DNA from: Acidobacteriota bacterium
Lineage (GTDB): Bacteria; Acidobacteriota; Terriglobia; Versatilivoradales; Versatilivoraceae
Reading direction: 5' to 3'
NCBI GenBank assembly: GCA_022826755.1
Contig: JAJDUG010000027.1
Span: 1 to 64,000, forward strand
DNA length: 64,000 nt
In this document: piece by piece, positions 1 through 64,000 of the stretch
How positions within the stretch are numbered: position 1 is the stretch's first letter
How the letters are laid out: each line of letters opens with the position of its first letter
Notes under the pieces: model-generated
Told to the model about the DNA's origin: nothing
Databases searched by the model: none
The model's input: the letters and a program-made list of their open reading frames with translations, nothing else
Made by a program: the position numbers and the translations under genes

Positions 1-172
1 GATCAACGGGACAGGGTCCTTGTTGCCGATAGGCCACGAAGAAAAACCGAAACAGATCCATACGGATTCGTGCCTATTCGTGTTCATTCGTGGTTCGTCT
101 TTATTTAACGCCCCCCTGTTTCACTCTCGAATGATCCGCCCGTCGTGGGGGCGGGGGCGCGGCTTGCCTGAA
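1..172 (-). repeat. Dispersed intergenic repeat, copy 1 (cut by the window edge)
   Basis: Non-coding copy of the repeat family described in the findings. Read on the minus strand it starts with TTCAGGCAAGCC (161-172). A hairpin follows with stem CCGCCC (136-141) and GGGCGG (149-154), then an ATTCGTG-word module at about 79-105 and the words GGCCTATCGGCAACAAGGAC near 15-34. It is close to 90 percent identical to 15.21-15.36 kb in inverted orientation. The rest of the element lies left of the window. Short open frames inside it give peptides such as FVFIRGSSLF and are not genes. Confidence 0.85.
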
Positions 173-228
173 TCGCGGCACGGAGGATCTGTGCGTGTCC
201 CAGCCAGGCCGTTGACGTTGGAGCCAGC

Positions 229-1347
229 ATGAAAATCACTAGAGTCGAAACTCTCTACCTGCGTCTCCCCGAGGTCAAGGAGCAGGCCGACAGCGGCCAG
301 GACGCTCTCGTCGTCCGGGTCGAGACCGATGCGGGAGTGCATGGCATCGGCGAAGTGGACTCCGCCCCCATGGCTGTCAAGGGCATGATCGAGGGACCCT
401 ATTGCCACCCTCTCAACAGCGGACTGGGCGAGCTCCTGATCGGTGAAGACCCTCTGCAGACCGAATTCCTGTGGCACAAGATGTATCGCGAGAACATCTA
501 TGCCGGCCGGCGCGGAATCGCCATTCATGCCATGAGCGGGATCGACATGGCCCTTTGGGACATCAAGGGCAAGGTGCTGGGGTTGCCCGTCTGGAAGTTG
601 TTGGGAGGCGGCTTCCACCGGAGGATTCGCGCCTATGCCAGCTCGCTGTTCGGCGCCACTCCTGCCGAAACGGGTGAGAGAGCCCGTCGCTTCCGGGACC
701 AGGGCTTCGACGCGGTCAAATTCGGCTGGGAGCCCATGGGCGAGGATGCGGCTACGGACGTGGCCCTGGTGCGGGAGGCGCGGGCGGGGCTGGGGGACGA
801 CGCCGACCTGCTGATCGACGCGGGGCTGGCCTGGGACGCCAAGACGGCTATCCAGCGCGCCAGGTCCTTCAGCGAGTACGATATCTTCTGGCTCGAGGAG
901 CCGCTGCTGCCGGACGACTACCGGGGGTACGCGCGCCTGGCCTCGGCCACCGACATTCCCATCGCGGCCGGCGAGGAGGAAAGCGAACGCCGCTCATTTA
1001 TCGAGCTGATGGATGAAGGCAGGATCGACGTGGTTCAGGTGGACCTGACCCGATGCGGGGGCTTCACCGAGGCCGTGAAAATCGCCAGCCTGGCGGCCGA
1101 CCGAGGTCTGCGCTGTGTCAACCACGGGTTCACCACCTACATCAACGTGGCCGCCGCACTCCACTTCCTGAACTCCATCCCCAATTCCTTCATTACCGAA
1201 TTCGTGGTGGAGGAAGGGACGCGGTTGCGGGACGAGATCACTCTGCAGCGCATCACGGCCCGGGATGGGACCCTGGCCGTTCCTGAAGAGCCCGGGCTGG
1301 GAATCGACCTCGACCCGGAGGGGGTTGAGAAGTACCGGGTTGCCTGA
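229..1347 (+). CDS. Mandelate racemase/muconate lactonizing family enzyme (enolase superfamily)
   Basis: Predicted acid-sugar dehydratase or racemase of 372 residues, the normal family size. It has the N-terminal capping domain followed by the (beta/alpha)7-beta barrel. Aligned with the mandelate racemase pattern, the metal ligands fall at D197, E223/E224 and E249, and the His-Asp catalytic pair at H299 (CVNHGF) and D272. The barrel lysine K164 is present, but the second residue of the usual KxK motif is glycine (VKFGW). This points away from mandelate racemase itself and towards a sugar-acid dehydratase of unknown substrate. The start ATG lies 57 nt after a repeat element. It converges on the corrinoid-protein gene with 9 nt between stops. 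The substrate cannot be told from sequence alone. Confidence 0.9.
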   Translation: MKITRVETLYLRLPEVKEQADSGQDALVVRVETDAGVHGIGEVDSAPMAVKGMIEGPYCHPLNSGLGELLIGEDPLQTEFLWHKMYRENIYAGRRGIAIHAMSGIDMALWDIKGKVLGLPVWKLLGGGFHRRIRAYASSLFGATPAETGERARRFRDQGFDAVKFGWEPMGEDAATDVALVREARAGLGDDADLLIDAGLAWDAKTAIQRARSFSEYDIFWLEEPLLPDDYRGYARLASATDIPIAAGEEESERRSFIELMDEGRIDVVQVDLTRCGGFTEAVKIASLAADRGLRCVNHGFTTYINVAAALHFLNSIPNSFITEFVVEEGTRLRDEITLQRITARDGTLAVPEEPGLGIDLDPEGVEKYRVA

Positions 1348-1356
1348 TTCCCCCGC

Positions 1357-2112
1357 TCAGGTTGCAGCCGGAGTGGAAAGCTTTATCTGCTCCAACAGTT
1401 CCTTGGCCTTTTCAACACAAGCCAGGGCGTCCTTCCCATAGCCGTCGCACTTCATCTTGTGCGCCAGCTCCCGGTTCAGCGCGGCTCCGCCGGCCATGGT
1501 CCTGACCTTTTGGCGCAAGCCTGCCTGTTCGAAGGCGCGGTTGGTGGTTTCGATGTTTCTCATGGTGGTGGTGAGCAGCGCCGACATGCCGACCAGTTCG
1601 GCCTTGTGCTCGACCACGGCCTCCACGAACTCCTGGGGCTTGGTGTCCACTCCCAGGTCGTGGACGGAAAAGCCCGCGCCCGAAAGCATCATCCCGCACA
1701 GGTTCTTGCCGATGTCGTGAAGATCGCCCTGGACGGTGCCCATGATCACCGTGCCGATGGGTTCGATGCCCGAGGCCGACAGGATCGGATCCAAGTGCTT
1801 CATTCCGGCCTTCATGGCCCTGGCGGCCACCAGGACCTCGGGCACGAAGATCACGTTGTCGCGGAACTTGACCCCCACCACCGACATCCCGGCGATCAAC
1901 CCGTCGTCCAGAATGACGTTGGGATCGAACTCCCTGTCCAGAGCCTCCCTGGTCAAGCGGTCGGTCTGGTGGTGCTCGCCGACGATGACGTAAAAGGCAA
2001 GGTCCTGCATCAGGGGGTCGGCGTTTTCCAGGATTCCCCGAATGCGATTGCTTTCTTCAGGGATGGTGACCCACTGCAGTTCTTCCTCCAGGCCATCGTT
2101 GACAATCGGCAT
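1357..2112 (-). CDS. Corrinoid (B12-binding) protein of a methyltransferase system
   Basis: A 251-residue cobalamin carrier of the MtaC/MtbC/MttC type. The first 90 or so residues form the helical cap domain and the rest the Rossmann B12-binding domain. The base-off/His-on motif is intact: D130-L-H132-D-I-G135, with H132 the expected lower cobalt ligand, followed by the VGMSALLTTTM and MAGGAAL segments typical of the family. It lies 105 nt downstream of, and on the same strand as, a UroD-family methyltransferase gene, so the two very likely form one methyl-transfer unit. No MttB/MtbB-like substrate methyltransferase and no ATP-dependent corrinoid activase (RamA/RACo) is nearby. The methyl donor is therefore unknown. 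Confidence 0.92.
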   Translation of the reverse strand: MPIVNDGLEEELQWVTIPEESNRIRGILENADPLMQDLAFYVIVGEHHQTDRLTREALDREFDPNVILDDGLIAGMSVVGVKFRDNVIFVPEVLVAARAMKAGMKHLDPILSASGIEPIGTVIMGTVQGDLHDIGKNLCGMMLSGAGFSVHDLGVDTKPQEFVEAVVEHKAELVGMSALLTTTMRNIETTNRAFEQAGLRQKVRTMAGGAALNRELAHKMKCDGYGKDALACVEKAKELLEQIKLSTPAAT

Positions 2113-2217
2113 TGAGAGTCCCTTCCTTAGTCCGAGTGGATTGGTGCGGTGGCACCGTTTCGAAGCCGGCGGCCGCGGACGGGGTCGGACCGGCGTGCGC
2201 TGGCTGGCGCGGCGCGC

Positions 2218-3366
2218 TCAATCGAGCCCTATTGGATACTTGCCGTACCTGAAGGTGGCTTCCAGCATGGCGGCGTAGTTGTCTATGGGCACGTATTCGG
2301 GGATGGAGTTGCCGGATGAAACACAGTAGCCGCCCCCGGGAGCCAGGTCCCTTATTCGAGTGCGAACCTCGTCCTCGACTTCCTCAGGGGTCCCCAGGGT
2401 CAAGGTGTACTGGAGGTCGATGTTGCCCAGCAAGGCGAGTCGGTCCCCATATTTCGCCTTGATTTCATTGATGTCGTGGGCCTGTGCCTCCACCGGATGC
2501 CAGCCGTGGATGCCGAGGTCGATCAGTTCGTCGATGACCATGGAGATATCCCCGTCGGTGTGGTAGACGAAGGGCTTGTCCGCGGCCCTGGCCATATCGC
2601 ACATGGTCTTGTAGCAGGGGAAGGCGTACTTGCGATAGTGGTCGGGGTGCACCAGGGGTCCGTTTTTGCCGGAGAGGTCGTCGGCGTGAAAGCTCAGGCC
2701 CACGGCGGGGTGTTCCATGGCGACTTCCATTACCCGCTGCTGGAGGGGGATGATCTTGCCGTACATCATGTCGATCAGTTCCGGGTCGTCGATGTAGGAC
2801 AGCATGAAGGTCTCCATCCCCATCATGAACCAGACGCCGGTGAACACCTTGCCGATGACCACCCCGATTTTCATCCCGGGCGGCAGCATCGCTCCCACTT
2901 CGTCCAAAATCGAGAAGTCCAGGTCGTCGGGGTCGGGCCAGGGGTAGGCGGCGAACTCGTCCTTGTTGGAAATGACGCCCTTGTGCATTTCCGCCCAATG
3001 CCGTTCGGTATAGGCTTCCAGTTCGGCCTTGTAGGTGCTGACGGTTTGGCTGCTCACCTGGACGCCGCCGGCGCCTTTTTCGGTCTGGCTGTCCTCGCCT
3101 TCAACCGGTTTCAGGTGGACATTGATCACGCTCAGCGAGACGGGATAGGCGTCGAATCCGGCGGCCCGGAAGAATTCGATCTCGTCGGCGTGTCCCTGGA
3201 CCGGCTTGCCCATGAACAGTTCCTTGATCTCCGGCTCGATACCCATTTCGAAAAGGGGAACGTAGTCGGGCTCCTGGTGGTTCAGAGCCGCCTTGAGACG
3301 CTCATAGTCTGTCTTGCGGTTGCCCTTGGCAGCCAGGGCTTTTTGTACCGAGGCCGGAAATGCCAT
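2218..3366 (-). CDS. Uroporphyrinogen decarboxylase-family methyltransferase (MtaA/CmuA-like)
   Basis: UroD-fold protein of 382 residues from the chosen start. In this family, members next to corrinoid proteins transfer methyl groups to or from cobalamin rather than decarboxylate porphyrins. The MtaA zinc motif HxC is here YHTDGD (His then Asp), with a later Cys in GGYCVSSGNSIP, so the metal site resembles the many uncharacterised UroD-like methyltransferases rather than MtaA itself. I start at 3366 because GGGAGGT sits just upstream of that ATG; an in-frame ATG at 3387 would add seven residues. It is first in the unit with the corrinoid protein gene. True heme-pathway HemE is unlikely given the context and length. 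Confidence 0.85.
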   Translation of the reverse strand: MAFPASVQKALAAKGNRKTDYERLKAALNHQEPDYVPLFEMGIEPEIKELFMGKPVQGHADEIEFFRAAGFDAYPVSLSVINVHLKPVEGEDSQTEKGAGGVQVSSQTVSTYKAELEAYTERHWAEMHKGVISNKDEFAAYPWPDPDDLDFSILDEVGAMLPPGMKIGVVIGKVFTGVWFMMGMETFMLSYIDDPELIDMMYGKIIPLQQRVMEVAMEHPAVGLSFHADDLSGKNGPLVHPDHYRKYAFPCYKTMCDMARAADKPFVYHTDGDISMVIDELIDLGIHGWHPVEAQAHDINEIKAKYGDRLALLGNIDLQYTLTLGTPEEVEDEVRTRIRDLAPGGGYCVSSGNSIPEYVPIDNYAAMLEATFRYGKYPIGLD

Positions 3367-3510
3367 GAAAACCTCCCGTGCAGGCACTCGAAGGACGTCG
3401 TCGAATCACACGTCCGTCGCACGCTGTAGCCGATTCGGTCGGGATTTTACATGCTCGACCGCTGAAACTCAACGATTGCGGATTAAAGCAGGCACAAGGT
3501 GTTTTCCCCA

Positions 3511-3868
3511 GCTCGCCTGAAACCAGTCGAGGGGGTTATCCAGCAATGACATCCACAAAGTGCCGGAAGGACGGCTAAGAGTTCTACGCAAAGGAAAACG
3601 GCGAACCACGAATGGACACGAATGAACACCAATAAACTGATTGATGAGGTGTCGATTGGCAGGGGTGACAATCGATATCGAGGGGTTATCCATCAAGGAC
3701 AAGAAGTCATAGCCAGGTAGCAACGTTGCAGAAGAGTTTTGGTGCCGCTTGTCGTTGGAGCGAGTCCACCTGTATTCGTGTTCATTCGTGGTTCGTCTTT
3801 AAGGACAATTGGGTGCTTCCCTTCGAATGATCCGCCCGTCATGGGGGCGGGGGCGCGGCTTGCCTGAA
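3511..3868 (-). repeat. Dispersed intergenic repeat, copy 2 (complete, 358 bp)
   Basis: Fills most of the 592-nt gap between the UroD-type gene and the phosphoglycerate mutase gene. Ends are in direct orientation: GCTCGCCTGAA at 3511-3521 and GCTTGCCTGAA at 3858-3868. Two inverted ATTCGTG modules (about 3602-3632 and 3771-3797) flank a middle section that is about 80 percent identical, without indels, to the middle of the 43.6-43.9 kb copy on the opposite strand. The GC hairpin is at about 3828-3850. The remaining flanks (3367-3510 and 3869-3958) show nothing recognisable. Confidence 0.85.
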
Positions 3869-3958
3869 ACACCCCCGTTTCGCGCTGCATGCGACGGGCA
3901 AAAAGAGTTATCCGCTTTTCCTCGTGGGATCCGCACGGCAGGGCGGGGGCGCAGATGA

Positions 3959-5182
3959 TCAGGCGCCGAACTTGCCGTAGAGGCCTGCGTTGGCCATCAT
4001 CAATCGAATCAGGTACTTGCTCTGGAATACCCCCAGCGAGCCCCGGTTGGCGCAGGTTTCGGTGAATCGGCTCAGTCTGTCGCTGCCGGAAACCGGGCTG
4101 TTCAGCAGGACCGGCTGGGGGTGCCAACTGTGCGATTTCATGGCTGCCGGGGTGGAATGGTCCGCCGTGATCGCCAGCACCAGGGGGCGTTTTCGCAAGA
4201 GGAGGGGTAGAGCCCGATCCACGGCCTCGATGATCGCCACCTTTCCATCGAAATCGCCGTCCTCCCCGGCCATGTCCGTCCCCTTGACGTGGATGAAAAA
4301 GTAGTCGAAGTTCTCGAACTCGTCGAGGACCTGCTGAAACTGTTTCCGGATGTCCCTTTCTTCTTCCAGGTTCCGCATCCCGATCAGTTGGGCCAGTCCC
4401 CTGTACATGGGGTAGACGGCAATCGCCCCGGCACTCAGTTGAAACCGCTCCTCAAAACCGGGGATACGGGGGAGGCTGCCGATGCCCCTCAAGAGGAACC
4501 CGTTGGCGGGAAGGTCTTGCGAGAGCAGTGGCATGGCCTGCCGGCAGAAGCGGGCGATCACCTCGGCCGCTCTCTCGACCCTCTCCTCCCGATTCTCGGC
4601 TGCGATTGGCCTCATGGGAAGACCTTCCCTGTGAGGATCGGAGTCGGGGAGAGGACCCGCGATGCCGCCTCCTCGGAAAACCACCACAAACCGGTGGGAT
4701 CTTCCGTGCCGCACAATGATCTCGGTTTCGCCGATCTTGCGAACGGCGCCCAGTTTCCGGCAGAGGGTCCGGTTCAACTCGGTGTCGATGCGGCCGGCTC
4801 TGCGGTCGGTCACGACTCCCTCGGCATTGACCGTACAGAAGTTGGCCCGAGCGGCCACGTCACCCGGTTGCAAATCCATTCCAAGGCCCAGGGCCTCGAT
4901 CACGCCTCGATCGACTTGGAACTGCGCAGGATCGTAGCCGAACAGCCCCAGGTGGCCGGGACCGCTTCCCGGCGTAATCCCCGGCAGGACCGGAGTCATT
5001 CGGCCCATTGCCGAGGCCCGAGCCAATTCATCCAGGTTCGGAGTGACCGCGGCCTCCAGCGGGGTCAGGTAGCCGGTCGCGGTGGTTGCAATGTCGCCCA
5101 CACCGTCCAGCACCAGCAGGACGAGCTTTCCCTCCGGCCTGTGAGGCAGTCTCAGCGATCGATACAGAGTCTCTTCTTCCAT
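3959..5182 (-). CDS. apgM: 2,3-bisphosphoglycerate-independent phosphoglycerate mutase, archaeal type
   Basis: Interconverts 3- and 2-phosphoglycerate in glycolysis and gluconeogenesis. The 407 residues carry the alkaline-phosphatase-superfamily metal motifs of the ApgM branch: VLLVLDGVGD near residue 25, then TPLEAAVTPNLDELA, the GSGPGHLGLFGYDP segment, and the C-terminal TADHSTPAAMKSHSWHPQP metal site. This is the short archaeal-type enzyme, not the long GpmI type. An alternative GTG start at 5191 would add three residues. It is transcribed divergently from pyruvate carboxylase with a gap of 160 nt. The downstream gap is occupied by repeat copy 2. Confidence 0.93.
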   Translation of the reverse strand: MEEETLYRSLRLPHRPEGKLVLLVLDGVGDIATTATGYLTPLEAAVTPNLDELARASAMGRMTPVLPGITPGSGPGHLGLFGYDPAQFQVDRGVIEALGLGMDLQPGDVAARANFCTVNAEGVVTDRRAGRIDTELNRTLCRKLGAVRKIGETEIIVRHGRSHRFVVVFRGGGIAGPLPDSDPHREGLPMRPIAAENREERVERAAEVIARFCRQAMPLLSQDLPANGFLLRGIGSLPRIPGFEERFQLSAGAIAVYPMYRGLAQLIGMRNLEEERDIRKQFQQVLDEFENFDYFFIHVKGTDMAGEDGDFDGKVAIIEAVDRALPLLLRKRPLVLAITADHSTPAAMKSHSWHPQPVLLNSPVSGSDRLSRFTETCANRGSLGVFQSKYLIRLMMANAGLYGKFGA

Positions 5183-5342
5183 CGTTTTCACCGAATTCGA
5201 TATCGGCTCCGCCAGCCGCCAGCATTCTACATTACAACGGTTGGCTCTGCTTTCCTCCTCCCGGGGCTTGTGTATAGAATAGGAATCTTTTGTTGATGTC
5301 CTGGTGCAGGGCCAACCGCGCTACCCGGGCAAGCGGAGACCA

Positions 5343-8300
5343 ATGAAGAAGCTCCTGGCTGCCAACCGCAGCGAAATCGCCATTCGTATCATGAGGGCGG
5401 CCACCGAACTAGGGTTGCGGACGGTCGCCGTCTACTCCGAGGCGGATCGCGTCGCTTTGCACCGTTTCAAGGCGGACGAGGCCTATGCCTTGCCGAGAGA
5501 GAAGGGGCCGGTAGAGGCCTATCTGGACATTGAGGGCATCCTGGCGATTGCCCGCGACAAGAAGGTGGACGCCATACACCCGGGCTACGGGTTCCTGGCC
5601 GAGAACCCTCGGTTCGCCGAGGCTTGCCGGAGGGAAGACATCACCTTCGTGGGGCCGCCACCTCATGTGCTGGAGTTGCTGGGAGACAAGCTGGCTGCCC
5701 GCCGCCTGGCCCGGAAGGCGGGAATCCCCGTGATTCCGGGAACCGACGACCCCGTGGAGGAAGGGCAGGCGGCTCTGCGAACGGCCGGAGAGTTGGGATT
5801 TCCCTTGATTGCCAAGGCTGCCTTCGGCGGGGGAGGGCGGGGCATGAGGATCATCCGTTCCGCCGGGGACCTGGAGAAGGAGATGGCCGAAGCCCGAAGT
5901 GAGGCGGCGGCTGCCTTCGGCAACGGCGCCCTTTTCCTGGAACGCTTCATCGAGCGGCCCAAGCACGTGGAGGTCCAGATCCTGGCCGACCGGCATGGAG
6001 AGGTCGTGCACCTCTACGAGCGGGATTGTTCGGTGCAGCGAAGACATCAGAAGGTGGTGGAGGTGGCGCCGGCTGCGGGAGTAGCCAAGGAGTTGCGCGA
6101 CGAGTTGTGTGAAGCGGCGGTTGCCCTGGCGCGTGAAGTCGGCTACGTGAACGCCGGAACGGTCGAGTTCCTCCTGGATGCGGACAGCCGGGACTGGTTC
6201 TTCATCGAGGTCAACCCGCGAATTCAGGTTGAGCACACCGTGACCGAGAGGGTGACGGGGATCGACCTGGTGCGCTCGCAGATCCTGATAGCTCAGGGCT
6301 GCCGGTTGCACGAGCCTCCGATCTCGCTGCCCCGTCAGGAGGACATGCCGCTCTACGGCAGTGCCCTGCAGTGCCGCATTACGGCGGAGGACCCGGAAAA
6401 CAACTTCGCGCCGGACTTCGGAAAGGTCACAACCTATCGTTCTCCGGCCGGATTCGGCTTGCGATTGGATGGAGGCGCAGTCTCAGGGGGCGCCGTCCTG
6501 ATTCCCTACTACGATTCCCTGCTGACCAAGGCCACGGCCTGGGGAAGGACACCCAAGGAAGCCTGCCAGCGGATGGATCGAGCCCTGCGGGAATTTCGAG
6601 TCCGTGGCGTCAAGACCAATGTGCCCTTTCTCGAGAATATCGTCAACCACCAGGTGTTTCAGGATGGACTGGCCACCACCCGTTTTCTGGAGGAGTATCC
6701 CGAGCTGTTCCGCTTTGTCCAGAGACGGGATCGGGCCACCCGACTGCTGAACTACCTGGCGGGAGTCATCGTCAACGGGAATCCGGAAGTCGCGGGGAAG
6801 CCCTGGCCCGAGTCGTTTGCCACTTCGAGAACCAGTCGCGATATTCAGCCGGCGCCCCTGCCGGAGATTCCCTTCCCCAAGGGAACCGCTCCGCCTCCGG
6901 GAACCCGCCAGCGCCTGCTTCGCTTGGGTCCGGAACGGTTTTCCCAGTGGATGCGGAAGCAGGATCGCCTGCTGATCACCGACACCACCTTCCGGGATGC
7001 GCATCAGTCCCTGCTGGCCACCCGGGTGCGGTCCATCGATATTCTGAGGATCGCCGAGGCCTTGGCTCACCGATTGCCCAACCTCTTCAGCCTCGAGATG
7101 TGGGGAGGGGCCACCTTCGACACCGCGCTGCGCTTCCTCAACGAAGATCCCTGGCAGAGGCTGCGGCAGCTTCGAGCTCTTGTCCCCAATATCTGCTTCC
7201 AGATGCTGCTGCGGGCGTCCAATGCGGTGGGATATACCAGTTACCCGGATAACGTGGTGGCCGAATTCATCAAGGAATCGGCCCGGCAGGGCATCGACAT
7301 CTTTCGTATTTTCGATTCCCTGAATTCCGTCGAAAACATGGAAGTCTCCATGGCGGCGGTGCGGGAAACCCACGCCGTCTGCGAGGCCGCCATCTGCTAC
7401 ACCGGCGATATCCTCGATCCCCGACGGCCCAAGTACTCCCTTGACTACTACCTCAAGATGGCTCGCCGGCTGGAGGAGATGGGCGCCCACGTTCTGGCCA
7501 TCAAGGACATGGCGGGTCTCTGCAAACCCTACGCCGCCGCCGAGCTGGTCAGGGCCTTGCGCCAGGAGGTGGGTATTCCGATTCACTTCCATACCCACGA
7601 CACCAGCGGCGTGAGCGCGGCTTCCATCCTCAAGGCTGCCGAGTCCGGAGTGGACGTGGTCGACGGCGCCGTTTCGTCCATGAGCGGTCAGACCAGCCAG
7701 CCCAATCTCAACTCCATTGTGGAAGCCTTCCGCGGCCAGCCGCGGGACACGGGGCTCGACCCCGGGACCTTGGGAGGCTACTCGGATTACTGGGAGCTTG
7801 TCCGAGACTTCTACCGGCCCTTCGACAGCGGTCCGAGGTCGGGAGACGCCAAGGTCTACCTGCATGAGATACCGGGCGGACAATACACCAATCTGCGCCA
7901 GCAGGCGGCAGCCGTGGGTCTGGGTTACCGCTGGAGCGAGGTGGAGTCCACCTACGCCGAGGTGAATCGCCTCTTCGGCGACATCGTCAAGGTCACCCCT
8001 TCCAGCAAGGTGGTGGGCGACCTTACGCTGTTCCTGCTGGCCAAGGGGATGGCCCCGCAGGATCTGCTCCAACTGGACGTCAAGCACGATCTCGCACTTC
8101 CCAATTCAGTGGTCGATCTCTTCGCCGGTTCACTGGGAACTCCCCCGGGAGGATGGCCGCCTCGCCTGCAAACCATCATCTTGCGGGGGGCTGAACCGAG
8201 CCGCACGCGTCCCGGAGCCGATCTGCCGCCCGCCGACTTCGCCAGGACTCGGAAGTTCCTGCAGCGAAAGCTCAGACGGGATGTCCGCCATGACGAGGCG

Positions 8301-8816
8301 TTGAGTTACCTGCTGTATCCGGATGTGTTCCTGAACTACGTGGCGATGCATCGGAAATTTGGAGACGTCGCCGTCCTCCCGACTCCCCAGTTCTTTTACG
8401 GCATGCAGTCGGGAGACGAAATCGTTGTGGACATCGAGCCCGGCAAGACCCTGGTGATCAAGTTCCTGACCATCAGCGAACCCAACCCCGACGGCCGCCG
8501 AACCGTCTTCTTCGAGCTCAACGGACAGCCACGAGAGGCGGTGGTGCGCGACGAAAGCCTGAAAGAGGCTGCCCCGGCCCATCCCAGGATCAGCCCCGGG
8601 GAGCCCGGGCACGTGGGGCCCCCGTCGCCCGGGGTCATTACCCACGTGTTCGTCCGGCTGGAGCAGAGAGTGGACAGGGGCGAAAAGCTGTTCACCCTGG
8701 AAGCCATGAAGATGCAGAGTACGATTTACGCCCCCGTGGCCGGACGTGTCAGCCGGATTCTGGTGGGGGCTGGGCAGCACGTCGAGGCCAAGGACCTGTT
8801 GTTGACCATCGAATAA
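5343..8816 (+). CDS. pyc: Pyruvate carboxylase
   Basis: Biotin enzyme of 1157 residues that carboxylates pyruvate to oxaloacetate to refill the TCA cycle. Domain order is the full single-chain one: biotin carboxylase with ATP-grasp (residues 1 to about 450, glycine loop in AAFGGGGRGMRI), carboxyltransferase starting near LLITDTTFRDAHQS, and a C-terminal biotinyl domain with biotin Lys1123 in LEAMKMQ. The start at 5343 gives the canonical MKKLLAANRSEIAIR; an upstream in-frame GTG at 5304 is less likely. Oxaloacetate supply fits with the divergent phosphoglycerate mutase in gluconeogenesis. A TATAGAAT word lies about 65 nt upstream but lacks a good -35. Confidence 0.97.
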   Translation: MKKLLAANRSEIAIRIMRAATELGLRTVAVYSEADRVALHRFKADEAYALPREKGPVEAYLDIEGILAIARDKKVDAIHPGYGFLAENPRFAEACRREDITFVGPPPHVLELLGDKLAARRLARKAGIPVIPGTDDPVEEGQAALRTAGELGFPLIAKAAFGGGGRGMRIIRSAGDLEKEMAEARSEAAAAFGNGALFLERFIERPKHVEVQILADRHGEVVHLYERDCSVQRRHQKVVEVAPAAGVAKELRDELCEAAVALAREVGYVNAGTVEFLLDADSRDWFFIEVNPRIQVEHTVTERVTGIDLVRSQILIAQGCRLHEPPISLPRQEDMPLYGSALQCRITAEDPENNFAPDFGKVTTYRSPAGFGLRLDGGAVSGGAVLIPYYDSLLTKATAWGRTPKEACQRMDRALREFRVRGVKTNVPFLENIVNHQVFQDGLATTRFLEEYPELFRFVQRRDRATRLLNYLAGVIVNGNPEVAGKPWPESFATSRTSRDIQPAPLPEIPFPKGTAPPPGTRQRLLRLGPERFSQWMRKQDRLLITDTTFRDAHQSLLATRVRSIDILRIAEALAHRLPNLFSLEMWGGATFDTALRFLNEDPWQRLRQLRALVPNICFQMLLRASNAVGYTSYPDNVVAEFIKESARQGIDIFRIFDSLNSVENMEVSMAAVRETHAVCEAAICYTGDILDPRRPKYSLDYYLKMARRLEEMGAHVLAIKDMAGLCKPYAAAELVRALRQEVGIPIHFHTHDTSGVSAASILKAAESGVDVVDGAVSSMSGQTSQPNLNSIVEAFRGQPRDTGLDPGTLGGYSDYWELVRDFYRPFDSGPRSGDAKVYLHEIPGGQYTNLRQQAAAVGLGYRWSEVESTYAEVNRLFGDIVKVTPSSKVVGDLTLFLLAKGMAPQDLLQLDVKHDLALPNSVVDLFAGSLGTPPGGWPPRLQTIILRGAEPSRTRPGADLPPADFARTRKFLQRKLRRDVRHDEALSYLLYPDVFLNYVAMHRKFGDVAVLPTPQFFYGMQSGDEIVVDIEPGKTLVIKFLTISEPNPDGRRTVFFELNGQPREAVVRDESLKEAAPAHPRISPGEPGHVGPPSPGVITHVFVRLEQRVDRGEKLFTLEAMKMQSTIYAPVAGRVSRILVGAGQHVEAKDLLLTIE

Positions 8817-8849
8817 TCACCGCCAGCGCCCGCCGACGGGGTTCGTCCC

Positions 8850-9677
8850 GTGACCGGTCTTATCGTCAATTTCGTCAGCAAGGTCGTTCGACATCGGGGT
8901 CTCATCCGGTCGATGGTCGAACGCGATCTCAAGAGCCGCTACGTGGGTTCGGTCATGGGGATCTTCTGGTCGGTGATCCATCCGCTGGTGCTGCTGGTGA
9001 GCTACACGTTCGTGTTTTCGGTGATTTTCCGAATGGAGGTCCCCCACCCCCTGGGTCGGGAAGCCGGTGTAACCAGCTTTGCAGTGTTTCTGTTCTGCGG
9101 CATTCTTCCCTGGATGATGTTCCAGGAGACCCTGGCCCGCTCCAGCAACGTGCTGGTGGACAACGCAAACCTGATCACCAAGACGGTGTTCCCGTCGGAG
9201 ATCCTGCCGGTCGCCGTACTGATCGCCAACCTGGTGAACCACCTGATCGGTGTGGCCATCTTCCTGGTGATCATCCTCTTCTACATACAGCAACTGAGCC
9301 TGTATGTGCTGTTGACTCCCCTCTACCTGGTTCCCCTGATGCTGTTTGCCCTGGGGTTGAGCTGGGTGGTCTCGAGTCTTCAGGTGTTTCTGAGGGACAC
9401 CGCCCAGGTGGTTACGGTGGTCCTGACCTTCTGGTTCTGGTTTACTCCCATCTTCTATACCGAAGAACACCTGGGCAGGGTCAGCGACAAGCTGGTCCTG
9501 GTCATGCGGTTCAACCCGATGGCCGAAATCGTGACTGCTTACCGCAAGATGTTGCTGTTTGCCGAGATGCCGTCCTGGCAGGGGATGATTCCCCTCTACG
9601 GGATGGCTCTGGTTACTTTCGTGTGCGGCGGCCTGGTGTTCCGCTACGTCAAGCGATCCTTTGCCGATGTGCTTTAA
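8850..9677 (+). CDS. ABC-2 type permease, polysaccharide/O-antigen export (Wzm-like)
   Basis: Integral membrane protein of 275 residues with about six predicted helices and the family's cytoplasmic N-terminal helix (RSMVERDLKSRYVGS). It matches the Wzm/KpsM/TagG permeases that export polysaccharide or wall polymer with an ATPase partner. GTG start. It follows pyc by 33 nt and precedes an exported protein by 27 nt. The Wzt-like ATPase that normally adjoins such a permease is absent from the window, as are glycosyltransferases, so it must use an ATPase encoded elsewhere or be displaced from its cluster. Confidence 0.88.
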   Translation: MTGLIVNFVSKVVRHRGLIRSMVERDLKSRYVGSVMGIFWSVIHPLVLLVSYTFVFSVIFRMEVPHPLGREAGVTSFAVFLFCGILPWMMFQETLARSSNVLVDNANLITKTVFPSEILPVAVLIANLVNHLIGVAIFLVIILFYIQQLSLYVLLTPLYLVPLMLFALGLSWVVSSLQVFLRDTAQVVTVVLTFWFWFTPIFYTEEHLGRVSDKLVLVMRFNPMAEIVTAYRKMLLFAEMPSWQGMIPLYGMALVTFVCGGLVFRYVKRSFADVL

Positions 9678-9704
9678 CCTGCAAAAGGCTCGGTGGTCTT
9701 ATCC

Positions 9705-10577
9705 ATGAAATCTCCCTGGCCCATTCCCGTGCTGGCCGTGGTCTTGGCCCTGCTGGGCGGGTCCGCGGCCCGGGCAACCCCGGATTTCCTGCCGGAGGCC
9801 GGTGCCTACCATGCTTATGTGGATTCCGGCATTCTCTTCGCGTTCGAGTTGAACCAGGGCCGGGAAGCCTTCATCGAAGTCATCAACCTGGGGGAAAGTC
9901 GCCGCTGCCTCTCGGTGGACCGGATCTTCATGCGAACGGAGGAGGGGCAGCCCCTGCGTTTCGACTCCTTTCTTTACGATGGCCGGAAATCCAAGTTGGA
10001 GGGCAATCCCCGGGCTTGCGTCCGCCAGCGCACGCGGCGCAGATTCGAGCTCGGCTACAGCTTCGACTTTCCGGGGAAAGTGCGCAAGGTCGTATTTCTG
10101 TTGGGAAGGCTGGCCTATAGGCTGCAGCCGGTGAGTGGTGAGGATTATCGGAAGTTTGTGCAGAATTTCGATAAGGTCAACATCGGGGTCAGCAGCGATC
10201 GCCTCAAGAGATTCCAGTTGGGCGTGCTCTACGGCAAGACCATTTATGGTTCCAGGATTCGTAGCCGGCGCGTGGCGGCCCCGTTTGTCAGCAAGGGGAC
10301 GCGAGGACCGGTGACCCTGTTGAGCACCTTCCCCAAGCGTACCGAAAAAGCCAGGAAGAAAAAGAAGACCGGAAGCCTGAGCATCGCCCTGAAGCTGGAT
10401 GCCAACGGCGAGGTGGTTGAAGCCGTTCCCGAGTCCAGCCTGGAGTTCGGGCTCACCGAACGGGCGCTCTACGAGGTGAAGCACTGGTGGGAATTTGCTC
10501 CGGCCTACCAGGACGGCAAGCCGGTGGCTGGCGATCATCGGGCCACGGTGGTCTTTCGCTTGGAGCAGGGTGACTGA
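9705..10577 (+). CDS. Exported protein with TonB C-terminal-like domain
   Basis: Unrecognised secreted protein of 290 residues. A signal peptide (hydrophobic VLAVVLALLGGSAARA) is cleaved near residue 23. The middle is a beta-rich region with two cysteines in the mature part, then a basic linker (EKARKKKKTG). The last 70 residues resemble the TonB C-terminal fold (LKLDANGEVVEAVPESS ... ALYEVKHWWEFAPA). There is no membrane anchor or proline-rich spacer, so it is not a working TonB; such periplasmic domains occur in stand-alone acidobacterial proteins. Start ATG 9705 is preferred to GTG 9693 because it gives a compact signal peptide. It follows the Wzm-like permease and may share its transcript. 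Confidence 0.65.
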   Translation: MKSPWPIPVLAVVLALLGGSAARATPDFLPEAGAYHAYVDSGILFAFELNQGREAFIEVINLGESRRCLSVDRIFMRTEEGQPLRFDSFLYDGRKSKLEGNPRACVRQRTRRRFELGYSFDFPGKVRKVVFLLGRLAYRLQPVSGEDYRKFVQNFDKVNIGVSSDRLKRFQLGVLYGKTIYGSRIRSRRVAAPFVSKGTRGPVTLLSTFPKRTEKARKKKKTGSLSIALKLDANGEVVEAVPESSLEFGLTERALYEVKHWWEFAPAYQDGKPVAGDHRATVVFRLEQGD

Positions 10578-10612
10578 AAATCGCCGGCGGAGCCTGCCCC
10601 CCCCCCAACCCG

Positions 10613-11455
10613 TCACAATCTCAGCGACTCCCGGATCTCGCAGTATTTCCTGCCTGGTTGAACGCGAATGGCCTGCTCCACCGGGTCGTGTTCCAGTGCG
10701 ATAATCCAGTCTTCCTCACAGGCCTGCTGGAGATAGCGCCGCTTCTCCTCGATGGTGGTCAGCGGATAGAGGTCATACCCCATCAGGTAGGGAAGCGGAA
10801 GGTGAGAGGCGGTGGGCATCATGTCGCCGCAATAGAACAGCGTGGTGTCTCCGTCCTGAATCTTGACCATCTGCAGGCCCGGGGTGTGTCCATTGGAGAT
10901 CAGGAGGTGGAGGCCGGGGAACAACTCGCAGGGGCCATCCAGGATTGCGAGTCGGGGGTGGTTGCGGAAGGGCTCGATATCCATTGACATATAGCTGCCC
11001 CGGTCCTTCTCGGAAGGGTTCAGGGCCCGTTCCCATTGACTCCGCTGAATATAGTGCCTGGCCGAGGGGAAGGTCAGCTCCAACCGGTCGTTCCGGCAGC
11101 AGGTAGCGCCGCCGGCGTGGTCGAAATGGAAGTGAGTCAGGATGACGTCGGTGATGTCTTCCGGCTCGAGTCCGTGGGAGGCCAGCGAGCCCAGCAGCGT
11201 GAATTGGCTATGGTCGAGGCGGTAAATCTCCTTGAGCTTGTCGGGGAACTTGTGGCCGCACCCGACGTCAACCAGAATCTTGCGCTTTTCTTCCAGAATC
11301 AACAGGGCTCTCATGGCCAGGGGGATTCGATTGCGCTCATCGCTGGGATTGGATCTGCTCCACAGCGTCTTGGGGACGACCCCGAACATGGCGCCGCCGT
11401 CGAGGCCGAAGCGGCCCGTTTCCAGGGAAACGATGCGGTAGGGTCCTATCTTCAT
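10613..11455 (-). CDS. MBL-fold metallo-hydrolase
   Basis: Metallo-beta-lactamase-fold hydrolase of 280 residues. The metal motif is complete: H108-x-H110-x-D112-H113 in LTHFHFDHAGG, a later ISNGHTPG histidine, YCGDMMP aspartate and LEHDP histidine. The arrangement resembles the lactonase and general hydrolase branch (N-acyl homoserine lactonase relatives). The substrate is unknown. The ATG at 11455 overlaps the TGA stop of the upstream O-methyltransferase (ATGA), indicating translational coupling. Longer in-frame starts would run into that gene and are rejected. Confidence 0.87.
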   Translation of the reverse strand: MKIGPYRIVSLETGRFGLDGGAMFGVVPKTLWSRSNPSDERNRIPLAMRALLILEEKRKILVDVGCGHKFPDKLKEIYRLDHSQFTLLGSLASHGLEPEDITDVILTHFHFDHAGGATCCRNDRLELTFPSARHYIQRSQWERALNPSEKDRGSYMSMDIEPFRNHPRLAILDGPCELFPGLHLLISNGHTPGLQMVKIQDGDTTLFYCGDMMPTASHLPLPYLMGYDLYPLTTIEEKRRYLQQACEEDWIIALEHDPVEQAIRVQPGRKYCEIRESLRL

Positions 11456-12078
11456 CGCTTGATGCTCAGCGCAACTCCATCCCTGAGGGGGATGATGGTC
11501 GTCAGGACGTCTTCGGATTGAAAGGCCAGTCGATTGAAGGCACGTATTCCCGCCGTGCTGGGGGCGTCGTCGTCGCCCACCACCCTTCCCTGCCACAGGG
11601 TGTTGTCGGTGATGAGCAGCCCCCCTTTTTTCAACCTGGGGACCGCCTTCCGGAATACCTCGGGATACTCGTGCTTGTCCACGTCGTTGAGGATGATGTC
11701 GAAGGATCCCGGTTCTTCGGCCAGCAGGGAAAGGGCGTCGCCGGTGCGGTAGTCTACCAGACCTTCGATTCGGGCCTGTCGGAAAAAGCGGGCGGCCAGG
11801 GCGGCGTTTGCCCCGGAGCCGTCGGTACAGATGATGCGCCCCCCCGGTTGCAAGCCCCTTGCAAACCAGATCGCCGAATAGCCATAGCCGGATCCCAGCT
11901 CGAAGATGGTTTGCGCCCGCGTCAAGAGCGCCAGTTGGCAGAGCAGGCGGCCTACCAGAGGCCCGATGATGGGAAATCTCTTCTCGGCGGCGATGCGCTC
12001 CATTTCCTGGAGGGTGGCGTCCCTCGGGGGAGTCAGGGAATGGAGGTAGCGAACGATGGACGGGTCCAGAATGTTCAT
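11452..12078 (-). CDS. SAM-dependent O-methyltransferase, catechol-OMT-like family
   Basis: Class I methyltransferase of 208 residues. Motif I is FELGSGYGYSAIWFA, the metal/catalytic aspartate lies in IILNDVDKHEYPE, and the family's LKKGGLLITDN segment follows. Related enzymes methylate catechols, caffeoyl-CoA or other small hydroxylated compounds with Mg2+; the substrate here is unknown. The start at 12078 (MNILDPSIVRYL) is chosen over a 21-residue extension that is poorly conserved in type. It is translationally coupled to the MBL-fold hydrolase gene. Upstream lies a 252-nt divergent gap towards the dCMP deaminase gene. Confidence 0.9.
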   Translation of the reverse strand: MNILDPSIVRYLHSLTPPRDATLQEMERIAAEKRFPIIGPLVGRLLCQLALLTRAQTIFELGSGYGYSAIWFARGLQPGGRIICTDGSGANAALAARFFRQARIEGLVDYRTGDALSLLAEEPGSFDIILNDVDKHEYPEVFRKAVPRLKKGGLLITDNTLWQGRVVGDDDAPSTAGIRAFNRLAFQSEDVLTTIIPLRDGVALSIKR

Positions 12079-12139
12079 GGGTTTTTCTCCCGCGAGGCGG
12101 TCAAGGGGCCTTGAGCGACGACAACATTGACAACAACTC

Positions 12140-12195
12140 ATTCATCAAGACTCTTCGTGTATCTTCGTAGTTCTTCGTGCACCCTCGTGGATGTC
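12140..12195 (+). repeat. Short CTTCGTG-word repeat fragment
   Basis: Part of the 252-nt gap between divergent genes holds CTTCGTGTATCTTCGTAG, then TTCTTCGTGCACC and TCGTGGATGTCTTTTT. These words match the right-hand module of the dispersed repeat family at 15.5 and 50.6 kb. No left-hand module or terminal word is recognisable, so this looks like a decayed fragment. No promoter is obvious in the remainder of the gap. Confidence 0.55.
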
Positions 12196-12330
12196 TTTTT
12201 CCCTTCATTGCTTGTCAGTCTGAGGTGAAGCCTCGCCGGGGCGTGCTCGCCCCACTGGGATCTTATGGTAGTCTGGACTGGCGGGCAATGGCCGCCTCGG
12301 GTGAGAAATGTGGGTCATGAGGATTGCAGG

Positions 12331-13092
12331 ATGATTATCGGGTTGTTCGGGGAAGATTCGCCACTGACTCTCGCTTTGCAAAATGACTTGAAAGAGAAGG
12401 GCTTCGGTTCGTGCCGGTCCACCCAGCCCCTGTCGCGGGAGCAGTCGCAGCACCTGGTATTTCGAAAACGCCAGGTGCCTCCCGATTGGGAATCCCTGGG
12501 TCAAGCGGGAATGGTGTTGGTCTGGGTGGGTGAACCGGTGGAGCCGGCGGTTTCCTTCGACCTGGTGCTGACGCCCGGCCAATCCTATGGGGAAGCCCTG
12601 GAGAAGCTCACCCGCCTGGTGCGTCGGAAATTGACCGGCCCGCCGCGGCCCTCCTGGGACGAATATTTCATGAGGATTGCGCAGGTGGCTTCCACGCGAA
12701 GCAACTGCATCAAGCGGAAGGTGGGCGCCGTGGTGGTGAAAGACCGCAGGATCGTTTCCACCGGCTACAACGGGACCCCGCGCGGAACCAGGAACTGCAA
12801 CGAGGGGGGATGCCCGCGCTGCAGTGCGCTGGCGGCCAGCGGAACCCGGCTGGACGAGTGTCTTTGTTCCCACGCCGAGGAAAATGCCATTACCCAGGCG
12901 GCCTACCACGGCACCAGCGTCAAGGGCGGATGCCTCTATTCCACCTTTTCGCCCTGCCTGATGTGCGCCAAGATGATCATCAACAGTGGGATCATCGAGG
13001 TGGTGTTCAACATGGGGTACCCACTGAACGATGCGACCTATTGGTTGTTCGAGGAAGCCGGAATCACGATCCGAGAATACCGGATCGACTGA
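12331..13092 (+). CDS. dCMP deaminase with an extra N-terminal P-loop-like domain
   Basis: Deaminates dCMP to dUMP (pyrimidine deoxynucleotide pool). Length 253 residues; ordinary dCMP deaminases have about 150. The C-terminal part from about residue 108 is a complete zinc deaminase: H181-A-E183 and P208-C209-x-x-C212, with the allosteric-type insert GTRNCNEGGCPRC. The first 100 residues begin IGLFGEDSPLT, which looks like a nucleoside-kinase P-loop that has lost its GK residues, followed by a beta/alpha pattern. ATG 12331 is used. It converges on the next gene with 3 nt between stops. Related two-domain deaminases include anti-phage AvcD, but those are larger and keep an intact P-loop. Confidence 0.85.
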   Translation: MIIGLFGEDSPLTLALQNDLKEKGFGSCRSTQPLSREQSQHLVFRKRQVPPDWESLGQAGMVLVWVGEPVEPAVSFDLVLTPGQSYGEALEKLTRLVRRKLTGPPRPSWDEYFMRIAQVASTRSNCIKRKVGAVVVKDRRIVSTGYNGTPRGTRNCNEGGCPRCSALAASGTRLDECLCSHAEENAITQAAYHGTSVKGGCLYSTFSPCLMCAKMIINSGIIEVVFNMGYPLNDATYWLFEEAGITIREYRID

Positions 13093-13095
13093 AGG

Positions 13096-13734
13096 TCAGT
13101 ACTTTTGCATGATGACGGCCAGGAGGTTGTGCTTCATGAGCAGGAATCTGCGGGTTTCGTAACCGTCGAACAACTGAGTCACGTCCCGGTTCTGGTAGAT
13201 TTTGCGGATGGACATGGCGCGGTCGGTGGGAGTGCGTTCCAGGTTGGCTTCGGTAACGATGCGGTATTGGTGGATCCAATCGGAGCCGCCAGGCGGTCTG
13301 GTCTGAAAGAGGGCGAAGATCAAGCTCTTCGACTTCATCATGGCCGATACTCTGGCGATAAACAGGGAGGCGAATTCGGGTTCCAGATAGCTCAACAGAT
13401 CCCAGCAAACCAGTCCGTCGAAAAAGTCGACAGGGTATTTATAGTTATCCCTGAAGAACTTGCTCGCAACCAGGGTCCGTTGATCGTTGAATGAGGTCGA
13501 GTATTCGGGGTTCGAGTAGGCTGCCAGCAGGTCTTCCACGTACAGCTTGACTTCGCGTCCGAAAAAAAACTCGACGTTGGATCCTGTCGGAACGCCGATA
13601 TCCAGCAATACCGCCCTTTTCTTGCGGCCGATGGCTCTGAGAAACTCCTTCAGGACATCGGCCTGCATGCTGACCGCAAGCGGGCGGTCCTGCTCTCCGG
13701 CACCACCGATTGAAACGGGTTCAAGCTCATTCAT
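13096..13734 (-). CDS. Degenerate methyltransferase-like protein
   Basis: A 212-residue protein with the outline of a class I SAM-methyltransferase: strand/loop VLLDIGVPTGSNVEF where motif I should be, and FDGLVCWDLLSYLEPEFASLF resembling motif IV and the following helix. The glycine-rich GxGxG is lost, so SAM binding is doubtful. It is on the same strand as, and 101 nt beyond, glcF, and could be the last gene of that unit. Function is unknown; the name reflects fold impression only. Confidence 0.6.
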   Translation of the reverse strand: MNELEPVSIGGAGEQDRPLAVSMQADVLKEFLRAIGRKKRAVLLDIGVPTGSNVEFFFGREVKLYVEDLLAAYSNPEYSTSFNDQRTLVASKFFRDNYKYPVDFFDGLVCWDLLSYLEPEFASLFIARVSAMMKSKSLIFALFQTRPPGGSDWIHQYRIVTEANLERTPTDRAMSIRKIYQNRDVTQLFDGYETRRFLLMKHNLLAVIMQKY

Positions 13735-13835
13735 CGTGAAGCCCGGGTCTTGTCCGCCGGCACGCGGTTACCGTTCGCCTGTTCCACGCGGGCGGCGCCT
13801 CTCCGACAAACCTTACCACAGGAGATCCCGGTGGT

Positions 13836-15188
13836 TCATCCCGGATTGCGACCGTTTTCCGAAGACGCCGATCCGTAGGCGCGATCGAGAATTTCCATGG
13901 GGTGCATCACTTGTATGTGATGCAGGTGCGCCATCCGCAAGCCGTGAGCGATCTGTAGGAGGCACCCGGGGTTTCCGGTGGCCACCACCTCCGGCCCGCA
14001 CTGCTCGATGTCCTCGATCTTGCGCTCCAGGATGCGCATCGACAATTCGGGGTGGGTGATGTTGTAGATCCCCGCGCTCCCGCAACATTGGTCCGGATTC
14101 TGCAACTCCAGCAGCTTCAGCCCCGGAATCTGCTGCAGCAGGCGGCGGGGGGCCTGCGCAATTCTCTGGGCATGCAGCAGGTGACAGGGGTCGTCGTAGG
14201 CGATCTTCAGTTCCAGTCGATCCGGCGGGGACAGGGCCGGCAACCCGTCCAGAAACTCCGAAATATCCACGACCCCTTGGCTGAAGGACCGGGCTCGGGA
14301 TGAGTACTCGGGATCGCGGGCAAGAAGGGCCCCGTACTCCTTGAGCTTGGCGCCGCAGCCGGCTGCATTGACGATGACCGCCGAAACGCCGGCCTGCTCG
14401 AAGGCCTGAATGTTTCTCTTCGCCATCTCTTGAGCCGTCGCCGTGATGCCGGCGTGGGCGTGGAGAGCGGCGCAGCAGACCTGGGAGGACGGGACGACGA
14501 TCTCGCAGCCGTTCCGTTGCAGGACGCGAATGGTGGCGCGGTGAATGCCGGCAAAGATTTCGTTCATGACGCACCCGGTGACCAATCCCACCCGGCGCCG
14601 GGTGGGCCCGGCGCTCCTGAAGACCGCTCCGAGTTCAATCGGGGCGGCGCGTCCTCCCAGGTCGGGAAGCAACCGTTCCATGCCGGCCAACCGCGACGGA
14701 ATCAGCTTCAGGGAAGCCAGCCTCCGAACCAGTGCCTGCAAGCCCAGGCGCTGGTAGAGACGCAGCAGATGAAAATGGAACCGCAGGAGCCGGGGAGAGG
14801 GGAAAACCCAGCCGAAGACGTAGCGGCGGAGGGCTTCCACCAGGAGGGGGCGCTCCAGTTGTTGCTCGACGATCTCGCGGGCCTGCTCCACCAATTCGCC
14901 GTAGGGCACCCCTGAAGGGCAGGCCGACTCGCAGGCACGGCAGTCCAGGCAGGCGGAGATGTGCTGAGCGAAACTTCCGGCGACCGGCAACCTCCCGCGT
15001 TGCTGGGCTTGCATGAGGTAGATGCGGCCTCTGGGCGAGTCCGCCTCTTTCCCCAACTCGATGTAGGTCGGACAGGCTTGCAGGCAAAGCCCGCAGTGGA
15101 CGCACTGAGGAGTCAAGTCCGCCGGGACGGCGCTGCCTGCCTGATGGGGATGAGGCGGTGTTTCCACTGGGCCTCCGGCATTAGCCAC
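13836..15188 (-). CDS. glcF: Glycolate oxidase iron-sulfur subunit
   Basis: Electron-transfer subunit of membrane-associated glycolate dehydrogenase, 450 residues. Two 4Fe-4S motifs are seen: C29-x2-C32-x2-C35-x3-C39 and C80-x2-C83-x2-C86-x3-C90. Two cysteine-rich CCG-type domains follow (VCCAALHAHAG and DQCCGSAGIYN), the quinone-reducing region in related enzymes. The start is GTG at 15188, with repeat copy 3 beginning about 6 nt upstream of it, so the true leader comes from the repeat. It forms glcD-glcE-glcF with the two upstream genes, though 420 nt of repeat separates it from glcE. Confidence 0.93.
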   Translation of the reverse strand: MANAGGPVETPPHPHQAGSAVPADLTPQCVHCGLCLQACPTYIELGKEADSPRGRIYLMQAQQRGRLPVAGSFAQHISACLDCRACESACPSGVPYGELVEQAREIVEQQLERPLLVEALRRYVFGWVFPSPRLLRFHFHLLRLYQRLGLQALVRRLASLKLIPSRLAGMERLLPDLGGRAAPIELGAVFRSAGPTRRRVGLVTGCVMNEIFAGIHRATIRVLQRNGCEIVVPSSQVCCAALHAHAGITATAQEMAKRNIQAFEQAGVSAVIVNAAGCGAKLKEYGALLARDPEYSSRARSFSQGVVDISEFLDGLPALSPPDRLELKIAYDDPCHLLHAQRIAQAPRRLLQQIPGLKLLELQNPDQCCGSAGIYNITHPELSMRILERKIEDIEQCGPEVVATGNPGCLLQIAHGLRMAHLHHIQVMHPMEILDRAYGSASSENGRNPG

Positions 15189-15193
15189 TTGAC

Positions 15194-15583
15194 GACCAGG
15201 ACCAGTTCCGCCCCCCCCACGACGGGCGGATCATTCGAGAGTTAAACAGGGGGGCGTTAAAAAGACGAACCACGAATGAACACGAATGGGCACGAATACG
15301 AATGAATCTCTTTCCGTTTTTCTTGGTGGCCTATCGGCAACAAGGACCCTGTCCCGTTGATCCGGTTATCTATCCTTTTAACATGGATACACAGGATGCA
15401 CAGGATTAACAGGACGAGACGCTGTGGCACGAGAAGCTGACTCGCTGCGTTTCCCCTCACCCGAACCCACGGGGCGTTCCCTTTGAGTGGGTCAAGAACA
15501 TGGTCTTTCTTAGTGGCCCTTCGTCGTCCTTCGTGTGTCTTCGTGGATAACTCTTTTCTTGTCGTTGTTCCAGGTAAGCGAAG
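15194..15583 (+). repeat. Dispersed intergenic repeat, copy 3 (about 390 bp)
   Basis: Occupies the 420-nt gap between glcE and glcF. The left end is degenerate (near CCAGG, 15196). The hairpin region is at about 15214-15232 and the ATTCGTG module (minus sense) at 15267-15303. The words GGCCTATCGGCAACAAGGAC and GTCCCGTTGATC reach 15362, matching copy 1 inverted. Then come an ACAGGAT-word run (15381-15416), CTTCGTG words, the TGGATAACTCTTTT tract and the terminus TTCCAGGTAAGC (15568-15579). Short open frames within it are not considered genes. Confidence 0.85.
15381..15416. repeat. ACAGGAT-word run inside repeat copy 3
   Basis: ACAGGATGCACAGGATTAAC, preceded by ATGGATAC and followed by AGGACGAGAC. 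It is a short quasi-tandem of the 7-mer ACAGGAT at 9-nt spacing. It occurs only in this copy of the family, and is part of the variable middle that distinguishes copy 3 from the shorter copy 5. Confidence 0.6.
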
Positions 15584-15608
15584 GGCGACTGCTGCCTCCG
15601 CGCCGGGT

Positions 15609-16952
15609 TCAAACCACGAACCTTCCCGGGTTCAGGATCTCCCGGGGGTCGAGCCGGTTCTTGATCTGCCTCATCAATTTCAGGTCCTTGTATCGATAAC
15701 CCCAGGCATCGACCCGGTTCTTCAGGGTGGCGGGACCGCTTTCAATGACCACGCTGCCGCGCACCGCGTTCAACAGGCTCCGCCACCTTTCGATCAGACC
15801 CGCCAGCCTCCCCGCCTGAGCGGTTGCAGGATCGAGATGACAGTAGACTCGGATCACCCCGCTTCCCGCGTGGGCTCTCAAGAAGAACGGCGCCTCGATA
15901 CCGGACAAGTGCTTCTCCATCTCCTCGATCCATTGGACCAGTTGATCGGGAAGGATGCCTACCTTGAGCTTGACGCTTTCCAGTGGCGGTTCCGCCATGC
16001 AGAAGTGGTCTTCCCGCAAGCCGTCCCACAGCCGGGCTTGCTCCCGGGCGTCGCTGACCAGCATGTCCCCGTCCAGGCAGGAACTCCAGATCTCTTTCAG
16101 TTCCTTGACCTGCCAGTTGACGGCTGCTTCCAGATCGCCGAATTTGACCGCCAGGGCATAGCCTGCGATCTTTCCACTCCAGTCCAACTTCCGGTCAAGC
16201 CGACGCGAGGCGTTGCCGTCAAGGAGCTCGAGGGCAGTGGGAACCAATGGGGAACGCAGCAGCTTGCTCAAGGCACGTCGCACTGGGGGGAGTTTCCTGA
16301 AGAGGCCTACTACCGTCTTCTCCATGGGCGGAAGGGGCTTGAGCTTGAAATAGAAATCGTAAAAGACGCCCAGGGTGCCGAACGAGCCGGCATAGAGCTT
16401 GCACATGTCATATCCGGTGACGTTCTTGACCACTCTCGAGCCAAAACGTGTTTGGGTCCCGTCCGCCTGGATCACGCCGACTCCGAGCAGGTAGTCGCGC
16501 AGGGTCCCGTGGCCGTATCGATCCGGTCCGCTGGCGTTGGCGGCCACCATCCCCCCCAGAGTCGTCTGCCGGTAGGCGGACGGAACCACGGGCAGGCACA
16601 GGCGATCGGCCGCCAGCAGTTCTTGCAGCCGCGCCAGGCGGCAGCCGCTCTCCACCCTCACCACCAGGTCCTGGGGCTCGTATTCCGGGATTCGGTCCAG
16701 GCGGGTCGTTGCCAGAGCCAGATCGAAGCGCTTCGGGGGATTCCCGAGGTCCTGACGGCTCCCGGAACCAAAGGGCACTACGGCCCAGTGCTCGCGCTGC
16801 GCCGTTTGCAGCAGTTGGCTGAGCTCCTCGGGTGTTCGCGGAGCGGCGGCCCGGTGGGGGCGCTTCCCCTGCACGGTGAATGCCTCCAGCCGGGAAGCAG
16901 GCAGGGCGCAGGTAATGTTCGGATCACCCGGCGGAGTGGCGGGATCCTTCAT
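15609..16952 (-). CDS. glcE: Glycolate oxidase FAD-binding subunit
   Basis: Second FAD/PCMH-type subunit of glycolate dehydrogenase, 447 residues (longer than the roughly 350 of E. coli GlcE). The FAD-binding segments are VVPFGSGSRQD, TLGGMVAANASGPDRYGHGTLRDYLLG (split here only for naming) and the C-terminal LMRQIKNRLDPREILNPGRF. The ATG at 16952 (MKDPATPPGDPN) is used; ATG 16991 is also possible. Longer in-frame starts would overlap glcD extensively and are rejected. It lies 89 nt after glcD on the same strand. Its stop is followed within 26 nt by repeat copy 3, which splits it from glcF. Confidence 0.9.
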   Translation of the reverse strand: MKDPATPPGDPNITCALPASRLEAFTVQGKRPHRAAAPRTPEELSQLLQTAQREHWAVVPFGSGSRQDLGNPPKRFDLALATTRLDRIPEYEPQDLVVRVESGCRLARLQELLAADRLCLPVVPSAYRQTTLGGMVAANASGPDRYGHGTLRDYLLGVGVIQADGTQTRFGSRVVKNVTGYDMCKLYAGSFGTLGVFYDFYFKLKPLPPMEKTVVGLFRKLPPVRRALSKLLRSPLVPTALELLDGNASRRLDRKLDWSGKIAGYALAVKFGDLEAAVNWQVKELKEIWSSCLDGDMLVSDAREQARLWDGLREDHFCMAEPPLESVKLKVGILPDQLVQWIEEMEKHLSGIEAPFFLRAHAGSGVIRVYCHLDPATAQAGRLAGLIERWRSLLNAVRGSVVIESGPATLKNRVDAWGYRYKDLKLMRQIKNRLDPREILNPGRFVV

Positions 16953-17041
16953 CACCGCGCGACCGCGAGATCCTGAACGCTGTCCAACCATGTATGACAC
17001 CTGTCCCGCGTGCGGCGAGCCGGCCGTCAGCGGCGGCCCGG

Positions 17042-18541
<1,500 letters not shown>

Positions 18542-18549
18542 GATGTCGC

Positions 18550-18555
18550 ATTATA
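18550..18555 (-). promoter_or_regulatory. Possible -10 box just upstream of glcD
   Basis: A minus-strand TATAAT at the consensus lies 8 nt before the glcD start codon. If used, transcription would begin at or next to the ATG and give a leaderless mRNA. No good -35 is present 17 nt further upstream, so this could be chance. Confidence 0.3.
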
Positions 18556-18591
18556 GCCCAGCTTGGAGGCCGATACCCCGCCGGTGTCGGG

Positions 18592-19515
18592 CTAGTGCTC
18601 AAGCCGATTGAGGACGGCCAGGAGGAGAGACAGGGCGATAACCGCCAGGCTGGCCCAGTAGAGCACCCGCCACAACGAGTCCTGGAACGATGTTTCCTGC
18701 TGCCGATTGGGGTTGGGCAGCGAGAACGCCAGGGCGGCGCCAGCCAGTGCTCCCCCGAAGTGGGCGGCATTGTTGGCTCCGATGAGGAGGCCGAAGACGA
18801 AGGCATAGATGATCCAGTGGACCAGTTGTTGCTGCAGTATTCTGCCCCAGGACCCCCAGCGCCGGGAGAGAACCACCGCCATGGCGATCATGCCGAAGAC
18901 GGCTCCCGAAGCCCCGGCGGTCACCAGCCAGGGCGGGTAATACCAGTTGCTGAGGACGAATCCGATGACCCCGGTGGCCAGGTAGAACACCAGGAACCGT
19001 TCCTTGCCCAGGAGCTCTTCCAGCAGCGGTCCGATGAACAACAGGGCATAGGAGTTGAACAGCAAGTGGATGATGCCGATGTGGATGAAAATGGCCGAAA
19101 CCAGGCGCCACCATTGGCCCTGGGCTACCAGGGCGGCCACGTCGGCTCCCCAAGCCACCAGGGTCTGTTGGTTTCCCCCAGTCAGAAGCCGGCCGAAATC
19201 GGTGACCGTGCCCTGCTGCTCGGCAGCGAACATGGCCAGGAAGATGAGGAAATTGGCGGTCAGGAGTCCGTAAGAGACCGGTGTGTACTGGGGCAGGACG
19301 TTGGCCAGCAGCTTGCCCAGCCCGCTGGGTCGCCTCCGGAGCCTGGCCCCGCAGTGGGAGCACACGGACTCCTGCACGCCGACCAGAGCCCGGCAGGAGG
19401 GACACATTCTGGTGGTGACCTGGGCGCCTCGCCAGAGGTTCTTCCAGTAATCGAGCTGCTTTTCCAGTTGCTGGGCGGCGATGCGCAGCTTCCAGCGCAG
19501 GCGTGGAGGCAGCAT
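18592..19515 (-). CDS. Rhomboid family intramembrane serine protease with zinc ribbon
   Basis: Membrane protease of 307 residues. An N-terminal cytoplasmic zinc ribbon (C38-x2-C41, C52-x2-C55) precedes the six-helix rhomboid core. Catalytic Ser203 is in GASGAVFG and His252 in NNAAHFGGALAG. The HxxxN motif of helix 2 is H150-LLF-N154. Such proteins cleave membrane-spanning substrates within the bilayer; the target is not known. ATG 19515 is chosen over an upstream in-frame start at 19566 because it begins the conserved region directly. It is transcribed away from ribH. Confidence 0.92.
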   Translation of the reverse strand: MLPPRLRWKLRIAAQQLEKQLDYWKNLWRGAQVTTRMCPSCRALVGVQESVCSHCGARLRRRPSGLGKLLANVLPQYTPVSYGLLTANFLIFLAMFAAEQQGTVTDFGRLLTGGNQQTLVAWGADVAALVAQGQWWRLVSAIFIHIGIIHLLFNSYALLFIGPLLEELLGKERFLVFYLATGVIGFVLSNWYYPPWLVTAGASGAVFGMIAMAVVLSRRWGSWGRILQQQLVHWIIYAFVFGLLIGANNAAHFGGALAGAALAFSLPNPNRQQETSFQDSLWRVLYWASLAVIALSLLLAVLNRLEH

Positions 19516-19737
19516 GGGCAGGGTCTCCCGGGCGGTTGCGGATGTCCTGGAATGACGCCGACGCACTCATCTTAAGGGAGCCGACCATGGGAGACAAGCC
19601 CCTTCCGGATGACAAATCCAGTCCACACGCCCGGTGAAAAGCTGTTATGATCCTGAGGCGTTTTAGGCCCGGCAGCTTCGGGATGGGAGGGTTGCCCGGC
19701 AGTCCAGCCCGGGCGGCCCCGTCGCAGGAGGCGCAGC

Positions 19738-20202
19738 GTGGTGAACACGATCCAGGGAAATCTGAATGCCGCGGGGCTCAGCTTCGCCATCGTGCTGAGC
19801 CGTTTCAATGATTTTGTGACCCACCGGCTGCTGGAAGGCGCTCTGGACGCGCTGACTCGAACCGGTGCGGCTGAAGTCGATATCGACGTGATCAAGGTGC
19901 CCGGATCTTTCGAGATCCCCCTGGCGGCCAAGAAGGCGGCCGGCAGCGGAAGGTATCACGGGGTGATCTGCCTGGGGACGCTGATTCAGGGAGAAACTCC
20001 CCACTTCGCCCATATCTGCAACGAGGTCACCAAGGGAATTGGGTCGGTCTCGCTGGATTCGGAGGTGCCGGTGGCCTTCGGCGTGGTTACGGCGGAAAGC
20101 GTCGAACAAGCCATCAACCGGGCGGGGCTCAAGTCCGGCAACAAGGGGTTCGAGGCGGCCATGTCGGCCGTCGAAATGGCCAATCTTCTGAAGGAACTCT
20201 AA
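19738..20202 (+). CDS. ribH: 6,7-dimethyl-8-ribityllumazine synthase
   Basis: Penultimate step of riboflavin synthesis, 154 residues. The fold's conserved segments are [43 protein letters not shown] (the catalytic His region) and [11 protein letters not shown]. Two adjacent GTG codons (19738, 19741) can start it, with CAGGAGG just upstream. It is first of a co-oriented run and 51 nt before nusB, the classic ribH-nusB pairing. No FMN riboswitch was recognised in the leader, and no other rib gene is in the window. Confidence 0.96.
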
Positions 20203-20253
20203 AGGAACTTGGATAGCACGATTTTCCGGAGCGGCTCTTGAGGACATCGATCC

Positions 20254-20682
20254 ATGGGCGGACGAAGGCAGGGGCGAGAGCATGCGCTGCAGATGCTATT
20301 TCAATGGGACCTGTCCAAAGCGTCGTTCCGCGACGTCCGCAGGACCTTCTGGACCCTGAACCGGGACTCCGAGGCTGACACCCGAGCCTTCGCCGACCAT
20401 CTCGCCGGCGGCACCGTCCGCCATATCGCTCAGATCGACGTTCTGCTGGCCCGCCACGCCGACCATTGGCGCCTTCCCCGCATGGCCGCCGTCGACAGAA
20501 ATGTCCTGCGGCTGGCCACCTTCGAGTTGTTGTACGAAACCCAAACCCCCAGGGTGGTCGCCATCAATGAAGCCCTGGAGATCGCCCGCCGGTTCAGCAC
20601 CTCGGAGGCTATCCAATTCGTTAACGGCATCCTGGACAGTATCCACAAGGAAGTTGCAACCGAGGGGGTCAGGGAGCCTTGA
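20254..20682 (+). CDS. nusB: Transcription antitermination factor NusB
   Basis: RNA-binding all-helical protein of 142 residues that works with NusE in rRNA antitermination. Diagnostic segments are RREHALQM-type start (GREHALQMLFQWD), VDRNVLRLATFELLY and NEALEIARRFSTSEAIQFVNGILD. Its TGA overlaps the TTG start of lysS, so the two are translationally coupled. Confidence 0.96.
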   Translation: MGGRRQGREHALQMLFQWDLSKASFRDVRRTFWTLNRDSEADTRAFADHLAGGTVRHIAQIDVLLARHADHWRLPRMAAVDRNVLRLATFELLYETQTPRVVAINEALEIARRFSTSEAIQFVNGILDSIHKEVATEGVREP

Positions 20683-22223
20683 GCCCATCCAAGACCGAGC
20701 AGACTCTTGTTGCTCAACGATACGCCAAGCTGGAAAAGATCAAGGCCTTGGGCTGCCCTGTCTACCCGAACGCCTATTCCTCCACCCATGCTCTGCGTCA
20801 GATCCTCGAGCAGCACCGGAATTCGTCCAAGGAAGAGCTGGAATCCCAGCCCGTCACCGTGCGCGTTTGCGGCCGGGTAGTGGCCATTCGCGGCAAGGGG
20901 AAGGCCGGTTTCCTGAACCTGTCCGACGGTGAGAACCGCCTGCAGGTCTATGTTCGCCGAGACGGCGTCGGCGAACGACTTTTCGGACTCTATCGGCTGC
21001 TGGATGTCGGAGACTTCCTGGGCGTCGAGGGATTTCTGTTTCGGACCCGCACCGGCGAGCTCACCGTTCATGCCGCCGGTATGGAATTTCTGGCCAAGTC
21101 TCTGTTGCCGCTACCCGAGAAGTGGCACGGACTCACCGACATCGAAATCCGCTATCGCCAACGTTACCTGGACCTCATTGCCAACCCGGGCGTGCGGGAG
21201 GTTTTTGTCACACGCAGCCGTATCATCCGAGGTATTCGAGACTATCTGGATGGGAGGGGATACGTCGAAGTGGAAACCCCCATGATGCAGCCGGTTGCCG
21301 GCGGAGCCACCGCGCGTCCCTTCCGCACCTTTCACAATGCGCACGGCATGCCGCTGTATCTCAGAGTCGCACCGGAACTCTACCTGAAGCGACTGATCGT
21401 AGGGCAACTGGAACGGGTCTACGAGATCAACCGGAACTTTCGCAACGAGGGAATTTCAACCCAGCACAACCCTGAATTCACCATGCTGGAGTTCTATCAG
21501 TCCTACAGCGACTATCGCGAGCTGATGGACCTGACCGAGGACCTGTTGAAGGGGCTGGCCCATGAGATTCTGGGAAGTCCGGAATTCGAATTCAACGGAA
21601 TCCGGATTTCCCTGCGAACCTGGGCACGCTACTCCATGAAGGAATCCATACGGAAGTTCTGGCCCGGCGAGGCCTTGCCGGTTCCTCGGTCGGAGGAGTT
21701 GGAATCACTTGCAGGCCTGGCGCGGCTGTGCCGGAGTTGGAACGATTATGCGCGTTCCAGCGGGCTCGACCCGGTGAACTGCAAATCGGGGGATTCGAGG
21801 GGCCTGATATGGGCGGCCCTGTTCGATGCGGTGGTGGAAAAACACCTGGTACAGCCGACCATCATCTACGACTACCCCCTCGAGCTCTCTCCCCTCAGCA
21901 AGACCAAGCCCGAGGACCCCTCGCTGGTGGAACGGTTCGAGCTCTACATCGGAGGGATGGAAATCGCCAATGCCTACAGCGAGCTCAATGACCCCGAGGA
22001 GCAGAAGCGCCGTTTCGAGGCTCAGGCGGTCGAACGTGACAAGGGGGACGAGGAAGCCCACCGGATGGATGAGGACTACGTCAGAGCCCTTCGTTACGGA
22101 ATGCCTCCCACCGCCGGGGAGGGGATCGGCATCGATCGGCTCACCATGCTCTTTACCGATTCGGATTCCATCCGGGATGTCATTCTCTTTCCCCTGTTGC
22201 GTCCGGAAAAGAAGCCCCAATGA
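20679..22223 (+). CDS. lysS: Lysyl-tRNA synthetase, class II
   Basis: Charges tRNA-Lys, 514 residues. An N-terminal OB-fold anticodon-binding domain is followed by the class II core: motif 2 FRNEGISTQHNPEFTMLEF and motif 3 GEGIGIDRLTMLFTDSDSI. The start is TTG at 20679, overlapping the nusB stop (TTGA). Its own stop overlaps the ATG of the next gene (ATGA). It is thus firmly part of the operon leading into the lol genes. Confidence 0.97.
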   Translation: MSPSKTEQTLVAQRYAKLEKIKALGCPVYPNAYSSTHALRQILEQHRNSSKEELESQPVTVRVCGRVVAIRGKGKAGFLNLSDGENRLQVYVRRDGVGERLFGLYRLLDVGDFLGVEGFLFRTRTGELTVHAAGMEFLAKSLLPLPEKWHGLTDIEIRYRQRYLDLIANPGVREVFVTRSRIIRGIRDYLDGRGYVEVETPMMQPVAGGATARPFRTFHNAHGMPLYLRVAPELYLKRLIVGQLERVYEINRNFRNEGISTQHNPEFTMLEFYQSYSDYRELMDLTEDLLKGLAHEILGSPEFEFNGIRISLRTWARYSMKESIRKFWPGEALPVPRSEELESLAGLARLCRSWNDYARSSGLDPVNCKSGDSRGLIWAALFDAVVEKHLVQPTIIYDYPLELSPLSKTKPEDPSLVERFELYIGGMEIANAYSELNDPEEQKRRFEAQAVERDKGDEEAHRMDEDYVRALRYGMPPTAGEGIGIDRLTMLFTDSDSIRDVILFPLLRPEKKPQ

Positions 22224-23458
22224 AGACGTTCGAGTGGTTTGTCGCCTGGCGTTATCTGCGGGCGCGCCGCAAGCAGACGGTCATCTCCGTGGTGACCCTG
22301 ATTTCCATCCTGGGTGTGACGGCAGGGGTAGCCGCCATGATCGTGGCCCTGTCCATCAGTTCCGGATTCCGTGAAAATCTGCAGGACAAATTGCTCAGGG
22401 GCACGGCCCATCTCAATGTCAAGCCGGTCCTCGGCAGTGAGGGCATCGGGAATCCCGAGGAACTGACCTCCAGGATTCGAGAGGTCCCGGGCATCCGCAG
22501 CGCTTCGGCGGCCCTGTACGGACCGGTGCTGATGAGCACGGGTTCGCGTCAGGACGGTGTCATGCTGAAAGGCATTGCCGTCGACGATCCCCTGGTGCGA
22601 GGCCAATTCTTCCAGGTTCGCAAAGGGGACCTGGGCCGACTGGCCGGTAGCGAAGAGGGCCGGATGGGGGACCGCCTGGCGGTCGGGGTCGACCTGGCCG
22701 AACGCCTGGGTCTTCTGGTCGGGGACACGGTCAGCGTGTTCAGTGATGAGACCTCCCTGACCCCGCTGGGAGAGTTTCCCCTCAGGCGGCGGTTCGAGGT
22801 GGTTGCCATCTTTCAGTCAGGGCTGTACGACTTCGATGCCCAATGGGCCTTTACCGCGCTTCCCTCGGCCCAGAGAGCACTGGGGACCGGCCGGCGGGTC
22901 TCGGTGATCGAGTGCCGAGTGGATGACATCTACCAGGTCGACCGCATCGCCCTGCAGATCAAGCAGGTCCTGGGCGAAGGCTTTGAGACCATCGACTGGA
23001 AGGAGCTGAACCGCCCCGTCTTCGAGGCGTTGCGCCTGGAGAGGCTGGTGATGGTGGTGACCATCGGCCTGATCGTCTTTGTGGCGGCCTTGAATATCAT
23101 CACGACCCTCACCATGATGGTGATGGAAAAGACCCGGGACATCGCCGTGCTGATGTCCATGGGAGCAACCCGCAAAGCCATCCGAAAGATCTTTGTCCTT
23201 CAGGGGGTGACCATCGGCGTCGTCGGTTCGGTCTGGGGGCTGATTCTGGGCTACGCCCTCTGTTGGATCTGTGACCGGTACCGGTTGATCCGGCTGCAGG
23301 CCGATATCTATTCCATCACTCACGTTCCCTTCAACCTGTCGGTGGCTGACGGAGTCGTGGTGGCGGCGTCCGCCATCATGGTCAGCTTTCTGGCTACCCT
23401 TTATCCCTCGGGGCGGGCGGCGGAACTGAACCCGGTGGAGGCGTTGCGCTATGAGTAG
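22220..23458 (+). CDS. lolC: Lipoprotein-releasing ABC transporter permease (LolC/LolE family)
   Basis: Inner-membrane permease of 412 residues. It has an N-terminal transmembrane helix (about residues 20-45), a large periplasmic domain to about residue 260, then three helices in the FtsX-like C-terminal domain (LVMVVTIGLIVFVAALNI and two more). With LolD it extracts mature lipoproteins from the inner membrane for delivery to the outer membrane. One permease gene is present rather than separate lolC and lolE, as in many non-enteric bacteria. It overlaps lysS by 4 nt and lolD by 8 nt. Confidence 0.93.
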   Translation: MKTFEWFVAWRYLRARRKQTVISVVTLISILGVTAGVAAMIVALSISSGFRENLQDKLLRGTAHLNVKPVLGSEGIGNPEELTSRIREVPGIRSASAALYGPVLMSTGSRQDGVMLKGIAVDDPLVRGQFFQVRKGDLGRLAGSEEGRMGDRLAVGVDLAERLGLLVGDTVSVFSDETSLTPLGEFPLRRRFEVVAIFQSGLYDFDAQWAFTALPSAQRALGTGRRVSVIECRVDDIYQVDRIALQIKQVLGEGFETIDWKELNRPVFEALRLERLVMVVTIGLIVFVAALNIITTLTMMVMEKTRDIAVLMSMGATRKAIRKIFVLQGVTIGVVGSVWGLILGYALCWICDRYRLIRLQADIYSITHVPFNLSVADGVVVAASAIMVSFLATLYPSGRAAELNPVEALRYE

Positions 23459-24227
23459 CGATTCACCCCGGCCGACTCCGAGGGAAAGGCCCGGACCGGC
23501 CCGCGGCTCCGACGCCGGCCATGGAGCCGGCGCCCGGGGTTTCTCGCCTGCCATGGTTGTCCGGGATCTGGACAAGTTCTATTTCATGCCGGGACAGCGC
23601 CTGGAAGTGCTGAAGGGGCTGAACCTGGCGGTCAGTCCGGGAGAAATGGTTGCGGTGGTCGGCCAGTCGGGTTCCGGCAAGAGTACGTTGCTCCATATCC
23701 TGGGCGCCTTGGATCGCCCCACAAGCGGGTCGGTTCGATTCGGGGAGGATGACCTGCAGGATCTGGACGCCGAAGGCCTGGCGCAATTCCGCAGGTCCTC
23801 GGTGGGGTTTGTCTTTCAGTTTCACAACTTGCTTCCCGAGTTCTCGGCGCTGGAGAACGTCAGCATGCCGCAAAGGATTTCCGGCGCCTACGGGGACGAA
23901 CGAACAGGGAAGGAAATGCTTGCCCGGGTGGGTCTGGAAACGCGGCTGCATCATCGTCCGGGGGAGTTGTCGGGAGGCGAGCAGCAGCGGGTCGCCATCG
24001 CTCGAGCCCTGGTGAATCAGCCTCGTTTGGTGCTGGCCGACGAGCCCACCGGAAACCTCGATAGCCGAACAGGGACAAGGGTTTTCGAGCTTTTTCGCGA
24101 GATCCAACGCGACAAAAAACATACTTCCATCGTTGTCACGCACAATGCTAGAATAGCCTCCAAGTGCGACCGAATTCTGATGCTGGAGAACGGCATTCTG
24201 GAAGCCGTGAGCGGTACTCATGTTTGA
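23451..24227 (+). CDS. lolD: Lipoprotein-releasing ABC transporter ATPase
   Basis: ATPase of the Lol lipoprotein exporter, 258 residues. Walker A GQSGSGKST, signature LSGGEQQRVAIARAL and Walker B LVLADEPTGNLD are intact. The first 33 residues are an extra Pro/Gly/Arg-rich low-complexity tail before the usual MVVRDLDK start. A start at the ATG for that Met would remove it, but the ATG at 23451 overlaps the lolC stop in the normal coupled way. It overlaps clpC by 8 nt. Confidence 0.94.
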   Translation: MSSDSPRPTPRERPGPARGSDAGHGAGARGFSPAMVVRDLDKFYFMPGQRLEVLKGLNLAVSPGEMVAVVGQSGSGKSTLLHILGALDRPTSGSVRFGEDDLQDLDAEGLAQFRRSSVGFVFQFHNLLPEFSALENVSMPQRISGAYGDERTGKEMLARVGLETRLHHRPGELSGGEQQRVAIARALVNQPRLVLADEPTGNLDSRTGTRVFELFREIQRDKKHTSIVVTHNARIASKCDRILMLENGILEAVSGTHV

Positions 24228-26658
24228 GAGATACACCGAAAAAGCCAGGAGGGTGATCTTTTTCGCTCGGTACGAGGCCAGCCAATTCGGAAGCCCCTCC
24301 ATCGAGACCGAACACCTTCTCCTGGGTCTGATGCGGGAGGACAAGGGCCTGACCAACCGCTTCCTGCGCTCTCACTCTTCCATCGATTCCATCAAGAAGG
24401 ATATCGAGGGACGAACCATTATTCGGGAGAAGGTGCCGACGTCGATCGACCTTCCCCTGAGTACGGAATGCAAGCGCATCCTCACCTTTGCGGCCGACGA
24501 GGCTGAACGCCTGCGCCACCGGCATATCGGAACCGAACACCTGCTGTTGGGCATTCTTCGCGAAGACAAGTGCCTGGCAGCGGAGATTCTGCATGAACGT
24601 GGGTTGAAGTTGACTTCGATCCGCGAGGAACTGAGTCGCACCCACTCGGAAAAGCCCGTGGTCAGCCGGTCCAAGGAAACGCCGCTGCTGTCGGAATTCA
24701 GTCGGGATTTGACCCAGTTGGCTATTGAGAGGACGTTGGACCCTCTGGTGGGGCGAGAGAATGAAATCGAACGGGTGATCCAGATCCTGTGCCGGCGCAC
24801 CAAGAACAATCCGGTTCTGATCGGCGAGCCCGGTGTGGGCAAGACGGCTATCGTCGAGGGCCTGGCGCAACGCATCGTCGAGAACGAAGTCCCCAGCTAT
24901 CTGGCCGACAAGCGAATTCTGGCTCTCGATCTTTCCCTCATCGTGGCCGGCACCAAGTATCGGGGCCAGTTCGAGGAACGGCTGAAGACGATCATGAAGG
25001 AGCTGATCGAGAATCGGAATGCAGTCGTGTTCGTGGATGAGCTGCACACCCTGGTGGGCGCCGGCTCGGCGGAGGGGTCGCTGGACGCCGCCAACATCCT
25101 GAAGCCGGCATTGAGCCGCGGCGAGATCCAGTGCATCGGCGCCAGCACGCCGTCGGAGTTCCGCAAGTCCATCGAAAAGGACAGATCGCTGGAAAGACGG
25201 TTTCAGGCCGTAAAGGTGCCGCCTCCCTCGGAAGAGGAAGCGGTACGAATTCTCAACGGGGTCAAGGAGCGCTACGAAAAGTTTCACATGTTGAGCTACG
25301 ACTCCGCGGCTATCGAAACCGCCGTCTATCAGGCCAATCGCTACATTCCCGATCGTTTCCTGCCCGACAAGGCCATCGATTTGATCGATGAGGCCGGAGC
25401 CAGGGTCAAGCTGCGCCAGGACAGCCTTCCCAAGGAGATGACGGAGATACAGAAAAAGATCAAGGTGATCGTGTCCCGCATGGAGTCGGCCATCTCCAAC
25501 CACGAGTTCGAAAAGGCGGAGATCTATCGCAACGAGGAGCGCATTGCCCTGGAGCACCTGCGGTCGATCCAGGAAAAATTCAACCTGGACGACTCCGGCG
25601 GCGGAACGGTGACCAGGGAAGACATCGAGAGCGTTGTCGCCAAGTGGACGGGCATTCCCGTGACGGCCATCAAGGAGGAGGAGATGGCCAAGCTGATGCG
25701 CATCGAGGAGGAGCTTCACAAGCGCGTCATCAGCCAGGACAAGGCCATCGGGGCCCTGGCCAGGGCCATACGCAGGTCTCGGGCCGGGCTCAAGAGTCCC
25801 AACCGTCCGGTGGGTTCCTTTCTGTTCCTCGGCCCCACCGGCGTGGGCAAGACCGAGGTGGCCCGCTCCCTGGCGCACTTTTTGTTCGGCACCGAGAAGG
25901 CCCTGATCCGGTTCGACATGTCGGAGTACATGGAGAAGCACTCGGTTTCCAAGTTCATCGGGTCACCGCCGGGCTACGTGGGGTATGAAGAGGGAGGGCA
26001 ATTGACCGAGCGGGTCAAGAGGGCGCCCTATTCCATCATCCTGCTCGACGAGATCGAAAAATCCCATCAGGATCTGTTCAACATCCTGCTCCAGGTATTC
26101 GAGGACGGACAGCTTACCGACGGGCTTGGCAATACGGTCGACTTCAAGAACACCATCATCATCATGACCTCCAACCTGGGGGCCCGGTTCCTGGAGAAGA
26201 AACATCAGCTCGGATTTCACGGCACCAACCGGGAGGTTAACGAGGCCAGGATGGAGGAGATGGTTCTCTCCGAGGTCAAGAAGGCCTTCAATCCGGAATT
26301 CATCAACCGCCTGGACGAGGTCATCGTCTTCAATTCGCTGACGGATGATGACCTGGAAAAGATCGTCGAGTTGTTGGTGAATCAGATCAATGCCAGCATG
26401 GTGGCCAAGAACGTCAAGATCTCCCTGACCCCCGACGCCACGCGTTGGATCCTCGAAAAAACCTGCCATGACCGGTCATACGGAGCCAGGCCTCTGCGTC
26501 GGGCCCTGCAACGGTACGTGGAGGACCCGCTATCCGAAGCCCTCATTCAGGGAGATGTCGAGCCGGGCTCTGAAATCGAGATCTACGAGGTGGATAAGGG
26601 CCTTTACTACCGTGATCTGAAAAAAACTATCATTGAGACCTCTCTGCTATACAAATAA
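24220..26658 (+). CDS. clpC: ClpC-type AAA+ chaperone/protease ATPase
   Basis: Unfoldase of 812 residues that feeds proteins to ClpP. Two Clp_N repeats (residues 1-145), AAA domain 1 with GEPGVGKTA near 201 and [14 protein letters not shown], a short middle domain with a UVR-like segment ([16 protein letters not shown]), and AAA domain 2 with GPTGVGKTE near 538. An LGF tripeptide in KHQLGFHG matches the ClpP-docking loop. The short middle domain makes it ClpC rather than ClpB. The start overlaps lolD. Its place between lolD and bamA is unusual; clpP is not in the window. Confidence 0.94.
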
Positions 26659-26744
26659 TTCCCCCCAATCCGCATCCTACATTCGTTTCCAAGGGCTTCC
26701 GGCAAAGATGCACGTTCTCGTTCAGCCGCGTGGTGGAGGCAGCA

Positions 26745-29441
26745 ATGGGTAAGAAACTCCTCGTTGCGTGCGGGGCGCTCCTGTGGGCACTCGGCGGATG
26801 GCAGGGGCAGTCTTGGGCTCAGACGAGAGAAATAATTGAAAACATAGAAGTGCGAGGAACCAGAAGGGTTCCCCAGGAAACGGTCAAATTCCACGTTCTC
26901 TCCAAGCCCAACGACTTTCTGGATCGGGCATTGCTGCGGCGCGACTTTCGGACCATTTGGGAGACAGGGTACTTTGACGACGTTCGGATCGAGTTGGAGG
27001 ACGGCGATCGGGGCAAGATCGTGATCTTCTGGGTGCAGGAACGGCCCATGATCCGGAGTATCGAATATGAGGGTCTGAAATCGGCCACTCAGACCGAAGT
27101 GTTGGAAAAGTACCAGGAAGAGAAGGTGGGTATCGGGATTGAAACTCCCTTCGATCCCACCAAGATTCAGCGAGCCATCGTGGTCTTGACGGATCTGTTG
27201 GCCGAAAAGGGCCGCCAGTACGCCGAGATCAGCTACAAGGCGGAGGATGTCCCCCCCAACTCCAAGCTTCTCACCTTCGTGATCGAGGAAGGCCCCAAGG
27301 TCAAGGTGGAGAAGATCAACTTTCACGGCAACACCGTCTATTCGGACAAGGAACTCCGCAAGTCGATGAAGTTCATCAAGGAGACCGGGTTCATCTCCTT
27401 CTGGACCGGCAAAGCCAAGTATGAGAAGCGCAGGTTGGAGGGTTCGCTGGAACTGGGGGTCCGCGCCAAGTATCACGAGAAGGGCCACATCAAGCTCCTG
27501 ATCAAGGAGCCCAGGATCGAGGTGCGGGACGTAAAGCGGTGGTCCTGGTTCCCGATTCCCTTCAGGCGCAAGATGGCGAAGCGGGTCTTCATTGACGTCG
27601 ACCTGGAGGAGAACGATCAATACATGGTCGGCGACCTGCAGTTCACCGGCAATACCCTGTTCGACGACAAGATCCTGTTGAGGGTGCTCGGAATGAAGGA
27701 AGGCGAGGTCTTCAACGGAGAGCTGATCCGGGAGGGTTTCGAGAACCTCAAGAAGATTTACGGCTCCAGGGGCTACATCAATTGGACTCCGATCCCGAGA
27801 CAGGAGGTGGACGAGCTCGAGAAGGTGGTCAACGTCGTCTTCGACTTCGAAGAAGGCAAGCAATTTTTCCTGAGGCGCATGGATTTCGTGGGGAACACCA
27901 CCACCAGGGACAAGGTGATCCGGCGGGAAGTCCTGGTGCGGGAAGGCGAGATTTTCAACACGCAGTTGTGGGACGTGAGTGTCCTGAGGTTGAACCAGCT
28001 CGGGTACTTCGACGAGCTCAAGGCCGAGGAAGACGCGGAGATCACGCCCGATCCCACCGCTGGAGACGAAAAGACCGGAGAGGTCGACGTCGTCCTCAAG
28101 GTGAAGGAAAAGGGCAAGAATTCAATCTCCTTTTCGGGAGGCACCAGCGGCTTTGGCGGCAGTTTCATCGGGGCCGGATATTCCACCAACAACTTCATGG
28201 GGCACGGCGAGTCCATCAGCATCCAGGCCCAGGGGGGGACTCGAGCTTCCCAGTATGTCCTGAGCTTCACCGAGCCCTACTTCCGCGATCGGCCCTTGAC
28301 TACCGGATTTACTGTGTTCCATCGACGTTACAGCTTTCACGAGGCCGACACCCTGGGCTTCTTCAGCGGGCTGGTGCCGCTGGGCTCGGAGCTGTTCTCC
28401 CAGAACAGCACCGGGTTCACCACTTTCGCCAGCTACCCGGTCCGTCCCTTCACCCACTTCGGCATGAGCTACGGATTGGACAAGTCCTCGACCGGGTTCA
28501 GCTCCGATGATAACCAGTCCTTCTTCAGCGCGCTCTGGCCCGCCGACCGCTTTTCCGGCCGGACGGCTTTCGAGGGCCTGGTGCGCAGCACCATCACCCC
28601 GTCGCTCACCTACAACACCGTCAACAACCCCTTTCAGCCCACCAGGGGCAAGAGTCTGTCCCTGTACCTGCAGTTCACCGGCGGACCGGTGCTGAGGGGA
28701 GGAGCCAACATTGTACGGCCCACGGTGGAAGCCAAGTGGTTCAAGCCGGTCAACAAGGGCAGAAACACCATCGGAATGCGCGGCCTGTTTTCCTTCGTCA
28801 GCGGCTTCGACGGCTTGCAGCCTCCCGTCTTCGACCGGCAGTTTATCGGTGGCGAGGACAGCATTCGCGGTTTCGATATTCGCCTCATCAGCCCGCTGGC
28901 CCTGACGACCTTCGAGAGGTCGGAAACGGTGCCCGTGCTCAATCCGGACGGCACCCCCCAGATCGATCCCCTTACGGGTCAGAATCTGACGAGGCAGGAA
29001 CCCCGCTATTTCAGCAGCTTTCAATTCGTTGGCGGGGACACCCAGGTGGTCTACAACCTGGAGTATCGAATTCCGATCATGGGTCCGGTCACGCTGGCGC
29101 CCTTTTTCGATATCGGAAGATCCTGGGTGATGAGGCGGGCGGCCCTGACCATCGCCGACAATTCCACCGCGGGGCTGGTGGTGCTGGAGGATGGAGCCTT
29201 CCGGCCCGTCAGAGCCGGGGAGGAAGTGCAGGTCATCCCGGGCACCGACGACTGGAGGGCCAGCACGGGGGTCGAGCTCCAGATCATCATGCCGGTGGTC
29301 AACGCGCCCTTCCGCCTGATATTCGGATACAACCCCTTGCGGTTCAACGAGTTTGTGCCCAATCCAACCGGAGCCGCCCCGATCCCCATTATTTTCGAAA
29401 AGCGCAGCGACATCAAATTCTCGGTGGGTCGGACGTTCTGA
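26745..29441 (+). CDS. bamA: Outer-membrane protein assembly factor BamA
   Basis: Central Omp85 protein that inserts beta-barrels into the outer membrane, 898 residues with a signal peptide ending near SWAQ. Five POTRA domains occupy about residues 28-450; the third carries an insertion with a basic, aromatic stretch (KRWSWFPIPFRRK). The barrel follows, with the conserved IRGFD loop and a C-terminal Phe. Long extracellular loops (after the IRGFD and near the end) make it longer than the 810 residues of E. coli. ATG 26745 has GGTGGAGG upstream; GTG 26730 is the alternative. It lies 86 nt after clpC. Confidence 0.95.
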   Translation: MGKKLLVACGALLWALGGWQGQSWAQTREIIENIEVRGTRRVPQETVKFHVLSKPNDFLDRALLRRDFRTIWETGYFDDVRIELEDGDRGKIVIFWVQERPMIRSIEYEGLKSATQTEVLEKYQEEKVGIGIETPFDPTKIQRAIVVLTDLLAEKGRQYAEISYKAEDVPPNSKLLTFVIEEGPKVKVEKINFHGNTVYSDKELRKSMKFIKETGFISFWTGKAKYEKRRLEGSLELGVRAKYHEKGHIKLLIKEPRIEVRDVKRWSWFPIPFRRKMAKRVFIDVDLEENDQYMVGDLQFTGNTLFDDKILLRVLGMKEGEVFNGELIREGFENLKKIYGSRGYINWTPIPRQEVDELEKVVNVVFDFEEGKQFFLRRMDFVGNTTTRDKVIRREVLVREGEIFNTQLWDVSVLRLNQLGYFDELKAEEDAEITPDPTAGDEKTGEVDVVLKVKEKGKNSISFSGGTSGFGGSFIGAGYSTNNFMGHGESISIQAQGGTRASQYVLSFTEPYFRDRPLTTGFTVFHRRYSFHEADTLGFFSGLVPLGSELFSQNSTGFTTFASYPVRPFTHFGMSYGLDKSSTGFSSDDNQSFFSALWPADRFSGRTAFEGLVRSTITPSLTYNTVNNPFQPTRGKSLSLYLQFTGGPVLRGGANIVRPTVEAKWFKPVNKGRNTIGMRGLFSFVSGFDGLQPPVFDRQFIGGEDSIRGFDIRLISPLALTTFERSETVPVLNPDGTPQIDPLTGQNLTRQEPRYFSSFQFVGGDTQVVYNLEYRIPIMGPVTLAPFFDIGRSWVMRRAALTIADNSTAGLVVLEDGAFRPVRAGEEVQVIPGTDDWRASTGVELQIIMPVVNAPFRLIFGYNPLRFNEFVPNPTGAAPIPIIFEKRSDIKFSVGRTF

Positions 29442-29478
29442 GTTCACCGGCACGACTGTCATCCAAGGATACTCCTTC

Positions 29479-31227
29479 ATGAAGCGTTTCTTCGGGTTCT
29501 TGATATTGCTGGTGGTGTGCGGCCCTCAGGGCGGGCGGGCGCAGGAGGTGCTCTTCTCTCCGGGCACCTTTCCGGTCTATTCACTGGTGAGGCCGGCCAC
29601 CAATGAGGCTCTGGTGGTGGGTCGGGACTCCAGAGAGTTGTACGTGGTCAACCTGAGCAAGGCGGCTCCTACCTACAAGAGAATCCCACTGTATGTGGAT
29701 GGCAACGGCAATCCGTTCATGGATGGTGACGGCCAGCCCATGCCGGTGGTATCTCCCCTGGCGGTGGCGGTGAACGAAGTCACCGGAAAGGCGGTGGTTG
29801 CCAATACCGGGAGCGACAATGTCTCCATCGTCAATCTTAATCATGAGTGCCTGGCCAGAGACGATGACGATGACATTGACAATGAGTGCCGGGCCACCGA
29901 AGCCGTGGTTCCGATCGGAGGGGCCAAGTCTTCACCACGGAGCGTCGCCATCGACACCGAGAACAACATCGCCATCATCGCCCTGGTGAACGGAAACAGC
30001 GTGCAGTTGCTGGATCTGAATACCAATACCGCGGTGTTGCCGGCGCCGATCCAGGTCGGGATCAACCCCATCAGCGTCGCTTACGACCAGAAGAACGACC
30101 TGGCCCTGGTGGCCACTCACGGTGACGCCAGCCTGCAGATGGTCCGTTACAACCTCGAACGGAACATCGCCACCAGGGTGGGCAGCATCTTCCTGGGCAG
30201 CGGGCCCCTGGAAGTTGCGATAAGCGCCGAACTCGAATTTGCCGCGGTTGCCGTTGGCCCCGGCCGGGCCGTTGCCGTGTTGGACACCTCCGGCCTCCCG
30301 GCCACTCTGGCGGGCCTGGTGCCGTTGAACACCGCTCCAAGGTCCGTCGCCATCAACCCCAAGACCGGCCTGGTCGCCGCCCTGCTGCCCGAGACAAGAA
30401 CGTTCAGCTTGATGGATCCGGGCACCCTTCGCAAGATCACCACCCCGTCGATTTTCGTGGGTAACAATCCCCATCACATTTCCGCCAATCCCAACGACAA
30501 TACCCTTCTGGTGGCCAATCCTCACCGCGATGCCGTCGAAATCGTGTCCATGGGATTCGTCAATTACTATCCCCTGGTCTCGGACACCTCGCAATTTCGG
30601 ACCAATCTTGGAATCCGGAACCTGGACGAACAGGAAGCCACGGTTTCCATAAGCTGGGGGAATCAGGAGGGGGAGAGCAGCCGGGAGCGTACGGCCACGC
30701 TGGGACCTCGAGGTTTCCTGCAGATCAACCACGTCCTGAGGTTCGTGATGGGGGCCAGTTCAGTCACCGACACCTCCGGCTCGTTGCGGGTGATTTCCGA
30801 CCGGCCCTTCAACAGCTTTGTTTCCCTGATCGACAACCAGACCCAGGATCCCTCCATGCAGGTCGGGGTTGCCAGGGGTTCGCCCAAACTGCTGCTCAGC
30901 TCTTCCACCAACCAGGGACGTTTCCGCACCAGGCTGGTCATCATGAACCTGGGCAGCCTCAGCGCGGCCGCCCGGATTCGGGCCAGGGACAGGGAAACCG
31001 GCGAAGAGACCGGTTTGATGGGCGGCATCCAGATTCCCCCCAACGGTTTTCATGTAACCGACGATGTTTTCGGCGACCTCGGTCTGGGGAGCAGTTCCGG
31101 TCCGCTGGAGATCGATTCCGCCACGGTGCAGCCCTTGATCGCCGTGGCTCTGATCACCAGCACCGAGCGCACCGGAGGGTTCCTGGTGGCGGCCCCGGTC
31201 GATCTTCCCCTGGTCACCGATGAATAG
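29479..31227 (+). CDS. Exported beta-propeller (YVTN/NHL-like) protein
   Basis: Secreted protein of 582 residues, function unknown. Signal peptide (FFGFLILLVVCGPQGGRA). Residues 30-360 hold propeller-type repeats such as GKAVVANTGSDNVSIVNL, NIAIIALVNGNSVQLLDL and NTLLVANPHRDAVEIVSM. The last 210 residues form two beta-sandwich-like repeats (FRTNLGIRNLDEQEATVSI and FRTRLVIMNLGSLSAAARI). An acidic loop between two Cys (about residues 123-139, DDDDDIDNE) could bind calcium. It lies 37 nt after bamA and before skp, so it is probably cotranscribed with the assembly genes, an unusual position. The real start is ATG 29479. Confidence 0.8.
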   Translation: MKRFFGFLILLVVCGPQGGRAQEVLFSPGTFPVYSLVRPATNEALVVGRDSRELYVVNLSKAAPTYKRIPLYVDGNGNPFMDGDGQPMPVVSPLAVAVNEVTGKAVVANTGSDNVSIVNLNHECLARDDDDDIDNECRATEAVVPIGGAKSSPRSVAIDTENNIAIIALVNGNSVQLLDLNTNTAVLPAPIQVGINPISVAYDQKNDLALVATHGDASLQMVRYNLERNIATRVGSIFLGSGPLEVAISAELEFAAVAVGPGRAVAVLDTSGLPATLAGLVPLNTAPRSVAINPKTGLVAALLPETRTFSLMDPGTLRKITTPSIFVGNNPHHISANPNDNTLLVANPHRDAVEIVSMGFVNYYPLVSDTSQFRTNLGIRNLDEQEATVSISWGNQEGESSRERTATLGPRGFLQINHVLRFVMGASSVTDTSGSLRVISDRPFNSFVSLIDNQTQDPSMQVGVARGSPKLLLSSSTNQGRFRTRLVIMNLGSLSAAARIRARDRETGEETGLMGGIQIPPNGFHVTDDVFGDLGLGSSSGPLEIDSATVQPLIAVALITSTERTGGFLVAAPVDLPLVTDE

Positions 31228-31329
31228 ATTATCCTGGTGGCCCTTCAAATATAGTGAAAGGACTGGTAAGCTAGGGCCGTATCATTTGGGTTGAGCAATG
31301 CAAAAACAGTGATAAGGAGTCTGTGTGTC

Positions 31330-31899
31330 ATGACCAGGAAGCATCGAGGGATCACCGCGTTATTGCCTGTTCTTCTGCTTGGACTGATCGGTCCATCGCA
31401 GATCCGCGGCCAGGAGATGGTAAAGGTGGGAGTCATCCAGATAGACCGCGCCATCTTCGAGTCGGAGGAGGGGAAGGCCGCGATGGCCGATCTTCAGAAG
31501 AAAGTGGATGCCAAGCAGGAGGAGTTCGCCAAGCAGCAGAAGGAAATCCAGGATCTGCAGGGCCAGATTCAACGTCAGGGAGCCACCTTGAACCAGGAGG
31601 CGCAAGCGGCCCTCGCCAGGAACCTGGAAAGAAAGCAGATTTCTTTCCAGCGGGCTACCGAGGACGCTCAGCGGGAGTTCAATCAACTCCGGACCGATAT
31701 CTACAGCCGGATCGGCAGAAAAATAGCCGCCGAGGTTCAAAAATATGCGGCGGAGAACAACTTCTACCTGATTCTGAATTCATCCAGCCAGAACAGCCAG
31801 GTGCTGTTCAATGACAACTCGGTAGACATCACCTCCGACATCATCAAGCGGTTCAACCTGTCTCAGACCTCCCCCAGCAGTCCCGCACCTGCCCAATAG
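31330..31899 (+). CDS. skp: Periplasmic chaperone of the Skp/OmpH family
   Basis: Carries unfolded outer-membrane proteins through the periplasm to BamA. 189 residues: signal peptide ending near IRGQ, a short beta-strand body (VKVGVIQIDRAIFES) and a long coiled-coil arm from about 50 to 130 rich in Gln, Glu and Lys. A low-complexity Ser/Pro tail ends the protein. ATG 31330 follows AAGGAG; a TTG at 31291 is possible but lacks a ribosome site. Association with bamA two genes upstream is the usual one. Confidence 0.92.
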   Translation: MTRKHRGITALLPVLLLGLIGPSQIRGQEMVKVGVIQIDRAIFESEEGKAAMADLQKKVDAKQEEFAKQQKEIQDLQGQIQRQGATLNQEAQAALARNLERKQISFQRATEDAQREFNQLRTDIYSRIGRKIAAEVQKYAAENNFYLILNSSSQNSQVLFNDNSVDITSDIIKRFNLSQTSPSSPAPAQ

Positions 31900-31933
31900 T
31901 GGGTCGCGCTGTCACGAAGACAGTCCTTCCGGA

Positions 31934-31952
31934 GGGGGATGTCCTGTCCCCC
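31934..31952 (+). other. Small GC hairpin after skp
   Basis: Stem GGGGGA/TCCCCC with a 7-nt loop, 34 nt after the skp stop. It lacks a T tract, so it is not a standard intrinsic terminator, though it may protect or attenuate the transcript. The rest of the 288-nt gap to fabZ shows no gene; lpxD, which often stands here, is not present even as a recognisable remnant. Confidence 0.35.
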
Positions 31953-32132
31953 TGTTGCATCGGACTTCGTCCCCCACCGCATCAAATACGCCTGAGGCTC
32001 CGATTCTGCCACACCGCCCGAAGTAGGGAGTCGGTGTGATATGGGCGAAGCCCGCGTTCGAGCCGGTGGCGGTGAACACTGCACGGCAGCTCAACCCGAA
32101 CTCCCTTTCAGTCAAGAGTCCGAGGAAGCCTG

Positions 32133-32141
32133 TGCTATATT
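32133..32141 (+). promoter_or_regulatory. Candidate extended -10 promoter for fabZ-lpxA-lpxI
   Basis: TGCTATATT matches the extended -10 form (TGN then TATAAT, one mismatch), 46 nt before the fabZ ATG. No clear -35 is seen, as is common with extended -10 promoters. It would separate lipid A genes from the upstream bam genes. Confidence 0.4.
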
Positions 32142-32187
32142 CTCTTGCGCCTTCACACTGGGTGACATCAGACTCGGGGTCAGACCG

Positions 32188-32631
32188 ATGCTCTTGAACT
32201 CCAATCAGATACAAAAGATCATTCCGCACCGCTATCCATTCCTGCTGGTGGATGCCATCACCGAGCTGGAACCCGGCAGGAGAATCGTCGGCCTCAAGAA
32301 CGTGACCGTGAACGAACACTTCTTCAGCGGCCACTTCCCTGGCACTCCCGTCATGCCGGGAGTGCTCATCATCGAGGCCATTGCCCAGGTAGCAGCCGTC
32401 CTGGTGCTTCGCGAGATTCCGGATCGGGAAAAGAAGCTGGTCTATTTCTCCGGAATAGACAAGGCTCGATTTCGCCGGCCCGTGATTCCCGGGGACCGCT
32501 TGGAGTTGGCGGTCGAGGTGCTGCGGTTGAAACCGCGGCTGGGAAAGCTTCGCGGTGAAGCCTTTGTGAATGGGACCCGGGTGGCTGAAGCCGAGATCTT
32601 GTCCACGATTGTGGAACGAGGGAATCAATGA
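32188..32631 (+). CDS. fabZ: 3-hydroxyacyl-ACP dehydratase FabZ
   Basis: Dehydrates 3-hydroxyacyl-ACP in fatty acid elongation, 147 residues, hot-dog fold. Catalytic His49 is in SGHFPGTPVMPG and Glu63 in IIEAIAQ; the N-terminal IIPHRYPFLLVDAI is diagnostic. The start at 32188 gives the normal length; the reading frame is open further upstream but without family similarity. Its stop overlaps the lpxA start (ATGA), tying the shared hydroxyacyl-ACP substrate pool to lipid A synthesis. Confidence 0.97.
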   Translation: MLLNSNQIQKIIPHRYPFLLVDAITELEPGRRIVGLKNVTVNEHFFSGHFPGTPVMPGVLIIEAIAQVAAVLVLREIPDREKKLVYFSGIDKARFRRPVIPGDRLELAVEVLRLKPRLGKLRGEAFVNGTRVAEAEILSTIVERGNQ

Positions 32632-33404
32632 GCATTCACCCCACGGCGGTGGTGAGCTCCAAGGCCTCCCTGGGCGAAGCGGTGTCCATCGGCCCCTACG
32701 CGATCCTGGAAGACGACGTGGTTCTGGGAGACCACTGTCGGGTGGATGCCCACACCGTTATTCAAGGGCCAACCCGTGCAGGGGCGCACTGTCATTTCTT
32801 TCCCTTTTGCTCCATCGGGTTTCCACCCCAGGATCTGAAGTATCGGGGGGAGCGAACCGAATTGGTGATCGGCGACCACAATACCTTTCGGGAGTATGTC
32901 ACGGTCAATCGGGGCACGACCGGCGGAGGGGGACGGACGGCGATCGGGAATCACAACTTCATCATGGCCTACAGCCACATCGCCCATGACTGCTCCCTGG
33001 GAAACCACGTTCTGCTGGCCAATGCAGCCACGCTTGCGGGGCACGTCACGGTCGCCGACCATGCCACCATCGGGGCGTTTTCGGGGGTTCACCAGTATTG
33101 CAGGGTGGGCATTTACGGATTCGTCGGCGGCTACTCCGTCATCACCAAGGACGTCCTCCCCTATTCCAAGACGGTGAGCGCCAGGGAGGCCAAGAACTAT
33201 GGCGTCAACGTCATCGGCCTGGAGCGACGCGGATTCTCGGAAGATTCCATCAGGACGATTCGCGCCGCCTATCGCGTACTTCTGAAATCCGGACTCAATA
33301 CCTCCCAGGCGTTGGATCAACTCGAGCAGGAACTCGCTGGCCACCCGGAAGTACAGGCACTGATCGATTTCATTCAGACCAGCGAACGAGGGATCATCAA
33401 GTGA
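32628..33404 (+). CDS. lpxA: UDP-N-acetylglucosamine acyltransferase
   Basis: First step of lipid A synthesis: moves a 3-hydroxyacyl chain from ACP to UDP-GlcNAc. 258 residues of left-handed beta-helix hexapeptide repeats followed by a helical C-terminal domain. The catalytic-His region is NHNFIMAYSHIAHDC, and IGAFSGVHQYCRVG is also typical. Coupled to fabZ by a 4-nt overlap and followed by lpxI after 79 nt. Confidence 0.97.
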   Translation: MSIHPTAVVSSKASLGEAVSIGPYAILEDDVVLGDHCRVDAHTVIQGPTRAGAHCHFFPFCSIGFPPQDLKYRGERTELVIGDHNTFREYVTVNRGTTGGGGRTAIGNHNFIMAYSHIAHDCSLGNHVLLANAATLAGHVTVADHATIGAFSGVHQYCRVGIYGFVGGYSVITKDVLPYSKTVSAREAKNYGVNVIGLERRGFSEDSIRTIRAAYRVLLKSGLNTSQALDQLEQELAGHPEVQALIDFIQTSERGIIK

Positions 33405-33483
33405 GCCGGCAGCTTGTGACGCTCCTTCCCCATCCCCGGAACACTTGTGCCCGTTTCCGCCCCGAGCCGTCGGAGAGCTGTCG

Positions 33484-34383
33484 GTGAATCCAATGCCCCG
33501 CGAACAGCGAGCCCCCGACCCTCCGTCGGACTCGAGCACTCCCCGCAAGGAAGCCTTGATTCGGAACCGGCGCCGCTACGGCCTTATTGCCGGCAATGGC
33601 CAGTTTCCTTTCCTGGTGCTGGAGGCTGCGCGCAGCCTGGGCGTGGAGGTGGTGGTGGTGGCTATCAAGGAGGAAGCCTTTCCGCGAATTGCCGACTTGG
33701 GCTACAAGACCCATTGGATAAGCCTGGGCCAGCTTGGGAAGCTGATCGAACTGTTGAAGCGGGAAGGGGTCGATCAGGCATTGATGGCGGGTCAGGTTCA
33801 GCACAAGCAGATCTTCAGTTCCATCGTGCCGGACCGACGGCTCTTCAAACTCCTGATGAGTCTGGGTTCCAGGAACACCGACTCCTTGATTGGAGGGGTT
33901 GCGGACGTCCTGGAGCAGGAAGGGATCCGTTTGATCGATTCCACCGCGTTCCTGAAACCGCTGATTCCGGGGGCCGGGGTGCTGACCCGGCGGTCGCCCA
34001 GCGATTCGGAGATCAAAGACATTCATTACGGTCGGGCGATCGCCAAGGAGATGGCTCGCATGGATATCGGTCAATCGGTGGTGGTAAGGAACCAGGCCTG
34101 TGTCGCCGTGGAAGCCATGGAAGGTACCGACGCTGCCATTCGCCGGGCCGCCGGCCTTACCGGCAATCAGCCGGTCACGGTCATCAAGGTCAGCAAGCCC
34201 CGGCAGGACATGCGCTTCGACGTTCCGGTCGTCGGAGTACCCACCCTTCGGTTGATGGCCGAGGTTCGTGCGTCGGCATTGGCCATTGACGCTCGGAAAA
34301 CGCTGCTGCTGGATCGAATGGAACTGATCAGTGTCGCCGATCGGCATCGGATTGCCATCGTTGCCTTCGATCCCCAGGATTAG
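33484..34383 (+). CDS. lpxI: UDP-2,3-diacylglucosamine hydrolase, LpxI type
   Basis: Cleaves UDP-2,3-diacylglucosamine to lipid X, the step done by LpxH in enterics. 299 residues (DUF1009 family) with YGLIAGNGQFPFLVLEAA near residue 33, TDSLIGGVADVLEQEGI, and the C-terminal RFDVPVVGVPTL and ALAIDARKTLLLDR segments of the family. GTG 33484 is favoured by CGGAGAG upstream; ATG 33493 is nearly equal. A Pro/Ser-rich N-terminal stretch of about 30 residues is extra. It lies before a Gfo/Idh/MocA gene, as in delta-proteobacterial lpx clusters. Confidence 0.95.
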   Translation: MNPMPREQRAPDPPSDSSTPRKEALIRNRRRYGLIAGNGQFPFLVLEAARSLGVEVVVVAIKEEAFPRIADLGYKTHWISLGQLGKLIELLKREGVDQALMAGQVQHKQIFSSIVPDRRLFKLLMSLGSRNTDSLIGGVADVLEQEGIRLIDSTAFLKPLIPGAGVLTRRSPSDSEIKDIHYGRAIAKEMARMDIGQSVVVRNQACVAVEAMEGTDAAIRRAAGLTGNQPVTVIKVSKPRQDMRFDVPVVGVPTLRLMAEVRASALAIDARKTLLLDRMELISVADRHRIAIVAFDPQD

Positions 34384-34447
34384 GCCGGTTCGCGGGGAGC
34401 AGCGCCATTTCGGCCGGCGGGCTTGATGAAATCGAGTGGATCCGCCT

Positions 34448-35440
34448 ATGGACAAGGTCAAGGCAGCGGTCATCGGGACGGGCTACCTCGGAAGACAGCA
34501 TGTCCGGGTTCTCTCCCAACTGGCGGACGTTGAGCTCGTTGGAGTGGTGGACAAGAACCTGGAGACGGCACGAGCGGTTGCCGCCGAGTTTTCCACCCGG
34601 GCTTACGACAGTCACCGGGCTCTATCGGATCAAGTCTCCGCCGTGACTCTGGCCACCCCCACTCGGGAGCATGCATCGATCGGCATCGACCTCCTGGCCA
34701 GGGGAGTCGACGTGTTGGTGGAGAAGCCGATCGCCTCCTCGCTGGCGGAGGCCGATGCCTTGATCGAAGCGGCAAGTCGGCGCCGCCGCATCCTGCAGGT
34801 CGGTCACCTGGAGCGCTTCAATCCTGCGGTGTTGGAAGCCCGCAAGTTATTGACGACCCCCCTTTTTTTCGAAGTGCATCGTTTGGGGGTTTTTACCGCG
34901 CGCAGCCTGGATATCGATGTGGTTTCCGATCTGATGATTCACGACCTGGACCTGGTTCTGGATTTCGTCGCCAGCCCCGTGGAACGGGTGAGTGCCGTCG
35001 GCCTGCCCATTTTGACCGACAAGGTGGATATCGCCAACGCCAGAATAGAATTCGCCAATGGCTGTGTCGCCAACGTGACCGCCAGCCGGGTGAGTACCGA
35101 AAAGGTTCGAAAGCTGCGCTTCTTTCAGAAAAACCAATACGTTTCCCTGGACTTCTCGCGGCAGGACGTGGTGGTGCTGAGTGTCGAGAATCGACCGGCG
35201 GGTGAGCCCCCCCTCATTCTGCCTCGCAGGATCGAAACGGCAAGGACGGAACCGCTCAAGGCCGAATTGGAATCATTCCTGGAATCCGTTCGGACCCGGA
35301 GGCCGCCGGCGGTCTCGGCCGAGAGCAGCAGGGCGGCCCTGGCCCTGGCTCATCGGGTGGCAATGGAGATTGAGGAGCACGCCAACAGGCTCTCGCTGCC
35401 TCCCCGGCGGCCCTGGTCGGAAGCAGGTTCCGAATCATGA
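34448..35440 (+). CDS. Gfo/Idh/MocA family NAD(P)-dependent oxidoreductase
   Basis: Predicted sugar dehydrogenase of 330 residues with an N-terminal Rossmann fold (AAVIGTGYLGRQHVRVL) and the conserved VEKPIASSLAEADALI segment. Its place in an lpx cluster right after lpxI recalls GnnA, which oxidises UDP-GlcNAc at C3 for 2,3-diamino lipid A, but the partner aminotransferase GnnB is absent. Related genes of unproven role occur between lpxI and lpxB in other phyla. ATG 34448 is used; a GTG at 34436 is also possible. Its stop overlaps the next ATG. Confidence 0.85.
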   Translation: MDKVKAAVIGTGYLGRQHVRVLSQLADVELVGVVDKNLETARAVAAEFSTRAYDSHRALSDQVSAVTLATPTREHASIGIDLLARGVDVLVEKPIASSLAEADALIEAASRRRRILQVGHLERFNPAVLEARKLLTTPLFFEVHRLGVFTARSLDIDVVSDLMIHDLDLVLDFVASPVERVSAVGLPILTDKVDIANARIEFANGCVANVTASRVSTEKVRKLRFFQKNQYVSLDFSRQDVVVLSVENRPAGEPPLILPRRIETARTEPLKAELESFLESVRTRRPPAVSAESSRAALALAHRVAMEIEEHANRLSLPPRRPWSEAGSES

Positions 35441-36489
35441 AGAAGGACGAACTGCGTTGGTTGTTCTCGCCAGATTCCGAGGAGAAGTCCGGTCAGAGAA
35501 CGCGTGAAGCCTTTCTGATGTCGCTCCTGGCTCACCTGTCGGTTGTCCTCTGGGTGGCATTGGGTCCCGACATCCTGCCAAAACCCCCTCCCCCCGAACC
35601 CGGGGATCGGGACAAAGCCAAACGGCTGGGGTTTCTGGCTCTCCCCAGGGAATATGAGGAAGTCCTTACGGCGCCTCCCGCGGTCAGGCCGAAGGTTCCC
35701 GAGAGAGAGCGGATGCTTCGGCCCCAGCCCCCCAAGGTCAACTCCGAGGCTCTTCGGGTTCCGGTACCCGACCCCGGCCCCAGGGAGGCTGAAAAACCCG
35801 AGACCGCCGCACACTCCGAACCTCCGGACCCCGAGACCGGTTCCTCCGTGCCCCGACCCTCAAAACCGCGACCTCCCGACCCTCAACCGTCGTTGCGCGA
35901 GGAAGCCGATGGGCAATCCGCAGCGCGGAGCCCCGGGGAAACCGGCAGAATCGACTCAACCAGCCCCTTTGCAGCCGCCCCCGAAGAGAGGGCCCTCAAG
36001 TCGAACCTGAAGGATCTCTATGCAGGTTTGCGGCTCCCGGGAGGGACGGCGCCAGGTTCCGAGGTAGGTCGGGGCATCAGTAGCCGGCAAAGCAGGGGAG
36101 GCCCGGGCGATAGTCGGACAGGGGCCGACTTCGGCCGGCGCCAGCCGGACTTCTCGGTGGAGCGTCCCACGATCCTCTCGGATACCCAAGGGGTCAACTT
36201 CGGGCCCTGGTTGACGGCGGTCTATTACAGGGTTCGCAACAACTGGTACTCGGTGATTCCCCAGGTGTACCGCAGCGGGCTCAAAGGGGTGGTGGTGATT
36301 GTGTTCGACGTCCGGAGAAACGGCAGTCTGGAAGATCTGGAAGTCGTGCGCAGCTCCAACTTTTCCCCCTACGATCGGGCGGCGATTTCCTCCCTGAAGC
36401 TTTCGGAGCCGTTGCCCAACTTTCCCGAAGCATTCAAGAAGGATCGTCTCACCCTCCAGTTCACCTATCTCTACAACATCCGCCTCTAG
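35437..36489 (+). CDS. TonB-family energy transducer
   Basis: Envelope-spanning protein of 350 residues: a short cytoplasmic tail, one membrane helix (about 26-45) that contains the TonB SxxxH pattern (S29, H33), a long Pro/Glu/Arg-rich spacer (46-250) and a C-terminal TonB/TolA-like domain (YYRVRNNWYSVIP ... KGVVVIVFDVRRNGSLEDL). It should couple an ExbB/ExbD-type motor to outer-membrane transport or envelope stability. No exbB, exbD or receptor gene is near. It overlaps the preceding gene by 4 nt. Its TAG stop lies inside the left end of a MITE-like element. Confidence 0.82.
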   Translation: MKKDELRWLFSPDSEEKSGQRTREAFLMSLLAHLSVVLWVALGPDILPKPPPPEPGDRDKAKRLGFLALPREYEEVLTAPPAVRPKVPERERMLRPQPPKVNSEALRVPVPDPGPREAEKPETAAHSEPPDPETGSSVPRPSKPRPPDPQPSLREEADGQSAARSPGETGRIDSTSPFAAAPEERALKSNLKDLYAGLRLPGGTAPGSEVGRGISSRQSRGGPGDSRTGADFGRRQPDFSVERPTILSDTQGVNFGPWLTAVYYRVRNNWYSVIPQVYRSGLKGVVVIVFDVRRNGSLEDLEVVRSSNFSPYDRAAISSLKLSEPLPNFPEAFKKDRLTLQFTYLYNIRL

Positions 36490-36613
36490 CCCGCATTTCT
36501 CAACAGGACGCACCTGTTTTGATAGGGACTGTGTCTATTCAATACGTTGTGGGTCCCTTCAGGAAATGGCAAGACAAACCAGGGCATGCCCCCTGGTGAG
36601 AAATGCGGGCTAG
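36486..36613. mobile_element. 128-bp MITE-like element with 22-bp inverted ends
   Basis: The left end CTAGCCCGCATTTCTCAACA and the right end read inward on the other strand are the same over 22 bp with one mismatch. CTAG at both extremities could be a 4-bp target duplication or part of the inverted repeat. The 84-bp core has no coding capacity. The form fits a non-autonomous insertion-sequence derivative; no transposase gene is in the window. The left end contains the stop codon of the TonB-like gene. Confidence 0.75.
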
Positions 36614-36641
36614 CCGGTGGAATGGCTTCCCCTGACAGTCC

Positions 36642-36674
36642 TTGACATTCCTCGCCGGCATTCCTCAATATATG
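36642..36674 (+). promoter_or_regulatory. Possible promoter for trkA-trkH
   Basis: A perfect TTGACA (36642-36647) lies 129 nt before trkA. The nearest -10-like words are CAATAT at 18-nt spacing and TATATG (36669-36674) at 21-nt spacing, neither ideal. It is the only strong -35 in this gap. Confidence 0.35.
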
Positions 36675-36776
36675 TTCAGGGTGTGACACTACCTTTCAAA
36701 TCCGGAGAGTTGTGCTCGACTCCAACCAGGCAGACGTCTTGTTGCTGGTGATCTTCCCAAGACATTTCTCAAGGCC

Positions 36777-38153
36777 ATGAGGATCCTGATTGCCGGGGGC
36801 GGACAGTCCGCTTCGCTCGTTGCCACGCGCTTGATTCGCGAGGGTAACGAGGTGGTGCTGGTTGAGGAGAACCCGGACCGCTGCCGTCAACTGGAGGAAA
36901 CGCTGGATGCCAAGGTGATTCAGGGCAACGCCGCCAGCATACGTGTTCTGCACGAGGCGGATATTCGCAACGCCGAAATGCTGATTGCGCTGACCAGCGA
37001 GGATCAGATCAACGTCCTGGTTTGTCTGATCGCTTCGGTGGAGTCCGACGTGAAGTTCAAGGTGGCGAGGCTCCGCACACACGAAGTCAACTACTGGAGG
37101 AGAATTCTCCAAAGAGCCGGACTGCACATCGACCTGATCATTCACCCGGAGACCGAGATTGCCGACCGCATCTTGCGCGTGGTGCGCCTGCCCGGCGTCT
37201 CCGACGTGATCGACTTTGCCGAGGGTCGGGTGAAACTCTTTGGGATGAATATCGATGAGACGAGCTGGGTTGCCTACAAGACGGTCGAGGACCTGGACCG
37301 CGCCGGGCCGCCCAAGAATTCTCTGATTGCCCTTATATTCCGGGGGCAACAGGTCATCGTTCCGCATGGAGCCGAGGCTCTGAAACCGGGAGACCATGTC
37401 TACATCGTCACCACGGCCGACGAACTGGAGCCCGTGTGTCAGTTCATGGGGCTTCAAACACAGGAGTCCCTCGACCGGGTCTACATTGTGGGAGGCAAGC
37501 AGGTAGGCATCCGGGTGGCCGAATTGTTGGAACCCCGGGGTGTGACGGTAAAACTATTCGAGCGGGACATCGCCCGCTGCGAAAAGATTTCCCAGATACT
37601 TCGCAAGACGGTTGTCCTCCACGCGGACGGTACCGACGAATCGATCCTGGCGGAAGAGAACATCAAGGGCGCGGGAGCGTTCCTGGCCATGACCAACGAT
37701 GACGAGGACAACCTCATCGCTTCCCTGCTGGCTCGCAAGCTGGGTGCAAAAAAAGTGGTGGCCCTCATCAATCGGCTGAACTACCTCCCCATGGCGCAGC
37801 GTCTCGGCATCAATACGACCGTCAGCCCCCGCCTGGCGGCGGTCGACCGAATTCTCCAGTTTGTGCGCAAGGGTCGGGTGCTCTCGGTGACCACGTTTCG
37901 CGAGGAGGAGGCCGAGGCGATCGAGTTGATTGCGGCCGAAGGCTCCAAATACGTCGGCCGAAGCCTGCGAGAGGTCCGCCTACCCCGCGGCGCCATCGTT
38001 GGCGCCATCGCTCGGCCCAACGGCGAGGTGGTGGTCCCAAGGGGCGAAGCCACCATTCAGGCGGGAGACCGGGTCATCTTCTGTACCCTGGAGAGTACCG
38101 TTCCGCTGCTTGAGTCGGCCTTCCTGGCCGAAGCCCGAAGGGAATGGGTGTGA
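36777..38153 (+). CDS. trkA: Trk potassium uptake regulator TrkA
   Basis: Cytoplasmic NAD-binding subunit of the Trk K+ channel, 458 residues, built from two tandem RCK_N/RCK_C units. The first Rossmann motif is ILIAGGGQSASLVATRL and the second (near residue 238) VYIVGGKQVGIRVAELL. The second lacks the canonical second glycine pattern. The TrkA_C domains are near 145-225 and 375-455. It overlaps trkH by 10 nt. Confidence 0.95.
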   Translation: MRILIAGGGQSASLVATRLIREGNEVVLVEENPDRCRQLEETLDAKVIQGNAASIRVLHEADIRNAEMLIALTSEDQINVLVCLIASVESDVKFKVARLRTHEVNYWRRILQRAGLHIDLIIHPETEIADRILRVVRLPGVSDVIDFAEGRVKLFGMNIDETSWVAYKTVEDLDRAGPPKNSLIALIFRGQQVIVPHGAEALKPGDHVYIVTTADELEPVCQFMGLQTQESLDRVYIVGGKQVGIRVAELLEPRGVTVKLFERDIARCEKISQILRKTVVLHADGTDESILAEENIKGAGAFLAMTNDDEDNLIASLLARKLGAKKVVALINRLNYLPMAQRLGINTTVSPRLAAVDRILQFVRKGRVLSVTTFREEEAEAIELIAAEGSKYVGRSLREVRLPRGAIVGAIARPNGEVVVPRGEATIQAGDRVIFCTLESTVPLLESAFLAEARREWV

Positions 38154-39601
38154 TACGGCCCGCTGCCCTCGGTTATATCCTGGGCCAGTTCCTGTTGGCT
38201 CTCGGTGGCACCCTGCTGGTTCCTCTGGCCTTCAGCCTTTGGAGTCATGGCGGTCCGGCTCCGCTGGCCTATGCCGCCGTGGTCACCGCCGGAACCGGCA
38301 GCGCCCTCTTCTTCGGCCTTCCTCGCCCCTCCACGGACTTGAACCGACGCGAGGGGCTGCTGCTGGTCTTTTGCGTATGGCTGGCGGTGAGCTTTTTCGG
38401 CGCTCTGCCCTTCTACTTCTCTCCCGCCTACTTCTCCAGTTTCACCGACGCGTTCTTTGAAGCCACCTCCGGGTTTACGGCGAGCGGGGCAACCATTCTC
38501 AGGGATATCGAGAGCCTGCCCCGGGACCTGCAGTTCTGGAGGTGCTTCTCCCATTGGCTGGGAGGCATGGGGATTGTTCTGCTCGGGATTGCCATTCTGC
38601 CCCTGCTGGGTATGGGTGGGATGGCGTTGTATCGGGCCGAGTTTTCAGGAGCCAGGTCGGAAAAGCTCAAGCCTCGAATCGCTCATACCGCCCAGGCCCT
38701 TTGGAAGATCTATGTTTTCTTGACCCTGGCGGAGTACGTGGCGCTGCGCTGGGCCGGAATGGATCCTTTCGATGCCTTGTGCCATTCCTTCTCCACGGTG
38801 GCTACGGGAGGGTTTTCAACCCGAACCGCCAGCGTCGGGGCATTCGACAGCCCCCTGATCGAATGCATCATTGTCGCGTTCATGTTGCTGGGAAGCATCA
38901 ACTTCACTCTGCACTACCGTCTTTGGGTGGAACGTCGTCCCAGGCGATTTATTTCCGATTTCGAGCTGCGGACGTTGCTTTTCATTGTGTTCTCGTCCAG
39001 CCTTGTGATCGCTGCCATCCTGGCTTTGAAGAGCGGTTACGCTCCGGCATTGGCCTTCAGAAGGGCCCTCTTTCAGGTGACGGCCATCACCACCACCACC
39101 GGCTTTACCACCGACAACTTTGCCCAATGGCTGCCCCTGCCGCAGTTGATCCTGCTGGCGCTCATGTTTATGGGGGGATGTACCGGATCGACTTCAGGAG
39201 GGCTGAAGACTTCTCGAATGGTCTTGCTCTACAAGGTGGTGATTCGCGAATTCGAACGCATGGTCGAGCGCCGAGGCGTATTCGCGGTCCGCGTGGGCAG
39301 AGGGGTTATTCCTGAAACGGCCGTCCGCAGCCTTTTGAATCTGGTCTATCTTTCCTTTCTGGTCAACTTCCTGGGTTGCATCCTGCTGGCGGCCTCCGGC
39401 GTGGATGTGTTCACCAGTATCGCCGCCGTGGCCGCGGCCATGTTCAACATCGGTCCCGGATTGGGGAACGTGGGGCCAGTCGAGGGCTATGGGGGGCTGC
39501 CGGCTTTCGCCAAGTGGGTTCTGAGTTTCTGCATGCTGGCCGGGCGCCTGGAGTTCTACACGGTGCTGGTCATTTTCACTCCCGCCTTCTGGCACAAGTA
39601 A
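38144..39601 (+). CDS. trkH: Trk/Ktr potassium transporter membrane subunit
   Basis: K+-translocating membrane protein of 485 residues with four pore-loop repeats. The selectivity-filter segments are ATSGFTASGAT, STVATGGFSTRT, TTTTGFTTDN and FNIGPGLGNVGP. The conserved GCTGSTSGGLKTSR precedes the last repeats. It is coupled to trkA by overlap and together they form a complete uptake system. The 234 nt that follow hold no recognisable feature. Confidence 0.96.
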   Translation: MGVIRPAALGYILGQFLLALGGTLLVPLAFSLWSHGGPAPLAYAAVVTAGTGSALFFGLPRPSTDLNRREGLLLVFCVWLAVSFFGALPFYFSPAYFSSFTDAFFEATSGFTASGATILRDIESLPRDLQFWRCFSHWLGGMGIVLLGIAILPLLGMGGMALYRAEFSGARSEKLKPRIAHTAQALWKIYVFLTLAEYVALRWAGMDPFDALCHSFSTVATGGFSTRTASVGAFDSPLIECIIVAFMLLGSINFTLHYRLWVERRPRRFISDFELRTLLFIVFSSSLVIAAILALKSGYAPALAFRRALFQVTAITTTTGFTTDNFAQWLPLPQLILLALMFMGGCTGSTSGGLKTSRMVLLYKVVIREFERMVERRGVFAVRVGRGVIPETAVRSLLNLVYLSFLVNFLGCILLAASGVDVFTSIAAVAAAMFNIGPGLGNVGPVEGYGGLPAFAKWVLSFCMLAGRLEFYTVLVIFTPAFWHK

Positions 39602-39835
39602 TCTCCGCCGCGAGGCCACCCCGGTCCGGCAAAGCCAAATTGAGTGAGCCTTTTACAAAATTCCGCAGGCAACGGTTTTATGCAGGCTCGGAACAGGTTT
39701 TGATTAACAAGGCTCGATTTTTTGCCGGCCGGTTTCTACAATGAAACCGGGTCCCTGGCGGCGCCTTCCTCCCGCCGGTCGAGCCAAAACCTCCCTCCTT
39801 TGCCAGGTTTTGGGACGTTCCCGTCCCGTTACTCC

Positions 39836-42046
39836 ATGCTGCGACTGGAAACACAGCTCAATCCTGAACAGTTGCGGGCCGTCGAAACGATTGAGGGTCC
39901 CCTGTTGATCCTGGCGGGAGCCGGGAGCGGCAAGACACGCGTCATCACCTACCGAATCGCCCATCTGATTGAAAACAGGAAGGTCCGGGCCGATCGAATC
40001 CTGGCGGTAACCTTCACCAACAAGGCCGCCGAGCAGATGCGGGTCCGCGTTCAGGGTCTGTTGCGCCGCGGGCGTGCCGCCAACCCCCACATCTCCACCT
40101 TTCACTCCTTCTGTGTACGGGTCCTGCGTCCGAATATCGGCCGCTTGGGCTATGGCGGCGACTTTTCGATCTACGACCAGGCAGACCAGTTGACCCTGGT
40201 CAAGGATTGCCTCAAGGAATTGCAGTTGACCGACCAGGCTCTTTCTCCTCGATGGGTCCTTTCCCGGATCTCCGAGTCCAAGAACCGCGGCCGGAGTCCC
40301 CGGGAAGTGTACGCCCAGGCCTACGACCCCAAGGGCGAGCGGTTGTCGCTGGTCTTCGACCTCTACCAGAAAAAGCTGCGGGAAGCCAATGCGCTGGACT
40401 TCGACGACCTGCTGCTGAAGACCGTGGAGTTGCTCCGGGGCCAGGAGGACGTCAGGCTGGGTCTCAACGAACGTTTTGCCTACCTGATGGTGGACGAGTA
40501 CCAGGACACCAATCGACCCCAGTATGAGCTGATCCGACTGTTGACCCAATCCCGTCAGAATCTCTGTGTGGTGGGAGATGAGGATCAGTCCATCTATAGC
40601 TGGCGCGGCGCCGACATCCGGAACATCTTGAGCTTCGAGAAGGACTATCCCGCGACCCGGGTGATCAAGCTGGAGCAGAACTACCGCTCCACCAAGACCA
40701 TTCTGGCCGCCGCCAGCGCCCTGGTTGCTCACAACCGGGCTCGCAAGGGAAAGAACCTCTGGACAGACCAGGTGGCGGGAGACTTGATCGGGTATTACGA
40801 AGCCGAGGACCCGGAGGCCGAGGCGCTGTTTGTCGTTCAGCAGATCCTTGCCCACCAGCGGTCCGAACGCAATGAGCCGATGGCCGTGCTCTACCGGACC
40901 AACTTCCAGTCACGCCATTTTGAAGAGGCCTGCCGGCGTTTCGGTGTCAAGTATTCAATGGTGGGGGGATTCAGCTTTTACCAGAGAGCGGAGATCAAGG
41001 ATCTGCTGGCCTATCTCAGCCTGACCCTGAATCCGCACGACCGAGTCAGCCTGCTGCGGGTGATCAACACGCCGCCGCGCGGCATCGGCAGGGTAACCGT
41101 CGACGCCCTGGAAAAGGAGTCCCGGGGTTCGAATCTCTCTCTCTGGGAGACGGTGGAGCAGGCGGTGGAAAAGAAGACCCTGCCTGCCAGGGCCTTGAAG
41201 GCCTTGACTCCTTTCTACAGGCAGATTCAGCAATTCAGGAGCGAGCTGGATACCAGGCCGCTGCCGGACTTGATCGAGATCATCCTGGATCAGTCCGGCT
41301 ATCACCAGTGGCTCCGGGCCGAGGACACCGAGGAAGCCCGCTCTCGCCTGGAGAACCTGCAGGAACTGGTGAATGCAGCCCGGGACAGCCGGAAACGGCG
41401 TGAAACCCTGCGGGAATTCCTGGATCATGCCGCCCTGGTTTCAGACACGGACGACTTCGACGAGCAGGCCGGGGTGACGTTGATGACCATACACAGCGCC
41501 AAGGGACTGGAGTTCCCGCTCGTTTGCCTGGCCGGACTGGAGGAAGACCTCTTTCCCCACAGCCGCTCGCTGCTGAATCAGGATGGGCTCGAGGAAGAAC
41601 GCCGGCTCTGTTATGTTGCTCTGACCCGGGCCCGACGGAAGCTCCTGTTGACCCGGGCCAAGAATCGACGCTTCCTGGGAGGCGAGAGTTTCAACCCGAC
41701 GGAGCCATCCTGCTTCATCTCCGAGATCCCGGCCGAACTCCTGCAGAAAGCCTGGGGAGCGCCCAGGTCAGTCAGGAAGAGCTATGACGGCCCTACCTGC
41801 AACGATGCCGAAAGCATTCGGCGATTCTACAGGCAGCGGGGAAAGCGCATCGACCTGGCTCCCAGGAAAACGGAGGTTGAATCGGGGCGCTTCAGGCAGG
41901 GACAAACTGTTCGTCACCGAAAGTACGGCATCGGCAAGGTGATCCGTTGCCAGGGCGAGGGCGACGATTGCAAGCTCAGTGTGCTCTTTCCCCGCCACGG
42001 CCTGAAGAAGCTCCTGGTCAAGTACGCGGGCCTGGAACGCGTTTAA
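39836..42046 (+). CDS. pcrA: ATP-dependent DNA helicase of the UvrD/PcrA family
   Basis: Superfamily 1A 3'-5' helicase of 736 residues for repair and replication-fork maintenance. Motifs: Q/I region LNPEQLRAVETIEGPLLILAGAGSGKT (only partly quoted here: AGAGSGKTRVITYRIAHL), VDEYQDTN, VGDEDQSIYSWRGAD, LEQNYRST, TIHSAKGLEFP and YVALTRARRKL. The C-terminal 45 residues (GQTVRHRKYGIGKVI) form the Tudor-like RNA-polymerase-binding domain of PcrA. ATG 39836 starts at the conserved region; the open frame extends 38 codons further. The stop is 29 nt inside the convergent antiporter gene. Confidence 0.95.
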   Translation: MLRLETQLNPEQLRAVETIEGPLLILAGAGSGKTRVITYRIAHLIENRKVRADRILAVTFTNKAAEQMRVRVQGLLRRGRAANPHISTFHSFCVRVLRPNIGRLGYGGDFSIYDQADQLTLVKDCLKELQLTDQALSPRWVLSRISESKNRGRSPREVYAQAYDPKGERLSLVFDLYQKKLREANALDFDDLLLKTVELLRGQEDVRLGLNERFAYLMVDEYQDTNRPQYELIRLLTQSRQNLCVVGDEDQSIYSWRGADIRNILSFEKDYPATRVIKLEQNYRSTKTILAAASALVAHNRARKGKNLWTDQVAGDLIGYYEAEDPEAEALFVVQQILAHQRSERNEPMAVLYRTNFQSRHFEEACRRFGVKYSMVGGFSFYQRAEIKDLLAYLSLTLNPHDRVSLLRVINTPPRGIGRVTVDALEKESRGSNLSLWETVEQAVEKKTLPARALKALTPFYRQIQQFRSELDTRPLPDLIEIILDQSGYHQWLRAEDTEEARSRLENLQELVNAARDSRKRRETLREFLDHAALVSDTDDFDEQAGVTLMTIHSAKGLEFPLVCLAGLEEDLFPHSRSLLNQDGLEEERRLCYVALTRARRKLLLTRAKNRRFLGGESFNPTEPSCFISEIPAELLQKAWGAPRSVRKSYDGPTCNDAESIRRFYRQRGKRIDLAPRKTEVESGRFRQGQTVRHRKYGIGKVIRCQGEGDDCKLSVLFPRHGLKKLLVKYAGLERV

Positions 42047-43580
42047 CGGGAAGGGGCCGGCCAAGGAATCGGATGACCAGCAGACAAGCCACCACTCCGC
42101 AAGGAATCAATACCCAGGGGGATACCCCCAAGCCTACCGGAAGGTAACCCAAAAACAGAGCCACGGTCCCCACGGTGCAAGCATAGGGCAGTTGGGTTCG
42201 GGTGTGGCTGACCACGTCGACCCCGGCGCCCGCGGCTGACAGGACCGTGGTGTCGGACAGGGGCGACATGTGGTCTCCCAGGGAGGCTCCGGCAAGGACC
42301 GATCCGGTGGCGGCGTAGAGGACGGCACCATCGCTGCCTGGACCCAGCGCGACGCCCAGGGGAAGGATGATGGGGATCAGGATCCCCATGGTGCCGAATG
42401 AGGACCCTGTTGAGAAGCTGGTGCCGGCCGCCAGCAGAAAGGACAGGCCGGGCAGGATCCAGGCAGGCACCGTGGTCTGCAGCAGTGAGGAAAAGTAGGT
42501 GGCTGTTCCGGCTTCCTCGAGCGCATTGCCCAGCGTCCAGGCCAGATAGAGAACGGTCAGTGCTCCCAGGATGGAACGAAATCCGCCGCCGACGGACCGC
42601 AGCAGCAGAGGCATCGAATGCAGTTTCAATTTGAGAGAGGACACGACGGTAAAAGCGAAGGCGGCGGTCGAGCCGACCAGGATGGCCTGGAAGGGATCCG
42701 AGTTCCCGACGATCTCCAGAACGGTGGCCGATTGGCCGGCGCCGACCGTCCGGGTCCAGCCACTGAGAATCAGCGTGGCGACAGTCGACAGGACGAGCAG
42801 GCCGATTGCGGTCAAGGCAAGCCAGGCCAACCTTGGATCGGCAGCGGGCTCCTGCGGATCCCGTCGGGACTGCGATCGTCGGGCAGCCTGGAGTTCCACC
42901 CGGGCCATCGGCCCGAAATCTCTGCCGGTGAGAGCAATGCAGGCGACAAATGCCAGGGTGAAAATGCTGTAAAAGCGGTAGGGAATGGACTGAAGAAAGA
43001 CCGAGAATGCGGAGCCGGGTGCAGGCAAGCCTTTCAAGGCCTTGTCGATGAGTTCCAGCTCGAAGCCGATCCAGGTAGAAATGACGGCAATCGAGGCGAT
43101 GGGAGCAGCCGTGGAATCGACAATGTAGGCCAGTTTCTCACGAGAGATTCTGCAGCGGTCGAATATCGGGGCAAACGACTTTCCGACAATCAGACAGTTG
43201 GCGTAGTCGTCGAAAAAAACGACCAGTCCGGCCAACCAGCTTGTTCCCATCAGACTCCGGCGCCGGCTGCCCAGGTTCCCCATTCGAAGAATCAAGGCCG
43301 TAACGGCGCCGCTGTCGGTCAGGATGTTGGCGGTGGCGGCGACCAGAAACGAAAAGATGACGATGGCGGCATGACTCTGGTCGAAAACGGCGGCGAACAG
43401 ATAGCGGTAGATCGCTGTCAGAGAGCTGCCGGGATCTCCTCCCTGGGCCACAAGGGCGCCGGCGACCACGCCGATTCCCAATCCAAGGAAGATCTTGCGG
43501 GTGAGAAGAGCTACCGAGATAGCCAGAATCGCCGGAAGCATCGATTCCGGCCCTGCCGTCAATGGGGGATCAGTGCTCAT
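42018..43580 (-). CDS. Na+/H+ antiporter, NhaC family
   Basis: Multi-helix inner-membrane protein of 520 residues with about 11-12 hydrophobic segments. Family segments include GLVVFFDDYANCLIVGKSFAP, AYIVDSTAAPIASIA, STGSSFGTMGILIPI and ASLGDHMSPLSDTTVLSAAG. Members exchange protons for Na+ or for amino or organic acids; the exact substrate is uncertain. Start ATG 43580. The 3' end overlaps pcrA by 29 nt on the opposite strand. Repeat copy 4 begins about 32 nt upstream of the start. Confidence 0.9.
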   Translation of the reverse strand: MSTDPPLTAGPESMLPAILAISVALLTRKIFLGLGIGVVAGALVAQGGDPGSSLTAIYRYLFAAVFDQSHAAIVIFSFLVAATANILTDSGAVTALILRMGNLGSRRRSLMGTSWLAGLVVFFDDYANCLIVGKSFAPIFDRCRISREKLAYIVDSTAAPIASIAVISTWIGFELELIDKALKGLPAPGSAFSVFLQSIPYRFYSIFTLAFVACIALTGRDFGPMARVELQAARRSQSRRDPQEPAADPRLAWLALTAIGLLVLSTVATLILSGWTRTVGAGQSATVLEIVGNSDPFQAILVGSTAAFAFTVVSSLKLKLHSMPLLLRSVGGGFRSILGALTVLYLAWTLGNALEEAGTATYFSSLLQTTVPAWILPGLSFLLAAGTSFSTGSSFGTMGILIPIILPLGVALGPGSDGAVLYAATGSVLAGASLGDHMSPLSDTTVLSAAGAGVDVVSHTRTQLPYACTVGTVALFLGYLPVGLGVSPWVLIPCGVVACLLVIRFLGRPLPVKRVPGPRT

Positions 43581-43611
43581 CGGCGAAGATTTACCTGCAT
43601 TTCGGTCCCGA

Positions 43612-43944
43612 TTGCAGTTGCCTTGGGCACGTCCGGCTCCCACCCTGCCTTGGGGGCCATTGAGAGGAGAAACAGTTGATCGTCAATGAAGACGAACCAC
43701 CAATGAACACGAATATACACGAATATCGATAGGCTTCCGCTATCGACGAGCGGCACCAAGACGCTTCTGCAACCTTGCTGCCCTGGTATGACTTCCTGGC
43801 CTTCGTAGATCACCCCTCGATGTGGGTTGTCACACCCACCAATCAACTACTCATCAGTCAGTTTATTGGTGTTCATTCGTGTCCATTCGTGGTTCGCCCT
43901 GCTCCGTCGTGGATAACTCTTTTTTCGGTTGTTCCAGGCAAGCC
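43612..43944 (+). repeat. Dispersed intergenic repeat, copy 4 (about 330 bp)
   Basis: Fills the 446-nt gap between nhaC-like and lon. The right terminus is TTCCAGGCAAGCC (43932-43944); the left end is decayed (TTGCAGTTGCC). Two ATTCGTG modules face each other (about 43690-43728 and 43862-43896) around a middle that matches copy 2 in inverted orientation. The TGGATAACTCTTTT tract is at about 43911-43925. The lon promoter candidate starts 11 nt beyond the right end. Confidence 0.85.
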
Positions 43945-43954
43945 GGGAACTTCT

Positions 43955-43963
43955 TGCTAAGAT
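43955..43963 (+). promoter_or_regulatory. Candidate extended -10 promoter for lon
   Basis: TGCTAAGAT resembles the extended -10 form (TGN plus TAAGAT) 63 nt before the preferred lon ATG and just outside repeat copy 4. No -35 is clear. No sigma-32-type heat-shock promoter was recognised. Confidence 0.3.
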
Positions 43964-44026
43964 GAGAACTGTCTCCAAATCCGGTGGATGGCCGGGAATA
44001 CAAGAGTTGACGCGTGGAGGAAGTCG

Positions 44027-46486
44027 ATGAGCGACGGGAAGCCGATGTCCGATCCCGAGGACGCCATTCCCAACGACGATCACCCCGGCAGAGAACCTGG
44101 TTCGGACAGAGGGTCCGACCCCGGGCCATCCGGACAAGGGGATTCCGGACTGGTGCTCGCCACCAAGCTCCTGCCTGCCAGGATCCCGATCCTGGGAGTG
44201 AGCCCGCGGCCTTTCTTCCCGGGACTTCCCGTTCCCCTGGAGGTCACCGGGAAGGTGCCGCTGGCGTCGCTGAAACGGGTGGTGGATTCCTCGGATAAGA
44301 CCATGGGGTTGATACTCCTCAAAGATCCCGAGGCCGAGGAAAATCCGGAAAACCTCTATCGGGTCGGCGTGGCGGCCAGGATTGTCAAGGCCGTCCAGAT
44401 CGAGCCGGAAGTCACCCACGTGCTGGCCAATTGCCTGGAACGCTTCACCGTCCGAGACATGAATCTGGGAGAAACGGGCCTGTTTGCCCAGGTGGACTAT
44501 CACTACGCCACGGAACTGTCGGTCAACCTGGAACTCAGGGCTTACTCGATGGCGATAGTCTCCAGCCTCAAGGAACTGGTGAAGCTGGACCCGCTGCAAT
44601 CCGAGGCCATCAAGCTGTTCTTGAGTCGATCCAGCCTGGAAGATCCGGGGAAATTGGCCGACTTTGCGGCTCACCTGACCACGGCCGAGGGCCGGGAACT
44701 GCAGAAGGTCCTGGAGACCTTCGATGTTCGCCGGCGTATCGATCGGGTTCTGACCCTGCTGCGAAGAGAAGTGGATCTCTCCCGGCTGCAAAAGAAGATC
44801 ACCACCCGGATCGAGGAGAAGATTTCAACCCAGCAGCGGGAGTTTTTTCTCAGGGAGCAACTGAAGGCGATCAAGAGAGAACTGGGTCTGGAGAAGGAAG
44901 GAAAGACGACCGAGATCGAGAAGTTCGAGGAACGCCTGCAGTCGCTGAAGCTGACACCCGAAGTCGAGGGGGTGGTCGAGGACGAACTGGGCAAGCTGAA
45001 GATTCTGGAGACCACCTCTCCGGAATACACGGTGACCCGCAACTACCTGGAGTGGCTTACCGTGCTTCCCTGGGGGAAATACAGTCGGGACTCCTATGAC
45101 CTGAGCCGGGCGCGAAGGGTGCTGGAACGGGACCACTACGGTTTGGAGGACGTCAAGGAACGAGTCCTGGAATTCATGGCCGTCGGCAAGTTGAAGGGAG
45201 ATATCTCCGGCTCGATCATTTGCCTGGCAGGCCCTCCGGGGGTTGGAAAGACCTCGGTGGGGAAGAGCATTGCCACGGCACTGGGTCGCCGCTTCTATCG
45301 GTTTTCCTTGGGGGGGATGAGAGACGAGGCGGAAATCAAGGGGCACCGCCGCACCTATATCGGCGCGATGCCCGGGAAATTCATTCAGGCGCTGAAGACT
45401 GTCGGCACCTCCAATCCGGTCATCATGCTGGATGAAATCGACAAGATCGGGGCTTCATTCCGCGGCGACCCCGCCTCGGCCCTGCTGGAAGTTCTGGATC
45501 CCGAGCAGAACGTCAGTTTCCGCGACCACTATCTGGATGTTCCCTTCGACCTGTCCAATGTCCTCTTCGTGGTGACGGCCAACCGGACCGATACGATTCC
45601 GCTGCCGCTGTTGGATCGCATGGAAGTGATCCGGCTGTCGGGGTACATCCTGGAAGAGAAATTGGAAATTGCGAGGCGCTATCTTGTTCCCAAGTCGCTC
45701 CGCAACCACGGATTGACGCGGACCCGGATCAGTATTCGCAAGGCTGCGCTCGTCGCCATGATCGACGGCTATGCGCGCGAGGCCGGAGTGCGCAGCCTGG
45801 AGAACCTGATCAGGAAGATTGCCCGCAAGGCTGCGCTAGAGTTGTCTCGGGACTCCCACGGAAAGATTGTCGTCACCCCAAGGAATATCGAAGCCTACCT
45901 GGGGAAACCCATCCACAAGGAGGACGAACTGGCGCCGCATGCCCCCGGGGTCGTAACAGGCCTGGCCTGGACCAGCCTGGGCGGTGTGACTCTGCAGGTC
46001 GAGGCAACAGCCGTGGCCAGCCGGCGCAAGGGGTTCAAGCAGACGGGACAACTGGGAGAGGTAATGGTCGAGAGTTCCGAAATTGCCTACTCCTACGTCA
46101 TGTCGCGAGTGGCGGACCTGTCGGACGATGTCGAATTTTTCGACCGGCACTTCGTTCACCTGCACGTTCCGGCCGGCGCCATTCCCAAGGACGGCCCCTC
46201 TGCAGGGATCACCATGGCCGCGGCCCTGGTTTCGCTGATCCGGAAAAAGCCGGCCAGGCAAGGTTTGGCCATGACGGGAGAGTTGACCCTGACCGGGCGG
46301 GTGCTGCCGATCGGGGGAGTCAGAGAGAAGGTGATCGCGGCGCGGCGGGCCGGCCTGGTCCATTTGATTTTTCCCGAAGGCAATCGCAAGGACTATGAGG
46401 AACTGCCGGACTACTTGAGGAAGGGTCTGTCCGTGAATTTTGCCGGCCACTTCGACGACGTCCGCCGATGGGCCTTGGACGGGTGA
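44027..46486 (+). CDS. lon: ATP-dependent protease Lon
   Basis: AAA+ serine protease of 819 residues that degrades damaged and regulatory proteins. An acidic 40-residue N-terminal tail precedes the LON substrate-binding domain ([14 protein letters not shown]). The ATPase contains [13 protein letters not shown] and [11 protein letters not shown]. The protease domain has the Ser725-Lys768 dyad, with [12 protein letters not shown] around the serine; the 43-residue spacing equals that of E. coli Lon. GGAGG lies 8 nt before ATG 44027, so I prefer it to ATG 43988. It converges on the next gene with 11 nt between stops. Confidence 0.96.
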
Positions 46487-46497
46487 GCCATGAGGGG

Positions 46498-47343
46498 TTA
46501 CCGTGGCAGGGTGTTTCCGAACCAGTCGATGGTCCTGGAAACCGCCTGCAGGAGAGGCAGGGAAGGGGTCGTCAGGGGATGACGGGTCTGAAAGGTGTGG
46601 CCGGCGTTTTCGATGATATGGAAACGGCAGAGTTGAGGATCGGCGCGTTGCCACAGGCTTTCACCTTCCGACAACGGTACCCGTCGGTCCCGGCGGCCGT
46701 GCAGAAACAGCATGGGAATGGTGGACTCTCTCACCGCTTTCAGGACCTCCAAGCGGCCATCATTGCGCTCCAGCGCCTCCAAAGCAGCCACACTCATTTG
46801 CAGAGGCGCTTCGTGTTCTTCCCTGGGGACCTCCAGATATCCCTGGTTTCGCCAGCGGCGGCGTGTTTCGGCATCGAATCGGTCAAAGCTGCGAATGGCT
46901 CCCCAGGTGACGATCGAGGCTACCTGCGGCACCTGTCGGGAGAGGAGAATGGCGTAGCTTCCTCCTCGGCTGTGACCGACCGCTCCAACGGCATTCAGAC
47001 GCATTCTGCCCGCCAGCGGCATCTTTCCCAGTAGCAGCGCATCCATTACCAGGTCCCAATCCCGCAGTTCCTGGGTGGTGGAATTCCTGGAGAATCCCTC
47101 TGCATTGTCAATCTTCCAGGGGTTGTCTTCAATTCCCGAGAGTGCGTGGTTGAAGGTGATGGCGGCGAATCCGGCCTCGCTCAGACGCCGCCCCAGGTAA
47201 GGGAAGAACCCCCAGTCCTTGAAGCCCAGAAATCCGTGCGCCACAACGACCGGAGTGACGGTCCCCTTGCCCTCGGGGACGCGGAGGGTGCATCGGACCT
47301 TCAGTTGGTTCGGGTGGCTAAGGGTGAAGTCGGATTCGATCAA
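46498..47343 (-). CDS. Alpha/beta hydrolase, dienelactone hydrolase-like
   Basis: Serine hydrolase of 281 residues, probably cytoplasmic, substrate unknown. Nucleophile Ser125 is in GHSRGG, with Asp in FLHGRRDRRVP and His in NAGHTF completing the triad; VVVAHGFLGFKDWGFFP forms the oxyanion-hole strand. The start is TTG at 47343, forced by an in-frame stop upstream, with no good ribosome site visible. It is divergent from the thioredoxin-like gene. The nearest families are acyl-peptidase or dienelactone hydrolase types. Confidence 0.85.
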   Translation of the reverse strand: MIESDFTLSHPNQLKVRCTLRVPEGKGTVTPVVVAHGFLGFKDWGFFPYLGRRLSEAGFAAITFNHALSGIEDNPWKIDNAEGFSRNSTTQELRDWDLVMDALLLGKMPLAGRMRLNAVGAVGHSRGGSYAILLSRQVPQVASIVTWGAIRSFDRFDAETRRRWRNQGYLEVPREEHEAPLQMSVAALEALERNDGRLEVLKAVRESTIPMLFLHGRRDRRVPLSEGESLWQRADPQLCRFHIIENAGHTFQTRHPLTTPSLPLLQAVSRTIDWFGNTLPR

Positions 47344-47527
47344 GACAGGAAGTGAGCGCTCTCAATCCACGAGGGAATGGAAAGATCAAGGAGATATCCA
47401 CATCATGGCCGGGATGGGTGCGTCGCCGGGAGTATACCATGGGCCTCCGGAAACGGGTCTGGCGCCAAGGGGCTGAGACGGGGACGTCCGGCGCATCGGA
47501 ACAGTGGCATGGGACCGGTTGGCGGCG

Positions 47528-47556
47528 TTGCCCGGGGCAGGGGGATGGGCTATGCT
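47528..47556 (+). promoter_or_regulatory. Sigma-70-type promoter for the thioredoxin-like gene
   Basis: TTGCCC (47528-47533), 17-nt spacer and TATGCT (47551-47556) lie 29 nt before the ATG, itself preceded by GGAAGGAGGAGG. Spacing is ideal and each box has two mismatches to consensus. Confidence 0.5.
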
Positions 47557-47585
47557 ATGAGATTGATCGGAAGGAGGAGGTGGTG

Positions 47586-48122
47586 ATGCGAAATCGGTGG
47601 TTTCTTGCGATTGGGCTGGCGATTGCCGTGCACGCCGTAGCGGGCGCCTCTGCCGCGCCGCTGCAGAAGAAGGCGGAGACGGAGCCCGCCCCTTACTTTA
47701 TCTTGCCCACCTGGGATGGCCAGGTCATCAAGTCAACCAGCCTGAAAGGGCAGGTCGTGTTGATGGCCTTCTTTCAGACCTGGTGTCCGGACTGCCAGCG
47801 CACCAACCCGCTTCTGGAAAAGCTCTACCGGAAGTACAAGGATCGGGGGTTTGTGGTCCTGGGCATCTCCCATGATCGGGGAAAGGCCAAGGATGTCGAG
47901 CCCTACATCAAGAAATACGGGCTGACCTATCCGATCGTCCTGGGCGACTTTTCCATCGCAATCAATTACGTCAAGGTCTCCCCCCAGCGGCCCAACTTCA
48001 GCATCCCCTACCTGGTGCTGGTGGATCGCAAGGGGAACATCGTGGGTCGGTTCGTGGAGGGCAGGAACGAGGAGACCCACGATCTGAAGAAACTGGAAGA
48101 ACGCATCACTCCTCTTCTTTAA
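47586..48122 (+). CDS. Exported TlpA-like thioredoxin-fold protein
   Basis: Periplasmic redox protein of 178 residues. A signal peptide (FLAIGLAIAVHAVAGASA) precedes an AhpC/TlpA-type thioredoxin fold with the active site W66-C67-P-D-C70. TlpA/ResA relatives reduce cysteines of apocytochromes or copper sites; the partner is unknown here. ATG 47586 has a strong GGAGGAGG upstream. Its 3' end overlaps the convergent parvulin gene by 17 nt. Confidence 0.9.
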   Translation: MRNRWFLAIGLAIAVHAVAGASAAPLQKKAETEPAPYFILPTWDGQVIKSTSLKGQVVLMAFFQTWCPDCQRTNPLLEKLYRKYKDRGFVVLGISHDRGKAKDVEPYIKKYGLTYPIVLGDFSIAINYVKVSPQRPNFSIPYLVLVDRKGNIVGRFVEGRNEETHDLKKLEERITPLL

Positions 48123-49143
48123 ACGGAACGAACTCCTCGGCCGGGGCGTCGAAAAAGGAGGGGTCGATGACAATGTGGTGCTCGAGCTTCATTTGCCGAT
48201 ACCGGGCTTCCAGCTTCTCATTTCGGATGCGCCCCTCGATCTCCGGTTGAGCTTCGGCCAGGCTGATCTTCCTCTTCTCCTCCAGCTTCAACAGAGCAAA
48301 GCCCATGGGCGTTCTCGCGATCGGGCTGAGATCGCCCACCTCCAGGCTGAACAGCAGCTCGACCTCGGGAGGAGTCACCAGGGTCTTGTTGGGTAGTCCG
48401 CGGCGCACCACACCCGTGTCTCCGCCGACGCCCGAAGTCAGCGGATCCTCCGAGTGCCTGGCGGCCATCTCCTCGAAGTCCGCCCCCTCCTGAATATCCC
48501 TGCGCAGTTTTTCGGCCTTGGCCCTGGCTTCCTCGTCGGACAGGGTTTGGTCCTTCGGTCTGTTGTCGCCGAAGAAATTGTTGGAGGCTTCCGAACGGAT
48601 GACCAGCCGGCGGCCTCTCACCATGTCATAGCTGTCCGCATTTTTCCGGTAAGTGCCCTCGATCTCCTCGGCCGAGACCGCCATTTCTCCCTTCAACTCC
48701 TTTTCCGCCACTCCCCGGAGCAGGCTCTCCTTGAAGAGTTGCAGAACCAGTTTCCGGTCTTCGTCATTTTCGATCGGCAGTCCCCTCACCTGGTTTTTTT
48801 CCAGGTTGGCCTGAAACCTTTGGAGAGTCTGCTCGACTTCCGGGCGAGCGTCCCAGCCGCGCTTGCCCGCTTCCCGGCTAAAGAGCTTGGAGCGGACGAT
48901 GTAGTCGGCAAATGCCTCTTTTCCCGAGGGTTGCGAGAAAAGGGAGCGCTGCCGCGGCGGAAGCAGCCGCAGCATGTTGTCCACTTGCGCCCGGGTCAGC
49001 GTTTCGTCTCCGATGGTGACAATGGCCCTGTCGGCGGCAGTGGCGGACTCGCCCTCCGGCTGTCCAGGGACAGGAGTGCCGGGAGCGAGGCCCAACAGGA
49101 GAGTGAGAGATGCGAAAACAGTTTGGGTCGATAGGTTCAGCAT
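48106..49143 (-). CDS. Exported parvulin-type peptidyl-prolyl isomerase
   Basis: Periplasmic foldase of the SurA/PpiC/PrsA group, 345 residues. It has a signal peptide (FASLTLLLGLAPGTPVPG), an N-terminal helical chaperone domain (SurA_N-like, residues 30-170) and a PpiC domain with ADFEEMAARHSEDP, GGDTGVVRRG and TPMGFALLKLEEKR. It probably assists folding of secreted or outer-membrane proteins. ATG 49143 is favoured over 49164, which would overlap the stop of threonine synthase. The two genes are co-oriented and 20 nt apart. Confidence 0.9.
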   Translation of the reverse strand: MLNLSTQTVFASLTLLLGLAPGTPVPGQPEGESATAADRAIVTIGDETLTRAQVDNMLRLLPPRQRSLFSQPSGKEAFADYIVRSKLFSREAGKRGWDARPEVEQTLQRFQANLEKNQVRGLPIENDEDRKLVLQLFKESLLRGVAEKELKGEMAVSAEEIEGTYRKNADSYDMVRGRRLVIRSEASNNFFGDNRPKDQTLSDEEARAKAEKLRRDIQEGADFEEMAARHSEDPLTSGVGGDTGVVRRGLPNKTLVTPPEVELLFSLEVGDLSPIARTPMGFALLKLEEKRKISLAEAQPEIEGRIRNEKLEARYRQMKLEHHIVIDPSFFDAPAEEFVPFKEEE

Positions 49144-49163
49144 GGTTCCTCTCTGGCGTGACA

Positions 49164-50492
49164 CTACAGATTCAGGATCTTCAGGATCTCTTCCTTGTCG
49201 GCTCTGACCTTGATGGGCGCATTGGCAAAGGTGGAGCGCACCTTGTGCTTTTTCTCAAGCAGCTCGTTTCTGTAGGTTGCCTCTTCGTAGAGGGAATCCT
49301 GATGGTAGTTGGTGGCATAGTCGGGATCCTTGAGCAGATTGCCGGTCAAGACCGCCACCACCTCTTCCTCGGGATCGATTTCCCCGGTCCGGATCAGTTT
49401 CTTGATTCCGGCCACGGTGGTGGCGGAGGCGGGTTCGCAGCCGATGCCGTCCCTGCCGATCATGGCCTTGGCGTCGGCGATGTCCTGCTCGCTGACAAAA
49501 TCGCACCATCCCTGCGTCCAGTCCATGGCCCGGACCGCTTTCTTCCAAGAGACCGGATTGCCGATCTTGATGGCGGTAGCCAGGGTGTGGGCCTCCACGG
49601 GCACCAGCCTGGGGGAGTGGTCGATCAGCGTCTGGTAGAGAGGGTTGGCCCTTTGAGCCTGGATGATGGTGACCATGGGCATCTTGCGGATGAAGCCCAA
49701 ATCGTGCAATTCCTTGATGGCTTTGCCGAAGGAGGCGCTGTTGCCGAGGTTTCCCCCCGGGACCACCACCCGGTCGGGCACTTCCCAGTCGCGCTGGCAC
49801 AGCATCTCGATGATGATGGCTTTTTGTCCTTCCAGTCGAAAGGGGTTGATCGAATTCAGCAGGTAGACGTCGGTCTCCTGGGTGATCTCCTTCACCAGCT
49901 TCATGGATTCATCGAAGTCTCCCTCCAACTGCAAGGTCAACGCTCCGTAGTCCAGGCTTTGGGCCAGCTTTCCGAAAGCGATCTGCTGGTCGGGGATGAA
50001 GATCACGGCCTTCATGCCGGCGCGAGCCGCATAGGCGGCCATGGAGGCCGAGGTGTTTCCCGTGCTGGCGCAGGCCACCATTCTGGATCTCAGGAGCTTG
50101 GCCTGGGTGACTCCGGCGGTCATGCCGTTGTCCTTGAAGGACCCTGTGGGATTCAGTCCCTGGTGCTTGAGGTGCAACTGCTTCAGCCCCACGTATTCCG
50201 CGCAGTGTGGCGCCGAGTAGATGGGAGTGTTCCCCTCCTGCATCGACACCACCTTGGAATAGTCGCCACAGAATGGCAGCAGTTCCCGATATCTCCAGAC
50301 GCCGCTGAGGTCGAGGAAATGGTTGGAGAGGCGCCGCTGCCGGAAGAGATGCTTGACCCTCTCAGGATCTTCGAGCTGGAAGTCGTAGACCACGTCCATC
50401 AGGCCTCCGCAAGGCGGACAGACATATGCCTTCGACATGACGGGAATCACTTTGCGGCAGTTTTCCTCAATGCACTTCAGAAAGGCGGCCAT
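49164..50492 (-). CDS. thrC: Threonine synthase
   Basis: PLP enzyme converting O-phosphohomoserine to threonine, 442 residues, fold type II. Schiff-base Lys120 is in NPTGSFKDNG, and the cofactor phosphate loop is PGGNLGNSASFGKA. Four N-terminal Cys (C7, C12, C25, C28) suggest a small zinc ribbon, seen in some branches of the family. ATG 50492. It lies upstream of the parvulin gene on the same strand; repeat copy 5 separates it from tsaD. Confidence 0.93.
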   Translation of the reverse strand: MAAFLKCIEENCRKVIPVMSKAYVCPPCGGLMDVVYDFQLEDPERVKHLFRQRRLSNHFLDLSGVWRYRELLPFCGDYSKVVSMQEGNTPIYSAPHCAEYVGLKQLHLKHQGLNPTGSFKDNGMTAGVTQAKLLRSRMVACASTGNTSASMAAYAARAGMKAVIFIPDQQIAFGKLAQSLDYGALTLQLEGDFDESMKLVKEITQETDVYLLNSINPFRLEGQKAIIIEMLCQRDWEVPDRVVVPGGNLGNSASFGKAIKELHDLGFIRKMPMVTIIQAQRANPLYQTLIDHSPRLVPVEAHTLATAIKIGNPVSWKKAVRAMDWTQGWCDFVSEQDIADAKAMIGRDGIGCEPASATTVAGIKKLIRTGEIDPEEEVVAVLTGNLLKDPDYATNYHQDSLYEEATYRNELLEKKHKVRSTFANAPIKVRADKEEILKILNL

Positions 50493-50532
50493 GAGCCGAA
50501 TCTACTGAAATCGAATGGAAAACTCAATGGCA

Positions 50533-50710
50533 TTCAGGTTAGCCCCCACCCCCACGACGGGCGGAACATTCGAGAGAGAAACAGGGGACCCGGATGGCCT
50601 ATCGGGAGCACGGAAAGGTTCCGGTTCCCCTCGGCGTCTCGCTTCGTGTGTCTTGGGCGTCCTTCGTGTGTCTTCGTGGATAACTCTTTTTTCTGTTGTT
50701 TCAGGTTAGC
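50533..50710 (+). repeat. Dispersed intergenic repeat, copy 5 (178 bp, shortest)
   Basis: Bounded by the identical 11-mer TTCAGGTTAGC at 50533-50543 and 50700-50710. After the left end come the GC hairpin region (CCACGACGGGCGG), ATTCGAGAG and GGCCTATCGGGAGCACGG, then CTTCGTG words, TGGATAACTCTTTTTT and the right end. It lacks the ATTCGTG module and long middle of copies 2-4. The right terminus contains the last codons and the TGA of tsaD read on the minus strand. Confidence 0.88.
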
Positions 50711-51792
50711 TTCAAGCGGGCGTCGGCGTTGATTCTCAGATCGGCAAACTGTTGCTTCAAGAGCTTGGGATGACCTGCCGCCGCAATCATGGCGGCGTTG
50801 TCGGTAGAGAGGATGGGGGTCGGAAAGTAAACCGGCAAGCGACGCTCCGCGAAGAGATTCTGCAAGTGTTTGCGAAGAGCTCGATTGCAGGCGACGCCTC
50901 CGGAGACCATGATGGAACGGGGCGGGTAGTCGCGACTGGCTTCGAGCAACGTCTTTCCAAGGATCCTGATGGCGGTGTGCTGGAAACTGGCGGCCAGGTC
51001 GAGCACGGGCTGGGGTACGGCCTCTTCGCTCTCCCAATTCCTGACGGACAGTTCCCGGCTGAGGTGTTTTTGGGTGTAGCGCAGGACCGCGGTCTTGATT
51101 CCGGAAAAGCTGAAGTCCAGCTTGCCGTTGTCGATACGAGGGATGGGCAGCTTGACCGCATGGGGGTCTCCCCGCCGGGCCAGGCGCTCGATGACGGCTC
51201 CGCCGGGATAGCCGAGGCCGAGGAGCTTGGCGACCTTGTCGAAAGCTTCTCCGGCCGCATCGTCACGGGTCCGTCCCAGGAGCCTGTAGCCGGCCTCTTC
51301 CCGGACCCCAAGACCCAGGCCGTCTATCCAATACAGGCTGGTGTGTCCTCCCGAGACAACCAGCGCCAGGGCGGGGAGGAGTCCTGTCAGGTCTGCCGTC
51401 TCCGCGTGCCGTGGTTCCTGCCAGAGGGTCAGGGGAACCGAGAAAATATGTCCCTCCAGGTGATGCACGGCGACCATCGGAAGATTGAGGCTGAAACACA
51501 GGGCCTTGGCGTAATTGATTCCCACCAGGAGTGAGCCGACCAGCCCGGGGCCCTGGGTAACCGCCACGCCCTCCAGATCCCGATGTCCGATTCCGGCTTC
51601 CCCCAGAGCTGCCTTGACGACCGGTGAAACGTTCTCGAGGTGCCGCCGCGAAGCCAACTCGGGGACCACGCCTCCATATCGCTTGTGAACGTCCTCTTGC
51701 GATGCCACCACATTGGAGAGGATTCGGCTGCCGTTCTCCAGGACGGAGGCTGCCGTTTCATCGCAGGAAGATTCAATGCCAAGGGTCAACAT
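50701..51792 (-). CDS. tsaD: tRNA N6-adenosine threonylcarbamoyltransferase
   Basis: Catalytic subunit for t6A37 modification of ANN-decoding tRNAs, 363 residues of the ASKHA fold. The N-terminal IESSCDETAASVL and metal-binding HHLEGHIFS are diagnostic; GTDNAA-type C-terminal segment appears as LSTDNAAMIAA. ATG 51792. Its last codons and stop fall in the end of repeat copy 5, so the exact C-terminus may have been set by the repeat. Divergent from rpmB. Confidence 0.96.
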   Translation of the reverse strand: MLTLGIESSCDETAASVLENGSRILSNVVASQEDVHKRYGGVVPELASRRHLENVSPVVKAALGEAGIGHRDLEGVAVTQGPGLVGSLLVGINYAKALCFSLNLPMVAVHHLEGHIFSVPLTLWQEPRHAETADLTGLLPALALVVSGGHTSLYWIDGLGLGVREEAGYRLLGRTRDDAAGEAFDKVAKLLGLGYPGGAVIERLARRGDPHAVKLPIPRIDNGKLDFSFSGIKTAVLRYTQKHLSRELSVRNWESEEAVPQPVLDLAASFQHTAIRILGKTLLEASRDYPPRSIMVSGGVACNRALRKHLQNLFAERRLPVYFPTPILSTDNAAMIAAAGHPKLLKQQFADLRINADARLKLT

Positions 51793-51826
51793 GCAGTGTC
51801 CTGTCCCGGAAACAGGGTCGCCACAT

Positions 51827-51855
51827 TTGACCCTCCCGGGGGCTTTTGCTATCCT
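51827..51855 (+). promoter_or_regulatory. Sigma-70-type promoter for rpmB
   Basis: TTGACC (51827-51832), 17-nt spacer and TATCCT (51850-51855), 35 nt before the rpmB ATG, which has AAGGAGG in front. This is the best promoter match noticed in the window. Confidence 0.6.
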
Positions 51856-51890
51856 CTCGGATTCGCAATCTGGTTTGAAGGAGGCTTGTC

Positions 51891-52082
51891 ATGGCTGCCC
51901 GGTGTGAACTCTGTGGAAAGGGTCCGATGTTTGGGAATAACGTCAGCCACGCCAACAACGCGACCAAGAGACGATGGAACCCCAACCTGCACCGCGTGCG
52001 GTTGGTCATTGACGGGAGGCGCAGGCGAGCTCGAGTGTGTGCTGCCTGCATTCGGTCCGGGCGTGTTGTGAAGGCTCATTGA
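51891..52082 (+). CDS. rpmB: 50S ribosomal protein L28, zinc-binding form
   Basis: Ribosomal large-subunit protein, 63 residues. [20 protein letters not shown] is the family start. Two Cys pairs (C5-x2-C8 and C50-x2-C53) mark the zinc-containing C+ form, which in some bacteria has a zinc-free paralogue. It stands alone between tsaD and ridA, without rpmG beside it. Confidence 0.97.
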
Positions 52083-52113
52083 GCTGCCGATCGGCTCCCC
52101 TTTGAGGGGGCAG

Positions 52114-52500
52114 TCACCCCACCACCGCCAGGGCTTCGACCTCCACCAGGGCCCCCTTGGGCAGCGAGGAAACGCCAACCGTAGCCCGGGCCGGAAGACT
52201 TTCACCGAAGAATTTCCCGTAGACCTTGTTTACCCGCGGAAACTCCTCCATGTCGGTCAGGTAAATGGTGGTTTTGACGACCTGATCCAGTGAACCGCCC
52301 GCGGCCCGCAGGACTCCCTCCAGATTCCTCAAGACCCGCTCGGTCTGCGCCTCGATATCTCCCGGGACCAATTCGCCGGTTTGAGGGTCCAGCCCGATCT
52401 GCCCGGAAAGAAAAAGGAATTCGGATGCCCTGGCTCTGACCCCTTGGGAGTAGGGGCCGATGGCGTCGGGCGCGTCGCCGGTATGTATGGTGGTTTTCAT
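52114..52500 (-). CDS. ridA: RidA-family enamine/imine deaminase
   Basis: Removes reactive 2-aminoacrylate-type intermediates formed by PLP enzymes, 128 residues. The substrate-binding Arg lies in LPARATVGVSSLP, and the C-terminal EVEALAVV is typical. Last gene of pabB-rel-ridA, 20 nt after rel. The near neighbour PabB feeds a PLP lyase (PabC), so a protective role is plausible but inferred. Confidence 0.93.
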   Translation of the reverse strand: MKTTIHTGDAPDAIGPYSQGVRARASEFLFLSGQIGLDPQTGELVPGDIEAQTERVLRNLEGVLRAAGGSLDQVVKTTIYLTDMEEFPRVNKVYGKFFGESLPARATVGVSSLPKGALVEVEALAVVG

Positions 52501-52520
52501 GGTTCCCTCTCAAGCCGGGA

Positions 52521-54674
52521 CTATCGCCAGACGATCTCGTAGACGCCCTTGATCTTCTTGATCGAATGGACGGCCTTCTCCAGGTGCTTGAGGTCGCTGA
52601 TTTCGATGGTGACGTGAATGAGTCCCTGGCGGTCCTCGAAGGTCTGAGCTTCGATATTCTTGATGTTGGTCTTGATGTCGGAGATGCGGGAAGTGATCTC
52701 CGCCAGCATCCCCTGCCTGTCGTCTACCGAGATGGAAAGCTTGACGGCATAGATCCCTCCAACCGTTCCGGTCCACGAAACATCGATCTTGCGATCGGCT
52801 TCATAGAGAAGGTTGCCCACGTTGGCGCAGCGCTTGGCATGGACGGCGACTCCCTTGCCCCGGGTGATGTAGCCGACGATGGGCTCGCCGCGAATCGGGT
52901 TGCAGCACTTGGCCCGATAGACTAGAAGCCCATCGATGTCCTTGACCTTGAGAGACCCGTCCGAAGACAGCCCGAGAACTTTCTTGACGGCCGAGGTGAA
53001 CTTGCCGGGCTTGTCCTTTTGCGCCCGGTTCAACTGGCCCGGCGGCACCAGCTTGCTCAGGAGCAATTGCCCGGAGATCTTGCCGAAGCCCAATGCGGAG
53101 TAGATGCTCTCCATCTTGTCGCACCGGTAGGGCCGGGCGGCCGCCAGTAGGGTTCCATCTTCCATGTGCTTCTTCAAGTTGAGCTTGAGTCGCTTGGCCT
53201 CCTTTTCCAGGATGCGCTTGCCCAGCTCTATGGCGCGTTCTCTGCGATTGACGTTCAGAAAGTGCCTGATCTTGTTTCGTGCCCGCGAGGTCTTGACGAA
53301 GGACAACCAGTCCCGGCTGGGCACGTGGCCGGTTTGTGTCTGGATCTCAACGATGTCGCCGTTCTTGAGTCGAGATCTGAGGGGCACGATGCGGCCGTTC
53401 ACCTTGGCTCCGACGCAACACGCCCCGACCTCGCTGTGGATGGCGTAGGCAAAGTCGACCGGGGTGGCGTCCCGGGGAAGAATGATCACCTTGCCCTTGG
53501 GAGTGAAGGCGTAAACCTCTTCGGGATAGAGATCGATCTTGAGGGTGCTCAGGAAGTCGCTGGGATCCTGCATCTCTTGCTGCCATTCCACCAGGTGGCG
53601 CAGCCAGAGGAAGCGCTGGTCGTCCTTTTTGTCCATACCCCGGCCCATTTTGTATTTCCAGTGGGCGGCAATCCCCTCCTCGGCAACCCGATGCATCTCG
53701 ACCGTGCGAATCTGCACCTCGAAGGGTTGTCCCTGGGGCCCAATGACCGAGGTGTGGATCGACTGGTACATGTTGGGTCGCGGGATGGCAATGAAGTCCT
53801 TGATTCGTCCCGGCACCGGTTGCCAGAGATTGTGAATGATGCCCAGAGCCGCGTAGCAGTCCTTCACCGAGCCGGTAATGATGCGCAAGGCAAGCAGGTC
53901 ATACACCTGCTCGATGGGAATTCGCTGGCGCTTGATTTTCTGATGGGTGCTGTAGATTCGCTTGATGCGGGATTCCAGGGTGCAGGGGATTTCGTGTTCC
54001 TGGAGTTGTTGGGTCAGCCTGTCCTTGATCTCCTCCAGCAAGTTTTGCCGAACCCTTCTTTTCTGCTCGATTTCCTGTCTGATCTGGCGATGTGCCTCAG
54101 GGTCCAGGGTGGCGAAGGCAAGATCCTCGAGCTCACCCCTGATCTTTCCCATGCCCAGGCGGTGAGCAATGGGGGCGTAGATTTCCATGGTCTCCTGGGC
54201 AATCCGCTGCCGTCTCTCCATCGGAAGGAATTCCAGGGTCCTCATATTGTGGAGCCTGTCGGCCAGCTTGACCAGGACGACTCGGATGTCGTCCACCATG
54301 GCCAGGAACATCTTGCGAAAATTCTCCGCCTGGCGGGCTTCCTTGGAGTAAAAGCGGAACTGGCTGATCTTGGTGAGCCCGTTGACGATGTTGGCAATGT
54401 CCTTGCCGAAATTCTCTTCGATCTCCTCCAGCGGAGCGACCGTGTCCTCCACGACGTCGTGCAGCAGTCCCACGCTGACACAACTGGCGTCGAGCTTCAT
54501 GTCGGCCAGGATATCGGCCACGGCCAGAGGATGGTTGAAGTAAGGCTCACCCGATTCACGGGACTGTCCATCGTGCTTTTTGGACGAAAAGCGATAGGCC
54601 TTCCTCAACACCTCCAGGTCGTCGGAAGGATGGGATCTCTCGACTTTGGCCAACACCTCGTCAAAGCGGATCAT
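52521..54674 (-). CDS. rel: Bifunctional (p)ppGpp synthetase/hydrolase
   Basis: Stringent-response enzyme of 717 residues. The hydrolase HD domain is intact (H72-D73-x-x-E76-D77). The synthetase domain has RIKRIYSTHQKIKRQ and YQSIHTSVIG. TGS (YAFTPKGKVIILPRDATPV), a zinc-finger/helical part and a C-terminal ACT domain follow. The intact HD motif supports two-way activity (Rel/SpoT type) rather than RelA. It lies 4 nt after pabB and is surely cotranscribed. Confidence 0.96.
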   Translation of the reverse strand: MIRFDEVLAKVERSHPSDDLEVLRKAYRFSSKKHDGQSRESGEPYFNHPLAVADILADMKLDASCVSVGLLHDVVEDTVAPLEEIEENFGKDIANIVNGLTKISQFRFYSKEARQAENFRKMFLAMVDDIRVVLVKLADRLHNMRTLEFLPMERRQRIAQETMEIYAPIAHRLGMGKIRGELEDLAFATLDPEAHRQIRQEIEQKRRVRQNLLEEIKDRLTQQLQEHEIPCTLESRIKRIYSTHQKIKRQRIPIEQVYDLLALRIITGSVKDCYAALGIIHNLWQPVPGRIKDFIAIPRPNMYQSIHTSVIGPQGQPFEVQIRTVEMHRVAEEGIAAHWKYKMGRGMDKKDDQRFLWLRHLVEWQQEMQDPSDFLSTLKIDLYPEEVYAFTPKGKVIILPRDATPVDFAYAIHSEVGACCVGAKVNGRIVPLRSRLKNGDIVEIQTQTGHVPSRDWLSFVKTSRARNKIRHFLNVNRRERAIELGKRILEKEAKRLKLNLKKHMEDGTLLAAARPYRCDKMESIYSALGFGKISGQLLLSKLVPPGQLNRAQKDKPGKFTSAVKKVLGLSSDGSLKVKDIDGLLVYRAKCCNPIRGEPIVGYITRGKGVAVHAKRCANVGNLLYEADRKIDVSWTGTVGGIYAVKLSISVDDRQGMLAEITSRISDIKTNIKNIEAQTFEDRQGLIHVTIEISDLKHLEKAVHSIKKIKGVYEIVWR

Positions 54675-54678
54675 GGCC

Positions 54679-56112
54679 CTAGTTTAAGGGAAAGGGTTCG
54701 CACAGATCCAGGGCTTCCAGGAAGGGGCGGGCCTTGTGGAGTGTTTCCAGGTATTCGTCATCCGCCCGGGAATCGGCCACGATGGCGCCACCCGTCGAGT
54801 AGCAGGCCCAACCGTCCTTCAGGATGAGTGTTCGAATGGCGATGTTGAGGTCGAGGTTTCCATCGAACGCCAGGTAGCCGATGCTTCCCGTGTAGACGCT
54901 CCGTGGGAGGGGCTCGAGTTCGTCGATGACCTGCATGGCGCGAACTTTGGGAGTCCCGGTGATGGATCCGCCGGGGAAGGTGGCCCGAACGAGATCTTCC
55001 AACCTGCAGTTCGGTCTCAGCCTGGCTTCGACGGTGGAGGTGAGGTGGTGGACGGTTGGAAAGGTCTCCAGGCGACGAAAATCGGAAACCCGTACCGTTC
55101 CGTAGCGGGCCATCCGTCCCAGGTCGTTGCGTTCCAGGTCCACGATCATGACATGCTCGGCGGCGTCCTTGGGACTCTGCAACAGAGCCTGCCGCAGTTG
55201 CTGGTCCTCTTCGGACGAGGCCCCGCGGGGCCGGGTTCCCTTAATGGGCCGAGTCTGAATCCGCCCCGGCCCGGGCCAGTAGCGCAGAAACCGCTCCGGG
55301 GAAAGACTGAGCACGGCCCAATGCCTCCCCTGGAGGTAGGCTCCGAAGGGCGAGGCCCCGGTCCGGCGCAGTTCCCGGTAGAGTTGCGGCGCCGTCAGGG
55401 AGCAGCGGCACCACAGTTGCTGCGACAGGTTGACCTGGTAGATCTCTCCATCGGCAATGTAGCGCTGGGCCTTTCTCACCGCCGCCGAGTAGTCTTCGTA
55501 GGCAAGGCTGCTCTTCCAGGTTTCCGGGCTCGGTTGCCGCGCACTGCACAACCTGGAGCGTTCAGGTTCGGCCTGCCGGATTCTGTCCAGAGTGGATTGC
55601 AACCGCTTTCCGGCCTGGGGTCGGTTGCGGACGATGGCCCAGGTCTGGTTCATGTCGTGGTCGTGGGCCAGCAGAGCGTCATAGAAGAAAAAGTGCAGTT
55701 CCGGCAGGCCCGGCTCCTCTTTGGAGCGGCGGGGAAAGGGTTCCATGAAGCGGCTCAACTCGTAGGAAAGGAACCCGATGGCGGCTCCGGTTCGGAAAGG
55801 CAGGTGGGAAAGGTGGCTCGCCGGTTCTTCCGTGGAAACGGCCTGGTCGCGGATCACGCGGGAGAGGATCTCAACCGGGTTGCCGTTCATGGGCTGGCGG
55901 GGATGCTCTCCGACCATCCGGACCGCCCCGCCCTGTGCCGTCACGGTCAGAAACGGTTCGCAGCCAAAGAAGGAGAATCTGCCAAAGGAGCCGTAACCGG
56001 GTCCGCTATCGAGCAGTGCTCCGCCGGGCTCGGCTGCCCGGACCAACTGCAGAGGGTCCCAGGAGAGGGAAACGGGTTCGATGTGGTAGGCGGGAGAGGC
56101 CACGGACGCCAA
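54679..56112 (-). CDS. pabB: Aminodeoxychorismate synthase component I
   Basis: Makes 4-amino-4-deoxychorismate for folate, 477 residues of the chorismate-utilising fold. The lysine in RPIKGTRPRG is the PabB signature (Ala in TrpE). PGGSITGTPKVRAM and the C-terminal IRTLIL ... STGGAIVADS motifs are complete. It heads the pabB-rel-ridA unit. PabA and PabC partners are not nearby. ATG 56112 lies 90 nt beyond the upstream reductase gene. Confidence 0.93.
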   Translation of the reverse strand: MASVASPAYHIEPVSLSWDPLQLVRAAEPGGALLDSGPGYGSFGRFSFFGCEPFLTVTAQGGAVRMVGEHPRQPMNGNPVEILSRVIRDQAVSTEEPASHLSHLPFRTGAAIGFLSYELSRFMEPFPRRSKEEPGLPELHFFFYDALLAHDHDMNQTWAIVRNRPQAGKRLQSTLDRIRQAEPERSRLCSARQPSPETWKSSLAYEDYSAAVRKAQRYIADGEIYQVNLSQQLWCRCSLTAPQLYRELRRTGASPFGAYLQGRHWAVLSLSPERFLRYWPGPGRIQTRPIKGTRPRGASSEEDQQLRQALLQSPKDAAEHVMIVDLERNDLGRMARYGTVRVSDFRRLETFPTVHHLTSTVEARLRPNCRLEDLVRATFPGGSITGTPKVRAMQVIDELEPLPRSVYTGSIGYLAFDGNLDLNIAIRTLILKDGWACYSTGGAIVADSRADDEYLETLHKARPFLEALDLCEPFPLN

Positions 56113-56202
56113 GCGGGTGGAGGAAAAAGGAGCTGCCCGGTACCGGGTCGAATGGAGGGACTGACGAGAATTGCCGCTTCGGGTGATCGGCTCTCGCTCG
56201 AT

Positions 56203-57075
56203 CTACCGGGCTTCGATTTCGTCGTAGTGTGTCCGGTCCTTGGTAATCCCCTTGGACCGGAGCACCTCTTCAACAAACTTGATCATGATCGGGGGACCCG
56301 CCAGATAGGCGTGAGCTCCCGTGGGTCCCTCGATGCGCTTGTCCAGGGGAATCTGGACGTAACCGGTCTCTCCCTCCCAGTTGTCTTCCTTTCGAGGATG
56401 GGACAGGGCGGGGATGTAGTGAAAGCGGGGCTTGCTCTTGTCCCAGGCAAGGAAGCGTTCGTGAAGGAAGAGGTCGCGCTTGCTTCGAACGCCGAAGAAA
56501 AAGTAGATCTCGTTGTTCTTGTCGAATTTCCTTTCGAAAAAATACTCCAGCAGGGAAACGAAGGGCGCCGCTCCCGAGCCTCCGGCCACGATGATGATGG
56601 GCTCGCCCGTGTCGGCGCGCAGGTAGAGATCTCCGGTGGGTTCGGTGATTTCGAGCACATCCCCGACTCTCAAGTGCTGGTGGACGAAGCTGGAGGCGAC
56701 CCCCGGGGGAACGTCCTTGCCGCGAGGGGGCCGTGCCCACTTGATGATCACATCGAACCGGGGCAGCTTGCTGGAGCTGGAGGCAAAGGAATAGGGACGA
56801 AGGACCTGTTGGTGATTGGTGCCGTACTTCCGGTTCCATTGCTTGAGGTAGTATTCCGGGATGTTGACAAAGACGTATTGACCGGGCGTGAAGGAGAACC
56901 CCGCCGACTCTTCCAACTCCAGTCCGACCCGGCGCACGTCATGGGTCAGGTCTTCGATCTTGACCACTTTGGCTCGATAGTCGAACTGGGCCTGAAGTGT
57001 CCCGACCAGTGCAATCGCCGTCACCGCGAGCACACCGGCCATCCGCTTGACTGTCCTTGGCATTCCGTTTTTCAT
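56203..57075 (-). CDS. Membrane-anchored or exported FAD/NAD(P)H oxidoreductase (NqrF-like diaphorase)
   Basis: Flavoprotein reductase of 290 residues. Residues 13-29 are a hydrophobic signal or anchor (GVLAVTAIALVGTLQA). FAD domain: RPYSFASSSS at 93-102. NAD(P) domain: VAGGSGAAPFVSLLEYF from about 164 and YLAGPPIM near the end, where most relatives have Cys before GPP but this one has Ala. The spacing recalls the NqrF reductase half without its 2Fe-2S domain. No other nqr genes are present. Start ATG 57075 follows a longer unlikely extension. The topology and electron acceptor are unknown. Confidence 0.8.
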   Translation of the reverse strand: MKNGMPRTVKRMAGVLAVTAIALVGTLQAQFDYRAKVVKIEDLTHDVRRVGLELEESAGFSFTPGQYVFVNIPEYYLKQWNRKYGTNHQQVLRPYSFASSSSKLPRFDVIIKWARPPRGKDVPPGVASSFVHQHLRVGDVLEITEPTGDLYLRADTGEPIIIVAGGSGAAPFVSLLEYFFERKFDKNNEIYFFFGVRSKRDLFLHERFLAWDKSKPRFHYIPALSHPRKEDNWEGETGYVQIPLDKRIEGPTGAHAYLAGPPIMIKFVEEVLRSKGITKDRTHYDEIEAR

Positions 57076-57315
57076 TCCTTGATCACCCGGGAGGCTTTGG
57101 TTTGGGGAGAGTCGATCTCCCTGTGGGATTGAACACCTGTCGGTTCGATCTTCGAAAGGGGCTGGCGGGCCGCGTGGTCCGAGCGTGAAGTCCGCCGGCA
57201 TCTCCGCCACCTGCTGAGGTTCAGGCTACTGTGATCCTGGAAGCGAGTCAAGCCGTTATGGTTTAAACTGTTGGCTCCAAACCGTTGACCGATTCAACCG
57301 CCGCCGGGGGTGCCG

Positions 57316-58365
57316 ATGCCGGAATTCATGCAAGCCGTTGTGTTTCATGCTCCCTGGGACATGAAGCTGGAGAGACTGCCCAGGCCCGAACCGGCGCCGG
57401 GAGAGGTGCTGGTCAAGATGAAGGCGGTCGGCATCTGCGGCAGCGACGTCCACGGGTTCACCGGGGAGAGCGGCCGCCGGGCGCCCGGCATGGTCATGGG
57501 GCACGAAGCCGCCGGCGAGGTGGTTGCCCGGGGAGCAGGCGTCCGGGCTCCGGCCATTGGCGACCCTGTGACCATCTACAACATCATCGCCCATACGCCC
57601 CCTGACCCCGACGAAGGAGACCCCTCCTTCCTCGACAAGAAGATGATCGGCGTCAACCTGGCCAAGCGTGGAGCCATGGCCGAGTTCCTGGCGGTACCCG
57701 CGGAGAACGCGATTTCGCTTCCCCCGGGAATTCCTCCCGAGATCGGGCTGCTGGCCGAACCCCTGGCCGTGGTGACCCGCGGCTGGCGTCGGCTGGAGAG
57801 GCTTGGGGTCCGTCCCTCGCGGTTGGCCATCGTCGGAGCCGGAACCATTGGGCTGGCGGCCGTCCTGATGGCGCGCGCCAGGGAGCTTTCCCGAACCGTG
57901 GTGCTGGATACGGTGGCCGAGAAGGCCGATCGCGCCGTCGAGTTCGGGGCTGGTGCCGTTCGGGTGGCTTCCTCCGGACAGCCGGCCGGGGAATCGGCGG
58001 AAGTCGATTCCCTCCTGGAAGGGAAGCCGGAGGTCGTCATCGATGCCGTGGGGACGCGGGAGTCGTTCTCCCTGTGCCTGGCTCTGGTGGAGGCCGGAGG
58101 AACGCTGCTGCTGATCGGGAACCTGGCCAAGGCGGTCTCGTTGCCGTTGCAGGATGCGGTCAGCAACGAGGTGTGCCTGGTCGGGACCTACGGCTTCGAC
58201 CGCAGCGATTTTGCGGCGGCCGTGGGGGTTCTGCCCGACATCAAGTCCGAGTTGTCGACCTTTATCGAAGGCCGCTGTCACCTGAGCGAGACGCCACAGG
58301 TCATGACTTCGTTGGCCAGGGGAGAGAGCCGGGCGTTGAAGACGGTCATCGTCTTCAAGGATTGA
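57316..58365 (+). CDS. Zinc-type alcohol/polyol dehydrogenase family protein
   Basis: Medium-chain dehydrogenase/reductase of 349 residues, threonine/sorbitol dehydrogenase-like. Catalytic zinc ligands C41 (GICGSD) and H63-E64 (GHEAAGEV) are present, and the Rossmann motif is VGAGTIGLAAVLMA. The usual four-Cys structural zinc lobe is absent, replaced by NIIAHTPPDPDEGDPSFLD. ATG 57316 is preferred to GTG 57310. It is divergent from the flavoreductase (240-nt gap without a clear promoter) and converges on the DUF1553 gene with 5 nt between stops. The substrate is unknown. Confidence 0.87.
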   Translation: MPEFMQAVVFHAPWDMKLERLPRPEPAPGEVLVKMKAVGICGSDVHGFTGESGRRAPGMVMGHEAAGEVVARGAGVRAPAIGDPVTIYNIIAHTPPDPDEGDPSFLDKKMIGVNLAKRGAMAEFLAVPAENAISLPPGIPPEIGLLAEPLAVVTRGWRRLERLGVRPSRLAIVGAGTIGLAAVLMARARELSRTVVLDTVAEKADRAVEFGAGAVRVASSGQPAGESAEVDSLLEGKPEVVIDAVGTRESFSLCLALVEAGGTLLLIGNLAKAVSLPLQDAVSNEVCLVGTYGFDRSDFAAAVGVLPDIKSELSTFIEGRCHLSETPQVMTSLARGESRALKTVIVFKD

Positions 58366-58370
58366 ATGGC

Positions 58371-60713
58371 CTAATCGATCCGGAGGAATTCCTCCCTGTT
58401 GAGGAGGTTCCCGCAGAAGCGCATCAGGGCATCGGTTATGGGGGGATTCAAGCCCGCCGAATCCTTCCGAGGAGGGGAGGCCCCGGTGGCCGGGCCGTTT
58501 CTCGAGGCCGCCTCCAGAAGTCCCATCGCCTCCCGCCTTTCCCGTTCCGTAGGCACCCTCGCCAGGGTCAATCGCCAAGCCAGATCGACCTGCCGGGAGG
58601 CGTCCTTCCCCGCCTCCCGCACCAGGCGGGAAGCCAGGTTGCGGGCCTGGCGGTTCAGGCCCTGGCGGTTCAGTTTCCAGAACGTTTCAGGGCTTTCATT
58701 GCCGGCGTTTTTGACAGGACAGCCGTTCAGGGCCTGGTCGGCGGTTGCGTGGTGGAACCGTGAAGGAGCCCGTCGGGACAAGAGGTAGATCCCGCGGCGA
58801 CGGCCCTCCGTCGGATCGCCGGAGGCGGGCCACCGAGTCTTCATTTGGGAGGTAGCCCCTTCCACTTCCGCCAAGGGTGGAATGGCCGGGCGGCCTCCCA
58901 TCTTCAGATTCAGAGAGCCCGACACCTGGTGGATGGCATCCCAGATGGCCGTCCTCTCCAACCTGCGTGGATTCATGCGCCACCAGTAGCGATTCAAGGG
59001 ATCTCGCCGCCGGTGCCTGCCCGAGGTGAACCGGCTGGCCCTCCGATAGGTGTCCGACAGCATGACCAGCCGATGCATCGATTTTACGCTCCAACCCTGA
59101 TCCACGAACCGGCAGGCGAGCCAGTCCAGCAGTTCCCGATGGACGGGGGAGCCTCCCTGGCGGCCGAAGTCGCCGGCGCTGCGCACCAGGCCTTGTCCGA
59201 AGTGGCCCTGCCAGATGCGGTTGACCATGACCCGGGCAGTCAGGGGGTGGGTCGGCTCCGTCAGCCAGAGGGCCAGTTGTTTGCGATATTGGGGGCCGTT
59301 GGGTTGCCGGGACAACCTGGCCGGGACGGCGTCATGCCTGAGGGCCCGGGGCAGTCCGGGGTGTACGGGAAATTGCTTGCCTGCCAGTTCCCCGAGTTTC
59401 AGCAGGTGGGTTTCAGGAATCAACTCCGTCTTCAATCCGGCCAGCACCGTGGCTGACGGCACATCGTAAAAACCGTCGTAGTCGACCTTGTGGGCCAACC
59501 CTTTGGCAGGAATAAGCACAGCCGCCTTGGCCAGCTTTCGGGTCAGCTCCTTGTGGCGCTCGGCCTCCTCGGGAGCAAGGTGCTCCTCAATGTTCAGCTC
59601 GCGGCGCATCCGGGCCAGAGGAGCCGCCAATTCCGTCTCGCGGGCGGACCGTTCTTCCGCGGGAGTCTCGTAGGACTGCACCACCTCCGCGGGATAGTCC
59701 TGTTTCCTGGTTTCGACGACTCGATCCCTTATATTTCCTGCAAACCTCAGGTAAGCGTCTCTGGCCTCCACCAGGGCAATCGACAGGTGGTAGGCTTCGT
59801 CACGGTGACCCATGGTGGTCGACGCGACAACCGGAATGGTTGAGGGCCGGCTGGCGGCGAAGATCGCCTGCAGCCGGAAGTAGTCTTGCTGGGAGAAAGG
59901 GTCGGATCGGTGGTCGTGGCAACGGGCGCATTCCAGGGTCAATCCGAGGAATGAAGACGCCGTCTTGTCGACAACCCTTGTCAGCCAGCGGTAGCGGGCG
60001 GCTTCGGCGTCCAGTTCTGCCTCGCCGCCTCCGGGCCCAAGGGCGAAGATGGTGGTTCCGATCCAGGCTTCCAGGTGCTCCAGCTTCTCGGGAGAGAGGT
60101 CGTAGAAGCCTTCCAGTTCGAGATTGTTGGGAAAGAGCTCGTCTCCGGCGATCTGCTCCTGAACGAAGCGGTCGTAGGGCTTGTCCTCGTTGAAGGACTT
60201 GATCACGTAGTCCCGATAGCGCCAGGCGTTGGGATGGTAGTCGTCGGTGTCCGTTCTGCTGTCGGCGTACCCGACCACGTTCAGCCAGTGGCGCCCCCAG
60301 CGTTCCCCATATCGGGGCGATTCGAGCAGTTCCTCGATGAGTCTTTCGTAGGCGTCCGGCGATTCATCCCGCAGGAAGCGCTCGGATTGGGCGGGAGTCG
60401 GAGGCAGGCCCCACAGATCGAAGGTGGCGCGGCGCAGCAGGACGGACCTGGTGGCGGCGGGAGCGGGATCGAGACCCTTCTCCCGGAGCTTCGCCAGCAC
60501 GAACGCATCGATGGGGTTGGAAGGCCGGCTGCCTTCCTTCAGCCGGGGGACCTGGGGCTGCCGGAGCTTCTGGAAGGACCACCAGGAAGCCTGGCCCGCG
60601 CCAGGGCGGGCGGCGGAGAGGGTGGAGGATGCTACCCAGTTTTGTGAAAGCAGGGCGGCCAAGGTGATGGTGGCCGCGGCTAAAACTGTCTGCCGGCAGG
60701 TGCCGTACCGCAT
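58371..60713 (-). CDS. DUF1549/DUF1553 domain protein with one c-type heme motif
   Basis: Large exported protein of 780 residues common in planctomycetes, verrucomicrobia and Solibacter-like acidobacteria. Signal peptide (TVLAAATITLAALLSQNW). The DUF1549 half has LRRATFDLWGLPPTPAQ and ERWGRHWLNVVGYADS; a CARCH heme-binding motif lies in FLGLTLECARCHDHRSDPF. The DUF1553 half has LTARVMVNRIWQGHFGQGLVR. The family's usual VSCP-type segment near the C-terminus is altered. The function is unproven; a role in polysaccharide breakdown or envelope is often suggested. It is last of a four-gene minus-strand set. Confidence 0.88.
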   Translation of the reverse strand: MRYGTCRQTVLAAATITLAALLSQNWVASSTLSAARPGAGQASWWSFQKLRQPQVPRLKEGSRPSNPIDAFVLAKLREKGLDPAPAATRSVLLRRATFDLWGLPPTPAQSERFLRDESPDAYERLIEELLESPRYGERWGRHWLNVVGYADSRTDTDDYHPNAWRYRDYVIKSFNEDKPYDRFVQEQIAGDELFPNNLELEGFYDLSPEKLEHLEAWIGTTIFALGPGGGEAELDAEAARYRWLTRVVDKTASSFLGLTLECARCHDHRSDPFSQQDYFRLQAIFAASRPSTIPVVASTTMGHRDEAYHLSIALVEARDAYLRFAGNIRDRVVETRKQDYPAEVVQSYETPAEERSARETELAAPLARMRRELNIEEHLAPEEAERHKELTRKLAKAAVLIPAKGLAHKVDYDGFYDVPSATVLAGLKTELIPETHLLKLGELAGKQFPVHPGLPRALRHDAVPARLSRQPNGPQYRKQLALWLTEPTHPLTARVMVNRIWQGHFGQGLVRSAGDFGRQGGSPVHRELLDWLACRFVDQGWSVKSMHRLVMLSDTYRRASRFTSGRHRRRDPLNRYWWRMNPRRLERTAIWDAIHQVSGSLNLKMGGRPAIPPLAEVEGATSQMKTRWPASGDPTEGRRRGIYLLSRRAPSRFHHATADQALNGCPVKNAGNESPETFWKLNRQGLNRQARNLASRLVREAGKDASRQVDLAWRLTLARVPTERERREAMGLLEAASRNGPATGASPPRKDSAGLNPPITDALMRFCGNLLNREEFLRID

Positions 60714-60756
60714 CCCGGGCGCTCCCTGGGTTCGGAAAGGGGATTTCAGGTCGATT

Positions 60757-61266
60757 TCAGGGGGAGGGTGTCCGCTGCAACCTGAAGTTGGAGCGGCTCC
60801 AGTGCCGCTTTTTTCGCCGCTCCTGAAAGATGAAGTACACAACGCCGTCCTTGGGGGACAGGTACACCCTCATGGTTCCGTCCCAGAGATGCTTTTCCTC
60901 CTGATAGCGGGCCAGGCCCGTCCGGCTGTGCTGGCGCTCCTTGGCAGGAGCCAGCTTGACCGCCGTGGAACGGAGCAGGTGCGTTCCCACCAACGGGACC
61001 TCGGCGGCATCCAGGGCCGGGTCTTGTCCGGCCGACTCCCTGACCTCGGCCTTCACCGTCCCGTTCAAGGAGAAAATCAGCCGGCGGGCCGGAGCCTCCC
61101 CCTTGACTTCCAGGTGATAGCGGGCGGGTGGCAGCCGGATGCCCTCGGCCGTGGCCAGGGCTACGGGGATCCGCATCCTGCCCTTGTAGAAAGGGGACTC
61201 CTCGCCGGTCGCGGCAAGCACGGCCGGGAAGAGCAGCAGCAAGGTCAGGGGTCGAAAACGCATCAC
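60757..61266 (-). CDS. Small exported protein of unknown function
   Basis: A 169-residue protein with a signal peptide (PLTLLLLFPAVLAATGEE) and a basic C-terminus. The mature part looks beta-rich (RYHLEVKGEAPARRLIFSL), with no motif I recognise and no cysteine. It is placed between DUF1501 (47 nt upstream) and DUF1553 (43 nt downstream), so likely cotranscribed with them. It may be an accessory to that cassette. Confidence 0.65.
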   Translation of the reverse strand: MMRFRPLTLLLLFPAVLAATGEESPFYKGRMRIPVALATAEGIRLPPARYHLEVKGEAPARRLIFSLNGTVKAEVRESAGQDPALDAAEVPLVGTHLLRSTAVKLAPAKERQHSRTGLARYQEEKHLWDGTMRVYLSPKDGVVYFIFQERRKKRHWSRSNFRLQRTPSP

Positions 61267-61313
61267 ATGAACCGCAGAATCGGCCCGGCCGCGGCCGGCC
61301 TGCTCCGAGCCGG

Positions 61314-62768
61314 CTAGCCGGCCAGCAGCCGTTTGGCCACGCTGTGGTTCCCGTCCTCTCCGACGCCGGTCAGGCGTTTTTCCAGTCCGGAAACCTTGAC
61401 GTTCAGTTTGTGGTGGTCCAGTCCCAGCAGTTCGAGCATGGTGGCATGCATGTCGTGGACATGGACCTTGTCTTCGGCCGCGTAGAAGCCCAGCTCATCG
61501 GTGGCTCCGATGGCCTTGCCTCCCTTGATGCCTCCTCCGGCCATGACCACCGAGAAGCCGTAGGGGCTGTGGTCCCGTCCCTCCTTGCCCTGCATGATGG
61601 GGGTGCGGCCGAACTCGCCGGCGAGGACCACCAGGGTGCTGTCCAGCATGCCGCGTTGTTTCAGGTCAGCCAGAAGACCCGCCACCGGGCCATCCGTCTT
61701 GATGGCATTTTCACGATGATTCTTGTCGCACTCTCCGTGCCCGTCCCAGTCGCTGTTGTAGAGGTGGACAAAGCGAACTCCGCGCTCGACCATCCTGCGT
61801 GACAGCAGGCACATCCGTCCGAAGTTGGCCGTCTCCTGGGTGTCCAGGCCGTACAACCTGTTGATGTGCCCGGGCTCCCGGCTCAGGTCGATCAATTCGG
61901 GACCGGCCATCTGCATGCGGAAGGCCAGTTCGTAGTTCCTGATCCTGGCCGCCAGGCTGCTGTCGTCCGAGCGGTCGGCCAGGTGTCGCTGGTTCCATTG
62001 CTTGAGCTGGCTCAGGATGGCCTGTTGGTTCTCCTGACTGACCGGACCGGGAGGCTGCAGATTCTCCAGGGCCGCTCCCTGGGTGGAAAGCACGGTTCCC
62101 TGGTAGACGGCCGGCAGGAAGCCCGACCCGATCACCGACTTGCTGTTGCGCATGTAGTCGTCGGCCATCACCATGTAGGCCGGCAGGTTGTCGGTCTCGC
62201 TCCCCAGGCCGTAGAGCACCCATGCCCCCATGCTGGGTTGTCCCATCAGCAGCGACCCCGTGTGAATGATGGTGATGGCGGGACCGTGGATGAAGGACTC
62301 GTGGTAGCAGGAGCGGATGACCGCGAGGTCGTCGGCGAATTCCGAGAGCTTCGGAAAAAGGTCGGAGATTTCCAGCCCGGATTGGCCGTGCTTCCTGAAA
62401 ACACGTCGCGTCCCCATCAGCCTGGATTCCTCCGCCTTGATCTGGGCCAGGCCGATGCCCTTCTTCAAGTAGCTGGGAGGAAGATACTGGCCGTCGTATT
62501 TCTGCAGCTCGGGTTTCGGATCGAAGGTTTCGAGTTGGCTGGGGCCGCCTTGCAGGAAGATGAAGATGACGCTCTTGGCCTTGGCCGCGAAGTGGGGGGG
62601 CTTGACGCGCAAGGGGTTGTAGGCCGCGGCGGCCGGAGCATCGGCTCTGGCCGATTCCGCCTGCAGCATGCAGTTGAGGGCCAGTCCCCCGAATCCCAGC
62701 CCGGACCGGGTCAGGAATTCACGCCGCGAACTGACGGTGGCGCGGCGGTTGCAGGAATAGGGATTCAT
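61314..62768 (-). CDS. DUF1501 family protein with Tat signal (sulfatase-like fold)
   Basis: Exported protein of 484 residues of the alkaline-phosphatase/sulfatase superfamily. A twin-arginine signal is at the N-terminus (SRREFLTRSGLGFGGLAL). Motifs include IFIFLQGGPSQLETFDPKP, VLAGEFGRTPIMQG, RDHSPYGFSVVMAGGGI and HDMHATMLELLGLDHH. It is found almost always beside DUF1553 proteins, as here on both sides. The absence of the sulfatase CxPxR motif argues against a classical sulfatase. The enzymatic role is unproven. Confidence 0.93.
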   Translation of the reverse strand: MNPYSCNRRATVSSRREFLTRSGLGFGGLALNCMLQAESARADAPAAAAYNPLRVKPPHFAAKAKSVIFIFLQGGPSQLETFDPKPELQKYDGQYLPPSYLKKGIGLAQIKAEESRLMGTRRVFRKHGQSGLEISDLFPKLSEFADDLAVIRSCYHESFIHGPAITIIHTGSLLMGQPSMGAWVLYGLGSETDNLPAYMVMADDYMRNSKSVIGSGFLPAVYQGTVLSTQGAALENLQPPGPVSQENQQAILSQLKQWNQRHLADRSDDSSLAARIRNYELAFRMQMAGPELIDLSREPGHINRLYGLDTQETANFGRMCLLSRRMVERGVRFVHLYNSDWDGHGECDKNHRENAIKTDGPVAGLLADLKQRGMLDSTLVVLAGEFGRTPIMQGKEGRDHSPYGFSVVMAGGGIKGGKAIGATDELGFYAAEDKVHVHDMHATMLELLGLDHHKLNVKVSGLEKRLTGVGEDGNHSVAKRLLAG

Positions 62769-62822
62769 GGCTTTCCTCCCAAGCTGAGGAGATCCGGGTC
62801 GTGATTCGTTTCCGCCCCGGTG

Positions 62823-64000
62823 TCAATCGATGTAGAAGAACTCGCTCAAGTTGAACATCGCCAGGCAAAGCTGAGTCAAGGCCTCCCTGTGCCCAGTCGC
62901 GGGTTCGGCATCTTCGCCGGAGGGATGCGATGCCCGACTTCCATTGCTCGAAGCCAGTCTTGACAACAGCGTGATTGCCTCCTGCCTTTCGTCGGCCGTC
63001 GGCGGCCTGGCCAGCACCAGCTTCCAGGCCAGCTCCACTTGGTCTTCGGGACCGGGGCCGGCTTCGCGAACCAGGCGGTCCGCCAGCACCCGGGCCTGCC
63101 TGAAGGAGGCGTCGTTGTTCATGGACCAGAGAGCCTGGGGGGCGACCGTGGTCACTTCCCGTCCCGCGCAGCTCACCGAGGAGTTGGGCACGTCGAACTT
63201 GTCGAACATGGGGAAGGTGAAGTTGCGACGGGCCAGGATGTAGACGCCGCGGCGCCTGCCGGCGGCAGGGTTTTCCGATACGGCCCACCAGGGCTTGATG
63301 CGCAGCGAGCTCATTTCGACCTTGGAGAGCGGGGGAATGGCGGGCCGTCCGCCCATGGCCGGGTTCAGGTTGCCGGCCACCGCATGCAGCGAATCCCACA
63401 CCGCCTCTCCTTCCAGGCGGCGGCGGTTCATGCGCCACAGCAAGCGATTCTCGGGATCCTGCTGCCGATGGGGGGCGCTGGTGTAGCGGCTGTCCCGCCG
63501 GTAGGCGTCCGAGAGCATGATCAGGCGGTGCATCGCCTTGACGCTCCATCCCCGGTCGACGAACTCGGTGGCCAGCCAGTCCAGCAATTCGGGGTGGGAG
63601 GGCCGGTCGCCCTGGCGTCCGAAGTCGTTCGAGGTGCGGACGAGGCCGTGTCCGAAATGGCCCTGCCAGATGCGGTTGACCATGACCCGCGCCGTGAGCG
63701 GATGGGTGGGACGTGTCAGCCAGAGCGCGAATTGCTTGCGGTAGCGCGGGCCGTAGGGCCCCATGGACAGCGTGTCGGGAACACTGCTGCCGCGCAAGGC
63801 GGCCGGCAGCCCCGGATGGACGATCTCCCTCTTCAGCGACAGCTCGCCGCGGTTCAACAGGTAGGTGTCGGGGACCAGCTCGGGCTTGAGGTGTCCCAGA
63901 ACCGTGGCCGAGGGCACGTCGAAGAATCCCTGGTATTTCACCCGGTGCGAAGCGTCCTGCACGGGGACGTCCAGCACGGCCCTGGCCAGCATGCGGAGGT
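62823..64000 (-). CDS. DUF1553 domain protein, 5' end outside the window
   Basis: The C-terminal 390 or so residues of a second DUF1549/DUF1553 protein; the reading frame is still open at the right edge. Segments LTARVMVNRIWQGHFGHGLVR and FVDRGWSVKAMHRLIMLSDAYRR closely parallel the first copy at 58.4-60.7 kb, so the two are paralogues. This copy keeps the family's VSCAGREVTTVAPQALWSMNN segment, which the other has lost. It is first of the four-gene set, 54 nt upstream of DUF1501. Confidence 0.9.
   Translation of the reverse strand, partial: LRMLARAVLDVPVQDASHRVKYQGFFDVPSATVLGHLKPELVPDTYLLNRGELSLKREIVHPGLPAALRGSSVPDTLSMGPYGPRYRKQFALWLTRPTHPLTARVMVNRIWQGHFGHGLVRTSNDFGRQGDRPSHPELLDWLATEFVDRGWSVKAMHRLIMLSDAYRRDSRYTSAPHRQQDPENRLLWRMNRRRLEGEAVWDSLHAVAGNLNPAMGGRPAIPPLSKVEMSSLRIKPWWAVSENPAAGRRRGVYILARRNFTFPMFDKFDVPNSSVSCAGREVTTVAPQALWSMNNDASFRQARVLADRLVREAGPGPEDQVELAWKLVLARPPTADERQEAITLLSRLASSNGSRASHPSGEDAEPATGHREALTQLCLAMFNLSEFFYID

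Follow-up and report, generated by a model that had tools for sequence, protein, structure and literature searches.

A 120-bp element on the stop codon of a TonB-like gene in an acidobacterium is very probably a MITE of IS1380 type

The DNA analyzed here (the window) is a stretch of 64,000 nucleotides, positions 1 to 64,000 of contig JAJDUG010000027.1 from an Acidobacteriota bacterium (GCA_022826755.1). Its forward strand carries a gene for a TonB-like protein of 350 aa (35437-36489; Pfam TonB_2 and TonB_C) and, downstream on the same strand, a trkA-like gene (36777-38153). A TrkH-type cation transporter (PF02386, E 5.8e-70) follows the trkA-like gene at 38144-39601 and makes up a potassium-uptake pair with it. 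The sole match in an inverted-repeat scan of 36300-36800 lies at 36486-36613, between the TonB-like and trkA-like genes. An earlier note, made from the sequence of the window, had described near-perfect 22-bp inverted ends around an 84-bp noncoding core, with CTAG at both extremities and the TAG stop of the TonB-like gene inside the left end, and this description proved accurate throughout. The ends (36486-36507 and 36592-36613) have 21 of 22 bases in common, exactly 84 bp without a listed ORF lie between them (36508-36591), CTAG is present at both edges, and the stop codon (36487-36489) is part of the left one. The element proper comprises 120 bp of the forward strand (36490-36609), bounded by 18-bp terminal inverted repeats at 36490-36507 (CCCGCATTTCTCAACAGG) and 36592-36609 (CCTGGTGAGAAATGCGGG) that differ by one mismatch. 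The outer tetramers are a 4-bp target duplication; the TonB-like gene ends on the left copy (36486-36489), and the right copy lies at 36610-36613.

Folding of 36486-36613 as RNA gave -59.7 kcal/mol, compared with a mean of -36.9 for shuffled sequences (z -6.25; none of 200 shuffles as low), and the opposite strand gave a z of -6.41. The G+C content of the element is 52.5%, versus 61% for the window. It is short, has terminal inverted repeats, and contains no transposase gene, as is usual for a MITE. A described RNA family was rejected as an identification, there being no Rfam 15 covariance-model match for the window copy or for three loci with long copies (E up to 1 and 0.5). An intrinsic terminator was likewise rejected: a stem followed by a T run is absent on the strand of the gene, and the one match is on the other strand, with 0.5 expected.

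Paired with the trkA-like gene, the TonB-like gene could be located in six of the seven genomes of the genus, the host genome included; G005 gave no match. The nearest relative, G006, has an empty site with the junction CGCCT-TTAG-CCGGTGGAATGG, where the window reads CGCCT-CTAG-[120 bp]-CTAG-CCGGTGGAATGG. The empty site that the earlier note had proposed to look for thus exists and confirms the target duplication, but its single tetramer is TTAG rather than CTAG. The element is also absent from the TonB-trkA spacer of G002, G003, and G004. In G001 (L226) this spacer is ∼158 bp longer than in G003, G004, and G006 and bears no resemblance to the element; it is possibly another insertion near the same stop codon. 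It had been suggested that the insertion trimmed or replaced the 3′ end of the TonB-like gene, and this is not borne out, since all six orthologous proteins terminate in NIRL-stop, whether or not the element is present. The common ending and the single tetramer at the empty site indicate that the insertion doubled the tetramer bearing the stop and changed no amino acid.

The search for further copies, also proposed earlier, revealed a dispersed family with many members. BLAST with the 128 bases against the host genome returned 147 pieces at E up to 10, and the 13-bp end motif, with at most one mismatch, occurs 124 times in this 4.6-Mb genome (61 forward, 63 reverse) versus twice for a reversed-pattern control. 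Several copies are located at the ends of contigs, where repeats that interrupted the assembly would be expected. The element had been set apart from the dispersed repeat family; it is indeed the only copy of its kind in the window, but is itself a member of a large dispersed family. An exact 15-mer of the end is present in 7/7 genomes of the genus, in 0/5 others of the family, and in 7/49 others of the class. A contig scan with a 21-mer across taxa found at least 119 stretches, mostly from Gammaproteobacteria (going by record titles) among the matches listed, which also included Acidobacteria, Verrucomicrobia, Planctomycetota, Alphaproteobacteria, and Aminicenantes. No DNA resembling the 248-bp copy in L006 was found in the plasmid and phage collections. 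At two loci of the survey, L075:945-1810 (C61 of the host genome) and L049:1331-1500 (C24), group II introns start immediately behind the element end TAGCCCGCATTTCTCA, a pattern that would fit targeting of the hairpin end by the intron; they match Rfam RF02003 with 82.2 and 77.8 bits, respectively, and L075 also matches RF00029.

The flanks over all copies are mainly CTAG, followed by TTAG, CTAA, and TTAA. Perfect duplications were observed in 8 of 28 copies of the host genome, compared with 2.6 in shuffled pairings of the flanks (9 of 5000 as high), and in 40 of 72 copies of an external set, compared with 27.2 (0 of 5000 as high); the external loci were fetched by a pattern starting with TAG, which biases one flank and is answered in part by tetramer matching and by the pairing shuffles. 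The 22 long copies of the host genome taken alone showed no excess (3 perfect, 1.6 expected; 930 of 5000 shuffles as high). Orthologs of two genomes have identical imperfect flanks, which indicates that they are old or were imperfect from the start. In many long copies, for example L010, L284, and L275, the imperfect side is often exactly CTCG (CGAG on the left), again in common with orthologs. At one CTAG, G003 and G006 carry elements of opposite orientation and different subfamily, apparently two independent insertions.

Two size classes are evident among the stretches of the host genome that have both ends. Of 32 such stretches 28 were kept (4 catalogue rows, of lengths 80, 93, 178, and 756, were left out), 6 of them 120-128 bp and 22 of them 240-244 bp long. 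In the long class, conservation extends over ∼130-140 bases of one side but not over the ∼80 of the other, with a mean pairwise identity of 0.88 versus 0.55 over 32 representatives; L005, L246, and L258 are examples of 240-bp copies with the variable left ∼80 bases. RNAalifold predicted 56 pairs for these representatives, and 97.4% of the cells can pair. Both sides of a pair have changed in 46 cells, where shuffles gave 17.4 and slid controls no more than 10. Pairs showing a double change number 6, which does not exceed the shuffles (102 of 500 as high), so the case for covariation depends chiefly on a small number of pairs that covary strongly. The 240-bp form can be described as a foldback in which the core is conserved and covaries and the arm varies greatly. 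Template switching between the arms of a palindrome could yield compensatory changes without selection.

The conserved core hairpin is missing from the window copy as well as from its short relatives, and the noncoding core of the window copy corresponds to the variable-arm half of the family. At 36582-36596 of the forward strand (GGGCATGCCCCCTGG), alignment places the junction of a probable deletion that would have removed this hairpin, ∼115 bp in the 240-bp form. CATGCCC is found at both edges of the missing part, and two different junctions occur among the short copies. The alignment suggests that the short form arose by deletion between these short direct repeats, the 120-128-bp form probably deriving from the 240-bp foldback by loss of the core hairpin. 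At a site shared with G003 and G005, the left arms of the short copy of the host genome and of the long copies differ, and so this site shows no simple deletion in place.

The ends of the element are those of IS1380 elements. A complete insertion sequence of 1738 bp was identified at L209; its ends read CCCGCATTTCTCACCAGG and CCCGCATTTCTCACCACC, and it is flanked by CTAG on either side (the contig stops there). It encodes a transposase of 471 aa that matches PF13701 (E 1.3e-156) and NCBIfam transpos_IS1380 (405.8 bits, cut-off 180). Intact IS1380-family elements of other bacteria, 1.66-1.74 kb long, have the same CCCGCATTTCTCACCA-type ends and duplications of CTAG, TTAA, or TTAG, and the search for a full insertion sequence with matching ends was thereby answered in bacteria outside the genus. 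Perfect 4-bp duplications (CTAG, TTAG, or TTAA, all YTAR) flank 13 of 16 full-length copies; the 16 comprise 8 copies from one genome, the copy at L209, and 7 with two usable ends among 24 loci. Plasmid pKF715A of Pseudomonas putida carries an annotated IS1380 transposase within an element of 1655 bp that shares the ends and is bordered by CTAG at left and right; another plasmid insertion sequence (L348) showed no convincing pair of ends. IS1380 transposases are present in 82 plasmid records, with up to 60.7% identity among the matches listed, and a relative of L209 in 31 of 200 genomes of the class (E up to 1e-40). In the host genome such an element survives as a 756-bp remnant at C65:2058-2813, with a truncated transposase gene inside the same ends. 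Neither this genome nor the other six of the genus, where only fragments were found, yielded an intact transposase with such ends, so the transposase that moved the window copy is known to family, not to gene. The genus likewise yielded no direct parent copy. On visual comparison, agreement between the MITE and the insertion sequence is confined to the terminal ∼18 bp, and the relation evident from this is one of ends rather than of internal sequence.

The earlier proposal that the element is MITE-like has been substantiated: additional copies exist, complete insertion sequences share its ends, and a relative has the site unoccupied. The element is very probably a non-autonomous transposable element (MITE) of IS1380 type. 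A putative IS1380 transposase acting in trans would have mobilized the element and inserted it at a staggered cut in CTAG, and repair would then have doubled the tetramer. Because the tetramer contains TAG, the TonB-like gene would have regained its stop codon at once. The strong fold might also be that of a plain long hairpin, a terminator or REP-like palindrome formed in situ and immobile, but dispersed copies, empty site, and target duplication all contradict this, and it is scarcely tenable. REP/REPIN palindromes are not known to duplicate their target, and the 4-bp duplication sets the element apart from them. An IS5-type MITE resembling MITEPsy1, which is of similar size and likewise duplicates CTAG or YTAA (PMC3189936), is also very improbable: the end sequence of MITEPsy1 (Table 3 of that paper) differs from the present CCCGCATTTCTCACC ends, and both transposases that were scanned from the interval between the present ends belong to IS1380, their matches including no IS5 model.

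The position on a stop codon is not peculiar to the window copy. In the genus, 15 of the 28 insertions outside genes are on a stop codon, where 6.16 would be expected from tetramer-matched intergenic controls (P ∼1e-4); in other bacteria the figures are 13 of 33 and 3.98 (P ∼6e-5). This corresponds to 2.4-3.3 times the matched expectation. Insertions inside genes are few, 2 of 30 in the genus (11.9 expected) and 2 of 35 in other bacteria (16.9 expected). Only insertions with perfect duplications were counted (30 of 79 independent sites in the genus and 35 of 61 in other bacteria), by their left copy and with orthologous insertions merged, which reduced 148 sites to 140. Left out were 11 of 159 sites less than 150 bases from a locus end, as well as L092 and 7 duplicates of genus members among 76 external loci. 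Genes were called by a codon-usage script written for the analysis rather than by a standard caller. The orientation of the element relative to the gene is not clearly biased, 18 gene ends being at the conserved arm and 11 at the variable arm.

Most likely, stop codons are over-represented as harmless YTAR sites in DNA that is otherwise dense with genes, and selection for harmless sites is the simplest reading. Beyond this, the excess relative to matched intergenic sites would allow for a hairpin at the gene end being tolerated or beneficial; one that is short and lies just behind a stop codon seems to be tolerated or mildly useful. The excess could also reflect true targeting, in which the transposase prefers stop codons or gene ends beyond the tetramer itself, and the one CTAG apparently struck twice independently would fit such a preference. 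However, the stop of an ORF with 120 codons or more is occupied by 26 of 65 MITEs with perfect duplications and by only 1 of the 16 full-length insertion sequences, which have the same target tetramers (Fisher P 0.015; the insertion sequence sample is small, unmatched, and from other genomes). The insertion sequence does not visibly share the preference, and true targeting is decidedly unlikely. The same comparison, together with the excess in both data sets and the pairing of the 240-bp foldback kept by compensatory changes, would favor retention of the element behind stop codons for its use there, as a portable 3′ end whose hairpin stabilizes or insulates the mRNA. Set against this are the size and origin of the insertion sequence sample, the unclear orientation preference, the lack of an intrinsic terminator on the strand of the gene, and the missing conserved core of the window copy, and such a use is unlikely overall, if still to be taken seriously. 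A broader picture, somewhat more speculative and also unlikely, is that of a self-spreading 3′ untranslated region common to distant phyla and harmless by design: the target tetramer spells a stop, and each landing would double the stop and add conserved, self-complementary RNA 3′ of it.

MITEs that duplicate CTAG or YTAA are already known. MITEPsy1 of Pseudomonas syringae is 100 nt long and has inverted ends of 18 nt. It targets CTAG or YTAA, of which 4 nt are duplicated, and was demonstrated to insert into a trap plasmid; its authors suppose that it derives from ISPsy2 (PMC3189936). It shares with the present element the small size, the length of the ends, and the 4-nt duplication at CTAG, but the end sequences are unrelated, and a stop-codon bias, as seen in the present family, is absent from the available description. 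IS1380-family insertion sequences (NF033539) of the clade examined here have the same ends and YTAR duplications, whereas the window element has no transposase. IS1247, another member, is listed with a duplication of 5 bp (PMC3281130), compared with 4 bp in this clade. In ISPsp10 (PMC4133298) the target TA(A) supplies the stop of the transposase ORF of the element itself, whereas here the duplicated tetramer restores the stop of the host gene. Elements of the eukaryotic piggyBac superfamily, found in animals, have 4-bp duplications of TTAA type and ends mostly starting with CCC, and IS1380 transposases serve as the outgroup in the paper on that superfamily (PMC10813416); a link would rest on analogy and on this choice of outgroup. 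The main text of a review of prokaryotic MITEs (PMC10969869) returned no hit for the terms IS1380, stop codon, or CTAG, and no report of an IS1380-derived MITE, of a stop-codon bias of MITEs, or of the present end sequence was found in the open-licence literature searched.

A hairpin is here linked to a transposase family known by name, and its exact empty site is available. The family also offers a case in which the effects of selection and of target choice on the places where small mobile elements persist can be measured. A use of the element at 3′ ends becomes testable through the excess relative to matched sites. If the siting on stop codons does reflect such a use, these elements would represent a bacterial route to ready-made 3′ untranslated structures.
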